Part shown: positions 1-64,000 of the stretch, piece by piece
Layout: each line of letters starts with the position of its first letter
Position numbering within the stretch: position 1 is the first letter of the stretch
Source: Papiliotrema nemorosa
Lineage: Eukaryota; Basidiomycota; Tremellomycetes; Tremellales; Rhynchogastremaceae
DNA: 64,000 nt
Assembly: GCA_032158125.1 (NCBI GenBank)
Contig: JASKOT010000012.1
Span: forward strand, 248,001 to 312,000
Direction of reading: 5' to 3'
Translations under genes and position numbers: made by a program
The notes under the pieces: model-generated
What the model was told of the DNA's origin: nothing
Seen by the model: only the letters and a program-made list of their open reading frames with translations
The model's database searches: none

Positions 1-268
1 AATGGAAAGGAGATGCCGGCGCTGTTCGACTTTACCAAAGAGGGTGAGTGGATCCGTCGACTGGTGAGGGCTTCGGGCTGACTTGGCAGAACTGTCGACA
101 CGACCAGATCTGATTCGTCGATTGGTGCCTCCTCATGCCGAACCTGCATTGAGGGAAGAAGGTATTGAGATTGACGGTTTTGTGCCAATCCCATTGGAAC
201 AGCTACGCATCAGTCTCGATGTGGGTTTAATCCGGGCTCAAAGCGGAGATCTCGCTGACTTTGTGTAG
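1..268 (+). CDS. C-terminal end of an unrecognised gene (partial)
   Basis: The 3' end of a gene that begins outside the window. An exon covers about 1-41 and reads in frame into MPALFDFTKE. A short intron (gtgagt near 42, acceptor ttggcag just before 83) follows, then a last exon ending at the TAG at 266-268. The last exon encodes about 60 residues with a smooth, globular-looking composition (motifs RPDLIRRLVPPHAEPALREE and PIPLEQLRISLDVGL). I do not recognise the family. The reading is supported by the intron signals and by continuity of frame across the junction. Confidence 0.6.
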
Positions 269-867
269 TAGTGAATGAAATTCTCGATCCCTGTTCTTCG
301 ATCATGTACCAACGCCTAAATACGAAGCTTATTATTCTCTACCGATCCCCTACCCCACCTCTTCAAACGGTCCGATCTGTCGTCTCTCCCCTTGGTCAGT
401 TTCCTGCTTGACTGCGTTGTTTCGCGGTCTCGATTACATCGTGGCCGGACTCTGCAGCGCCACTACCTCGTGTTCCCAGCCCCTTCAGTGCAGGTCAAGT
501 GACAGGGTAGGAGGCAGTCATTGTGGAGATCCACCCGTTGGAAGGTCAGACCAGGGGAATGAGGTGGAGACGGGCTGTACGATGAACGAATGCATTGACT
601 ACACTGGTGTCACTTTGTCCGGGCGCAAAAGTGGTAGACGTTCATCGCTTCAAAATGAGTGATGCGGCTGTCAAGCAGAATACGAGCATTCTGTGAGGAC
701 GTCTTCAAGCGAGAGTGGTCAATGTTCATGATTCGTGATTATATGATGAGTACAACACAATCTAGATATATATGGAGCTCGGAGCCATCCTCGCCTCGCC
801 AGATCTCATCCCGACCGCAGGGTGCCTTGAAGCGACCGATCATAAGCTGTAATTTGCGTAGTCACCC
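269..867. other. Intergenic region, no gene seen
   Basis: This region lies between the 3' ends of two convergent genes. The open frames at 408-886 have no splice logic, biased composition or family motif and look like chance. I see no structural RNA or repeat here. Confidence 0.5.
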
Positions 868-1381
868 TTATACTATCCGTTGCTGATCCACCCCTTGCTC
901 TCTACCCAATCTCTCCCCTAGACCCTTTTGCATTTGATATTCCAGCAACCTCTCTTGTCTCTCTTTTGCCCTTTGTTCTTTACTCTGCGCCTCTACGAGC
1001 TCAGGCGGGGGACTGATTTGGCATGTGACGCAATCTTCATCAATGACAGGAGCGGGTTGTTGGACAGGCGAAGAGGGGGTGTTGAGTGGGGTAGTGTAGG
1101 TGGAGGGTGTAGGGGAAGGTGTCGATAGTGCAGATAGAGCTTTTTGACGTAATCTCTCGTCGTCTTTCAAGATCCCTTGATACATTGTCTACATGGTCAG
1201 TCCACCAGAACTGTTCCGAATTATCAACAAGAAAAAGGGCGAAACTGTTGGAAGCAAGGAAAGAAGGGGGCGGGACGTGACGTACATCAGATTCTCTCTT
1301 TTGTATATAATGTACACCCCAAACCACTCCCACACTGGCGAATATAGACGACCCAAAGAAGATCTTTGACGCTCTGGACAT
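868..1381 (-). CDS. PET117: Pet117-like cytochrome c oxidase assembly factor
   Basis: Pet117 is a small mitochondrial inner-membrane protein needed to assemble cytochrome c oxidase, working with Cox15 in heme a synthesis in yeast. The N-terminus starts MSRASKIFFGSSIFASVGVV and continues GVHYIQKRESD, the family's start: a short basic leader, one membrane segment (about residues 7-24) and a charged VHxxQ stretch. Exon 1 is 1381-1286. An intron (gtacgt...ccatgtag) follows, and exon 2 (1188-868) resumes with TMYQGILKDDERLRQKAL, matching the family's GxxKDxxR motif. The product is 138 residues, longer than the yeast and human proteins because of a Ser/Thr/Pro-rich insertion and a charged tail. The join is confirmed by the motif running across it. 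Confidence 0.88.
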
Positions 1382-1706
1382 GGTAGAGTGTACGTTTTGA
1401 CAAGTAGGAGCACTCCATCGTTGAAATCTCGATCTGCTTGAGTGGAATCACGTGATTGAGTGGCGAATAAGCTTAAATGGCCGGGGTAAGTTGGTTTGGG
1501 GGACGCGACGGCCACCGTGTTTCAGCTTTCAGAGAGAGGGGGGTCGACTTGGGATTGTCCTTGACGACGCAGAGCATTTCATATCACCACTTGATCTGCT
1601 GGAGACCTTGAGTTTTTCAAGCTCTACTGATCAGGAAGCTGCGGCCCCGGCTTTATCTTTGATCTGGACGAGAGGGATTGGCAGGTAGGCGAGAGGTACT
1701 TGCAAG

Positions 1707-4700
1707 ATGTCGGGGAACAATATCAAGGTGAGCTCGGACCCTTTATGCGTCTTTGCTGCAGACTCTTGCTAACGTTCAGGTGGTATGCAGGTGAGCTTCC
1801 AAGCTCTTACATGGTTCAAGCTCATCGAGAGGTTCCGACCTATGAACCGTATGGAGCTCGAGGCCAGGTCGGATGAATGTATAGATTATCAGGATGGCCA
1901 GACGACCGTCTCCATGAAGAATGCCGTTTCGCTGGGTGAGCACTCCCCGTTCATACGACATCGTCTCTTGTGTCCCCAGCATCGATCTGAACAATATTCA
2001 TAGCAATGTCGAGCTGACTTGCAGCTGGTCCAGAGAAAGATGGTGAATCCATTGTTGGGCCACCCGAAGTGTACTGATAAAATAGGATTCACATTCGACC
2101 GGGTGTTCGACTCGAGCACCAGACAAGAAGATATATTTGATTTCGGAGTGAAAACTATCGTGGAAGGTCAGCTACCCTGTCTCTCACGGAGTGACAAAGC
2201 TGACGCAGTAGACGTGATGACGGGATTCAATGGGACATTGTTCTGTTACGGTCAGACAGGGTCCGGAAAGACATATAGTGAGCTTTCAGAGCGCTTCCAC
2301 TCCCAGAGCTCACCTGACAGCCATGATGGTCAGCTGCCACCAGGATAAATGCTTGTGCAATGTAGCTGAATGATCAGGGCGCCGATATCGAGAACGCAGA
2401 GTTGAAAGGCCTCATACCCCGAATCGTCGAGCAAATCTTTGCGTCAATCATGTCTGCAGATGTGACCATTGAGTATACCGTCAAAGTCAGCTACATGGAG
2501 ATCTACATGGAGAAGATCAAGGATCTCTTAGCTCGTACGTCCTGTCTTAATGCCAGGAGCACGGCTGATGTGTAGCTCAAAATGACAATTTGTCGATACA
2601 CGAGGATAAAGCACGCGGGGTCTACGTGAAAGGACTGACGGATGTGTATGTGGGATCAGAAGCCGAAGTGTACAAGGTCATGCGAGCTGGAGGGGCCAGT
2701 CGAGCAGTGTCTTCGACCAGTAAGCAGTTGGCGGATTCCCGCGAGCGGGAACAAGCTGATCGGCAGATATGAACGCTGAATCGTCACGATCCCACTCGAT
2801 ATTCGTCGTCGGTATCCACCAGCGAAACGTCGAGACGGGGAGCCAGAAGAGCGGGAACCTTTATCTCGTCGATCTAGCAGGTTCCGAGAAGGTCAGCTGG
2901 CAGTCGTTTTCCTGTTATTAGAGCTGACCCGTCAGGTCGGCAAGACCGGAGCCACAGGCCAGACATTGGAGGAGGCAAAGAAGATCAACAAGAGTCTGTC
3001 TGCTTTGGGTATGGTCATCAATGCCTTGACGGATGGGAAGGTGAGTCGCAATAAAACGTCCTGGACAAGCAAGCTGACTCTCAGTCGTCTCATGTGCCCT
3101 ACCGAGACTCCAAATTGACCCGAATTTTGCAAGGTGTGCCCTCCCTTTGACACCCGCGCTAAGAACCAGAATCGCTGGGGGGTAACAGTCGCACTACATT
3201 GATCATCAACTGCTCACCTGCGACGTACAACGAGGCGGAAACGCTATCCACCCTTCGATTCGGTATGCGAGCCAAATCAATCAAGAACAAAGCTCGGGTC
3301 AATGCCGAGATGTCACCGGCAGAACTCAAAGCGTTGCTCAAGAAGACTGTGGCGGAACTCGCAGCGGTTCGAGAACACGCTGCATCTTTGGAAGAGGAAG
3401 TGAAGCTCTGGCGATCTGGTGGAAAGGTCGAGAAAGAAGCTTGGACGCCTTCTCTCGCCGAAGCGTTGAGGTCTGGGACCGCTGCTGGTGCGCGGAAGGC
3501 GATCAGCCCTGTCCCGTCTACGCCTGGGTACTCCAGTACGCCAAGTAGGATGGGCACGCCGAATGGACTATTGTCTTCCGCTTTCTCCGACAGTCGCCCA
3601 GATACTCCGTCGACTTATTCTGTGGCTATGGACAAGGATGAGCGGGAGGAGTTCTTGAAGAGAGAGAATGAGCTCAGTGATCAGCTTGCCGAAAAAGTAA
3701 GGTCAAGTCATCGAAGCGAGTCCTGACTTGCAGGAATCAGCTTTGTCGTCTCAAGAGAAGGTCATGGCCGATATGCGGGATGAGATTGGCTATCTAAAGG
3801 AACAAGACGCTACCATGTCGAAGGTGAGTTCCGGATCTTGTTCATATCGAGCATTTGTTAACGCATGTAGGAGAACAAAGCAATGTCATCCGAGCTGAAC
3901 GAGCTGCGTATTACAGCAGGTCGACTAGAGTCGGAGAACAAGGATGCTACAATCACCCTGGACACCTACAAGGACAAGATGAATGAGCTGCAGCGGGACA
4001 TTGATGATCACAAGGCCAGGATCGAGGATCTGAAAAAGACGCAGACTAGGGAGAAGGAGGAAGAAAAGGAGAAGAGAAAGCAGGAAATGCTCAACGAGAT
4101 GATGAGCAAGATTGACATGGTCAGCTGTCCCGTACTCTTGTTAGGCTTGAAGCTGATTCGCAGGGGGGTGCGGTGCTCGACTCGGCCGGAGAGAAGCTTC
4201 GACAAGTCCTGAAGGAGTTGGACACCTCGCGAGATAGCAAATCCGCCGCCGAGATCACCGAATCGACGCGCGAGCTGATCCGAGCGTCTTTGGCGGAGAA
4301 CCAAGATCTCATGAGGGATCTCCAAGAGCGGTTGAGACTGAGTCATGAAGACGCCGAGACTCAGTCAAAGCGTCGATCGGAGCTGGAGAAGACTCTGGCC
4401 AAGAGGGAATCACAGTACGAAGAGCTGCTAGGTGGGTCGGTACAACGGGACATGTGCTGATTCAACCAGAGAAGACCGCGTCAAGTCAGAGCGTCGCCAT
4501 TGCCGATATACGAGTGAGCTACGCGTTGCTTGCGTAGGCCAAGCTGACGTGAAGGAACAATTCGAAGCGAGATATGCTGCCCAAGAAGGCCTGCTCAAGG
4601 CGGAGATCAAGAGTCTGACGGAACAAGGCGAATCTCGAGCGTCCGAAATCAAGCGGCTTCAGAGCCATGTGGAGAGCTACAAGCTGTCCAACGAAGAGCT

Positions 4701-5568
4701 CAATGTGAGCTGCCTATCTCGCCAAAGGTTCACGATCTCGGCTGACCTATAGCGCGCATTGACAGCTGCTTCTGTTGGCACCGACAATGAAAAGTTTGCA
4801 AACGCCGCCAAGGAGCTGGAGAGGAATCGCAAAACTCATGAGATCCAATTTGCCGAATTTGACATGATCAAGAAGAGCTTGATGAAGGACCTGCAGAACC
4901 GATGTGAAAAGGTCGTTGAGCTGGAGATGCAGCTAGACGAGGTTAAGGAGCAGTACAAGGTCATCGCTCGATCTGCCAATTCGAGGGCGCAACAGAGGAA
5001 ACTTGAGTTTTTGGAGCACAACCTTGAACAACTCAACTCCGTTCAGAAGCAGGCGAGTCAAAACTGTATTTGCAGTGAGAGTATAGACTAACGACTTGCA
5101 GCTGGTGGAGCAGAATAGCCACCTCAAGCGAGAGATCGCGACTGCCGAGAGGAAGGTGCACACGAGGAATGACAGGATTGCAAATTTGGAGACACTGCTC
5201 AATGCCGCGGACCAGAAGCTCCTTGCGAGGAACCAGCGATACGAGGCTCAAATCGCCAGTATCCGAGAGCGTCTAGCCGAAAGTGAGTCTGATCAATTCG
5301 GCCCATGTCCGGTATGGCTGACAAGCAGCGCAAGCGCAGCAGCAGACGGCTTACAACCACGGCCGCATTGCCAAACCGCTGCGCGGTGGGGGGGCTGCTG
5401 CTCCTGTTCAGCCCGTCTCACCAGTATACCAGCAGACCGCTCTGGGTGGGCCATTGTCCAAGGTACAACAACAAGAAGAAGCAGGAGGGGCAAAGAGACG
5501 TGAGTTGTGCGATCTCTGGAAAGTCGCATTTGCTGACGATGTCAGAATCATGGTTCTATTCAAGATAG
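1707..5568 (+). CDS. Conventional kinesin (kinesin-1) heavy chain
   Basis: A microtubule motor ATPase that carries vesicles and organelles toward microtubule plus ends. The N-terminal motor domain (about residues 1-330) shows VVCRFRP, the P-loop GQTGSGKT followed by YTMMG, switch [12 protein letters not shown], switch [10 protein letters not shown] and the [13 protein letters not shown] microtubule-binding segment. A neck follows, then a long interrupted coiled coil (about 3.6-5.2 kb). The C-terminus holds [10 protein letters not shown], the IAK autoinhibitory motif that marks fungal conventional kinesin. The gene has more than a dozen short introns. The 5' exons are very small: 1707-1727, 1780-1790, 2025-2042 and an 8-nt exon at 2321-2328 that supplies the TMM of GKTYTMMG. 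The last intron lies just before the terminal QSWFYSR. Length is about 960-1000 residues, normal for the family. Confidence 0.95.
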
Positions 5569-5745
5569 ATGCGTATGACGATAAGTATGCTCAGTATGAT
5601 GTCTTGATGAATAACGATACCTGGCCGCAATGCGGACAAAAAGGGCGATTGATTGACTCGCATGCCCAAAATCTATATATCTATTATAAGGTGTCGGGCC
5701 AACCCTGGCCCTGTTCTCCTCGACCCCGAACTAATTGATCTCGCC

Positions 5746-6550
5746 TCATGTGTTACAACAAATCGCGTCCATCTCGTCTGGGACTGCGACGGTCAGTCTA
5801 TGTCTAGATGGACAGACCATATCGAGCTCACCAGTACCAGACCACTGATCGCAGGTCCCAAACAGCCTCAAGGTTGTTCCTTCTTCTTGGGCGTCTATCG
5901 ATTCGTCGGTGAAGACTCCGGTGCTAATGGCGGTACCTTTCAAAATACAGTTGAAGTCGCTGGGATTGTCGGTAGGAATGTACTGAGATCCTGCGCAACC
6001 TGAACTTCAGCATACAGCACATCCCCACGCCGAAATTCCACTCACCAGGTCCGTAGGCTTTACATGCCATTGCGCATTCCGACTCTTCTTCTACTGTGAT
6101 TGCGCTTCTGAGGATCTGCAGGTCAGCACTCCATCTCTCCCCTCTTCCCAGCCGGGTGACACTCACATCGTCAAACTCCAACTCCCAGCCGTCATACCTC
6201 GCCCAACCTGTTGCTCCGGCACTATCAGGGCACTCTGTCCGTCTCATAGATCTAGGAACGACCGAAGCACTAGCCTTTGGGGGTAAATCCCTCTTGACAG
6301 GTGTGGGCTCATATCTCGCCGGTCCGGTTCCTTTCCATCCCGATTTGACCCATCTTCTCTGTGCTTGTACGACCTGAGTACGAGTCTCTACTACCCTAGA
6401 GCGAGTGACGATTTCCTCCCTTGTTGTCTGTTTGACGAGGGGATGTGAAGGTCGGATTTGAGAAGGGCGTGAACGGCGTATAAAGTCGGGTAGGGCCGCA
6501 GTGTAGGATAGACACGATAGACACAGGAGGAGCATGTACAGTCGTAGCAT
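5746..6550 (-). CDS. Small secreted Cys-containing protein, PAN/apple-like segment possible
   Basis: The ATG at 6550 opens a hydrophobic signal peptide (MLLLCLSCLSYTAA core), with a second in-frame Met at 6535. A basic, Pro/Arg-rich region follows. The C-terminal half is spread over short exons: donor at GACGAT near 6168, acceptor ctgcag near 6120, further introns near 6050 and 5960, and stop at 5746-5748. It carries regularly placed Cys residues (SECAMACKAYGPGCAGSQY, DFNCILKG, GTCDQW, MVCPSR, AICCNT). The spacing resembles PAN/apple or similar extracellular folds, but I cannot assign it. Likely exported through the secretory pathway. Confidence 0.7.
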
Positions 6551-7869
6551 TGTGGTCACGCTTGATATCCTTGTGATTATCGACGGTAGAGAGGGGGCTG
6601 GAATGATAAGATTGAAGAGAGATGGCAGGACGATGGGTGATCAGCGTTCAAGAGTTGGCTTGACAGGATCGTTTGCTGTCGGTTTTTCATCTCCCATCTT
6701 GCGGATTAGTCTGGGCATTTTGCAGCAGCCATGGTGAGAATCAGGCGGTCGGAGTCATCATCTCTTCCTTTCGCTCGCTGCAGAATCAGACATTGAGGCT
6801 TTGCCCTTTGCCCTTCGCACTGTCATGCGAGTAGGCAACTGGAACACCTAACGTCAATCAGTACTCGTATCAAGTGGTGGCTCACATGTCTGCCGACTAA
6901 TCTTGAGGGAGAACACGACTGTCGACTTGGTTCAGGCGTCAACAAGGGCGTGGGCAGTCTGGACGCCTCGACGGATACCGAGTACGAGGACAAGCACGGT
7001 CAGCAGGGGGGACCTGCCCCATTCGACCCTATTCACCAGAACGTCAAACGTCCGAAGCCATGTAAGATGCAACTTGAGTCAGCGCCAGAATGTCAGTCGG
7101 TCCCGTGGGCGTGGTGGTCATGTCTTGATTCTACCACGTTACCACGTTGAGGTGAAGGGATGAATAGGAAAGACAGAGAGGATTAACGTGACCTTGATTC
7201 AGAATATCAAAATGTCTAAATCAGACGACCCATATCCCCCTCTGGGCTCGCGCCTCGAGATCTGCAGATGAGCAAGCATGCGTGGACGTAAAAGCATGCT
7301 GCATGCTGGGATGCACGTACGTACCTTTTCCTCGAGTTCCGGAGGAACATTCTACACACCGATCTGCCAGGAGTCGGGCGGCAGAACCAAAGGTGTAGGC
7401 CTCGGCAGGACCGGAATGAGACATCCGATTCGTAAGCAGGAGACACATGTTCCCGCATGTTTCCTCAACGCCAAAGGACAAGAGCTGACATCAGATCTAC
7501 CTTGCCGCATGCACAGGAGCACCCCTGATGCCGATGCTCTGAATGCATAGTGGCTTGAGACGACAACGAGGAATTGCCCAGAGCGGTGAGGTATGGCTAC
7601 AGTGGGATGTCTCGGAAAATGTGATGTGCGGAATATCTTGACCCGCGACCCCATCTGTGTCTCCTCTTTTGATCGCCACCGCCTCACAGGGACTGCAAGT
7701 CGAGGGTCGGTCGTGTTTCCACAGGTAAACCTATACATGGGTCCACCTGGATGACCCCGGAGCTATCTACCTTCTCGCACGCCTTATTCGCCCCCAAAGG
7801 AATTCTGATCAGGTTCGCACAAAGCGCATCCCGTATTCAAGGATCCTCAGGAGTCCGAGGGCTTTGGGA
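6551..7869. other. Long intergenic region, possible unresolved small gene
   Basis: This is the upstream region of the secreted protein gene. A short plus-strand stretch at about 6940-7060 reads GVNKGVGSLDASTDTEYED then PAPFDPIHQNVKRPKP, hydrophilic and coding-like. It sits after a plausible acceptor (cttggttcag), but I could not link it to a start codon or a convincing downstream exon. Other open frames here overlap on both strands and look like chance. No repeat or RNA gene seen. Confidence 0.3.
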
Positions 7870-8861
7870 TTATGGCTGAGGGTTGCCTTCCCTCAGTAGC
7901 TTGTACACCGTTTCCTCGAGTGGGGTGAGTTCATGTTCCGCCTGATTGGCAACTTGCAATGGATCTTTGAAAAGTGCATACACCTTTCGAAAGGCTTCTC
8001 GCCCGTCTTCGAGGAACAGCTGTTTGTGGCGTTTGTAGCGGACTCGGGGCGGAACCTCTTCGGGAGGAGTCATGACGGATCGCATGATATATGTGGTGGG
8101 GGCCGGAAGTCACACACTTCGGTGTCCCCAACGATTCTGAATTCCGTTCGGCTCGCGTCTGCCATCGAGATAAGGGTAGGGGGTCGCCAATCAGGTGGTC
8201 CTTCGGTGAATATTTGAACTTGACGGGGTACAGCATACTGTCGCAGCGAGTCCGGTATCTCGTGGGCCTTGTACAGAATGATATCTGATGGGGATCGATG
8301 GACAAGCCCACCAGACTGCAGGGTCCCGAGTACAGTACGGCGAAGGGCTTCGTCCTGAGATAATCATGAAGCCAGCTTGCATCTGCGGCCAAATCGGCGG
8401 TAGCTTTGTCCAGGTTGTCGTATGAGGATCTCTGATCGTCGGGCTGTTCCAGCTGGAAAAACCACTTGGCATGTTCATCCTTGATGTCCGAAACAGTCTG
8501 TGAGAATTTGCTCAGAGCTGCGGTGTGCAAGCTCTCGCCGGCCTCAGCATTCTTTCAGACTAGTTCTTTCGCACATTTGAGTCTGCCTGTATCTTTCGAA
8601 CTTGTCGCAACTCGAGAGAGGGAGCGATTTTCATGACGAACGCTCTGCTTCCTTCCCTTGTTCAACCCGAGGGGTATGTAGAGAAAGGATTTGCTCGTGT
8701 CACTTCCCACCTCAAACGCCAGCTTGTAATATCGAAGACGTGCTCGGCCTGTCTCCGAGGCTAGGCGGCTCGCAGATCCGCAGGACGAAGAACGAGGTGA
8801 CAGCGCTGCTATATTTTGCACGGCATCCCTGGCCGGAGGGGATGGAAGGCTGTCTGCTCAT
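7870..8861 (-). pseudogene. Orphan gene with apparent frameshifts
   Basis: The minus strand holds coding-like protein segments in different frames that follow one another in order. They are a start-like MSRQPSIPSGQG (ATG 8861), LRYYKLAFEVGSDTSKSF, SRAFVMKIAPSLELRQVRK, ALSKFSQTVSDIKDEHAKWF with LEQPDDQRSSYDNLDKATAD, DIILYKAHEIPDSLRQYAVP with ASRTEFRIVGDTE, and VPPRVRYKRHKQLFLEDG to the stop at 7870-7872. One join is a good intron (8056-8117) and another may be a short intron near 8549-8580. Two joins, near 8651-8660 (a purine run) and near 8351-8359, need single-base shifts with no splice sites. The gene therefore looks decayed, or the assembly has indel errors. I recognise no family. Confidence 0.55.
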
Positions 8862-9076
8862 CGCTTATCGAGTCTTTGTCGTGGCCCGGTCCAGCTCTAG
8901 GTCAAATTCAGGCTCCTAGATTAAAACCCTTTGTATCTGAACACAGCATTCTGATCTGTGTCTTGGACTCTTGGGTCAATATAACATTGCATGCGGGATT
9001 CACAAATATCGGCCACACTGTAACTTCTCTATGCATTCACCTGACCTGTCAGCTACCATTTCGAGATTTCGGGATT

Positions 9077-12014
9077 TCAAGTATGACTCACCTTGTTCTT
9101 CACCGTCGTCAGATACTGGGCATAGGAGGACATATGGTCCATCCTATCCTCGATCAACAGACTCAATGCCCAACTCCTCAATGCTGGCTCTGCATCACTC
9201 TTGACCACATACAAGTGCGGCCTGTACACTCCTCTCCTGAGTTCCCTCGTCTTGGCAACAATGGCGTTGACGCGTTGAGAGAATGGGTTATCCAACTGTG
9301 GCATGGTGAACTTTCCTCCGACCAGTTCGGTGTATGAGGGAAGGTCGAACACATCCTGGACAAGACGGGGGACTGCTTCGTGGCCAATCCAGAGGAAGAT
9401 GTTTTGACCATCCTCAATAAGGAACAGACCATGTCGTTCGAGTCTTTCCGATGTGAGGTTGAGTGGTGGAGGGAGGATCACACCATTGTCCCCGATCGTT
9501 CCGGCCTCTGGAGGCATGTTGTGAAGAGAGTAGAACCTCGGATGGATGTAGGGGACTAGCGATTGAACGGGAAGCGTCGACAAGAGACATTGAGCGTACG
9601 CTCGAAGATCGGGTGGAATGGTTGATCCTTCCCGCAGTCCAACGTGCTTGACCAGACCGCAAGCGAGCAAAGGGAGCAATTTCAGGTTGTCTGGAACGGC
9701 GAGTTGCGCTGAAGCTCCCGCAGCCGAAGTCACCTGGTTTTTGTAAACTGCCAACATGGCCGACAAGCTGTTGGTGACCAAATTCCTCGCGTCGTCCAAG
9801 GATCCCGACATGGACTTCTCGACCGCCTTGTTGGCCAAAAAGGATGCGATGGCCAGTTGATCTGCCGAGGCATACAACTCGGCCACGCTGTCGGTCGTTG
9901 GCATGGCTTGAGTGATGACTCGAATCCGTCGTTCTCCATAGCATGTCGTGTGCAAGACTGCAGTCTGGATGACGACGAAAGGTCCCTTTAGGTCATCCTC
10001 CAGCTGCAACTCGATAACGTAATTCTGATCGAGCGGCACAGTAGGCAGGGCGAGCAAGTCGGTCGATCGGATGAAAAAGTTACCGTGGAATGCAGACATT
10101 CGGACACCTCGGGAAGCTCGAACTCGGATCACAGCCTCGAGACCGATAGGCATAGCGAGGACTTTGGCGAATTCAGTCGCAAATTTGATTGCGTCTTCTT
10201 GCCTAGCAGCACTGAACCCAGGGTAGAGGTAAGTCTGACCGGCGGTATACCTAGGCAAGCAAGACAAAGTTGCAACGTCGGTATAGCTTGCAGAGAAGAG
10301 GAACATGTCGACCGAGACTTGCTGTTTCGAACATTCGATAGCGAATGTCTTGTAAAAGCTCGAAGCGGCACTGAGCAAAGAGCTCTCCTTGCTCGTTCCG
10401 AGAAGTTTTGGATCGTCTCGAGCCTTGAGCGCACCTTCACCCAGAGTAGGCAAAGACGAGGTGAGAGCGACAATCTTTCCACCGTATTTGCTGATGAGCT
10501 GATGAGCAGCTTGCAGAGCCGATCCAAGGGCGTTTCCGACAGTATGAGAGTCCGCAAACATGTCGCCAAGCTTGTTGAGGAATGTCTCGATGGCAGGTCT
10601 CGACTCGTCCAGGTTGACCAAAAGATCGACGGGTTTAGGCAAGAAGACATCGGTGAGGTCCGAGACGATTAACATACTACCCTCTGTGGCTCCTGGAGGT
10701 AGAGAGAAGAAGTGGAGAGAAGTCGAAACGGCGATGAAAGCCACTTTTGTCCTCTTGTCGGCATTGGGCAAGCTATCGAGTGATTCAAGGATAGTTCTCG
10801 CAGCGGTGGCTACCATTCCACTCTGTACTGCTGCCGCAGAGACATCGATCAAGAACGCGTAGACGGGAGGTTGAGGAGGTCGGACCATGTATTCTGTCGG
10901 GGCGATAAACTCCACCACGGCATGGTTCAACTCTTTTCTAGCCCATCGATCTGCCGGTTTGCCCTCCCTCTGATCCCAGTCGAACAACTGGGGGACCTCG
11001 TTTGATAATCCACACATGCAACATTTCCATCGGTTTCCACCCTCGATGAAAGTGACAAAGGGGTTGATGTATGCCCTACATCGTCGACATCGAGCAATGA
11101 CGCTGTCCTCGATGACTGGAACAGGCTCGTCACCGTCATTCTCCCTGTATGAGCGGTAGGGAGCCATGACCAATGCCAGGGGGAGTTTCGACTTGTTGAG
11201 CAGGGACTGAGTAGTCGGCATCGAAGCAAGAGTGCAGCTTTGGTAGGATGGATCGGGTTGAACGTGTGGAGATTGGGTAACAGCGGCATTGGCGGGTAAC
11301 AAAGGCGCAGGAGGAGCAGCATCGAGATCCCGAACGTCTGGTTGCATACCGATCAAGTTGACAGTTTGTATCGAGTGGAGTTGCTTCTCCTGATAGCCCC
11401 CTACGGCTCCACCAGGTCCAGGGGCAGGTTGGTTATTGTAGCCCATGTTCATCTGTTGAAACTGGTTCGACATCTGATCTACGCCATGAGGAGGTTGTTG
11501 ACCTGGGTAGGCAGGTTGGAGTGGCTGATGAGGCTGTTGAAGAGATTGTGATTGCGCATGTCCAGCATCTGCCATTCCTGGTGTGAAGAATTGCGGTGCG
11601 GCAGGTTGGAATTGGGGTTGTTGTTGACCGTATGCGGGTTGTTGCATCTGTTGGGAAGCACCAGCATCGTAACCCGCACCCCCTCCGTAGATCTGTTGAG
11701 TCTGCTCCACGGCATACTTTCGTCGTCCCTGTCGAGGTTGTTGAGCAGGCACCGCAGTCTGCTGAGGTAGGGGAGCAGAGGAAGAAGGGAAAGTAGGTTG
11801 AGTGGGTACCTCCCATTGTGAGCGACCCGTTGATTGGTCTGTAGAATCAGCTAAGGTGATGAGTATTGCGGCTGTACACACCAATGTAGATGTACTGCTG
11901 AGACGGTTGATCCCTATAATGTCAGATCCACACCCCTGAAGACAAGTTGTGGGCTCACCACCTAGCCTCCCAACCCTGTGGGAGCATGACTGGTTGTGGT
12001 TGCCCCTGGCTCAT
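9077..12014 (-). CDS. SEC24: Sec24, COPII cargo-selection subunit
   Basis: Sec24 forms the inner COPII coat with Sec23 and binds cargo sorting signals during ER export. In order: an N-terminal WW-like segment, a Gln/Pro-rich disordered region, a zinc finger with Cys pairs (CRRCRAY ... [12 protein letters not shown]), a vWA/trunk domain ([13 protein letters not shown]), a beta-sandwich, a helical domain and a C-terminal gelsolin fold ([16 protein letters not shown]). The stop is at 9077-9079. The ATG at 12014 is chosen because exon 1 (12014-11959) reads [11 protein letters not shown] small exon ([10 protein letters not shown]) and then the long exon ([12 protein letters not shown]) follow, completing the WW-like fold across two introns. 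At about 940 residues it is normal for the family. Confidence 0.95.
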
Positions 12015-12428
12015 TTCGCTTCGGACCCTACAATAATTACTGGAGGAAAAGGTCGGGTGCACGTCCGAAGTTGCGTCTGCTACCAGTGCAGTCCAGTCCA
12101 GTGAACAGGTATAGGTAGGAAGGAGTGGTATGAAAAGAGCTTCCTGCAGTCGAGGGGGGTTGTTCGATGGGTTCCAGCTCGACGACACCCATTAGGTGAC
12201 GCGCAGAGAGGCGCCCCGCTCCAAGTAAAGTGCCACATTCGATTATAACGCCGACTCGCGAGATCTCTGAGGTGCTCTCCCTGCTCTATGGTGTGCATGG
12301 TGATCATAGCTGTATATGGCTCAGAATGCTACTGCTGCATGAGTATCGCGCTCGCAAGACTATATTGGTTGGGGAAATTTCTGCGTTTTCTCCTTTCCTC
12401 TTTACTACAACCATTCTTCACAACTCTT
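12015..12428. other. Intergenic region between SEC24 and FBA1
   Basis: This holds the SEC24 upstream region and the FBA1 3' region, since both genes are on the minus strand. Plus-strand open frames here are antisense to transcribed flanks and show no family motif. No TATA box or repeat stands out. Confidence 0.4.
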
Positions 12429-13274
12429 CTAGTTTCGGTTGACGTTTCCCAAGTCCTCGCAAGCCTCCTTGACTCGGGCAGACAGGGTCTTCTCTCCCTC
12501 TCGGACCCAGACTCGGGGGTCGTATTGCTTCTTGTTGGGCTTGTCGGCTCCCTCTGGGTTACCGACTTGAGATTGGAGGTAGTCGTGCTTCTTCTGGATG
12601 AAGTCTCGGATACCGGTCAAGTAGGCCCATTGAGTGTCAGTGTCGACGTTCATCTTGACGACACCGTTAACGACGGCTTCCCTGATCTCATCCTTGGTCG
12701 AACCAGATCCACCGTGGAAGACAAGGTAACTAGAATCATGTCAGCCGAAGTTCTTCCGAATGCACGAATCATGTTTAGGAAAGAATGTAACACCACTTCG
12801 ACACCTCCTTCTCCACGGAAAAGTCTTTCAGGTCGACACTCATAACGAGGCAACGTAGAAAGCAAACAGAAAAAGCAAGCTCTAACGTGGTGATGAATAA
12901 AAATTACTCGATATGCGCTGACCGGATCGCCGTCGTACCTCACTGAAAGAGGTCGAGGCACTGTCTATATGGGTAGCGGGGAGGGGGAAGGGGATAAGGG
13001 GGATGGGGCAGGGCGGTGACGCAGAAAAAAGAGAAATCAAGAATCATCTACTCACATTGGCTTGTCACCGTCGGAACCCTTGAGCTTCTCAGCGGCGTAA
13101 GCTTGGTGCTTGCCCAAGATGTCGGGTCGGAGAACGACGTTTCCTGGCTTGTAGACACCGTGAACGTTTCCGAAAGCGGCAGCGATGGAGAAGCAAGGCG
13201 AGATCTTGGAAAGAGCGCTGTAGACCTCCCAGATGTCCTCGGGTTGGGTGTAGAGCGAGGCGTTATCGACACCA

Positions 13275-13315
<41 letters not shown>

Positions 13316-14261
13316 CTCCATCTCGAGCCAGACTGGATATCAGCCTCAATCCTGCAAAAGGTGGTCTTTGTACTTACGACCAATCTTGGCCATTCGCTCA
13401 AAGTACTTCACACAGGTAGCAATGTTCTCCTCGTTGCTCTCCTCTGACAAGTCGAGCATGTGCGACGAGAACAAGGACTCTCCGTGCTCCTTGTAGTAAG
13501 CCTCGTTGGCGTCGAGCATACCGTCGAACCACGGGAGCAACTTCTTGGCACAGTGGTCCGAGTGGAGGACAACTGGGATACCATAGTGAGGAGCGATGGA
13601 TCGGATGTAGTGGGCGGCAGCGACGGCTCCGGCGATGGAGGCCTCTTGGTTCCCGTTGGCAAGACCCTTACCACCGAAAAAGGCGGCTCCACCTTGGGAG
13701 ACCTGGAGGATGATGGGAGAGTTGATGTCTCGGGCAGCCTCGAGGACACCGTTGACGACGGACGAAGAGGTGACGTTCTGACAATAAGCCCCGTCCGACG
13801 GGTAGAATGGGTTTACTTACAACAGCCTAAGAGAGCGAAAAAGAAGCAAGGTCAGCGAAAGATGATCAGAGGGCTCGAGCATTGTGTATACATACGGGGA
13901 TGGCAAACTACAGGTCAGCGTCATCCCAAAGGTTCAAGAGTCAAGTTTTTCATGGAAAGAGATAAGAAAAACGTCATGGCTTGATTCTAACCGAGACGAC
14001 CTGTGGGGTGCACAAATGGGGGCTTTGCTATTCGGTGTGGGAAAAAAGAAGGCGCCAGAACGTCTAGACATGCAAGACGGTGAAGATGGAATGAGGAGCT
14101 CACTTTTTGGTCTTTGGCGTATTTGAACAGCTTTCGGACGTTCTCGCCGGTCAAGACACCGGCCTGGATTGTCAGTTGCGGTTGTTGAAGTTTGGTCGAT
14201 GGGCGGATTTTTGGGGGGCTTGACGTACGGGGACGATGGAGAGAGCACCTTGAGCAGACAT
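12429..14261 (-). CDS. FBA1: Class II fructose-bisphosphate aldolase
   Basis: A zinc-dependent glycolytic enzyme that splits fructose 1,6-bisphosphate into glyceraldehyde 3-phosphate and dihydroxyacetone phosphate in the cytosol. The ATG at 14261 starts MSAQGALSIVP (exon 14261-14229), followed by AGVLTGENVRKLFKYAKDQK (14163-14104). Two microexons, FAIP (13896-13907, 12 nt) and AV (13821-13826, 6 nt), then join NVTSSS (from 13777). Zinc and catalytic motifs are visible: VVLHSDHCA, LEMEIGITGGEEDG, AAAFGNVHGVY and LVFHGGSGS. The last exon (12729-12429) ends in KEACEDLGNVNRN. The intron at 12730-13055 is 326 nt, much longer than the local norm. All family motifs are intact. Confidence 0.95.
13821..13826 (-). 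other. 6-nt microexon of FBA1
   Basis: The six bases GCTGTT encode Ala-Val of the conserved FAIPAVNVTSSS motif. On the minus strand they are bounded by an acceptor ending TTAG (plus ctaa at 13827-13830) and a donor GTAAGT (plus acttac at 13815-13820). The neighbouring exon at 13896-13907 is only 12 nt. Skipping either would delete motif residues without changing frame. Confidence 0.8.
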
Positions 14262-14926
14262 TGTGAGTGGGCTGAGATGTTAGTGGTAAAGTCGACCAGG
14301 TCATCCTTGCTAAGCTCACTGTGTTTTGAGGGGGGAGTTGAAAATAGAGTGAAGGTGAAGAAGCAAGGAAAGAGATGGAAAAGTCGGAGCAGGTCAGAAG
14401 GTAGTGGGGGGGTGACGCTGCGGCATCTAACCCTCTCTCTGACGGAACTTTGTGAATTACCCCGCATGACAGTGTGGGGTAGAGACCATTTAATCCCGCG
14501 GATTCAAGAGATAATGCCGAACCGCCCTTATCGGTAATTCCCGGCAAGTGGCACTTTTGCCGTGTCGGCCCGGCATCAGCGTTTCAGAACCGGGCAAGGG
14601 GGTCCGTTTCGGAATCTGTCGTGATGATCTCCTCGACCGGTCCGGAAACTTGACAGTCCACAGAGAGGCAGAATCAGTCTGTTCAGCTCATCCCTCATGA
14701 GCATCCTGGATGGCTCGAGGTGTTGGTCAGATAGCTGACACGAGAGCAAGTGGTATCGATCCCCGACCGTCTTGTGGCATCTTTTCCACCTCATAATGAC
14801 CTCATCATTTTGCTTAGGAAGTCGACCTGTCATGCTCATGTCAAGCTGATGACCACCATCGACGAGCTTTGACTCTTCAGAGTGCGCATTCTCACCAAGC
14901 TCACTAATTGGTGAATTCACCTCAAG
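14262..14926. promoter_or_regulatory. Divergent promoter region of FBA1 and the hydrolase gene
   Basis: The two genes diverge from this 665-bp space, so it must hold both promoters. I see no clear TATA box and cannot assign binding sites. Open frames inside it are antisense extensions without motifs. Confidence 0.4.
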
Positions 14927-16007
14927 ATGACTGACAGACCATATGACAATTCTACTTGGAAGACCGGCATCCACCTCCTTTCAGGTACGCCCGACACGTG
15001 AGTGTGGTGTCCCCTTTTCGTACCTTGCTGATCGTGACAGTCCAGACGAAGTGACATACTTTTACATCGATTGTCCGCCCTCATCTTCATCTACTCGGGG
15101 CACGATCCTCCTTATCCATGGATTCCCGGAGACCTCACATCAGTTCAGACACATCATTACGCCCCTTTCCCAACAAGGATACCGCATCATCGCGCCAGAT
15201 TACCGAGGGGCGGGATACTCGTCTAAACCTAGAGGACTCGATGGATATCGGAAATCGGTCATTGCGGCGGATCTCGTCGTGCTGTTGGATAAGATGAAAG
15301 TGGAAAAGGTACATCTAGTAGGGCACGATATTGGGGGGATGATTGCGCATAGCTTTGCGAGTAGATATCCAGAACGGACAATCAGTGTCATGTGGGGCGA
15401 ATGTCCTCAACCGGGATCCAAGGCCTACGGTGGGTGGTGTAACGCGACGCCATTGACTGATGTCAGACGAGAACTGCCATAAACCCGGAGTCTGGCATTT
15501 CACTTTTCACTGGCAAGCTGATCTGCCCGAGCTCCTCGTCCAAGGTAAAGAAAGGATGTGAGTGGCACGTTCCCCTTTCGACGTTTGATTTCGTTTACAC
15601 ACCTCCTTCGTCGGCTCATTCGCAGTTACCTGAGCCATTTCTACAATCGCCTCGCACACCGCCGGAATGTCTGGACGCCCGACGTCCTCGACTTTTACAC
15701 CGACGCTTTCTCGCAATCTGGAGCCATGCGAGCAGGAATGGACCTCTACCGCTCATTCCACGCGGATCTCGAAGACAACAAAGCGCATCTCAAATCACAC
15801 GGGAGGTGTAAAGTACCCGCTGCCGCTTTTTCGGGCGCAAAGAGCTTTTTGGCGAGTATAGCGCAGAAGCAGACGGAAGAGCTGTACGAGAACGTAGAGG
15901 TAGTTGAAGTGGAGGAGAGTGGACATTGGGTGGCAGAAGAGAATCCAGAGGATACAGTGGAGAAGATCTTGGCCTTTGTAGGGAAACATTCGAAGCGGGA
16001 GGGCTGA
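14927..16007 (+). CDS. Epoxide-hydrolase-like alpha/beta hydrolase
   Basis: Soluble alpha/beta hydrolase of the epoxide hydrolase/haloalkane dehalogenase branch, probably opening epoxides or similar electrophiles; the substrate cannot be told from sequence. Motifs: HGFPE oxyanion element, nucleophile elbow VGHDIGG with Asp as nucleophile, DYRGAGYS, and the C-terminal catalytic His in ESGHWVAEENPE. The cap region contains WHFTFHWQADLPELL, typical of this group. Four exons were joined: 14927-14997, 15041-15429, 15467-15557 and 15626-16007, giving 310 residues. Frame is kept at every junction. No signal peptide is seen. Confidence 0.88.
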
Positions 16008-16112
16008 GGATAATCAAATTCCAGGACAACGACAGATACGAACGTAGCATGTCGAATGTGAGTCATGCCTCGGTAATGGGTCGTCAAGCGCCGTTTCACC
16101 CATCGAAACAGA

Positions 16113-17348
16113 TCATGTTTTAAGCAGTTCATCCCAGTACGCCTCCTCCCCTGTGATCTGGTCCATCCTGCCTTCGCGTTGTAGCTTCTCCAGCCATTGT
16201 CGAGCACCTCCAAATTCGACATGAATACCCATATGAGGATCGTCTTCCAGATCGTCCTTAGCTCCATCTCCCTCATTCTCCCCATTTCTGGTCGAGTTCC
16301 TCTGTTGGATCGATCGGTCGTGTGTCGCTTCCTCGTCTTCCCTTCCTCCACCCTGCACTCGTTGTGCCAAGCGCCTTTCCTCTCGGCCCCTCTTCGCTTC
16401 CCTCCGGACCGCCTCTTTCCCCTCCTCGAGAGTCATCCTTGAATCCCACCATTGAAACAACTCCATACTCCGGTCGATATTCCACAATCTCACCTTTCCC
16501 ACCCCCGTCACCCTAGTCAAGGCGAACACGACACCAGGTAATTGTTTAGGTACATTCGGAGTGTATCGCACACATCCCTGCATATCGCAATATGCGCATC
16601 CTCTAGTCCTGAAAGTCTGATGTCCTGCTCTGGCACAGTCCACTTCCTCATTTTCACTATAGCCCGTCATGGCCGGCCCTTTTCCGACCCATCGCCTTGG
16701 GAAGGAGGTAGAGGAAGGATGGTAGATCCACTCAAGACGATGATCATGCCTCTCGTCCCATAATACCAAGTCGCATTCCTCCAAGTCGTTCAAATTGGAG
16801 AATGTCGCGGGGGAGTAGAGGGCTTTCCCATGTGGATCAAAAGGGAGTTGACAAGGTCGGAGTATCATCGTCAACCGTCTTACCGACATAGGGGGTAAAA
16901 GGTGGAGTTTGCGAATGATCAGGTGTTCCAGAGGTTTTGTCGAGTAATGCGCCAGTAGAGGACAAGAATGAGGTTGACATTCTTTTCCCATGACTACAGG
17001 TCTATCGCCGCCCGCTAGATGGATCGTGTGGAGGTTTGGCATACTCGGCAAGGTCTTCAAGCCCGGACAAAAGTCTGTTCCATGCGTGTAAACCTCCAAC
17101 GTCCGGACGTGCTGCCAGGCAGAACGTTTCGACCATGCAGCAGGAGAACCATCAGGAAAAGATAAGTCGAGAAAAGTGGAGGGCTGATCAGGTCGTATAG
17201 GAAAATTTCGATAGAGTCTCGGAAGGGTCACCAAGGCGAACAGCTTTGAGACCTGTAGCAAGGTATAAAGCGATTCTTCGTGTGCATGCTCGACCAGCGT
17301 ATCGAGCACATCTGGGTTGAGGCAGAACCTCCCTGCCGCAGACGACAT
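16113..17348 (-). CDS. F-box-like protein, substrate unknown
   Basis: One long exon with the first supported Met at 17348 (MSSAAGRFCLNPDVLD). Residues 8-45 look like a divergent F-box (LDTLVEHAHEESLYTLLQ then SKLFALVTLPRLYRNFPI), which would bind Skp1 in an SCF ubiquitin ligase. The middle has leucine-rich stretches (LKTLPSMPNLHTIHLAGG) and a Cys pair region (CAYCDMQGCVRY). The C-terminal third is a charged, probably helical region. This overall plan is common in basidiomycete F-box-like orphans. No orthologue named with confidence. Confidence 0.6.
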   Translation of the reverse strand: MSSAAGRFCLNPDVLDTLVEHAHEESLYTLLQVSKLFALVTLPRLYRNFPIRPDQPSTFLDLSFPDGSPAAWSKRSAWQHVRTLEVYTHGTDFCPGLKTLPSMPNLHTIHLAGGDRPVVMGKECQPHSCPLLAHYSTKPLEHLIIRKLHLLPPMSVRRLTMILRPCQLPFDPHGKALYSPATFSNLNDLEECDLVLWDERHDHRLEWIYHPSSTSFPRRWVGKGPAMTGYSENEEVDCARAGHQTFRTRGCAYCDMQGCVRYTPNVPKQLPGVVFALTRVTGVGKVRLWNIDRSMELFQWWDSRMTLEEGKEAVRREAKRGREERRLAQRVQGGGREDEEATHDRSIQQRNSTRNGENEGDGAKDDLEDDPHMGIHVEFGGARQWLEKLQREGRMDQITGEEAYWDELLKT

Positions 17349-17533
17349 GTCGGCGAGTCTTTGACGATGGATGTCGAGGAGCAAAGCACAAAAGAAGCTC
17401 AATGGGACGGGTCGGCGGTGTGATCGGCTGTGCAAATATCCGACAACCTTCTCTTGCCACCCCTCACCTTGCGTGCCATTATAGTACCCGTGCATATCGA
17501 TACAATCCGCCGATTGATAACCTTGGATAACTG

Positions 17534-19912
17534 CTATTCCTTGTAGATGACACACACTTCCCCAGCAACAATCAAGCAGCCCACTACCATGGTCACACAC
17601 ACAGCCACCCAGTTGAACTTTGCAAACTCTATCTGAGTCACCGTCCGTCCCTTTTGCCGCAAAATAGTCCTCCACAATAGACCGGCCAAAGACGCCGAGA
17701 AACTGTTGATCAGCAAGGGACACTCTAAAAGATTTCTTCGCTCACACGAAAGAGTATGCGCCAAAATTGGATCCCACTGCGAGTGTGTACACCGCCGCGT
17801 AGAGTGTCCGTTCCGAGACAGGACCATGAGTCTGTTGCCAATACTGCAGCACTCTCGACAGTAAGATTGTGGCTCCGATGTTCGTTCCAAAAGCCTATAT
17901 GTTCAGCTTTGCCAGTGACGTCGCCAGGCGATACTCACATTGCAACCGATAACTGACAACATGCCCATGAGCCAGACCACACCCGCTACTCCCGTACTGT
18001 CCGCTCTGACCCATGCAGCCCACCAACCTCCAAATACCTTTATCCAGCCAGTGTACTGTAAACCCTCGACGACGATGAACATGGAGAATGCAAAAGGGAC
18101 CAGAGGCCAGGGCATCCGGGAGAGGGTATCGATGGGTGTAGGGAACCGCCTAGCGAGGAAGTTGAAGGGGGAGTGGCCTTCCGAAGAGGGCACCGTTGTT
18201 GATAAGTCCCTTTCCCCTTTCTGTGTCGATTTCTCGACGGGCGGAGTACTGCTCGGAGAGAGCGTATTTGCGTCTGTCTCTTCTACGGCAGGAATCGAGG
18301 GTGCGTCGTCCATTCTTGCTTGATCGGCATCTGTTTCGACTGGCGCACTTGTCTGCCTCTGGGCTGCGACACCTTCCGAGGGAACCTCAGTGCTGTTTTG
18401 ATTCTCCTGCTTTTCTGTCAACATTGTTGCCATCCCTCGCAATTCCTGTCGATCCGTGTCGTTTCCTTCAGAAGGTTCCTCTGGAATTGCGCTTTGACTC
18501 CTCTTTCCCGTGTCTGCAGGTGTGGTTTCCGCCCCCGCCTTCTCATTCTCATTCTCCCGCTCCTCCACCTCGCCGGCCTCGACCCCTGCTCCAGGTTTCA
18601 ACACCTCTTTCATCCCCTCCTTCTCCCTCAACCTCGCCCTGTCTTTCCTTCCCGGGTCTCTCAGATCCCCAACACTGTCCCAAGTCAACATGCACAGGGC
18701 AGCTGGCAGGACCACAATCCACACTCCTCCCCACGGATGTTCTTCCAACTTTCCGCCCGCACTGAGTCCCACCAGAAGCACAATGGTAATCGCAAAGAGG
18801 ACCGCTCCAAATATTCCACCCCATCTATCGTTCAAAGCGTCCTTTGCTCTGACATGCGGGGGCGAAAGGCGTTTAGGCACATAATGCTTGAAGACAAAGT
18901 ACCGGGCGATAGGGTAGAGAACGATGACTGCCGCTACGGTAGGTAAAGCTGTCCAAGCGGAGAATTTGAGGAAAGAGATGTCGAAAGAGGAAGTAAGGAC
19001 TAGGTTGGTAGGGTTTGACGAGACGAGTAGTGCCGAGACGAGATTAGAGACTTGGAAATGGGTGAAGAGAAATCCTGTAGGGGGTTGGATCGATGCGTGA
19101 TCGGTGAAATAGACGAGAAAGGGTGTTCCAGAGAGGATCAGCGGGTCGTTGCCTATGAGGAGACCTGTGAGGGCGAAAAAGGCGTAAAAAGCCGAGTAGA
19201 GTCGGGATCCGGAAGAAGAGTATTTGTTACCGACCAAAAAGGCGAGGTAACGCAATAGACCTGTAGAATCGAGGGAGAGGGAGATGTAGGCCTGAACATC
19301 AGCCTCCTTCTCCGAACCAGAACCGTGCTTGTCGACCACTCTGCACCAAATCGGTTGTGCGGAAGAGTGATGAGGAGTGATTGGGAGACATGATGTGTAA
19401 GTACTCACAAAACACAAGAATAGTGTCATGATATCATAAGGCTTCACCCCGTCCGATCCCACAATCCCCTTTCGAACAACACTTCCAGGTATACAAGTGC
19501 TCGCCAGCAACAACAAGACCCCGATGACTGGTGCTGTCTCTAGACCAATCTTGAATCGATATATTGTCCATCCTGACGTCTTTTCGGTTTCGTCACCGTG
19601 CGGTAACAGACGGGAGATCTTGGCTGGGAGAGGGAGGGGAATATATATTGGGTAGATCACAAGAACATCTACGAGTCAGTCTTGCACGAGATAAAGTTTG
19701 ACTCTGAACAAGCACAATTGCCCACGAATGGGTAGGCAGGACGTGTGACAGAGTTGAACAGCTGGGGAAGCCTGAGTTGGGGACTTACTGATCAAGATGA
19801 AGAAGATGAGCGTAACAATAGAGCGAGCATCTATAGACCTCGTCGTGTCCATAGTGATGGTCTCACCACCAGACCTGCCCGACAGAGCTGGATATTGACC
19901 GAGCTGCGACAT
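17534..19912 (-). CDS. ArsB/NhaD-type (ion transporter superfamily) membrane transporter
   Basis: Multi-pass plasma-membrane or vacuolar transporter of the ArsB/P/SLC13-like superfamily; arsenite or another anion is a possible substrate, not shown. Exon 1 begins at the ATG at 19912 (MSQLGQYPALSGR) and enters the first helix (RSIVTLIFFILI). After an intron it resumes VIYPIYIPLPLPAKI. The body has about ten hydrophobic helices and the motif GNDPLILSGTPFLVYFTDH. A central hydrophilic loop of about 160 residues, rich in Glu, Ser and Thr, splits the two halves. The second half carries GCNAFGTNIGATILLSRVLQ, spliced across an intron near 17895-17940. The last exon ends at 17534. The two-half plan with paired conserved loops is normal for the family. 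Confidence 0.8.
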
Positions 19913-21060
19913 GGTGGCAGGCGTTGAAATTCGCTGTGGAAAAATCTTGCAGATCTTATACCGCCTTGGGACACACGTGCAAATACGATATCTATGCCAA
20001 GTTGAGTGGTTGCAAGCGCATAATCAGAAGTAGATCTTTAGCACTGTACGATCAGCTCATGTATTCACACGGACAGCACTGACTGCACGAACAAAGGATT
20101 GGCCTGATTCTGCAGGAATGATGCAATGCCACCTTCCTGCTTGCCGGTATATTCGGAAACTCGTCTCGGTGCGAAGTTGGATCACCTCGATGCTCGACTG
20201 CGCTTCCGAAGGGTGCGGTCTAAGGAGTAATTCCCTTCAACTCAGAGAGTAGGGCTGCCGATAGCTGTGTATGGATAGTCTGAAGAGGATAGACTAGCGA
20301 GATACATGTGGACCCAAGGAAGAGCGGTTGTCGGTTGAGATCTCTGCCCAAAAATAAACAACACAGTGCAAATCATGACGATCTCCAAAAGTGGCACCGA
20401 CGCACACCGGCATAATCGCCGACTCATAAACTGGTCTTTCAACACTCGAGACTCTTTGCCTTCAGCATGGCTGGATGGAAGTGCTTGGCCCAGCATGGCT
20501 GGATGATACACTGCACCCTGATTCGGACATCCCGTATCAGCGCTCAAAGACCCTCTGACACTTGCGCACTTGTCGCCACCCCATCCTTTGAATCCCTCCC
20601 CATCTCTCACCTGTCAGACCAAACGTGAGATGCCGCAATACCAGCTCGCTATCGCACCATTGGTCGCCTTATCTCCACTCCTTTGATTGTCTCATCTCAC
20701 CAGTCAGTCAGACCTAGCGAGAGGGCAACAACGGCTCCACCCGTATACCCAGGATGCCCAGGAAATTTCTCATTGTACAGCGCTTGCGTTTGCGCTTCGA
20801 CTCGTCCACGCCATTCTCCAAAGTGCAGTATTTTGTCAGCGTTTCGACGAGATACCCCGAGAAGCCCTGTATGATCGGATAGAAGTTGACTCTTATCGCA
20901 AGACTGACAAGTGGAGCATTCCACGCCGTACTTCAGGACTCCTTGAAGCGCAGTCGGCTCTCACATATAGATCTCAACAAGTTTTCTATTTTGCAAACCC
21001 CAATCGAGGTGAGCTTGTCACCTCCGCGCCAGTGCCATCCCGATCGACGCGGACGCATAT
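19913..21060. other. Intergenic region, two divergent promoters
   Basis: This lies between the divergent transporter gene and the disordered-protein gene. The open frames at 20242-20610 and 20687-21238 lack motifs and overlap one another in opposite orientation. A CT-rich plus strand near 20640-20720 is compatible with a promoter or 5' UTR. No RNA gene seen. Confidence 0.35.
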
Positions 21061-22749
21061 ATGGGAGGGCATATACCCGGCTTGTCGCGAGGAGGCAGTT
21101 GGGTCCCGCCCGCTCATCCTGGACATCCAGCCAACGGCACCATCGCCAACCCTCATCCTCGAGAAGCAATATCTGCGAGTGTGTACTCTACAGCCTCTGC
21201 AGGGTCATACGGGACCGGTCTACCTCTATCACCCATGAGTTACAACCCCATATTCCCCTATCCACTCACCTCTCCGTTTCTGCCATCCCCGGCTACCTCC
21301 CGGTATTCGGCTCCACCTATGCCTCTTCAAGCTTCCGGTTGGCCAATCGGTCCGTCAAGCATCATGTCGCCCTCGAAAATACAGACCACATCCTTTGAAC
21401 AAGAGCAGACGCCCTTTCCCGTCCATTCTCAAGCCGCAAGCATCATTCCTCTACCCCCACGCACACCGACCGTCATCCCGTCTTTACCGCCTCCTCCATC
21501 GCCCAGCATTCAGGCCAGATACGTCAATGTGAGAACCCACGAGCCAAGTGAACCAAGTGAGCCAAGCTGGGAATATGCAGCTGGTGCACCAAAGCGTATC
21601 GATCGGGAACAGCCTTACCACGCTTCGCAGAGACCAAACAACGAACACAAGCATACCGCTCATCTCGTATACCGTAAACGAGCAGATAGTCTGCCTCGGC
21701 CGCCGCCTCCTGAGGTGGCTCAGCATACCGATCCCTCGGAACAAATCAGCCTGGAAGCGACGTTTGAAGAACGGGATCGGACGGCTTCAGGGAGTGGTAA
21801 ACAGCTCGAAGCCCGACGAAACAGTTTCAAACGCCCCAGCAAAACCAGATCCTCCTCACACTACGATGCTCTGGCTACGAGAGAGTTGCTACCTGGCAAG
21901 CTGGATCGTAATCACGCTCATGACCATGTCAAGCGATCTCCCCCTCGATTGCACACGTTAGCAAGGCTACCTCGAGATGCTTCGTCTCCCTCAAGCTCAC
22001 ACGCAAATAGCAGGACAGAGCCTGCGACTCACTCTCCCTCCCCGTACATCAAATTGGGTCGACCTCCGAATACACGCAGGCACACTTCTCACACAGACCG
22101 GGCAGACTCTGACAATCCCACTTATCCTGAAAAGGGTGAAAGAGCACGCCACGTATCCAGCCCTGACCGTTCTCCCTCACACCGACAGATCGTCGTCTCT
22201 TCGCCGTCGTTACCCAACAAAGCGAAGAGTAAGGCATACGACATGTCACCCCTCTCCACTGCTCTCCCTTGTTCAGGTACAACTCTGGATTTTCAGACTC
22301 ATACTCGTGTCAGACCCGCCAGTCCATCGGCCCGCGCCTACATGCATACTCACAGTCACAGTCAAAGCACCCCTGATTCCCCAGAAGAGGTATACGATCG
22401 ATACTCAACACACCCCGCTGCTCCCGTCCCTGATCGAGCTGACCGATACGTCTACTCTCCTTCTGCTGGATCATCAAAGAGTCGTGCTCCCGTTTCACCC
22501 TCTCCGACCGATATGATCCTCGTGGGAGATGCTTACCTCCCTGTGGGATACGCTAGACCCGTTAAAGAGCTGGAGTGGAATAGAGATGGGCCAGCGATGA
22601 AAACGTACGGGGTGGCATGGAAGAGACACACGGAAGATTTGGTTCTGCCAAAAGGACCAGAAGGACCTAGATGGGTTCAGGCCAGACCGCCCAGAGTGGA
22701 CGTGTTATCTGGAGGTGGATGGTGGGAAAGTGGCGGGCAGGGCGTATGA
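21061..22749 (+). CDS. Disordered orphan protein with a conserved-looking C-terminus
   Basis: A 562-residue open frame from the ATG at 21061. It is rich in Pro, Ser, His and Arg, with proline runs (IPSLPPPPSPS) and short repeats (HEPSEPSEPSWE), so most of it is predicted disordered. The last about 75 residues differ: they are folded-looking and rich in Trp and Gly (MILVGDAYLPVGYARPVKEL, KTYGVAWKRHTEDLVLPKG, VDVLSGGGWWESG). The start may lie in an upstream exon. I do not recognise the family. The length and codon regularity support a real gene. Confidence 0.65.
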   Translation: MGGHIPGLSRGGSWVPPAHPGHPANGTIANPHPREAISASVYSTASAGSYGTGLPLSPMSYNPIFPYPLTSPFLPSPATSRYSAPPMPLQASGWPIGPSSIMSPSKIQTTSFEQEQTPFPVHSQAASIIPLPPRTPTVIPSLPPPPSPSIQARYVNVRTHEPSEPSEPSWEYAAGAPKRIDREQPYHASQRPNNEHKHTAHLVYRKRADSLPRPPPPEVAQHTDPSEQISLEATFEERDRTASGSGKQLEARRNSFKRPSKTRSSSHYDALATRELLPGKLDRNHAHDHVKRSPPRLHTLARLPRDASSPSSSHANSRTEPATHSPSPYIKLGRPPNTRRHTSHTDRADSDNPTYPEKGERARHVSSPDRSPSHRQIVVSSPSLPNKAKSKAYDMSPLSTALPCSGTTLDFQTHTRVRPASPSARAYMHTHSHSQSTPDSPEEVYDRYSTHPAAPVPDRADRYVYSPSAGSSKSRAPVSPSPTDMILVGDAYLPVGYARPVKELEWNRDGPAMKTYGVAWKRHTEDLVLPKGPEGPRWVQARPPRVDVLSGGGWWESGGQGV

Positions 22750-23299
22750 TTGGTCAATACTCGTGTTTGAATGGACAGTATGTACAGTAACCTGTGGTCC
22801 ATGTACCGAGCATGCTGATACAAGTCGTTTGTTCTATGCGCACGTTACGAACCAGTTTATCCTGCAGGTCCAAGGAGTGCTCGATTCATGATGCATCAAG
22901 ATTAATGCCATCTTGGGGGTCTTTCACTACCGTCGGTCCTCTCTGCAAGATACAATATATAAGACTGAATGACCCAAAGATTGACCTGTCGCCACGAGCG
23001 CGAGCAGTCGGAAAGAAAAGAAGAATGAAAAGTTGTAGTAAAACACATGATTGTAAATAGAGCGATGTAGACATTGGGAAAAGAACATGCGTGCTCCCCA
23101 AAAGGATCAGGAAGCAAAGGAAGGGTAAACCGGTTGTTCGCGACATGTTGTGACGATCGTGAAGGAATGTAAAGGAAGATGAAGACGTGTCGAGTCCCGT
23201 ATGATGAGATGTGGGCCGTGAATGTCGTTACAAGATAAATCGTGGCGTAATCCTTGAACACCAAGTCCGCTCGGCGTAAACTCCACTCTCGCCCAGTGA
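22750..23299. other. Convergent 3' regions, no gene
   Basis: The 3' flanks of two convergent genes. AT-rich stretches with AATATATAAGA and AAAGAAAAGAAG near 22950-23030 may belong to 3' ends. No coding signal on either strand. Confidence 0.4.
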
Positions 23300-26200
23300 T
23301 CAGGGCATTATGCCCATAGAGTCCGAATCGGCTGGGTCATCCCCAAGCTCGGAAAGATACAGCCCAAAATCAAAGCCTCCATCCCCTACCAGAGTTGAAA
23401 AGTCAATGTCCCCACCCAAGAAGTCGGATCCGGGATCCGTCATCAAGTCAGCCGAGGCGAACGATAGGGCATTCGAATCGGTCGACAGGGACGGGGCAGA
23501 AGTAGGAGGGGCAGATATCGTTTGCTCTTGGGCGATGGTAGTCGGATTTGGCGTGGGATTTGACGTGCTGACGCCTGGAGGGGAGGGAGTGGGACCTTGA
23601 GTGGTGGAGTTTGGAGCAGAGTTCTCGGTCTGGGTCGGCACGGGAACATTTGGAGATGGATGAACCGAATGAGATTTAGGCGTTGCAGCGGGCTGCGCAT
23701 GTCAGTGGTGATTTTTGGATGTGGTTGAAAGGGATGACGCTCACCAAGACTTCACTCTTGTGCTTCGGCGTCTTGGTGGAGTTTGGCTTGGGTGTGTTGG
23801 CACGGCCAATGGTGCTTGCAGGACTCTGGGGAGGGAGCATAGCACCTCCACCCGCAGATTTACTCTGGTCTCGAGTCATAGCCCTCGCTCCTCCCGTGAC
23901 GACCCTGGGTGACTGTCCTAGCCCGAGTGCAGCTACAGCCGGTGACGGAGCATCGACAGAAGTCATGTTTGGTGTATGTGGCGTGAAACCAGGAGGAGGC
24001 ACAACGCCATTTTGACTCAGTTGAAGTGACCGCATCGCTTGATCCTCGTGCATTTGCTTTTCGTATGCCACCCGAGCTTCATTCGTCTGCCGCATCTCCT
24101 ATCAGCTGAAGCTCAATGTGGGGTCAATGAAACTCACCTGGTCACCCTGCATTGGCACACCCATCGATTGAGTTTGCTGCATGGGAGTCCCATGCGGCGT
24201 GAACTGCAGGTTATGCTGTTGAGGCGTAAATGGCGAAGGACCCGCACTGCCAGAATTCCTCCTTTGTCGCTTTCGACCAGGTGGAGAGGGTCCTCGAGTC
24301 TCCTCCGAGCTGTTTTGCCCTTGGTCGTAGTTGGGGGGAATTCCGTTCGGTCTACTGATCAGCACTTTTTGATGATGGATGGACAAGTACCGCCATGACT
24401 CACTTTTGCATCTGCTGCGCGTTTTGCTGCTGATTTTGCGAGACCACGCGAGCTTGTTGACTCTGCTGCTGCATCATCTGCATCTGTTGTTGCTGTTGTT
24501 GCAAAAGCTGTTGCTGAGACTGCTGAGCCGCGTGTTGCTGATGATGCGATTGCTGGATGTACTGTTGTCGTTGCTGCTGCAAGTCCTGCTGTTGCTGCAT
24601 CTGCGTTTGCGGTCCCGGGCCCGGTTGTCCTTGCCCTTGTTGGCCGGACTGCTGTTGCTGATGTTGTTGCGGCCCACCTCCGGGCATCTGTGGGTTCTGT
24701 TGCGGTTGCTGCTGTTGTTGAGCCTGCAGGTGTGCCTGATGTTGCATGGCTTCCGCTTGTTGTTGTTGCTCTTGCAGGACTCTCTGTTGTTGATGGGGTG
24801 TAGGAGGTGGTCCGGCGGTGGTAATCATAGCTCTCCTCTGACCCTCAGCCATGCTCTGCCGGTATTGGTGAATGAGCCGTTGCTGCATTGTCAGCGACGT
24901 TCACCATTTCAGTGACACTCACGCGATCCTCATCGGACATTGCTCCCACATCTCTCCCCTGCAAACCCAGCGCCTGTGCCGATTGATGCATGATGTGCGG
25001 ATTGACGTTCCCTAAGCCCAGACCCGAGTACATCTGATTCGTGACGACTTGCAAATGTTGCTGTTGCTTTGATTGCAGTTGTTCCCACGTCGCACCCTGT
25101 TGTTGTCCCGGACCTGGTGGTCCTCCTGGTCCGCCAGGTCCCGGTTGACCTGGCTGCATATGGGGCGTAGGTGGCTGCTGTCCAGGTTGCATGGGTTGAC
25201 CTGCTGGGCCGGGCTGACCGTACTGGTGTTGAGCCTGCATCAAGGTTGCTTGCGCACGCTGTTGCATTGCGTGTGCCTGTGCAGCGTGGGCTTGCATCAT
25301 CTGCTGATGCTGAGGTGTCATTGGTGCGGGGCTCTGAATGACCGGTCCTCCAGGCTGATGCGGATGGGGTTGCTGTTGTTGAGTATGAAGTTGTTGCTGT
25401 TGGGGAGTAGGTTGGTTCTGTTGGGGATGGGTCTGTATCTGATGTTGTGGCGTTTGTTGTTGAGCATGAGCGTATTGCTGATTACTCATCTGGTTCGAGG
25501 GTGTACTCGCTCGCATCATCGGATTCATATTTTGTCCAGGTTGTGGTTGAGATGGTAGTGCGCCGTTTGGACCGTTCATCGACACTGCTCGCATTGGTTT
25601 GGTGTGTGGTGAAGGCATGACCACTGCGGCCTGTCCTGGGTGAGGTTGTTGCATCATATGCGGCGATGGTTGACCAGGCGAATGACTAGGACCCGCATTG
25701 GCCGGAGGTTGTAGACCTCCTTGGTACATCGGATGACCCTGTGGAACAGCTGTAGGAGGTCGGACAGGTGTTACAGCAGTGGCAGCTCCGCTCGGTTGAG
25801 CGAAGCGTGGTTGGCCAGGTTGGAGTGGCGCCTGCTGTTGAGCGTGCTGTTGTTGCTGCATCATAGCATGTTGAGCGGCCTGCTGCTGTTGCTGCTGCTG
25901 TTGTTGTTGTTGTTGCTGCTGTGCCTGCTGCTGCTGCTGCTGTTGTTGTTGTTGCGCATGCTGGACCTGCAGTTGCTGCTGCATCATCTGAGCTTGGACC
26001 GGATTCATCCCGTTTGCCTGAGCTTGAGCCTGAGCATGCGCCTGCTGGGCTTGAGCTTGCTGTTGTCGGAAGTTCATCAATTGCTGTTGAGACATGTGCT
26101 GCTGAGCAGGTTGAGGTGGTTGAGCGGTGGCCGGGAACGTCCCAGGTGGATAGCCATTGGCAAACGAACCCGGCATGCTCAATTGCTGCTGGCGTATGCT

Positions 26201-27449
26201 TTTCAGGCGGTCCATGGTCTATAGGTCAGTAGAGCGCAGATGAGACTGAGCAGACGACTCACCTCGGTGTAGACAGCAGCGCTCATGGGACCCTGACTGC
26301 CCTTGCCTCCGCTGAAGACGTCCCAGAACACGCACCACCACCTTAGAGAGGTCAGACAATGCAACATGGTAGTATACGCTGTCCACTTACTCGTGCAGCA
26401 GACCCTCGTGGACATTGATCGGCGCGCGTTGCTCACCCAGCCCAGCTTCAGCCTGAAATTGCGCCGCGGCCGCAGGAAAGTTGTTCTTTATGAGGTAGTC
26501 GTGAACATACACCCTCAGTCTGTAGGTGTTAGCATGAAAGGGCTTCTCTACCGTAGACTTACAGATTATCCGACGACTCGGACCTCTGCCCTACACTCGG
26601 TCCACTGCTTCCCCTTGACATGCCGTATCCATTCTGTCCGTTAACCTGCTCCATTCCCGGCTGAGGCGGCTGCGACTGCAAATGTTGCGGTCCACCTTGT
26701 ACTCCTCCGTTCATCGTCGGTTGACCTTGGCCCGGTTGCATATGCTGCAGTCCTTGCTGAGGAGGTTGTTGCTGCTGTTGCTGAGGAGGTTGAGGTTGTT
26801 GTGCATATCCTGGGTGTTGTTGAGGTGGACGTATTTGCTGTGCGGCCAGTTGAGGTGTAGATTGGCGCATCATAGCTGGGGAAGGTTGTTGAGCGGGGTG
26901 AGGATATTGAGAAGGATGTATGCCGCCTGAGAAGCCCTGATGTGCAAGGTGGGGCGAGGGAGACGGATGATGGGGACTGGGTGGTATGGGTGGGCGTATC
27001 TGTTGTTGAGCAGTTTGAGGTTGTAGATGCGATGGTTGACCCGTAACAGAATGTTGTTGGGCGGCTGCTGCGGCTGCTTGTTGAGCTGCTGCAGCTGCCG
27101 CTTGGTGTTGAGCAAATTGTTGTTGTTGCTGTTGTGCGTGCATAGTCTGCTGCACCTGGAGTTGAGCAGCTTGATGGGATGAAGTGGGCACTTGTCGTTG
27201 AGCAGCCATCATTTGCTGTTGTTGCTGTTGCGAGAGTTGTTGTCCGGGAGGTGGTGGACGGCCGTTGGACGGCATGGAGGGGATGGCTGAGTAGGCATGT
27301 GGATAGGATTGCACGAGCTGGACAGGGATAGGTTGACCCGACATCCCTGCTTGGTGAATGGCGTAGGGATGTGGACGGTTCGGATGCGACTGCCCGACCG
27401 ATTGCGGATGAACTTGAGCAGGGATAGGAGGTGGGTGGGGTAAGGCCAT
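23300..27449 (-). CDS. LUFS/LisH-domain, glutamine-rich transcriptional regulator (Flo8/SSDP type)
   Basis: A nuclear co-regulator of the LUG-LUH-Flo8-SSDP group, which in fungi controls adhesion, filamentation or morphogenesis. The ATG at 27449 starts MALPHPPPIPAQV. A long Pro/Gln/His region follows, then the LUFS domain spread over short exons near 26220-26560: LRVYVHDYLIKNNFPAAAAQ, INVHEGLLHEWWCVFWDVFS, KGSQGPMSAAVYTE. The LisH pattern and the EWW-FW signature identify the class. The rest (24.4-26.2 kb) is extreme polyglutamine, with CAG/CAA runs at 25830-25960. A basic patch GRKRQRRNSGS could be a nuclear signal, and the Asp-rich C-terminus (SDFLGGDIDFSTLVGDGGFD) resembles an acidic activation domain. 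Total is about 1,300 residues. Confidence 0.85.
25830..25975. repeat. CTG/TTG triplet repeat encoding polyglutamine
   Basis: Near-continuous runs of ctg and ttg triplets (CAG/CAA on the coding strand) inside the LUFS regulator encode blocks of more than ten Gln. The mixture of CAG and CAA interrupts pure repeats, which usually slows expansion. Confidence 0.85.
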
Positions 27450-30084
27450 GGCCTGGTGAGTCAGTGGATCGGATGAACGTAAAGGAGCATCTGGCGATCC
27501 TGTGGATACCGATGAACGGGATCGATGAGATCAAGGGGATACTGGATGGCTTCCGCGGAGAGACACTCACTTATTGCCAAGGAGCCTAGAGCGATATCAC
27601 CCTCCCCACTGCGTCTGCTCTGCGGTTATCCAGACTGCAGTCTTCCTTCGTGCTTGTTCCGATGAACGACTCTGGTGAGCCTGACCGGAGCTTCCTGAAT
27701 CCAAAGCGACAGAAGCTTTATCCTTTGCGGAAAGTTGTATCGTGAAATCAATCTCGTGAAAGAATCGAACCGATGCCAGGAGAGGGGAACAGCCGTCGAG
27801 GATCGATGGGAAAGTTGAGCAGTCTCGGTCTCTTCAATCTAGTCGTCAAACAGGCGGGCAGTTTTTCGGTCGTTGGCGGAAGACAGAAAAGGTCGATCTC
27901 GACGATGAGATGGCAGAGTAGATGTTTTGATGGTTGGATCTGGTCTTGACACACAAAGGGGAGCCCTTTCCCACCTGTCGCTGACAGAATCGCTAATAGG
28001 ACTCTCGTCCACAATCGCCTGGTCGACCGGACTCGAGACTCGAACAATAGGAATCTCAAGGAGCAACCAAACGCGAGCCGCCCCCGAGGAGTCGGCGAGG
28101 GGATTGATCAAAGTAGGGCGAAGATGCGGGTCAAGTCAGGTACCTGGTCAAAAGTCGAGATTGGAGCGATAACCTTTGGACTTTGCCGGGTGCGGATCTG
28201 TTCCCTTGTGACGGACCGAGACGAACCCCCGAGCCTAACAAGACGATGATGCCAATGTTGTAGACGAATTGATGTAAAGAGGTGAGGACTATTGTATGGT
28301 GGGTGAGATGGGATAGATAGATGAGGAGGGGGGAGGAGGGGGAGATTCGCGTTTGAGCTAAACCCAAGGCCGCAAATAAGACCCTGAGTGTCTTTTGAGA
28401 ATGTCGACGACCGCTACTACTCCTATGTAGAGGTGTCTTACACAGTCGACATGAACGCGGTCAGAGGTGATACGCCTATGCCGAGAGATGCTACAGAGCC
28501 GGGTAAGAGGAGGAGATGAGTATGGTAACAGAGTGGGTGGTGTCGGTGGGTGGGAATGGCTCCTACAGTACGAGTACAGTTTACGGATTCGGGGTTTTTT
28601 CCCCCCCCCTCCCCCCTCCCCTCCCCCTCCTATGCCTCTTTTGCCCCTCTGACGCGCACTGGAACCGACCATATCCCCTCGAATACCCATCTCTTTCTTC
28701 TGCATGCAGGCCATCTATCGACGCGCTTGTACCTGCTGCATGATTGCATGCATACGGATGTCTGGCTGCGAAGCTGCACGCTGCAGTGTCTCTACGAGGT
28801 ACTAACCCACCCCCGTTTTCTTACTCTGGTGGTGATCGCTCTCGTTATTCCGCCCGGACCTGTCCAAGATAAAATGCTTAAAAAGAAAAAGTAGCTTAAA
28901 CAAAAACACACACCTCGTGCAGAACAAGGGGTGGTGACTGACCTCTGCTGTGTTTTTCTCTGAATTCATGGGATGATCCGCTGATGATCATCCTCTATAA
29001 CGGCAACGCGCTCACATGTCGAACCGCGGGCCTCGTAGCGTGGACAGAGCGAGTCCCATAATGGCACGGGTTGTGCATCCAACTTTGACACAATCTCCTC
29101 ACGACAATCCTGCTTCACGCCGGAGTACCGTAGAGCATCGCGACAAGGCGTAGACGGAACGACAGACTGCATGATGAGCTTTCCTCCAGATAAGCGCTGG
29201 CTTCCGCTTGTGCGCGGTCTCTTGCATTGTTGACACAGCAAAGCAGATGCTACCAGGACCATCAGAACGCCCATCTCGCGTTCATACACCAGGTCAGGAC
29301 TAGGATGATCACAATATGCAGGCTTCTGTGAAGAACTGCTTGTGTGGCGCCCATGTTCTCAAACCACGAAGGTGGTTCTTGAAAGGAAGGAATAATCTCA
29401 TCGTTCGTCCGTCCCTCTTTTTCATCGACTGACAGTCTTGGCTCGAGACCGAGAAGAGTAGGTCTCCTTTGCCAACAATCATGCCTGTGCATTGCTCTGG
29501 CCGTGCAAGTATAATGCTGCTGCCGGCACACATGGCTGCCATTTGAGGGAAGTAACTGCAAGGGGTGGGCGGTCCCATGATGAGTTTATTTCCACATCGA
29601 GTAATTTGGCCCGCATAACAATCCGACACCGGGATTTTTCGTCCCCTCCAGAGAACACCAGCCGCAACCCTTTCAATCGATTCTAGTCTCCATATTCAAC
29701 TGCAAAACCATCCTCCCGTCGACAGCTGCAATCGCAGCGATACACTGTGTCAACTCCATCGACTGGGGACGCGTATAGGCTTTGACTGAAGGGGAAGAGT
29801 CGACTGAAACGCATCTTCATATACTCCGAAAATTCCCCACTCGCCATTTCCATACCTCATCACAGTGTCCTCGTCCTCGTGTCGCCCAGCCTGAAAGACA
29901 CACGGTGGTCAGCTTGATCGACTCCAGACCTATCCTCGTCATCATCGTTTCGCCTCTCTGCAATCTCCACATGCCATAGCGAGCCCCTCAAAGTGTCTCT
30001 CTTAAACCCCATCTCGAACGCGCCGCCCCCTTTAGCGACCTTCGAAGCGAAACGCTTCATCTCCTACACGGCCGTATCGACCTC
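27450..30084. promoter_or_regulatory. 2.6-kb space between two divergent regulators
   Basis: This lies between the LUFS regulator and the bHLH gene, which diverge. It is unusually long for this compact genome and has no convincing gene. It includes a pyrimidine tract with a C-run near 28598-28635. Minus-strand open frames at 28358-28714 and 29860-30060 have no family motif. Large upstream regions or long 5' leaders are common for developmental regulators such as Flo8-type genes, so regulatory content is likely but unproven. Confidence 0.45.
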
Positions 30085-32927
30085 ATGTCGAGCTCAACCA
30101 ACATGACATCGCCACAACCTCCCAATCCCTTCTCGCCCGACAACTCGACGTTTGATTTCCTGCAGTTCATGGGTTTGGATTCGACCACGACCGGCACTTC
30201 ACCTCTTTCTACCGAAGCTGGTCCATCACAGTCCAAGGATACAGATGATGCTTCTCGATCAGGTCTACCTTCGCGCGGTAGGCGGCCAAGTCGTGGTGGT
30301 CGTCATAGTCGGGGTGCAAGAAGTGGGTCGAACGCTCGGGAGAACGGTACGGAGGTAGACACCACCGGAAACAACGGGACCAACGGGATGGTACCATATG
30401 GACCGAGTCAATTCTTGGGATTGCCCAAAGGTTTCGGTGGAAACATGGACATGTCTTTTGGCGGACTGGGTCAATCGCAGGGAAGCATCGAGTTTGATGC
30501 CAATCAAGCGCAATTGCTCCAACAGCAGGTGAGGCTGTAACCCTCCGATAGAAACCGCAGATCACTGATCATCTAGCTTGAACACATACATATGCAGTCT
30601 CCCCTCGGATTTGATCTCAACAATGGACATCAATTTGGAAACATTGGTCAATCGCCCTTCTTACCAATGGCGCAAATGCTGCTAGCTTCTCCAGCTAATG
30701 GATTGTCGCAACTACCGAACGGCCTCATGAATGGCTCGGAGGATGGCAATATGGATGTGCAGGAGATCAAAAGGCGTTTGGCCATGATGAATGGGTACGG
30801 CATGATTACGCCCGGTACGACATTCTTGCCAGCATGCTATGATTCACACTGATTACTAGCGCCGAGTGGAGAAATGTTTCCGCAAAGTCGATTAGACCAG
30901 ATGAGTCCTATGCAGTTGGAAATGCTGGCTCGGGGCGAGAACGATGTACGTTTCTTCTTTCGATTTGTGCCTTCTTGGCTGATATTCAGCTCAACGTCAC
31001 GCCTATGCTGTCGCCAGCTTTGTCGAATCAACATTCAATGCAACCTTCACCGGCCAACCAGACTGCCTTTACCCAAACTCCCGCGCCTAATGCAGCCAAG
31101 AGTCCGCTGGAGCTGCTTCAAGAGCAACAACGACAGTTCCAAGAACAACTTGCGCTGCTGCAACAGCAGCAGAAGGAGCTCCAGGCGACCGCTGCAGCCG
31201 TCGCAGCGGCTACCAGCACCTCTTCCTCTGTCGGCAATTCCTCGTCCACGCCAACGAGTCAGAACTTCCGCTCAAATATAAACACAAACTTTTCCGCGCC
31301 GCCATCTGTAGGATCAATCAATACCCCTTCTCCAGGCTACTTTTCACCCCTGACTTCCCCGGCCTTGGAAAGCAGCCGAAATGGTCAACTCGCGCAACAC
31401 CCGTATATTCGACCTCCGCATCCTCTTTCGGCGCTCTCCAGCCCGGCTCTCAACCCGGTCGGCTCGTCTGGTGGGGCGCAGCAGACTCTCAGCCCCGCGC
31501 TTGGACCTCAGTCAAATGCCGACATGTCCGACCCAGACTATGTTCGTGCACTCATCGGCTCGCTGGATCATTCGCAAGATCAGTCAAATCAGATGCCCAA
31601 CCAGGCCTATCATTCTCCAGCAATGAATGCCACTCATCAATTCTCCCCCTTGGTCAGCGCGACTGGTACGGGCCCGCATAGACATTCGCTCGGCAAAACC
31701 CGCCCGTCGCCAATGATGAAGCCAATCAATCACCGCTCCCATGGCAAACATGGCTCGACCAGTGGGAATTTTTCCCTGCCAACCTCGCCTGCTATACAGC
31801 GGGTAGTTGCCCAAGCGGTCCCTGGCATGGGCTATCTTCCACCTGCTGCTATTCAGCCTCACTACGCTAGCACCTCCGGTACGATGACGTCTCAGTCTGC
31901 CCTGTCCATCAGCACCCCGTCAACGCCCAGTCCTGTCGATCTGAACCAGCTCATGCCTCCTCCTCCTGTCCCCAATTCTTCCAAGCCAAAGGGAATGGCT
32001 CCCATGACTCCGGCCAGCCTGATGAACCTCGGTGCAGGGGTCGATTCAAGTCTGAGCGACATAGCGGAATCTGGCACAGTCACCCCTGTAGCGACTGGCG
32101 CTCGCCGATTGGGGACTCGATCCGCACCATCATCGGTGAATGCAACCAAAACTGCAGTCAAACGCAACGGAGCCGCCGCGAGAAAGTCGACAAATGGCAG
32201 TCGACTTGCGCCTAATGCTGCTGGCAAACGAGCTTTGGCTATGCGACCGGCCGGAGATGTGGGCGTCAGGGCAGCCATCAAGGGCGCTGCTGCCGCGGCC
32301 TCCTTACCCTTACCCGAGGGCGAAACCAGGAAGACTTCGCATAAAGCGGCCGAGCAAAAGAGGCGGGATAGTCTGAAGGCGGGATTCGACGAGTTGAGGT
32401 TGCTTTTACCGCCTATCAATACCGAAGCGCTTGATCCTGAATCTGGTGAACCCATTCCCGGGTCTTCGGCACCTCGATTATTGCCAAAGAGCTCGCTTGT
32501 ACCGGATGATAATCCCAACAGAGGAGTCAGCAAAGTCGCTCTGCTGAAATTCAGCAACGAGTACATTGTCCGACTTCATGACAAGGTGGATAAGCGGGAC
32601 GACTATATCGAGCGACTCCGACAAGAAGTTCAAAGGTTACGAGTGGGCGGAATGCTGGATGAGGTCAGGGGTCCAGAAGGGGAAGATCTGTTGGATATGG
32701 ACATGTTGGATGGTGAAGAGGATGATTTTGGGGATCCAACGGAAGATGAGGAAGAAGGTGGAGGGGAGGATGGTGGAGGTGAAGAAGGGGAAGAAGAGGA
32801 CGAAGAGATGGAAGAGGACGATGAAGAATGGACAACGTCCAGGAGGAAAAGTGGGAGGAAAGAATCGTTAGGCAGAAGACCGAGTTTACAGAAGAGGTCC
32901 TCGTCGTCGACTGTCAAGGCGCGGTAA
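30085..32927 (+). CDS. bHLH transcription factor
   Basis: Four exons (30085-30528, 30598-30814, 30860-30945, 30990-32927) give 894 residues in one clean frame. The N-terminal two thirds are disordered and rich in Ser, Pro, Gln and Asn, with a QEQQRQFQEQLALLQQQQKE helix. The bHLH lies near residues 690-780. Its basic region is KTSHKAAEQKRRDSLKAGFD and helix 1 is ELRLLLPPI. A long loop carries a Pro/Asp-rich insertion, and helix 2 is VSKVALLKFSNEYIVRLHDK. A leucine-spaced extension (DYIERLRQEVQRLRVG) suggests bHLH-zipper dimerisation. His and Arg in the basic region predict E-box binding. A very acidic tail (Glu/Asp runs) precedes a basic end. The exact orthologue is not assigned. Confidence 0.88.
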
Positions 32928-33228
32928 GGGGAAATCAAGCAGGACATTACGGCTCGTGAGGGAAGGGGTAGCAGATTATAGACATTTTACAGCTTTATAT
33001 ACTGTACGACCGGTGAGGCTCGGGTTCATTCGGGCTTGCCTGTATGTATCGTGTACAGTACTCATATGTACCCTATGTACAGTGTTTGACCCTTAGGAGC
33101 AAGTCGCACATCAAAAGCCAAACCCCAACCCATGCATCCGCCGATCAGCGTCATTGCCGTATATGCCCAACCCGCTCGCCCGTTTGCTGCCCATAATACC
33201 TTTGTCAAGCTTGAGAGTTGAGAACGGC

Positions 33229-34779
33229 TCACCGCCCTGTAGTCCAAGCTGCGAAAGGAGGACTCCTGCACTCTGGAGGTATGCCATCTTCGTCCTCGAA
33301 CTCGCTGTCACTGTCCTCTTCCTCTCTGATGCTGCCGCGAGTTCCCATGTTATGATATGAAGAAGGTGGACCAGTGAACGATTTAGCGAATGGGCTCGTC
33401 TTGTCACGGCGGAATGGGTCAGACCGGCTCTGAGGGGTGACAGCGGTGGCGGCTGTCACTGCAGAATTGAGGGTATTCCCCGATGACCTCGCTCCGGTAG
33501 AAGCGTCAGATACTGATCGTCCAGAAGTCTGGCTCTTGAAAGTGTTTGCCCGGGAGCTCTTTCCGCTGTTTCTAGACTTGAAAGAATGTCCACCAAAGCT
33601 CATCCGCCTCAACTTCTCGACCATGGAAGCTGTAGATTGATGACTGGATGCCTTGCTCCTTCTCTTCAACTCCGCCATCACCGTCTTGTCCTGCAAAGTC
33701 TCCATCAACGCATCTTTGATCATCTTCTCCCCTTCGTCCACCATATCTGGGAAGAGAGCGGCCAATCTGCCTTCTGCCGACTGGCGCCAATCTCTAGAAA
33801 CTCCCTCGGGGTCGTTCTTCATTCGATTCACCAACTCCCATTCATCTTTCCAAGAGGTGAATGAATCTGCCAAGGCTGCAGTGAAAGCATCTTTCAGGAC
33901 TGATATCTTGGAGATTTTGTATCCTTCATACGAATTTCCCCGGAGCTCTTCCGGATACCGTACTCCGGGACGAAACACATCCATCTCATTGGGAGCATAC
34001 CAGCGCTCGGTGTTCCATGACTTTCTGTAGATCTCGCTCGTTCCTGAGATACCAGCTGGATTCTCGTCCACAAGGATCGTGCCAGCACTGATTGGTTGTC
34101 GTAGCAGTCCGTTCGAGGAGCTAAATTTCTGTCGGTTGTCGCCGTTCAAAAGTGGTTGCTCCCGCCACATGTGTTCTGCGTACAAGAATGCCACGGTCGG
34201 ATCATTGTCCAGCTCGAAAGTAGGATCTGTTTCGATATCAGCTTTCTCGAAATAGTCCAGTGTCTCTTCTATGTTGCATCGATATCTGTGTCTCTCCCCC
34301 AATCGCCCTCGTTCTTGTTGATTGAAGGCGGAAATTTGAAGTTGTGTTTTATAGTCGAGAGTGGCGATGTCGCCGTGGCCACATCATCCATCAACCATCG
34401 ACTCGCACTCGGACAGATGCTCACGCACGATACCCTGGTCGGTGAATATGGCAACACTTGGAGACGTCTCGATTCGCTCGCCATCTGCAGTCTGTTGTCC
34501 TCTCAGGATCACATAGTGTATCTCCCGGTGAGTCTTGACAGTGTTTCCCGAACGATCCCTTGGAGGGTTCATTTTGAGCAGTGATCTGCAAGCGGCCGAG
34601 ATGACCGCCTTCTCGGAGTACATTTCCTCTGCTTCCGGCAAGAGAGAGACAAAGACGCGAGACGGATTGTCCTGGGAGTGTGCAACATCAGCTCGGCCTG
34701 GATCCTTGATGAACCCGGCGTAATCTTCAACCTTGGGCGGCAAGTCGAGTCCGAGCGAGTCGACAGGTTGCAAGCTCAT
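33229..34779 (-). pseudogene. Paralogue A of an unnamed family, interrupted by TGA
   Basis: The ATG at 34779 (MSLQPVDSLGLDLPP) opens a frame that runs to 33229. A single in-frame TGA at 34384-34386 breaks it. Similarity to the neighbouring gene at 35207-36619 continues on both sides: DYAGFI, EIHYVILRG, SPSVAIFTDQG, then after the stop CNIEETLDYF, AGTILVDENP and DWRQSAEGRLAALFPDM. The stop falls exactly where the sister has the first Cys of SGCCGYEE, so one base change (TGT to TGA) explains it. No usable acceptor lies close after it, so an intron is unlikely. The C-terminal part is Ser/Arg-rich and ends acidic. Function unknown. It may be a recent pseudogene, a truncated 131-residue protein or a readthrough product. 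Confidence 0.7.
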
Positions 34780-35206
34780 GATTGCAGATGAGGGTCGATA
34801 GTATTGCAGCGTAAATCGACTGCTAAGGGGAAACCGCACAGATGCAAGAATCAGAATCCAAGAAATCTCCTCTGCTCATGCACACTCATAGGCGAGTGGG
34901 CTCATTGCAACATCAGTGAAAGGTATGTCAGTCCGGCTATCGCGCATCGACCAGCAATCTGTCAAGCAATCGGAGCGTTAAGGAGATGAAGCAGAAAGGT
35001 AGATTACTGCTACGTGCATTACTATTTCCTGCTGAACCACCAAAGGCATAGGAGGATCAGCCGAGGCGCTGGTTAGTTGGCAAGCCTTGAACAAAGGTGA
35101 TCGTTCAACTTTGCCTTTGGAGATATACATGTCCATGCCACTTATTCTGTACAGCGTGTTGACATCTTCGCTACATCGTGCGCAATCACCGAGTCGTACC
35201 TCTGAC
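34780..35206. other. Spacer between the two paralogues
   Basis: This is the 5' flank of paralogue A and the 3' flank of paralogue B. The minus-strand open frame reaching 35421 is a frame shadow of paralogue B's end. No other feature seen. Confidence 0.4.
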
Positions 35207-36619
35207 TCAGCCCAACCTACGCCAATTCCTCCTGAATGCTCCCAGAGAGGACCACGTTTTGTATTTGCCTTTCCCGTCTCGAGAAGTCGGGCACGAAGTG
35301 GCTGTTTCGTCGGATGGGTCGGTTTTAGAGGTAGAGGCATCTCCGCCACCCGTCTCTGTCGAACCGGACAGATGTCCAGTACCTGTCCGAGAGCGTCTTG
35401 GCTTGAATGAGATGTCTTCACCTGCCGGTTTGTGAGTTATCCATCTTATCTTAAACTTTCCCCGACTCGGTGCTTGTGACCTCTCACTTGTCATTGGCTC
35501 AGTCGAGTTCTGACTCGAGTCAAGCACGACTGCTTCGTGTTGCTCCTCTGTAAGCTCAGAAGGTGCGACTGCCTTTTCGAGGATTCCGAGTCCCTCTGAT
35601 GGCATTGAAGGGAATAATGCGGCGATCTGACCCTCTTCCGAAGTCTCCCAATCTTGTCTCAGACCCTCTGAATCCTCCTTGAATCTCCTGACCATCTCCT
35701 CATCTCCCAGTCTATCCCAGAACCGAGAGCTCAACGCGAAAGAGATATTTTCCCTGATACGCGCAACCTGAGCATTACTTCTATCCGACTTCTCCGCAGA
35801 TTCAGATCCTCGACGCAGCATGTCCGGTTTCGAGTCAGGAGGATGGAAGCGTCGGGTGCTATCTCGCGCGTCATACGTATTGAAGTGCTTCACGTATCCT
35901 TCTGGGTCCAAATCACCTGGGCGAAAAGAGATCGTGCCTGCTCTCACGTCTTGGTACATTGCGGATTTTGTCGACGGGGATAACTCTCTACCCTTGCCTT
36001 TCCCCTTGCCTTCCTCCCAGAGTTCGTCGCAGGTGAAGAACAGTCGAGCTTGGTTGGTCTGTGCTATTCTGATGTTACTCGGGCGGTCCTCCATAGCGCC
36101 CCGAATCATCGTTTCCGTCGTATTGCACAGAAACTTCTTGTCACCCCGTTTTTGTCCTGTCCGTTGAGCGTTGTATGCGTAGATCTCCCACTTTGTGTCT
36201 GGAGAAAGGTTTTGTAGCTCCTCATAACCACAACAGCCACTGGGTATGCTCTCGCAAGAAACATAGTGTTGTTTGTCGTGCCCCTGATCAGTGAAGATCC
36301 ACACGCTTGGGGACCCCTTGATCCGTTTCCCAATCTTTGACGGTGGCTGGGCGAGTTCTCGTAAGCCCTTCAGGCGGACATACTGCACCTCCCGACTTTC
36401 GATGTATGTCTGATATGCCTCATCAAAGTCCGGCCTCATATCGGTGAGTGCTGTAAGAGCAGCTTGTATCACGTCCCTTGCTGGGTATGCTTCCTCGGCG
36501 TCTTGGGTGAGAACCGCCACCACGGCGGCGGTATATCCTGATTCCGATTGATTGGGTAATTCGATAAAGCCAGCATAGTCCTGCAACGATGCGGGAAGAG
36601 AGATTCTCGAGGAATGCAT
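35207..36619 (-). CDS. Paralogue B of an unnamed family (intact)
   Basis: A single-exon gene from the ATG at 36619 (MHSSRISLPASLQDYAGFI) to the TGA at 35207, 470 residues. The N-terminal part looks like a compact fold with alternating hydrophobic strands (AAVVAVLTQDAEEAYPARDV, EVQYVRLKGLRE, SPSVWIFTDQGHD). The central part has RAGTISFRPGDLDPEGYVKH. A helical segment ends with DWETSEEGQIAALFPSMPSE. The tail is basic and Ser/Thr-rich. It is tandem with paralogue A, sharing order and motifs throughout, so the pair arose by local duplication. I recognise no named domain. The absence of introns is unusual for this window. Confidence 0.75.
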   Translation of the reverse strand: MHSSRISLPASLQDYAGFIELPNQSESGYTAAVVAVLTQDAEEAYPARDVIQAALTALTDMRPDFDEAYQTYIESREVQYVRLKGLRELAQPPSKIGKRIKGSPSVWIFTDQGHDKQHYVSCESIPSGCCGYEELQNLSPDTKWEIYAYNAQRTGQKRGDKKFLCNTTETMIRGAMEDRPSNIRIAQTNQARLFFTCDELWEEGKGKGKGRELSPSTKSAMYQDVRAGTISFRPGDLDPEGYVKHFNTYDARDSTRRFHPPDSKPDMLRRGSESAEKSDRSNAQVARIRENISFALSSRFWDRLGDEEMVRRFKEDSEGLRQDWETSEEGQIAALFPSMPSEGLGILEKAVAPSELTEEQHEAVVLDSSQNSTEPMTSERSQAPSRGKFKIRWITHKPAGEDISFKPRRSRTGTGHLSGSTETGGGDASTSKTDPSDETATSCPTSRDGKGKYKTWSSLGAFRRNWRRLG

Positions 36620-37228
36620 TTCGAGTGAGTAATCTGAGTGTCTGATAGTGAGTGGTTTTGACGGCAAAACAGCGAGAGAGTAAACGTGGTAAAAAGTCAA
36701 GTGTCTCCTCGGAGGGGAAGGATGTTGCAGCAGTTCTCATTGAGCGTGTTGAGAATCGCAACCGGTGCTTAGGGCCCTCATCAACCTCGCCAAATAAAAG
36801 GTTGGTCTTCTTGAGACGTGTTTTCGCGATGAGAAACTTCCTCGAACAAAGGTTGTCGACTAACCACCGGTTTGATGACCGCTTCTCAGGCCCCTTTCCC
36901 GACTGCCAAAGTCTACTTTCATTGCTAAGATCACATCCTAGACGATGGTCAATATCACCCCTCATCAGTTGTCAACGGACAGAAGCCTGTCAGAACCGTC
37001 AAGTCACATGCCATGTACCACCGGCAGCCTCCAGGCTACAGGGTTTCCCCTTACTGTACGTGGGAATCATGATACATGATCATGGCGCGTTGCACAAGAC
37101 AGGCAAACCGGGGTCTACTCTGCAATTTCACATAGCGACGTCTACCTCTATCAGTCTCCTATAGCCTCATGCCTCGTGGTGCAGTATATCGCCTGTTTCG
37201 CCTCCTTACGGGTGCTCGCCGTATCGGT
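36620..37228. other. Intergenic region, no gene seen
   Basis: Open frames on both strands here have no motif and no splice logic. This is the upstream flank of paralogue B and the 3' flank of the next minus-strand gene. Confidence 0.4.
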
Positions 37229-37882
37229 CTACTCACCGGTTTGACCTGATTCTCCATATTCAGGTAGACCATGCCCATCTTCCGGTAAGTACTCGTAATC
37301 TTTCCCATAAATCGTCAGTCTCATTGAGAGTTCTTTGATGCCTGTCCATACGGCCTGGAAGTGATCATCGAGCTCACCAAGATGCAGAGTCATAATCTTG
37401 AGAATCGAGACGATGTCAGATTGATCAAAATTGGATTGGCTTGTCAAAAAGCCCCGGGTGCTGCTTTCAGCCTTCTCGGTTTGGAACTCTTCGAGAAAAC
37501 TCGTCACAGCCTTTGCGGCGCCATCGAGAGATGTGAGACATATTTCAGCACCAGCTAGGTCACCTTGCGAGTGGATTATGGTAGGGTCGATCGAGGCTGC
37601 TTCTGTGTTCAGGACGAGAAGCTTTGCCCAGATCTGTCTCAAGTCTGCAATCTTGTCTGTAATGGAAGAGAACGATCCTTCCTTGGTGTCTTCAAGCGAT
37701 TTCAGAGCCGACTCGAGGCTGCCGACCCTGTCATCCCATTCGGATGGTGCTGCTGTAGAGTGTAACAGCTCTCGGTGTTTCGGATCGAATACCGAGGAGG
37801 GCTTGATGAGGAACTTGTTAGTACCGTCCGGACATTCAGTGGTGATCACTGGGACTGTGAATTGCTGATCTTGGCTTGACAT
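37229..37882 (-). CDS. Orphan helical protein
   Basis: The ATG at 37882 (MSSQDQQFTVPVITTECPDG) opens a frame of 217 residues. It has a short Cys-containing N-terminus and then long amphipathic helices (RVGSLESALKSLEDTKEGSF, KIADLRQIWAKLLVLNTEAA, DIVSILKIMTLHLGELDDHF). It ends QTGE at 37229, or QTGD if a terminal intron starting at the gtgagt near 37236 is used. No domain recognised. It lies downstream of the paralogue pair on the same strand and may belong to the same lineage-specific neighbourhood. Confidence 0.6.
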   Translation of the reverse strand: MSSQDQQFTVPVITTECPDGTNKFLIKPSSVFDPKHRELLHSTAAPSEWDDRVGSLESALKSLEDTKEGSFSSITDKIADLRQIWAKLLVLNTEAASIDPTIIHSQGDLAGAEICLTSLDGAAKAVTSFLEEFQTEKAESSTRGFLTSQSNFDQSDIVSILKIMTLHLGELDDHFQAVWTGIKELSMRLTIYGKDYEYLPEDGHGLPEYGESGQTGE

Positions 37883-38419
37883 GGTGCTGGTGGATGTAGG
37901 AAGAAGAAGAGGAGGGGGCAAGTGTCAAAAGTCAAGAGAGCAGTCTCCTCGTATCAGCTGTCAGGAATCCATGGGCAACGTTCCGGTGGTCCTCCTTTAA
38001 CGTGGAGAGCCTCGCAAAGGATCAACTTGGGGCGGGGTTCATAGTCCATGCACGCTTGGTTTCCGTGGGTCCAGGCAGCTGGCCAACAACAGGAATCAAT
38101 GGTCGAGCTGCAGGTGCTGCCGTGGTCCCAAGCCAAAATGATCTTTGGGCTGTCGGCAACGCGCATCTCTCATGCGCTTTTACGCGCGCTCACTAAGACG
38201 AATCGCTGTTACAGACCATGTATAGAACAGGCATAGCATGTTACAGTCTGATCACAGGCGACGACCCGTCCATACATAAGGTGGATCATTATTCTATCTT
38301 TCCACCGACTCTACACTTGTTTGTCAGAGTCGCAAGGACGAAGAGATCATTCCCGACAATTTACCGTGTTTAGATTGAATACGATCCTTACATTCTCGTA
38401 CCTCTGTAGATAACCCATC
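37883..38419. other. Divergent promoter region
   Basis: This separates the minus-strand orphan from the plus-strand acetyltransferase. No strong motif, repeat or RNA gene seen. Confidence 0.35.
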
Positions 38420-39289
38420 ATGTCTTCGAGTGAGGTATCTGTAACCATAAGGCAGCTCCTCGACCCAACAGGCGAGTGCCCGACCGTGTGGAAACAGCGC
38501 GCTAAATAGCAGAATCTGAGGTTCACAGGGCGGCCCACATCCTCGCCTATACCGTTGGCGCAAGTGAGTCTGTGTACCCGGCTGTCCTAGAATTCGCGAG
38601 GCTGACACTCAGCACGATCGGCCCAAGCGGCGGCAGGATGGGACCAATCGATCATTGATGAGAACTTTGAAGGTCGAATCCGGACCGGAACGAAAGCGAA
38701 AGCGTTGTATGTTATAGAGTCGGAAGGCCGGATTGACGGTGCGATCTTGATCTGTCAACCTGGTGTAGAGCTCCCCTCACCGTATGTTGGGTCATATCTA
38801 TCCAAAGTGAGGTCGTGTTTCGAATGACTCATGATCAGTTGGAAGAATATGGATGGCTCGCCTAGATACGAACATCGGATACCAAGCGAGTTCCTAACAT
38901 GGCAAAAAGAAACGGTAGGTTCTTCTCGCCTGTTCAAGCCCCAAGCAGTTCAACCTCATATGCAGTACTTTCCCTGGTACAAGACGGCTTGCGATAGAGG
39001 TTTCGGTCCCAAGGGAACTTCACAGTCGATATACGTCGTGGTATTTGGGGTCGACCCTACGGTACAAGGCAAAGGATTAGGTGGTAAATTGCTAAGGCAC
39101 ATTATACAGATAGCGGACGAACAAGGACTTCCGATGACCTTGACGACGCAGGACGTCAAGAGCGCAGACTGGTACAAGACATTTGGTTTCGAGACCACAG
39201 ATGTGGATACCATAAGCTTGCCCCAACCGGACGGTGAGGAGATGACCAGTTGGTGTATGGTTAGACCGGCAAAGTCTGTAGATCGCTAG
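38420..39289 (+). CDS. GNAT-family N-acetyltransferase
   Basis: An acetyl-CoA-dependent N-acyltransferase; the acceptor is unknown. Motif A is clear: YVVVFGVDPTVQGKGLGGKL, with the Q/RxxGxG/A acetyl-CoA loop read as QGKGLG. Motif B follows as DVKSADWYKTFGFE. The proposed start is ATG 38420 (MSSSEVSVTIRQLLDP), which after a short intron (about 35 nt, gtgtgg...ctgag) continues HRAAHILAYTVGA. A normal intron near 38575-38620 leads to the exon with SIIDENFEGRIRTGTKAKAL. Another intron at about 38782-38838 joins ELPSP to WKNMDGSPRYEHR. The last exon ends at 39289. The core domain is certain, the 5' exons less so. Confidence 0.78.
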
Positions 39290-39473
39290 ACATGCAGCAG
39301 GCTACATGCGCGTTCCAACTGGTCCAACACTGCTTTGAATGTTTCCACAATGATGCCGAGCTTCGATGGGTCTTCATATACCACTCCTACTAGTATAGTC
39401 GATCCAATGGTTCTATTTTTTTGGTTTGTCCCTTCAACATCCCATCCCCACCCACGCTATCCGACTGCACCGC

Positions 39474-40362
39474 TTACTTGGCCAAAGCGGCTTGCAGACC
39501 CTCAAAGACCTCGACCTCGATTCGAGCCTCCTCCTTCTCAGCCTCTGGTGCGCCGGATGACAAGACTCGGTTGGCGTCCGCAAGTCCAGCTCGGATGTTC
39601 TGTGGGGTGAACGGTAAAAGAAAGGCAATGACGTTTGTAAGGGGTTCGTGAATGAATACGTAGTGATGGAAGATCGGATCGATGTGATGGTAGGTATGTC
39701 GAATGGAAGAGACAGGTCAGTGCTTTGATCTCATCGGACACAGGCAACGCACCTCGGCAGAGAACTTGTCGAGGGGGTAAGCCTCAACGGCGTTGATGGT
39801 CAAAGTGTTGTTTCCGTGGACGGTAGCGAATCCAGCCGAGACTACTGATCAGACGCGTTCCCTGTTTGGTCTCATGCGCAAGTACGCACCAAACCACTTC
39901 TTTCCTTGAGCTCCATTCTCCTCGATAACCTCGACAACACCCGCTCTCAAAGCCTCGACGGAAGCGACGTGGTTGGCGAGGATACCCATGTCACCGGAAA
40001 CAGCTGGAATGTTGACTTGCGCAACGCCTGATGCCGAGTAGAGAGACTAGAGAGTTAGCACAATGGTCATATTTTCTTCGCTCTATGTCCAATCCATCCG
40101 AGACTTTGACATTTCCACCAAGGCATGTCCACTTTCGACAAATCCTCCCTCAGTCCATCTCACATTCAAAGTCCAGCTTGTCCTCGCAGCCTCCTCCGGT
40201 CCCAAATATGCACAACTATATCTGGCAAAAGACGATGGTACCCACTTGATGAGGCAAGACCAAGGACAATGCCAATTTGCCCTCTGCGACATCTGCGTAA
40301 CCCCTTCTCAGGGCGACCTGTCGGGGAAGAGCTCGGAAAGCAGGGGCGATTCGAGTGAACAT
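39474..40362 (-). CDS. ATP16: Mitochondrial ATP synthase F1 subunit delta
   Basis: Central-stalk subunit of mitochondrial F1Fo ATP synthase (bacterial epsilon homologue), which couples rotation to catalysis. The ATG at 40362 begins a classic presequence (MFTRIAPAFRALPRQVALRR) followed by GYADVAEGKLALSLVLPHQ. An intron of about 195 nt leads to LYSASGVAQVNIPAVSGDMG and ILANHVASVEALRAGVVEV. The next exon reads SAGFATVHGNNTLTINAVEA, and the last exon encodes NIRAGLADANRVLSSGAPEA then KEEARIEVEVFEGLQAALAK, with TAA at 39474-39476. The beta-sandwich plus two-helix plan matches the family. Confidence 0.9.
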
Positions 40363-40983
40363 GGTTCTGCGAGGGATCAGCAACGTTTCTAGGTGTTGAT
40401 ACTGGCGGTTTTACTGACGAGAAAGTGGTAGTGGGTATAGGTATAGCCAGACGTGCACCTTGAATACTACCCGGCCGAGCGAGGGGGAAGGGGAAGGGGA
40501 GCAAGTCGTATTTCCGCGGAGAAAAATGGAATGTGGCACTGAACCCCTCTTACCGCTTTTCTACATCCCCTACTGCGCTCACAATGCATGCATATGAGAC
40601 CACCTCAACCACAGGATATCTCGCTCAACGTTGGTATGTATCGTGAAGTAGCCTCCAACCTACGCTTCTTTCAAGGCAGAGCTCTTTGAGTTGCGTTAAA
40701 ACCACCCGGCAAGTCGGTCCCTTCACTTGCCACGTGCAAGGAACCATAGCAGCGAGGTGTCCTCTACGGCTTTGAGGATTCGGTGGCTTAAGTGTATGCG
40801 ATCGAAAGCCACTGAGGCTGGGTGTGTCGCCTGTAGCCTGTGAAGTGGACTCTGAGAGCTCGTTCTATAGCATGCTGAGAAAAGGTTAGGAGGACAAGCC
40901 GTGGTGAAGTCTCCTGGGGAAGAAGACCGCATCGGCCTCAGATATAGGGGTGACATCAAGTCGGATAGAGCTACGCTATGGCC
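40363..40983. other. Intergenic region, no gene seen
   Basis: Upstream of ATP16 and downstream of UTP7. The minus frame at 40723-40959 lacks motifs. It holds a purine-rich stretch near 40480-40500 (gaggggg-like). Nothing else stands out. Confidence 0.35.
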
Positions 40984-42988
40984 CTATGCGAATCTGGCCA
41001 GAGCTCCCGTCTCTTTCACAATCTCCCCTCTTTCAATCTTCCTCCTTGTCTCATCTGCCTTCTTTTGCTGAGCAACCTTATGCCTCATCGCGAGCTATGT
41101 CATCAGCTTCCAAGATCATACTGCAGTTGTGCGACTCACCAAAGCAGGATCGATGACATTCTTCTTCTTCTTCCTGAGGTACTTCTTCATACTTCCACTC
41201 TTTCCTCTCATCTTGTACCTCTCCTTCTCCTTCTTCACCTCGGCCGATTCTTCCTCGTCATCCTCCCCATCAACCGGTTCATCTCCATCATCCTCCATCT
41301 TGCCGTCCAATCTCAACCTCTCCACTCGACTCAATTGCCTATACGACCTCCCTTCTCTCTCTTCATGCGTCTTGATCCGCTTCTCACCTACTGTACCCAA
41401 AAATTCGGTATCCATCGTGATGAGCTCTGGACGAATCTTCTCCATGACCGACCTGACGTCTCGTTCCCTGCGCCTCGAGTGGGATTCGTATACGTCTGCT
41501 TCGGCACTGTCAAAGTTGGGCTCTCCAGATCCAGGAACCAGCAAAGAGGATACTCCCTTGGCGTGACCAACGGCAAGAACATCGTCGTATGGGCAAAATT
41601 TGGTGCTGGCGGCCGATAGACCGGGAAGCGGTAAGGTGAGGTACGGCTCGGGTGCTTTTCCTCCAGGTTGGGTAACGTCTCGGTACACCGTCACACCCGA
41701 CTTGCCCCCGATGGCCAACATTCCACGTTGAGAAAAGTTGATGGTGCTCGGTGTATTCCTCACTCCCCATTGTCGAACTTCCTTGCCCCACATACGAGCA
41801 TCCCAAATTTTAACAGTCCCGTCTAGACCCGCCGTAGCGCAATACCGCCCGACGGAGCTCTCCGAGGGGTCGATAGCGATGGCGGTGATGGGTCCACGAT
41901 GAGCGAGCAGCTTGACGTGAGCCGTGGTCATGTTGGGAGACCAGAGAGTCATCGTTCCGTTCGCGTGACCTGCATGTATTATGGCAGAGTGTGGGTTCTG
42001 GGCGAATGATGATGGTGAACCGAGGTGGGTAGGTATTTGGGTGAGCATGACTCCGGTGGATACATCGTGGTACTTTAAGAATCCGGCATGACCGATTGAA
42101 GCGAGAAGGTAGTGGTATGGCAGATATTCGAGGTGTGTCACATCGACGTGTTGCTTCAGCTTGCTGCGGAAATCAGCAGGGATGCGAGGGTTAGAGTGGA
42201 CCGACTCACTGTAACTCGACACCGTCTTGATCGTATATATAGACGTATTTCTTTTGCGCTACCGCGTAGAAAGATTCAGACTGTAAGAATCTGCCTGATC
42301 AGTCGAGGTCGCCAACAACTCGAAATCCCACCCACTTGACTGCTCGAACGGTCTCTTTCAATTGTATCTCTGAATGCAATTTACCAGCTTGCCAATCAAA
42401 CGTCGCGACATGACCTCTCGATGACGCTATAGCCAGATGCCTACATGATCAGCTTTCGTCCAGATTCTTGGGATGCTCGACCCACCTTCCGTTCCTTGAG
42501 TAATCCACAAAATAGTCACCCATATCCTCTAATCTCAGATCAAACTTCTTTTTAGAGCTCGCAACCCCGACCTCCCTCTTAATCTCCTCTTGCCCAACTC
42601 TCCAAGTCTTCTCCCCGATATCCTCGTCCACCTCAATCTCCCCTGCTCCACCCGAAGTCGCATGGTTCAACCATTCATTGACCTCCGCTCGATCCTGTTT
42701 CGCCTGTTTGGTGTTGATATCGTTCCTCCCAACTTTCGCTCTGAGCTTCTTATCTTTGATCTTGGATATATTTTTCTCGGGTCGGATGGGTTCTTCCGCA
42801 CCAGGTAAAGCATTCCGGTGGAATGAGGAAGGGAGACGAGTGGAGGGAAGGATAGAATGGGTGGATAGGTCTATAGCCTCCTTGTTCGGTCCTCGATCGA
42901 TTGTCTTGTGAGGGGCGACTTTTCGAGGTTTACTTGGACCTGCTTTGGGTCGATGAATAGGTCCTGCTGATGCTATCAAGGCGTCCAT
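40984..42988 (-). CDS. UTP7: Utp7/WDR46, SSU processome WD-repeat protein
   Basis: A nucleolar WD40 protein of the small-subunit processome, needed for 18S rRNA maturation. The ATG at 42988 starts MDALIASAGPIHRPKAGPSK. A basic region then includes NISKIKDKKLRAKVGRNDIN, the conserved Utp7 lead-in. Short exons near 42100-42450 supply the first blades (HLAIASSRGHVATFDWQAG, FYAVAQKKYVYIYDQDGVE). The main exon carries further blades (THLEYLPYHYLLASIGHAGF, TAGLDGTVKIWDARMWGKEV). After the propeller is the conserved C-terminal region with EKIRPELITMDTEFLGTV and a Lys-rich tail. A final intron after VIDPAL joins LAMRHKVAQQKKADETRRKI, ending at the TAG at 40984-40986. Confidence 0.92.
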
Positions 42989-43964
42989 GATGAGCTCGTC
43001 GGCGGCGGTGGGTGGGTACGCTGATCTGCAAGATTTCTGAAATGTTCAGAGATGGAAGTTTAAGCGGAGAATGCCGATTTTACGGCATCGTCATGGCTCT
43101 TGGTGGCAACAGCAAGGTCACAACTAGGCCCGAAGAGCAGCATCCTGTGATGGGCTAGATATCTGCACAAATAAGGCAGGACAAGCCAAATGCATGATGA
43201 GGATGCCCGCATGACTGACTCAAGGCCCATGTTGGACTGTATATGTCGTTCGACAAGGGATATGGTTGTGAACCGCCTCGCGGCCTGTGTCGGACATGCA
43301 ATCTCCACAGTTTCAGATCAAGGACCTTGACCCCCGCGAGCCTGAGCTGTATGTGGACTGCAGAGGTGAGCAGGGCATTCCAAATGCCCCGGAGCGACCT
43401 GTTGAAGGTCATCCATTTATGTGATTGACGCAGGTCCCAGCAGTGTCTAGTGGTAGTGGTGCATCTTCCAAGTTCATTCTGCTTCCATCTCCCCACTATC
43501 CCCGCCATACATACGATCCATTGCACGTCCATAGCCATGACGTTCACAGAGAGTGCGTTGCTGAGCGAGCGATGGTAGGTCATCACATGGCAAGCCAAAA
43601 GCGCGTCTGTGCCTATTTCCCATTATTGGCTCCACCAGGTAGCTCGACTCTGCTCATATGTCCATAGCACCGTGATTGTGCCTCATATCCCACCCCGAAT
43701 CAAATCACCTGACCCACCTTAGACAAGCAAGATCAAGCTGGAATGTGGTAAACACGGTATAACCCCGAAACGCCGCCACTGATCTTGTCCCCATTTCACA
43801 TCACGTGATGTTGATCCTCGGACGCGACTTGTATTGATCTTTTTCCCCGATGACCGTCATTATAAACACCTGTGCATATCTCTCCTCGCCCACCCTCTTC
43901 TTTTCTTTCTTATCCATCAGCTCTCATTACAACCTAACCCCACCCCAACCCAACTCAATACACA
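42989..43964. promoter_or_regulatory. UTP7/H3 divergent upstream region with TATA box and E-box palindrome
   Basis: A TATAAA lies at 43861-43866, about 100 bp before the H3 ATG. A perfect 12-bp palindrome CATCACGTGATG, containing the E-box CACGTG, is at 43799-43810. A CT-rich leader and CAACC-rich stretch lead into the ATG. The remainder has no gene that I can support. Confidence 0.6.
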
Positions 43965-44485
<521 letters not shown>

Positions 44486-44870
44486 GCGTTGTGTAACAGC
44501 AATGGCTTGTGAGCGTGTGTAGGGGTGTGAGGGGGAGGACGTTCTTTGGAGGTGTTTGTTTATAGTTTTTACAACTTCGATTTGCTTAGTCTTTTGTTGT
44601 GTGCCGGCTCTCATACTCGTCTCGCTACTTGTTGTGATGTATCGCCGTGCCCCTTTACCTCGAGCAGACTCTTTGCATGCAGTCGATCTCATACGACTTG
44701 ACTCGCAAATGAAGTGTGTGGCAGACAGTGTTGAAAGGTTTAGATAGGGCAAGGCGTTGTCGTTTTGCAAGAGTTGTCCTGATCAAAGTAACCATACAGG
44801 ATGCATATGCAAGGAGCAACAGCTCGAAAGACAGTACAGCGATGAACGTAGAAGAGGCCTACGCAATACG
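44486..44870. terminator. Convergent 3' regions of H3 and UTP14
   Basis: The two genes converge here. GT-rich plus-strand sequence follows the H3 stop (gtgtgtagg and ggtgtttgtttatag). I see no animal-type histone stem-loop, consistent with polyadenylated fungal histone mRNA. No gene seen. Confidence 0.4.
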
Positions 44871-47461
44871 TTAAAACAACCGTCGCACAGGCTCGATGAT
44901 GGCGCCCTTCTGTAGGACGTCAGCACACCTCTATCATCCATATGTAATCACATACCTTCTTTGTAACCCTCGGCAAGGTCTCTTTCTGGTGTACCTGCCT
45001 GGAATTCCACTCCGCACCCAGAGGATTCGAGAATCGAGCCTCGTACTGCGCCACACTAGTGTAAGGATAAGGCAGATCCTTGACTTGGAAGGCTGAAGCC
45101 TTCTTGTCCTTTTTCTCGGTAATGATGACGTTTGAGTATTTGGCGTCTTTACGATCTTCTTTGGCTATTCCCGGTATGGTCTTGAGGAATTTTGGGTTCG
45201 GGTTGCGCTTTCGAGCACCTTTACCTCCCCATGAGCCCTGGACGTCAGCCATGTGTAATATATTCTGGATGCGGTGAAACACACCCATCCTGGCAAAGAA
45301 GTATCCTCGACTTTGGGCGCGTCAGCTTCAATCGCTCGCTGTTTTTCATCCGCGAATTCCTATCTATCAGTCAAAGGTACTTGAGAGTTGAAAAAGACAC
45401 ACCTCGACGACATTGTCACCCGCAAACGCCTCGGCGACGAGATCACGTTGCTTGAAACCGGCCCTCTTCCTCGGCATCAAATCCTCGTCCTCGTCGTCTC
45501 CGCCAGTCTCCGTTCTTTGCTTTTGTAATAGCTTGTTACCATCGGTTTCGATATCAACCGACTCATCGTCGACCTTTCCGTTGGTCTTGGCAGCTGCAGC
45601 TTTGGCTTTCTTGAGTATAAGATTCGCCTTGTCCACTGAAGAACTGTTGGCGTTGATGACCGTGTTGCGTTTCCTGGACGGGCCGGCGGCGGCAGAAGAG
45701 GCCAACCAGGGGTTTTCTTCTGGTGCAGGTAAAGGGGAGGGCTCTCGGCGAGAGAGCGCAGAGGGTCGAAGGGACGCTGATTGGGTTGGTCGTTCATTGG
45801 GCGATGAGGTCTCTCCATTCTCTGCTGGAGCGTCTGAAGACGTGGACTATCGATAAGACGATGTTCTGAAAATGTATAGAGACGTGAAACTCACCGGATT
45901 CGGGCCAGAGAACACCATTCGGCCTCCTGTCCCGCCCACCTTCAACACGCTGGCTTTCTGACTCTCTCCATCCTGCTCATCTCCCGACTCCTCTACACCA
46001 AACATTGCAATATCCTCCCTCAGCGCCGCCTCGTCCTCCTTTCGTTGCTGTTTCCGCCTCTCATCCGCCTTTTTCATAAACTTCATCCCCATCAGCCCTT
46101 TCTCGGATTCCGCTTCTGGTTTCCCTTGGTCCAACTGATCGAGCTGGTCAAATGCCTTTCTCCTGATATCCTCCTCGTCACCCTCCATATCGTCATCCTC
46201 GTCACTCCCTTCATCATCAGATCCATCCCCTTTGCCCGCTATACGTCGATTCAGCCTCTCTTTCATGTCAAACATCTCTTCTCTTGCTTGTCTATATTCG
46301 TCCCCTCCTGCATTCCTATCACTGGCCCATCGACCCGTCTTTGCGCTGTGTTTCAATGTCGCACGTTCTTTTGCCCTTTGTCGCTCCAATTTCTCCCTCG
46401 CTTCCATCGCATCTTCCTCGTCCATCTCTTCCAATTCGGCATCTTCCCCGTTCTTTGCCGCTCTTTTCCTCGCAAGCTTCCTGAACGTCTTTGACTTGAT
46501 CTTGGCCACTCGCTTCGATTTCTTCTCCTCTCTGAACATCAATTCTCGTTGTTGTCGAAGCATCGCTCGTCGTTCGGCGATCTCCTCGTGGGACAGCTCC
46601 CGGCCTTTGAGCGCTTCATCCTCTGCCGCTTTGACACCTGACTCTGTCAAGTTGGCCCGAGCGAGTAATGCCTGAACCCCGCTCTCGTGCTCATTTGACG
46701 GTTTGAAGGTTGACAGCAGTTCTCCGGTCGATTTGACACCCCCTCGATCGGTACCCTGCAGCGGGAAAGACAGATGTTCAGCCTCTTTGACCCGCTTCAT
46801 GAGTGTTGACCATTTCGCTCCTTCTTCCTTGGTCTTTTCGTAAGCCGCCTCTCGGTTCAGCCGATCTTGAACAACAGTGGGCAGAGGAGCGGAAAGCACT
46901 CCTTGCTTGAGTACATCGGAAGATGAGGATTTGGATTTTGAGGGTAAGAGGGAGGAAGCAGCCGAGAGAGAGGGATGAGATGCGATCAATGAAGCCAGGT
47001 CGACCTTTTGGCCTGTCCATTAGCTCGCATTCGAGGATACTTGGATAGGCGTACTCGATTTCAGACCAAGGTCATTGGCTTCTCCCAGTGCAGGTCCCGA
47101 GATGACAGGCAGTACTCTTCTTTTCTTTGCGGGCTCGACATCATCCGTAGTCGACTTTCGCTTCTTGTCCGCCTCGGCGAGCCGGTCTACGAAAGCGTCG
47201 AGACCATCCAACGTGTCTGGGCCTTCTTCGTCGCCTGAGAGATCAGAGGGCAGGTCGAGCTCCGAGTCGTCCTCGTCCAACTCTTGCTCCTCTTCGTCCT
47301 CTTCATCGACAGAGGCAGAGTCGTCGCCTTGAAGGGTCGACGCAGTGACCGGGATGTCTTCCTCTTCTTCACTTATTTCACCTTCCTGGTTCTCGTCTTC
47401 GTCCTCGTCTTCGTCTTCGTCCTCACTGACCTCCTCCTCCTCCTCCTCCTCCTCCTCCTCC

Positions 47462-47493
<32 letters not shown>

Positions 47494-48056
47494 GATAGCT
47501 GCTTCTTTGTCGTGCTTGACGGCGAGTTCGTCGTCACTCTCGTCGAGATTGACCGTCAGAGGTTTCTTGGGCTATGTATCAGGTTTAATCTCATCCGCCA
47601 ATCCAAATCACTGACCTTTAAAACCCTCTCCTCCTCCTTCTTCCCCGATTTCTTCTTCTTCCCCTTCTCTAGATCCCTGAAAACATCGCCCCATCGCTCC
47701 TCGTCGCTCCCATCGTCCTCCCACGCCTCATCCGAGTCCACATCACTCTCGTCACTTTCCACACCACCGGGTCCTTCTTCCGCAATCATCATAGCTACCT
47801 TTCTTATCCTCTTGTTCATATCATCATCGCTGTCCTCCTCGTCATTCCTCCGTCTCGGTTTCCCAAGTTCCGCCTCTTCGCGCGATAACGACAGAGTCTG
47901 CTCGGACGTTCGGTGTCGTTTAGGTAGAGAGGGGATATACGTGTATGCTGACTGAGATTTGTCCTTTTTCGCTTTCTGCTTGGGTTTACGATCTGCGGGA
48001 GCTGAACTGGACGCTGAAAAGGGCTTGATTCCCTGCCGAGCGGTCTTTCTCGCCAT
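44871..48056 (-). CDS. UTP14: Utp14, SSU processome component
   Basis: A nucleolar protein of the small-subunit processome that activates the Dhr1 helicase during 18S rRNA maturation in yeast. The ATG at 48056 starts MARKTARQGIKPFSASS. An acidic region follows with a run of about 18 Glu. The family signatures are SKTFRKLARKRAAKNGEDAE, LKHSAKTGRWASDRNAG, LPGWGSWGGKGARKR (across an intron) and KDKKASAFQVKDLPYPYTSV, with the C-terminus TKKGAIIEPVRRLF ending at 44871. An in-frame TAA at 47020-47022 lies inside a 42-nt intron (47013-47054, donor gtacgc, branch gctaat, acceptor gacag), which joins LKSS to QKVDLASLIASHP. About 900 residues. Confidence 0.93.
47430..47488. repeat. CTC triplet microsatellite encoding polyglutamate
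   Basis: About 18 uninterrupted ctc triplets on the plus strand (GAG on the coding strand) lie within the acidic region of UTP14. Pure triplets of one codon are prone to length change. Confidence 0.9.
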
Positions 48057-49545
48057 GTCGATAGTTGTTCTCGAGTGATCAGTGGCCGCAATGAAGTGGT
48101 CGCAAAAGTTCAAAACGAGTTCGCCAGGCACGGATATCTATCGGTCATCGCCGCACACCTCCCTTGGGTTTGCCACTCGTTGGCCCACTGATGGGAGGTT
48201 TTCTAAGGCGGGGCATTGGACTCCTTTGAGTGGTTTGAGACCAGCAAGGATGTAAGTAGTGGTATCAGGTGAGCTATTATCATGGCAGAGGACGATTGCT
48301 GGGGACGCCATGAGCGGCAGACGACTATCTGGCTCGACCGGCGGGGTGGCAAGGTATGCTCTATCGGGGGTGTCTGGCTCCCGTCGTCTGACTTCCTCCA
48401 AGGGTCATATGCATTCGATGGACAAACTGTGTGTTCTTTTATGATGGTGGCTACATAGAGGGGAGTTCCGCCTCTGTTCAGACCATTCAAAGCCTTTCAT
48501 GGTCAAGTCAGTCGAGAAAGACATAAAGCAGCCGAGAGTCATGACGAGCCCCGTTCCGAATGTTGTATATATCAGTGTTGTGCACATTCAACAGGTGCTG
48601 CCGATTCGTCGTGAACGATGCCATCGATATAGACTCCGAAGTATGACAGTCCCTGTATCATACCCAGGCGCTGGGCATTGATGAAAGACGAGTATTCCCT
48701 GGCAGCTCACCGAAAGGGCCGAGTGGCAAAGGACGTCAGTGTGTTCAACGGGCGTGCCATCATTCCCGGCTTCTTTCTTGCGGCAGACGAGCTCGTCATG
48801 ATACCTGGACGGCCCGGTCACAGATCTTTCTTTCTATAGAGAGTGATGGGACCGGTCAGCTATCATGGCGTGCTGAGTCATATCTGATCGCTCTGCTCAA
48901 CGCTGCAGATCACACGAACGGCACAGCTAGCTCAGGCCCAGCGGTATGAAGCCATCCGTTCTTGCATCACACGCCTATCACCAAAGATCTGACATCGACA
49001 ACGCTCAGCCCCAGTACCAAATGCGTGAAATAGTCTCCAAGAGGAAGATCAAGGGCTAGATTATCGTCTGTCCATTGAATTGGCCTCTCTCCCCCCTCTC
49101 GCCCCCCCCAACACCCCCAATTTTGCGCCACCCCGCCGGTCATCATCTCGAGCCTTTCCTACACACATTCTGACATGTTTGCGTGAAACTACAGCTGTGC
49201 CAGGCATAGCCCTTGCTGAGCCCAGACGTGGTATAGCTCGCTGCGAGTGTAACTAAACAGAAGATCGACGTCGAGTAACAATCCAAAAGTGTTGACTTGC
49301 TTGTGCGGCGAGAGGCAGTCAGGGTGTCTACTCTGCCAGACCAACAGACGCAGGAGACATCACAGCTCAAGCTCAATACAACATGCTCGGTGCGACGCAG
49401 AAGCCAAATGACAGTGTGCAGGTTACGAACAGTACATCTCGGTACTACACATGTGAAAAATGAAGGCTAGCGAAAGCGAAAGTATAAAAAGGTCGTCACC
49501 GCGAAACATCCCCGCATCACCCTGTCCAAAGTTCTAGTCCACCGC
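48057..49545. other. 1.5-kb intergenic region, no gene seen
   Basis: This separates UTP14 and H2A, both on the minus strand. Several short open frames on both strands have no motif or splicing logic. A C-rich tract lies near 49090-49125 (ctcccccctctcgcccccccc-like). The distance is unusual for this compact region, so an unrecognised non-coding transcript is possible. Confidence 0.35.
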
Positions 49546-50045
49546 TTAAACCTCTTGCGAGGCCTTTGCTCCCTTCTTTCCGGCAGTCTTGGCGGGCAAG
49601 AGCTCGGTAAGAATGTTGGGCAAGACACCACCTTGCGAGATGACGACGGATCCGAGGAGCTTGTTCAACTCTTCGTCGTTTCGGACGGCGAGTTGCAAGT
49701 GTCGAGGAACGATACGAGACTTCTTGTTGTCTCGGGCAGCGTTACCGGCAAGCTCGAGGATCTCAGCAGCGAGGTCTGACACGTCAGTACATGGTGTAGT
49801 AAGGTCGGTGTGATGACTTACACTCAAGGACGGCAGCGAGGTAGACGGGAGCACCGGAACCGATTCGTTGGGCGTAGTTACCCTTCTTCAGGAGACGGTG
49901 AATTCGACCGACGGGGACTGACGTTTAGTATGAGATAAGGGTACAAGGTGGATACGGTGTACTCACATTGGAGACCGGCCTTGGATGATCGGGTAGAGGA
50001 CTTGGCCTCGGCACCGGACTTTCCACCTTTACCACCGGAAGACAT
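49546..50045 (-). CDS. Histone H2A (canonical, with SQE tail)
   Basis: Core histone H2A, 134 residues from three exons (50045-49967, 49917-49822, 49775-49546). It starts [20 protein letters not shown], has the fold [20 protein letters not shown] and [19 protein letters not shown], the docking sequence QGGVLPNI, and ends GAKASQEV. The SQE motif is the H2A.X-type damage phosphorylation site that fungi carry on the main H2A. It diverges from H2B with a shared promoter. Confidence 0.97.
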
Positions 50046-50686
50046 TGTTGATAAGTTGAGTTTGGGTTGGGGTTAAGAGAGAGGTAGTGTAGTGGTGTTT
50101 GGAGATTGACTTGTTGGATGAAGGAAGAGGGGGAAGAGACGGCCGAGGTGTTGACTCTTTAAAGGGGATCGAGGTGTGTTGGGCGATGAACGCGTAAAGG
50201 GGTGACAGGGGTGAGAGGTGGACGGGATGGAGGCGTCAAAAGGGTCAACAGTGGTGACGAGCACGGTCAAACAATGGATAAACCTACACGTCACGACTTT
50301 CTGAGTGGCGTATGGGTGAAAAAGCGTGCACGTCATGACTTTTGCACTGAAAAGTCGTGACGTCGATTCAATTTCAACGGGGATCAGCTACACGTCACGA
50401 CTTTTCACTGGGATCATTTGCAACGCGTGCTTGTATTCTTCCAGCGTCACCCTTTTGCCTCTGCAGTCACCACTCTGTGCCCAAAGCGCCCCTGAACCCT
50501 TCGTGTTGACGTTGGTGTGACCTTGTACGCCTCCTTGTCCACCCTTCCCAACTTGCTGCTCTACTCTTCACGCGTCCCTTTATAAACCCCGAGCACTGTC
50601 CGGTACATTCCCCTCTCTTCTTCATCAAACCAACTCCATCGCATCTTCACCTCAACTCAACCAACAACCCCACCCAATCCATCACA
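50046..50686. promoter_or_regulatory. Shared H2A/H2B divergent promoter
   Basis: Both genes start at the edges of this 641-bp space. TATAAA is at 50581-50586, about 100 bp before the H2B ATG. TTTAAA near 50157-50163 sits at the matching distance from the H2A ATG. Between them are four copies of a CACGTCACGACTTTT-like element, listed separately. Confidence 0.75.
50287..50405. repeat. Four copies of a CACGTCACGACTTTT-like element
   Basis: Direct copies are at 50287-50300, 50329-50343 (one base different, CATGAC) and 50391-50405. An inverted copy, AAAAGTCGTGACGT, is at 50350-50363. The similarity extends on the 3' side into CACTG or CAGTG in two of them. This spacing and orientation fit a histone upstream activating element that serves both genes. 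Confidence 0.8.
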
Positions 50687-51245
50687 ATGGTAGGTCGACC
50701 ATATCCATCCACCGTTTACCATGACTAACCCTCAGGCTCCTAAATCATCTGTCGCTTCCAAGGCTCCTGCCTCTCAAGCCTCCAAGGCCCCCGCTGGTGC
50801 TTCCAAGGCTCCTGCCAAGGTTCGTTCAACATTATAGCACACTTGTCCTCGACTAACATCTAGGCCGCTAAGACTTCTGCCGCCAAGGCCGAGGGTGGAA
50901 AGAAGCGATCCAAGAAGAGAGTCGAGTCTTACTCTTCGTACATCTACAAGGTCTTGAAGCAGGTCCACCCCGACACTGGTATCTCGTAAGTAGACAACAC
51001 ACCATGGCCAGTCCACCGCTGACCCGTATAGTAACAAGGCCATGGCTATCCTCAACTCTTTCGTCTCGGACATCTTCGAGCGAATCGCTTCCGAGGCTTC
51101 CAAGCTCGCTTCGTACAACCACCGATCTACCATCTCTTCCCGAGAGATTCAAACCTCGGTCCGACTTATCCTCCCCGGAGAGCTCTCCAAGCACGCCATT
51201 TCCGAGGGTACCAAGGCCGTCACCAAGTTCTCTTCGTCCAAGTAA
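50687..51245 (+). CDS. Histone H2B
   Basis: Core histone H2B, 140 residues. The first exon contains only the ATG (50687-50689). Further exons are 50736-50819, 50864-50985 and 51032-51245. The tail is Ala/Lys/Pro-rich with repeated SKAPA units. The fold reads [40 protein letters not shown] and [20 protein letters not shown], ending TKFSSSK with the Lys used for Rad6/Bre1 ubiquitination in other fungi. Paired with H2A. Confidence 0.97.
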
Positions 51246-52191
51246 GCGTTGGAGAATACGGCTTGGTGAGGGTGATCTGGATGGGAGGGTTGTAGTCGTT
51301 TCTCTTCGTAGTTGCCCCTTTGCCTGTCATGGTCAGAGGAGGGCTTTCATAGCTGCGCCTTTTATACTTCGTCTTCGCTCTATTTCATGTTCGAGATCGA
51401 GATGAATCGTCTCTTGTGTAACCACTGTCAGGTCTTGCAGGTGCCCTGGAGCTCTCGTATTGACGTCTGAAGTTGACTGTGATGAGCTTGTGCAATGCCC
51501 TCTTCGGCATTGTGCGGAACCAAATAGCCTGATGGCGCAGATGGGATGAGACTCTTCGATACATTCTCTATCGATATCCTCACTTCAGCAAGACACGGCT
51601 GGCATGTCTATTCCCAGACGCCCGTGAGCAGACTGAAAGGCGTGAACTGGTACCACGAGTAGGATGGACAAACCCTCTACACGCCGGACAAGCCGTCTCT
51701 TGCTGACACACGCTTCCCTAACTCCGTCTCATCACCTTGATGCACTGTCTTCCATGACGGTTCTCACTGTAGACTGCGGCGAGTATGTACATACCTCATT
51801 CTCACGAGATGCCATACGAATACCCAAGATAAGACCCACCGTATGTGTTGAGAAGAAGCGCTCAGCGACGAGGGCGGAGCACTGACCCTTCCTCGACGTT
51901 GATTGATCCACCTTCTTCCTTTGCTCACACTGAACGCGCTCAGACCTCTTCCTCACCTGTGCCTCTTCTTCTTCTTCTTCCCCGACTTTCAAACGTCATC
52001 ACTTTCCGAGCATGGCGACGATCCAGTCAACCTCTCCTTCTCCCTTCCTCATCACCTCGACGCCCATCTATATATACCTTCCTCACCCACCTCGTTTGTC
52101 TTTCCCATCTCTTCACACCTCTCCTTTTCATCCTAGGCACTCCTTTTCACACCGCTCACAAACTCAGCTTGCTCCTCACTTGTCGACTATC
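51246..52191. other. Intergenic region and 5' flank of the H2A variant
   Basis: It contains the H2B 3' end and a TCTTCT-rich leader near 51930-51990. The H2A-variant start ATG at 52192 has an in-frame upstream ATG at 52012 with no stop between, so a longer N-terminus is possible. The CACGTCACGAC element of the H2A/H2B promoter is not seen here. Confidence 0.4.
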
Positions 52192-52973
52192 ATGCCCATA
52201 CCCCGTCCCATCCCTGCCTTCCCCAACACCGGCAAGACCAGAAACGCCAACCTCATCTGTACGTTGCTCCTCTTCTTTCCCTCTCCTTGGTCCTCTTCCA
52301 GCCTTTCAACCTCCTCGTCCTTTGGCATGCCCCTCCTCAAGAACACATACCGATAAATGACTTGAAGCGCTGACCCGCAGTTGGCGTCACTCACTTCAAG
52401 AAGCGTCTAGTGCGAGGTCGATACGCCAAGAGAATCACCGTGGATGCTGGTGTCTTTGTCGGTGAGTCTTCCTCGACTTCTATCTATGACTGGATGAAGG
52501 ACTGACCGTGTCATAGCTGCCGTCCTCGAGTACGTGATAGCCGAAACGCTAGAGCTGGCTGGTAATGCCACGCGAGACAGTGAGCCGCACAGACCTTTCC
52601 CTCCTGCCACTCCTTTGCTGATTATGCAGACCACAAGACTCGAATCACGCCACGATTCCTCCAGCTTGCGATCCGAAACGATGACGAGATCATGCAGCTC
52701 ATCGGTAAAGCCACCTTGCCCCAGGGCGGTGTCCTTCCCCACATCCCGATATTCCTTCTCGCCAAAGATCGAAAGCAGAGAGCTGCGATAGCAGCTCAAG
52801 GCACCTCTTACGACTCGTCACAATCTACCTCAATGTCACGACCAAGCATGAGCGGAAAGACTCCGGTCAAAGCTAGAGGATCTATTCACAAATCTACCCA
52901 GAGTAAGGGTAAGATGAGTCGACATGCAGAAGATGACACCGTGGAGTCGGCACCGGGTAAGACTAGGTCTTGA
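52192..52973 (+). CDS. Highly divergent histone H2A variant
   Basis: Four exons (52192-52258, 52381-52461, 52517-52579, 52630-52973) encode 184 residues. The histone fold is plain: [72 protein letters not shown]. Against the canonical H2A at 49546-50045, alpha-1 and loop 1 are much changed ([14 protein letters not shown] against [14 protein letters not shown]). The N-tail is Pro-rich ([18 protein letters not shown]) instead of Lys/Gly-rich. The three acidic-patch Glu of alpha-2 are kept, and the RNDEE patch reads [18 protein letters not shown] mixes H2A and H2A.Z features. A basic Ser/Lys-rich tail of about 65 residues replaces SQE and contains SSQS and STQS. It is not ordinary H2A.Z, whose loop 1 and tail differ. 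Role unknown. Confidence 0.88.
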
Positions 52974-53289
52974 CGATTGTCGAGTAGCTGACCACCAGCT
53001 TGATGCTTCACACGACGGCATCCGCCCTCGACTCCCTCGACTTCTGGTCTGTACTTTTCGCTTTCTGCATCGGTTTGCTCGGCTGGACATAGCATGGATT
53101 CTGTACTCTGAAAGATGGAGATATACACGACACCAAGCATGCAGTCATTTCTGATACCCTTTGCCTTTACCCAAGCCGTCTCACCTTGCATGACGTGGCA
53201 AAACCGGGACGCGTCTTAACTCCCACTGCATGTTGTCCCAAAAGTCACTCGTTTCCTTCTACCTCGTATAGCTCGGATCATTGGGCATC
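52974..53289. other. Intergenic region upstream of the Rsc9-like gene
   Basis: Short 3' flank of the H2A variant and 5' flank of the next gene on the same strand. No feature seen. Confidence 0.35.
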
Positions 53290-55496
53290 ATGTCCCGCCC
53301 ATCGATGTTGCAGGCATCCTCGAGCTCTCAATCCATTAATCAGCGACCGCAACAGCTCGCTCAACCGAAACCTTCGACCCCGTACACCCCTTCTCTACAC
53401 GAGCTTCAAGGGGGACCGAAAAACCGTCTCTTCCTCTCTCTCCGGTCCGGCATACCAGACGACGTCGACTGGGCTCTACCTCGACTGGTATTAGCCTCTT
53501 TCGAGTATCCTGAACAGTTCAAGCTAGAATCCTACGTCGACAGCGTGCGACATCTCCAAGCGTATCCTGAAGAATGGGTCGGTAATCTCGAAAGGCTTGC
53601 CACGATCCACGCTATACGGCGTGGTCTACCAGCACAAGGGGATGTGGCTGCTCTGGTACCTGAATGGACCGTCGACCCAATGACGGAGAAACGAGCGACA
53701 GAGTGCCTCCTCGTGTTACGCAATGCGAGCTTTATCGGCACCAACGCTCGATTGATCTGTCGAGCATCCTTCCTCGCCTTCCTCTTACGGTTCTTCTCGC
53801 TCCCCATCGATTTTCTGGTAGAGGCAATGATAGAGTATCCAGAGGCCTTTTCGCACATTTTCACGATCCTTTCCAACATCTTCTCACATTTCCAACTGGA
53901 CGCTACAACGGATTTCGCAGAAGTCTTCTCTAATACTATCCCGCGTTTATTCATCGCAACTCGGGATACAGCCATGATCACCCTGCTTCTCCCTCTTATC
54001 CTTCACAGCACTTCGCCCAACTCTAACCATCCTCTCCCGACAGAGCTTGTAGGGCACATTATGATGCTCATCACCCTCAAACCCCCTCCTCAGCTGCTCG
54101 ACCTACTCCTCGACACCCTCATCTCCCTCACTGTCAACCCTCTTCATTCTCGACAACTCCTCACTGATCCGAAATTGTCCGTCTACTTGCGTACTCTCGT
54201 ACCCATTCTAGAGCGAGACGCAAAGCCTTTCGCGGCTAAATGGGACTCTTCACCTGCCTACGCCGGCAAGGTGGTTAAGAACCCTGCGTCACCGGCGAGT
54301 ATAGCGGAAGAATCTAGCAAAAGACGTACGAGGGAGAGGGAAGCTGCTCAGAGGGTCATGGAGATGGGTGGGGATGTGGATGTACCCGTTGGAGATAAAC
54401 CGCCTGTTTTGCCTCAAGCAATCAAAAACAAGCTGTACGCCATGAAAGAGTCGGCCAGGTCCATCGCTTGGTAAGTCATTTCAGTTATTGAATTATGAGC
54501 TAAACAGATCCCCAGGATGCACGAGACCTTTGTGTATAGCTCTCGATCGCAGTTGCTCCAAGTGACATTTTGGCACGCGTACCGAGACTTTTTCAACCAT
54601 CCAAATACCGTCGAACAGCTCATGAGTGCCTCTGAAGTCATTCGAAACGTCACCATCGCCTTTCCCGGTGCGAGCGCAAAGATCTGGGTCGACGAGACGG
54701 GCACGCAAAAGTTTGTCATTGCGGGTATGGGATTCCGCAGAGGTGGTGGTGAGTCCTGCAGACTGCGTTCTAGAGTTGGGGCTGATCGACAACAGATGAC
54801 GACGAGAAATTCTCTTGTCAATGGAGGGGATGCCCTGGTTCGAGGCATACTTCATCGACAGAGTTGCTCAATCATCTCTTGCTCCACACTCAGGCCTCTA
54901 TGCCGCAGACCTGTTGTTGGGCCTCATGTTCCGCTCGATTCAACTACAACCACTTGCTCACTCATATTCCCACTTCGACCACCTCGATATCCATTCCAGA
55001 AACTATTACCCTGCACCCGAGTGTCCCAGACTACCTGGCTTCTTCGCCTCGACCTACAGCGCTCCCTCCGGCGCCTTTACCTCGCTCGGTCAAACTATCC
55101 TTCACAGGTCAAATCACCCCTTCAGATCCTCGACGTCAACCCACCGGCGCACCATTCCTCACTGCTCTCATCCTGCGCAATCTCGCCAAAGCGCTCCGGA
55201 CAGAGATAGCACTGAAGACGCCAGTAGGTGAACCGGGAGCGAACGGCGGTAGTATAGGTGATAAGAAGAAACATCTCTTGGAAGAGAGGTACGGTCTACC
55301 TATACCTGAATACGTCCTGAAGGAGGAGGAAGAGGAAGAGAGGAATTTGGTTGATGCGTCGGAGGAGGGATTGACGGATGGCGAGAGGGAAAGAGCGGTC
55401 GGGGCGTTTGAGAGTGTTGAAGAGAGGATATTGGAGGTGATGGAGAAGAACATGGCGGGTTTGGGGTCATTCTTGAGTACCAGTGTGGGATGGTAG
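53290..55496 (+). CDS. Rsc9/ARID2-like chromatin-remodelling subunit
   Basis: Predicted subunit of the RSC/PBAF-type SWI/SNF remodeller. Exons 53290-54470, 54516-54748 and 54796-55496 give 704 residues. The first Met (MSRPSMLQ) is preceded in frame by non-ATG sequence only. The N-terminal half is an Armadillo-like helical region (GIPDDVDWALPRLVLASFEY, ELVGHIMMLITLKPPPQLLD). The middle has FWHAYRDFFN and IRNVTIAFPGASAKIW. The C-terminal part has a C2H2 finger (CQWRGCPGSRHTSSTELLNH) and a second Cys-rich segment (CCWASCSARFNYNHLLTH), as in Rsc9/ARID2 proteins. I did not see a clear ARID domain at the N-terminus, so the assignment is to the family and not a certain orthologue. Confidence 0.72.
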
Positions 55497-55659
55497 GGGA
55501 GGATCAGGAAAAGACGAGCTTGTTGTACGATGACCATGCAGAACTCCCCAGCATACATTACATGATTTTCGGGTTCTCGGGACGGAGCGTATTGTGGGAA
55601 AATAGTGATCTCGGAGTGTGGGGCAAATACGCTCATCGATGACTGCATTGGTACCGGAT

Positions 55660-56010
55660 GCATCAAGTATCTCATGTAAAACAAGAGTATTTTAGCACAT
55701 ACGTCGTACCTCGTTCCCCTGCGCAACATACGTGACACTTGTCAAGCAGCGGCATTGCATTGAAAGTATAACAGAAGGGTGTCACAGTCTTTGTGCTTAC
55801 ACTTCTTGAGCATCGCATTCCGCCACGCTCGCTGCACCACCCAAGCCGGCCGCGTCGGCACTACCATCAACATCCACTCATCCCTGACTCCAACCGAGAA
55901 TGGTAAGAAGGGTAAATGAAGGGAGAAATTGCTGTCGAGCGCAAGATTGTGAAAGTGTCGCAGCTTTGTTGAGAAACGTATCGCCTCTGACGAAGAACGC
56001 CAGGATAAAT
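55660..56010 (-). pseudogene. Truncated copy of the 3' end of the secreted-protein gene at 58.8-61.2 kb
   Basis: On the minus strand this reads AFFVRGDTFLNKAATLSQSC, then an intron, then ADAAGLGGAASVAECDAQEV and a stop. The full gene at 58756-61167 has the same order: FSVKGDTFLNKAAALQRSC, intron, ADAANSGGAASVAECDAQEA. The similarity continues downstream of the stop: gatgcatcaag and tgcattgcattga occur at matching distances in both. The rest of the gene is absent here, so this is a 3' fragment of a duplicated copy. Confidence 0.75.
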
Positions 56011-56084
56011 CTTATTCCCGAGTCTCGTGACATACATGTACAGTAGGTTGATTGTTGGCGTAGGGCTGGACTAGAAGATCATGT

Positions 56085-56130
56085 TCTCTTCATTCTCTTC
56101 ACTCGGACCCCTTCACTCGGACCCCTTAAT
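56085..56130. repeat. Short tandem repeat, unit about 14-15 bp
   Basis: The unit ttcactcggacccc occurs twice in immediate succession, preceded by a related ttcattctc stretch. Small and without an evident role. Confidence 0.7.
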
Positions 56131-57067
56131 AAAGCCTTCATCTAACCCGTGATCCATGATTCCGGAGCAGAGGTCATCTTGCGCTAAGGACAATTTGGTC
56201 CGATGTTAATGCACTTTGCGTGTCAAGCTGTTGAGCTCTCGCTTAGGGGATGGCGGTCGGAATACCGTGAAAGCACTCTCGAGGGCCGTTCGTTCGTGCT
56301 GCGGACGGGAGTATCGCTGAATTATCGAGCGAGACATAGTGAAAGACAACCGCAATTTGCATAGTAGTGTACACAACTGAATAGGCGCCACTCACCGGTC
56401 AGTGAGCGGTCGTCGAGGTTGTCTCACACCGCCGACTTTCGATGCTTTTTAGGTCTGAGCAAGTTTCGAATAGCTGATTGTAATATCAGAACCTCTCGAG
56501 AGCACGTTTGCTCCACTATGCACAAGAGGTCACTTCGGATGGCGGTTCTCATAAGAAAAGACACGAACGGACACATGGTCGGACCAATGTGTGCCGACTG
56601 CATCCGCACAGCTCGGCTCGGAAGGCGATCGACGATCATCACGATCGCTCATCTCACGTGTCGCATCGGACGACGCAATGGCGATTCCCTCCTAGCGGTG
56701 CTTCATTCCAGATCCAGTTGGTGTACAATGTCGCCACCTGGTTCACCGGCGGTACCTGAGTCGTCGTAAGCATGATTCCTGCTAACTGGTTTCCGTATTG
56801 AAGCATCCGACTCTCACTTTAGAAGAGCATTGATGGATATAGATCCCACAGATCGTGAAAATGTTGCCTCCAGCAGTATGAGATACTCTAGCAGCCTTTT
56901 CGATCCGTATTCGAGCCGGACTTGAGCCCGTCCACAACCACCCCTAGCCGCAGGGCAAAAGTCACTCTGAGGCTCGTTCGAGACGTATAAAAGTTCGCAT
57001 TGGCGGTCACATTCTGTTCTCTAGAGACTTTTTCGACAACGTCGACAATAGGTCCAGGCACTACGAC

Positions 57068-58030
57068 ATGCTTTTCCTTCTTCCCGTTGTTCAGCTTTTG
57101 AGTATGATTGAAGCGGTTCACTCGACTCCCATCCTCACAGCTCCCAACGGGCGCGCAGGCAGTCAGCTGGATACTCGAGACTCCCCTCCGCCATTCAAGT
57201 GTATGGAGGGTTATGATCTCACTTCCTACACCTCGACCGGAATCAACACATGTACCAAGATCGCTGGAAGCACCATCCTGCCAGGATACTCAGGCCAGAC
57301 CGTTGCTCTAGTGGGGCTCATTAGCGGCCTTACAGGCCTGATGATGGGCTGTCTACCTATCGCCAAGTTCTTCTACCAATCTGGTACTGGTTATTTCCGG
57401 CAAGGGGCTCGAGGACCCAGTTGGAGCAATGCCTTTCCACGAGATGCGATTGGCGCCGACAGTGCGGTCGATTTCTATCCGACGGATGCAATGCACCAAG
57501 GATGGCTTCACGCCTTCAACAAACTACAAAAGGAAGCTTATGATCCTCAGGCAACCTATCAGATCGACAACCAGGCGGAAAAGTCAACTGCCACTATCCT
57601 TCATAACGGGATGAACATCACCCATAATGTCGCGATAGTGCCCCATAACGCCACACACGTCACCTGGAACGCATATACAGACGTGGTGTACAATGGCCAC
57701 ACCGAAGGCCAAGTCAAGAGAGACGCCGGCTGGACTGGTGGCCGGGTGGTCGTGAATAATTATCCCATTGACGGCGTCTACCACAGCTTTCCAATCGTTT
57801 ACTCGCAAGCCAAGACCATTGCCGACGACATTGTTGCTAGATATGTTGCCAATATCTATACCGGAACCGGCTCCCAAATTTGCTCTTACTTGGGATCTGA
57901 GCACACTGTCGCCCAGGAAAGTTACGCCGCCGCCGCCTCCATCACCTCTCAGGAAAACTATGGAGCATATGACGCCGCGCAGTGCCCCATCTTCTGGCAG
58001 ACCGCTTTAGACTACAATGACGAGCTCTAA
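57068..58030 (+). CDS. Secreted or single-span membrane orphan protein
   Basis: A 320-residue single exon starting MLFLLPVVQLLSMIEAVHST, a likely signal peptide. A second hydrophobic segment (VALVGLISGLTGLMMGCLPI, about residues 76-95) can span a membrane or be a fusion-like segment. Later residues are rich in Asn, Tyr, His and Gly with sequons (HNGMNITHN, HNATHVTWN). A KR site (QVKRDAGWTGG, about residue 219) is a possible Kex2 cleavage site. Cys pairs lie at about residues 45/60 and near the C-terminus. This pre-pro architecture occurs in secreted fungal precursor proteins, some of them toxins, but I cannot name the family and claim no activity. Confidence 0.65.
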   Translation: MLFLLPVVQLLSMIEAVHSTPILTAPNGRAGSQLDTRDSPPPFKCMEGYDLTSYTSTGINTCTKIAGSTILPGYSGQTVALVGLISGLTGLMMGCLPIAKFFYQSGTGYFRQGARGPSWSNAFPRDAIGADSAVDFYPTDAMHQGWLHAFNKLQKEAYDPQATYQIDNQAEKSTATILHNGMNITHNVAIVPHNATHVTWNAYTDVVYNGHTEGQVKRDAGWTGGRVVVNNYPIDGVYHSFPIVYSQAKTIADDIVARYVANIYTGTGSQICSYLGSEHTVAQESYAAAASITSQENYGAYDAAQCPIFWQTALDYNDEL

Positions 58031-58755
58031 AGAGGTATCACCAGCACTCAGTACTTGCTCTTCCTTCAATCGGTTATCGGCGCTGATCATTCAGGACACC
58101 GCCACTCAGGGGACAAAGATACGTCGGAGAGAGGTAATGGACCTGAGAAGACCTACAGACAATCAGCCAAGGAGATGTTTTATAGAGCAGTAGATTTGCC
58201 CATTAGCCCCTTTCCCCCCCACCCCACCCCGGCCCCACCCTCCTTCCGTCAGATGAATATTGTGAAGACATTGCTGGAACCACAGTCTTCGGCAGCCCGA
58301 GGGAAGTCTGTTCAAAGCGGAAGTCAACCTGTCTCGTCCCTACACCTTCTTCATACATCTGAATACAAACCATGGAGCACCCGCTCGAAGTACAATTGGG
58401 TAGTCTCTGCCCCCAAATTTCTAACAGGTGTCTAATTCATGAAAAAGCCCGTCCTGCAAATCGGGCCGAACTTTGATTGTTGGTCGTTATACATAGATGA
58501 TCATATGTAACTATTGTGGTTCGAGACGCTGTCACGCTGAACAGAGCATACTCCTCAGTGCCAAGGCGATCAGACGTCGATGGCCGCGTTGGCATTAGAT
58601 GAGTAATACCGCATGCATCAAGCATCTCGTGTCTAGAACTTTTCAAACCCTCCTCATCGCGTCTCTAGCCCGCACGCAAACGCCAGGCAAGTCCATCACG
58701 CAGCTGCATTGCATTGACTGATTCTCAGCAAAGAATACACGTGTAATTGGTAAAC
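58031..58755. other. Convergent 3' regions
   Basis: 3' flanks of the orphan and of the secreted-protein gene. A C-rich tract (ttcccccccaccccacccc) lies near 58210-58230. The stretch 58570-58755 resembles the flank of the truncated copy at 55.7 kb. Confidence 0.4.
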
Positions 58756-61167
58756 TTACGCTTCTTGCGCATCGCATTCCGCTACGCTAGCTGCGCCACC
58801 CGAGTTGGCAGCGTCGGCACTATGATCAGCACCCTACCATCCCTGATCCTGATCGAGAAGCTGAAGATTGGTCGTGGAAGGAGAGTAAACATACCACCCG
58901 TTGTGCTGTTGAGCGCAAGATCGTTGGAGTGCCGCAGCCTTGTTGAGGAATGTATCGCCCTTGACGGAGAACGCTGCACGTGAGCTTTATGAGGTGGGGA
59001 GAGATGACAAGGAAGAGGGGAAGAAAGAGCACTCACGTCGAGATGCAGTCTGATCTTCAAGAACTGGGGTAGCGGTCACGCCGTTCAGAGCACCCGTGAA
59101 GGTCTGTACGTTGTTGCCTCCCGCTCCGCCAGCTGCACCCCCTGCAGCATTCTCTGCAGCATCACCAGTCTCACCGCCAGCGTTATCATCTCCTGCAGCT
59201 TGACCATTGGCAGTGTTGTTTCCACCGGCAGCGTCATTGCCATTGGCATTGGCATCTTCACCCACCGCAGCATTTCCAGCAGCTTCGCCGCCAGCGATAG
59301 GTCCACCAGCCGCAGCCCCGGCACCAGCACCAGCCACAGTGCCCGAGCCGGTCGAGCCTGATCCAGTCGACTGAATACCAAATGCCGTCTCAAGCTGCCC
59401 ATCAGCTTGATGTCAGACCACCTGCAGATCTAGCTTACACCAGACAACCACGCATCGGCGTATGACTGATCCCGTGCTAGAGTCCCCGCTGCGAGCTGTC
59501 CATCGATGTCGGTCTTGACTGTCTTGCACTGTACTTCAGCGCAACATCGTGTATTGGCGTGGCTGACAACTGACAGCGTCTCGAGTCGCAGCTGATTTGC
59601 CGCAGGCATTGACAAAGGTGTCACACATGAACTTGACGTCAGCTGTATCGAGGATCGAGTGCCATGAGCTCACCTCTGAGATGATGGCTGGGTTCAGGGC
59701 GGTGCCATGATTGAAGTTGGTCAAATCAGACTTGTCATCAGCGTCGCATCACAGGGAGCACCGCTTGTGCAAGGAGACACACCGGTTCAAAACTCTCTTC
59801 GTTGGCTCCTCGACCTTGAAGTCCCGCTGCAAAAGTCATCGAGAAGTCGGCTAGCTGTCAGTCCTCGGTCTGGGGCCACTTTCAGGATGCTGAACATACT
59901 GCAGGGTCCAACATCGATGCCCGCCACGGCGGCCTTTCATCAGCCACATTGCGTATACCTCCGCGGTGCTCAATCACAACTCACATTGTTCACCGGGACC
60001 GAAGTATCAGCAGTGTCACCAGCACCCGTCTCTGTCGCATTGCCAGCATCGACTGCAGGACACCCAGTAGCTGCCGCTTCTCCTGCAGCCCCAGCGGCGA
60101 CTGTCCCAGTCTCAGTCGCAGTGGGATTAGGGGCCGTCTGAATGGCCACTGCCCCGTTGGTGCCACTAGCCGCAACTGCCGCATCGATTTCTTCGGGTGT
60201 AGCGTCCTAGACTCAACGCCATTTCACGCATCAGGGGTATGGGAAGAAGTATAGGCGGACTCACTTCGACAAGCAAGTTTTGGGTAAAAATGCATCCCTC
60301 GGGATCGTTTGCATCGTCACACGTATTCCCTTTCCCGGTGTTGTCACCAATCTGACCAGGCGCGAACGTCCCAGAGTCGACCGCGAGCTGAGGGTCGCCC
60401 CCGATTGAAGCGACTGACCATTAGCAATTAAAAATTGGCTATTAGTATCATGAGCATAGAAGACCAGCTCACTTTGGACCGCAAGAGCGAGGGTGATGGC
60501 TTTGTTTGCAGCTGCCGCGCCGTCAGAAGCGGGATCTTGATGCTGCGAAATGGCAGCAATCTCAGGATTAGAAGCCGTTTCCGTGCTAAGTCTCATCAGC
60601 TCGTACTCATCTACCTTTTGATGCTCTCGTTAGGGGAGACGCAATGCGGTCGACTCGCCAGAGTACACTGGCTTGTCCGACAGCACCAGTGTTTCGTTCG
60701 AGAGCACGGTAAGTCAGAGCAGCTACCATCCCATCGACATTATTGGCCGCCTTAGCGTTGGTGAACGCTCGATCCGCCGTAACTTGTTGTAGACAATCGA
60801 GGTTGGTCACTGTGCCTGCACCTTGAGCAGCAGCTGCATTGCCGAGAAGACCGAAGATGCTGAGAGTCAGCCGTGCTTCACAACCATACTCCACGGAAAA
60901 TAACGTAGAAGGTTTGTGGGAGGTAAGAGTCGGTGAGGACTTACGGATCACCGATCTTCTCCACATTATCGAGGTTGAGCATCTCTCGACACTTGACGAC
61001 GATCCGCTCATGCGAGTGCTCTGGAAGGTCAACGAGGTGTTCGGTACGGGATACTGACCCTGGGGTACTTCTCGCTTGACTACATTGATAGAGTGCGCTC
61101 GATCAATTGGCTGAGCACTGCTCATTCCCATGATGGTAAGAAGGGCGAAAAGGGCTTGAATGTGCAT
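58756..61167 (-). CDS. Basidiomycete secreted protein with Ala/Gly/Asn-rich linkers
   Basis: The ATG at 61167 begins a signal peptide (MHIQALFALLTIMGMSSAQP) followed by a KR site (VVKREVPQ). Conserved-looking modules then appear over many small exons: EHSHERIVVKCREMLNLDNV; IFGLLGNAAAAQGAGTVTNL with DCLQQVTADRAFTNAKAANN; VAALTYRALERNTGAVGQAS; NPEIAAISQHQDPASDGAAA; SGTFAPGQIGDNTGKGNTCD with DPEGCIFTQNLLVEDATPEE. Two low-complexity linkers (Ala/Thr/Pro near 60000-60180, Ala/Gly/Asn near 59110-59340) flank a second Cys domain (FMCDTFVNACGKSAATRDA). The C-terminus is SVAECDAQEA with TAA at 58756-58758. The intron after ASVLC starts with GC (gcgagt, plus 60653-60658), restoring the Cys. Probably extracellular or wall-associated; the function is unknown. 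Confidence 0.78.
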
Positions 61168-61854
61168 GATATGAAGGCAGAGAAGGGCTTAGATCGTTTC
61201 AAAGGGTGTGAGATCAACTCGAGGGAGGGGTTGCAACCGGTGCTGAAGTAGAGTAAATAAGAGACTGAGAAGGAGGGAATGCCGTCTCTGGTACTTGTAG
61301 CTCCCTGTTGCTCCTTGGAATGCTGGTAACCGAATCCGGAGAGCGTCAAGCTCTGTGAGGTGGTTACAGTGGTGTAGACAACCCGAATCGCGATGTCGAG
61401 GAGTGTAGCACGGAGACACCATGCAATCGATCCTCCGCAAGTCTTCCATTGGCTCGTCAGGTCAGTCATCTTGATATATCTGGCCTCGTATGCCGTCGAG
61501 TGCATTGCTTGGAGGTCGTCGCCTGGCGCTGGATCCACTCCTCCCTTCGAGACGGTTGTCATGTTTAGATCTGTCAGATCCTTCCATCAGCTGTTTCTCA
61601 GCACACCACATTCAGGACTTCGTTGCCGGATATCAATTATCCTCCGCAGACAACATAGATCGGCCTTGTCGAATTCGACGACTCTATTCTGTGACAATTG
61701 CATGAAAAGGAATGAAGGTAGACCCAGGCGACCAGATGCGTGCCTAAATGACTATGAGCTGTCGCGAGCCTATCAAATTGTCATGCAGCTTCGGGCGATG
61801 TCCCCGACCTTTACTGACGACCTCATCTTGAACAGCACTCTAATACATCACATC
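61168..61854. other. Divergent promoter region
   Basis: Between the secreted-protein gene and VPS68. The plus frame from 61393 runs through this region and across the VPS68 start in another frame; I rejected it. CT-rich sequence near 61195-61260 on the minus strand fits a leader. Confidence 0.4.
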
Positions 61855-62811
61855 ATGTCCATCCCAAGAGTCAGTTCACGCGCGAGGAAATCTCGAGCTG
61901 ATTCATTCAGGCTTCATACGACCCTCGACGAGTATTCCGATTTTCGTTACCCGACATCCAAGTTGGACCCAAGACTCGAGCAGTAGGGACATACCTTTCC
62001 GGAGGTCTGGTATGTCTCCCATCCTTCTAATCTGTGACGTCCATGTGTGACACCCATATGCGGTTTCTCCTTGGGGAGAAGCGAACCTTTGCCTTGCTCC
62101 AGCGAAAAGTCTCTGAGCGGTGAATTGACATACAGTTTGCCTTGTCTTACTTCCTTCTATTCGACGCGGCGACTTTATCGAAACATGCCAAACCACCCGC
62201 CGATGCACCATACGAGCCTATTCCCGTCCATATGAGCTTTGTCGACTGGGTCCCAGCTATCTGCTCCACTCGTGAGTAGTTGTTCCACTACCTTGGGGCC
62301 ATACCGGCGCATGAACTTCCTTTGTGTATGTATAGTCCGTGGCTGACCCACAGTCGGGTTCTTGGTCACTGCCCTCCTAGACAAATCGCATCTCCACTCG
62401 GCGTTCTCTGGTGACTCGTGGGGAAGTGACTCAGCAGCTACGAGAGCCAAGATGGTCCTCTTCATCGGAGTCGCATTGATGGCGGGCGGTCTGGCTGGTA
62501 GCTTTGTAAGTGGATACCCTACACCTCAAGCTTGAGATCATTCTCGGAATTCTACACTTGCTACCTGACATCACACCGTCTTGGGGCAAGAGCTGACCTG
62601 CAGACCGTCCTGATCCTGAAATATATCATCCCGGATTACACCGGCTATTTGTGGTACGGAGTCGCCAACGTCGGTATGAACGCAGGGATCATGCTTTCGT
62701 ACGTGCAGCTTAAACCACCCATCTTCAATGTCAAGCTGACCAACTAGAGCGATGATTCTCTGGGTGTCGCAGAGCGGTTCAGACGAATACGAGTATCAGC
62801 TCACGGTGTAA
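61855..62811 (+). CDS. VPS68: Vps68/TMEM50-family membrane protein
   Basis: A four-helix endosomal membrane protein; yeast Vps68 works with Vps55 in transport from endosome to vacuole. Six exons (61855-61869, 61911-62009, 62136-62271, 62354-62505, 62604-62698, 62748-62811) give 186 residues, normal for the family. The first exon is only 15 nt (MSIPR). Next comes ASYDPRRVFRFSLPDIQVGP then KTRAVGTYLSGGLFALSYFL. Helices are LFALSYFLLFDA, VDWVPAICSTLGFLVTALLD, MVLFIGVALMAGGLAGSFTV and WYGVANVGMNAGIMLSAMIL. The end is EYEYQLTV, as in Vps68. Every exon join keeps frame and restores motif. Confidence 0.92.
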
Positions 62812-63130
62812 TGAAATGGATAACGATTGTAGTATGCACAAGCGAATCATTCAGCATGGATGTATTTGCTTCAACTTGTTGTGCACTACATGTCATTCCG
62901 TCTTCCTATTGACCTTTACGAAGGTCTGAGTAAGTAAAGTCTGGGACGAGCGATAAGATAAGTCGGACCTCGACCCGAGGACCGGCAAATGACGTCGAGG
63001 TCATTGAATGTTGTTCTTTCAGCTCGCCGATGTGATTCTTGATTCTTGCAACACGACAGTACTACGAATTTCCGTCAAAGTCAGAGAGAACAGTATCAGA
63101 GGTGAAAGTAGCCAGCACGTCGACACCATC
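62812..63130. other. Intergenic region
   Basis: 3' flank of VPS68 and 5' flank of the next plus-strand gene. An in-frame upstream ATG at 63008 exists but the extension lacks leader character; the 63131 start is preferred. Confidence 0.4.
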
Positions 63131-63892
63131 ATGAGCGCGTTTCGTGCAGCGTTGAGCTCTCTGCGTCTTCCCACCACTCTCTCCCTCTTTGGCCTCTCTC
63201 GACCTCTTTCATCCCAAACCCCCCAAGCGAGCACCTCCCATTTTCTCATCCGCCAACCATCACCTATCGCAATCCGCGAATCACCCTATCCTATAGTATT
63301 CATTCGCACACCTGGACTATCCTCTCCCGACAGCCAAGAGAATGAAGATTGGAAGACTTGGACAGGGATGTTTGCGGAGAAAGGATACACTTCCATCGAG
63401 ATAGACGTGGTCCCACCTTCATACTCCACCACTCCATTCGCAGCCATGGTCGGCGTTCTCGCTACTCAGATCCGGACGCTAGGAATACCTTTCCCACCAG
63501 TCATCGTAGCTACAGGGAGAGCTTGTCTGTTGAGTCAAGCGTATATAGAGGATTATGCCGCTTCGGGGCTTGTAATGGTCAACCCAACAGGGGACGAAGA
63601 TGACAGAGACGGGAGTTTGGGAGACAAGGGTAAGGAATGGGAATGGCCAAAGCTGGGATATGAACCGCATTTCCCTATATTGGTCATTGCGGATCAAGCC
63701 AAATTGGAGGGTTTGAAGAAGAGTAGTAGGATTGTGAGAGCTGCGGAGAACGGGGTTGGGAGGGGAGGTAAGGGAGTGAGTGTGGAGAGTCTGGTAGACG
63801 GTGTCAGGGGAGAGGGGAGTAGGAATGTGAGTCCTGTATCGAGCACGATAGCGCGACGAGCTGACGATGTAGGAGGTCGAGAGGTGGTTTGA
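63131..63892 (+). CDS. Alpha/beta-hydrolase-like protein, probably mitochondrial
   Basis: The ATG at 63131 starts MSAFRAALSSLRLPTTLSLF, a Ser/Arg/Leu-rich amphipathic leader typical of mitochondrial import. The body has PIVFIRTPGLSSPDSQENED, then WKTWTGMFAEKGYTSIEIDV, the early strand/helix pattern of alpha/beta hydrolases. A strand at the usual nucleophile position reads PPVIVATGRACLLSQAYIED, with no clear GxSxG. FPILVIADQAKLEGL is a late strand. The catalytic Ser may therefore be missing, which would make it a non-enzymatic relative. The length of 253 residues is short for an active member. The C-terminus is Gly/Ser/Arg-rich. Confidence 0.6.
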   Translation: MSAFRAALSSLRLPTTLSLFGLSRPLSSQTPQASTSHFLIRQPSPIAIRESPYPIVFIRTPGLSSPDSQENEDWKTWTGMFAEKGYTSIEIDVVPPSYSTTPFAAMVGVLATQIRTLGIPFPPVIVATGRACLLSQAYIEDYAASGLVMVNPTGDEDDRDGSLGDKGKEWEWPKLGYEPHFPILVIADQAKLEGLKKSSRIVRAAENGVGRGGKGVSVESLVDGVRGEGSRNVSPVSSTIARRADDVGGREVV

Positions 63893-64000
63893 TAGGTGTG
63901 GATTCTGAGGCGTCGGCGTACGGAGAAGGCATCTTGGACTCGTAGCGTACGCTAGATCTGGGTGGTCTCCTCGATGTATCTTTCATACGCACAGTCGAAT

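Follow-up and report, generated by a model that had tools for sequence, protein, structure and literature searches.

The fungi usually discussed have one H2A, which doubles as H2A.X, plus H2A.Z. In the 19.2 Mb genome of Papiliotrema nemorosa, one canonical H2A (ending in SQEV), one standard H2A.Z and one H2B were found, together with a further, divergent H2A-like gene that lies beside the H2A/H2B pair. The locus raises the question of whether this additional gene (hereinafter, the variant) encodes a working histone and, if so, to which class of H2A it belongs. The analysis was carried out on the window, i.e., the whole stretch of 64,000 nucleotides containing the locus, and was extended to the rest of the genome where stated. 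The features discussed are listed in Table 1.

Table 1. Features of the H2A/H2B/variant H2A locus (positions refer to the window).
Feature	Position	Strand	Remarks
Canonical H2A gene	49546..50045	-	3 exons, ends in SQEV; 2 kb from the variant
Four CGTCA[CT]GACTTT elements, shared H2A/H2B promoter	50289..50404	.	none 5' of the variant
H2B gene	50687..51245	+	4 exons; sole H2B found in the genome
Second in-frame ATG upstream of variant H2A	52012..52014	+	frame open through to 52192
TATA-like sequence 5' of variant H2A	52069..52076	+	
Variant H2A exon 1	52192..52258	+	encodes N-tail; splits the Phe25 codon after its first base
Variant H2A intron 1	52259..52380	+	interrupts the Phe25 codon (phase 1), at the position also used in canonical H2A
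Variant H2A exon 2	52381..52461	+	encodes alpha-1 and loop 1
Variant H2A exon 3	52517..52579	+	encodes alpha-2 with acidic-patch E56, E61 and E64
Variant H2A exon 4	52630..52973	+	encodes L2, alpha-3, docking domain, 68-residue basic tail and stop

The variant gene occupies positions 52192-52973 of the forward strand. Its four exons join into a frame of 555 bases (184 codons plus the stop), and the three introns (122, 55 and 50 bases) are all of the GT-AG type. The coordinates, exon number and frame originally proposed for the gene all match this spliced frame, whose splice sites are intact. Since the frame is also open from the second upstream ATG to the start codon, an N-tail longer by 60 residues is possible.

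The encoded protein has an H2A fold with an H2A C-terminal docking domain, and its top matches by sequence among solved structures are H2A chains. The Pfam family Histone_H2A_C was recognised above its cut-off (30.3 versus 20 bits), whereas the Histone family scored slightly below (25.4 versus 26.4 bits; canonical H2A, 58.1); NCBIfam, a library built for bacteria and archaea, returned no family. In an ungapped core alignment with the canonical H2A encoded in the window, 54/99 residues are identical. The idea of a real, divergent H2A paralogue is upheld. Judged from its sequence, the variant is a real, intact and divergent H2A gene, known from one genome, and it is probably functional.

As for its class, six residues (T79, I87, A100, T101, H110 and V51) are shared with the H2A.Z of the same genome and not with its canonical H2A, which might suggest a highly derived H2A.Z. 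Moreover, in a first tree the joining of the variant to the H2A.Z stem, or to H2A.Z as a whole, was not rejected (p-AU 0.22). This explanation is nevertheless extremely improbable and already contradicted: the genome harbors a standard H2A.Z; the variant possesses neither the one-residue insertion in L1 nor the docking domain shorter by one residue that are listed for H2A.Z in a section of PMC12459048; and its intron 1 has the same phase as that of canonical H2A. In addition, a 100/100 branch separates the variant, which groups with the canonical H2As, from the H2A.Z clade, so that a clustering with H2A.Z, named beforehand as the outcome contrary to the original prediction, did not occur. In a second tree, the pairing of the variant with its own H2A.Z was rejected (p-AU 0.0066). 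The two trees drew, respectively, on 26 and 22 of the 219 proteins fetched, and the second one also left out the macroH2A and H2A.B sequences. An H2A.Z identity was ruled out on the basis of L1 and docking lengths, tree and intron phase, despite the p-AU of the first tree.

The other named classes differ from the variant in their hallmarks. The terminal SQ[ED]-hydrophobic motif of H2A.X is absent, the variant ending in GKTRS, and no macro domain exists in its 184 amino acids, in which Pfam gives two histone families only; hence the proposed separation from H2A.Z, H2A.X and macroH2A agrees with the tree and lengths, the terminal motif and the Pfam analysis, respectively. The L1 of the variant contains RYAK, which conforms to the RY[A/S][Q/K] of H2A.W, but RYA[QK] is also present in 118/219 fetched matches; neither the KSPKK C-terminal motif nor the K/G-rich N-tail of H2A.W was found, TPVK being the only similar motif and the N-tail being Pro-rich with a single Lys. 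The short H2As (H2A.B, H2A.L, H2A.P and H2A.Q) have a truncated docking domain and a diminished acidic patch, neither of which is seen in the variant: its docking domain is of full length and its patch is retained. On these sequence features, the variant is outside the named H2A variant classes tested.

A comparison with the canonical protein reveals which parts have changed and which have been retained. The N-tail had been described as Pro-rich and almost Lys-free, and indeed it contains one Lys and five Pro in 17 residues; alpha-1, also described as rewritten, shows the changes R29H, R32K and K35V (human H2A numbering, used also for the loop 1, acidic-patch and conserved positions below). 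These three residues presumably contact DNA from alpha-1, so that their replacement should weaken the grip of the helix, as far as composition and known structures indicate. Loop 1 reads RITVDAG in the variant versus RIGSGAP in the canonical copy. The original view of a rewritten loop holds for G44T, S45V, G46D and P48G, which are unusual, but not for R38 and K41, which are not special to the variant because RYA[QK] recurs in many of the plant and alveolate H2As fetched. A model in which R38/K41 charge repulsion across the L1 seam would lead to heterotypic nucleosomes was dropped, given the diffusion of this motif and the homotypic nucleosomes formed by Arabidopsis H2As according to a portion of PMC8015243. 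Past LLAK, the C-tail consists of 68 residues (three more than first counted), is rich in Ser and Lys and has a net charge of +7, in agreement with the basic tail expected; it contains an internal SQ (134), an internal TQ (160) and TPVK, and the terminal SQ[ED] is missing, as had been claimed.

The acidic patch (E56, E61, E64, D90, D91 and E92 in the variant) is identical to the canonical one in 5/6 residues, the sole change being the conservative E91D, and the alpha-2 Glu residues are retained as anticipated; R42 and R77 are retained, too. In a table built on 162 of the 219 fetched proteins (110-160 aa) plus the own H2A, the variant keeps 42 of the 49 positions whose conservation is 95% or higher, a count biased towards retention because the comparison set was collected by likeness to the query; the positions lost are G22, P26, R29, G46, L58, L93 and I102. 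The alteration of several DNA-facing residues of alpha-1 and the disappearance of the tail lysines might suggest that the protein works off the nucleosome, either as an H2A-fold subunit of another complex or as a chaperone-bound dimer with H2B. This is very unlikely, considering that the docking domain, the acidic patch, R42 and R77, all of them nucleosome contacts, have been maintained.

The variant resembles several known systems without coinciding with any of them. It shares with the canonical fungal H2A (the H2A.X type with terminal SQE) the fold, the L1 and docking lengths, the acidic patch, the place of intron 1 and the core identity reported above, whereas it differs in N-tail, alpha-1, L1 positions 44-48, the 68-residue tail devoid of terminal SQ[ED], and the separate promoter. 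With plant H2A.W/H2A.M, as portrayed in parts of PMC12459048 and PMC8015243, it has in common a long, basic C-tail and, in L1, RYA[QK], and its action on linker DNA may be alike; however, its N-tail is not K/G-rich, it has TPVK and no KSPKK, and RYA[QK] occurs too broadly to identify a class. An altered L1, a retained acidic patch and a basic region past the docking domain are also found in macroH2A (PMC3510494, in part), from which the variant is distinguished by the lack of a macro domain. The brown-algal H2A.N is, in the relevant part of PMC12459048, a lineage-restricted H2A (the variant being known from one genome so far) that likewise has a changed N-tail and alpha-N; unlike the variant, with its short Pro-rich N-tail, different alpha-N and very long branch, it has a long N-tail and evolves slowly. 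The same part of that paper reports that a basidiomycete, Lentinula raphanica, has an H2A with the odd alpha-N motif QSLRA of H2A.N, a published hint of divergent basidiomycete H2As. Lastly, the fungal H4E (PMC10878826, in part) is also a divergent paralogue of a core histone, with altered tails and introns arranged in a pattern of their own, although it is an H4 and is spread over a subphylum, whereas the variant is an H2A from one genome.

Relatives of the variant were sought by three protein searches over 5.8 billion proteins, in which matches need shared 5-residue words. The first search returned the best 120 of 4871 matches, the first fifteen of which carry duplicated H2A segments; the search with residues 14-76 returned the best 120 of 339. 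The most distinctive part of the protein, residues 12-55, gave a single candidate with enough shared words and no match at E <= 10. The words TVDAG, THFKK and FKKRL occur in 0/219 fetched proteins, and neither an orthologue of the variant nor any basidiomycete name appears among the matches listed. Had any of the sampled proteomes contained a close orthologue, it would probably have surfaced; a fast-evolving or unannotated one could escape searches of this kind. Among the titles listed in the literature searched, none concerned a third H2A of a basidiomycete, which is not proof of its absence from print.

The question then becomes whether the gene is maintained by selection or is a redundant or slowly decaying duplicate, expressed at a low level and still competent for nucleosomes, with no role of its own. 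If the variant had drifted freely from canonical H2A, constrained and unconstrained residues would have been lost equally. Instead, using human H2A as a yardstick, the variant keeps 53/81 residues shared by its own H2A and the human one, and 1/15 of the others (Fisher p 2e-5); with its own H2A.Z as a yardstick, the values are 42/61 and 12/35 (p 0.001). Neither yardstick uses proteins picked for likeness to the variant, and the H2A.Z test is the more cautious one because an old duplication would also leave fewer matches at the 15 remaining sites. The pairwise dN/dS (NG86) between the variant and canonical genes is 0.40 in the core; it drops to about 0.16 over the alpha-2/alpha-3 stretch, and the N-terminal and docking portions give 0.64-0.72. 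For the variant taken by itself the ratio may be higher, because the pairwise value takes in the strongly constrained canonical branch. In neutral, substitution-only simulations the core frame was still open in 92/2000 cases. Adaptation to the codons of core histones is 0.354, above all 300 random synonymous versions (maximum 0.238); the corresponding values are 0.715-0.797 for H2A, H2B and H3, 0.465 for H2A.Z and 0.264 for exon 1 of the next gene downstream, which suits a modestly expressed gene.

The redundant duplicate is the main rival, and a rather improbable one. It would account for the very long branch (3.47 versus a median of 0.35 in the first tree), the high dN/dS of the N-terminal and docking parts, the lack of an orthologue among the matches listed and the modest codon adaptation, and it has a precedent in H4E, for which part of PMC10878826 reports no detectable phenotype. 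On the other hand, the far greater retention of constrained residues, the intact frame with every splice site, and the conserved acidic patch speak against it, and the gene looks to be under selection.

The promoters offer some indication about regulation. The sequence CGTCACGACTTT, with <=1 mismatch, occurs four times in the 64 kb window, always between H2A and H2B, a number reached in 0/100 shuffles; across the genome, CACGTCACGACTTT, under the same tolerance of <=1 mismatch, has 32 occurrences versus 10 for the reversed control. CGTCA[CT]GACTTT is probably a binding site. This element was absent ahead of the variant, ahead of the seven further histone starts examined and ahead of exon 2 of the third H3; accordingly, the variant does lack the shared element, as pointed out originally, but this alone does not single it out. 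ACGCGT, which on the model of yeast we take to be a MluI-type cell-cycle box, is present three times in the shared H2A/H2B promoter (window background, about 0.11 per 700 bases). One H3, two H4 genes and CENP-A have two to three copies each in front of them, and the next gene downstream of the variant has one. In the 700 bases preceding the variant, H2A.Z, one H3 and one H4 none was detected, nor was any in the stretch scanned ahead of the second exon of the third H3. Since one H3 and one H4 promoter are also devoid of the box, the argument drawn from the promoter of the variant is weak. Nonetheless, the idea of a promoter separate from that of H2A/H2B is borne out by the lack of both sequences, and the variant is likely to be regulated separately. 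The missing ACGCGT, along with a codon adaptation below that of core histones, suggests that it might be replication-independent.

The same scan showed that the H3 L003 (C12) and the H4 L023 (C6), both without ACGCGT within 700 bases, could be a replication-independent pair. The gene downstream of the variant (53290-55496, forward strand), which by eye looks RSC9-like, includes near 54810 a stretch resembling C2H2, but for two of its exon frames Pfam gave no match.

It is reasonably probable that the variant gene makes a working, replication-independent H2A variant of the canonical H2A lineage, because of its intact spliced frame, docking domain, acidic patch, selective retention and lack of upstream ACGCGT. 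Such a protein would pair with the single H2B and, entering outside S phase, would take the place of canonical H2A-H2B in some nucleosomes. These would have a looser alpha-1 hold on DNA (R29H, R32K, K35V) and a changed L1 seam, and acidic-patch readers should still be able to bind them. They would also be without the terminal SQE, the target of DNA-damage kinases, and because this motif is missing the variant should not be markable as gamma-H2A at the usual place. Judged by composition and known structures, the 68-residue basic tail could bind linker DNA. The outcome would likely be a locally specialised, gamma-H2A-silent chromatin; portions of PMC3510494, PMC8015243 and PMC12459048 report comparable effects of macroH2A and H2A.W. 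We lean slightly towards a role in silent or developmental chromatin; the lineage specificity and the germline, spore or centromeric role proposed originally are conjectures.

A constrained third H2A without the damage motif would lend itself to compact genetics, with one copy each of H2A, H2B, H2A.Z and the variant. Such a system would allow the function of a new H2A variant to be addressed, together with the extent to which loop 1, alpha-1 and tails can vary while the acidic patch is fixed; if the variant is bound to chromatin, its nucleosomes would be unable to carry gamma-H2A at the usual place, making the role of the mark testable. It is also conceivable, though unlikely, that the variant founds a new fungal H2A class, i.e., an old, replication-independent duplicate of canonical H2A with no gamma-H2A site, acting in silent or meiotic chromatin through its L1 seam and linker-binding tail, beside three H3 genes with changed K27-K36 spacing.

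Some observations concern the other histones of this genome. A PRC2 probe (PF18264) gave no match in the genome, nor in the control genomes, so that this negative is not informative. The third H3, L004 (C11), has no ATG where exon 1 normally begins (ATAGCTCGAACCAAG), some 400 bases ahead of exon 2, and the nearby upstream ATG is out of frame; this gene may be a pseudogene, or its start lies elsewhere. The usual H3 tail in the region following K27 is RKSAPATGGVKK. In the H3 genes L003 (C12), L001 (C5, minus strand) and L004 (C11), this region is lengthened by three, four and six residues, respectively, each in a different way, with sequences including RKQTYGAGGNTVSGGVKK, and two of the three H3 are without S28. 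Part of PMC3380720 tabulates H3 length changes around residue 31 in other lineages.
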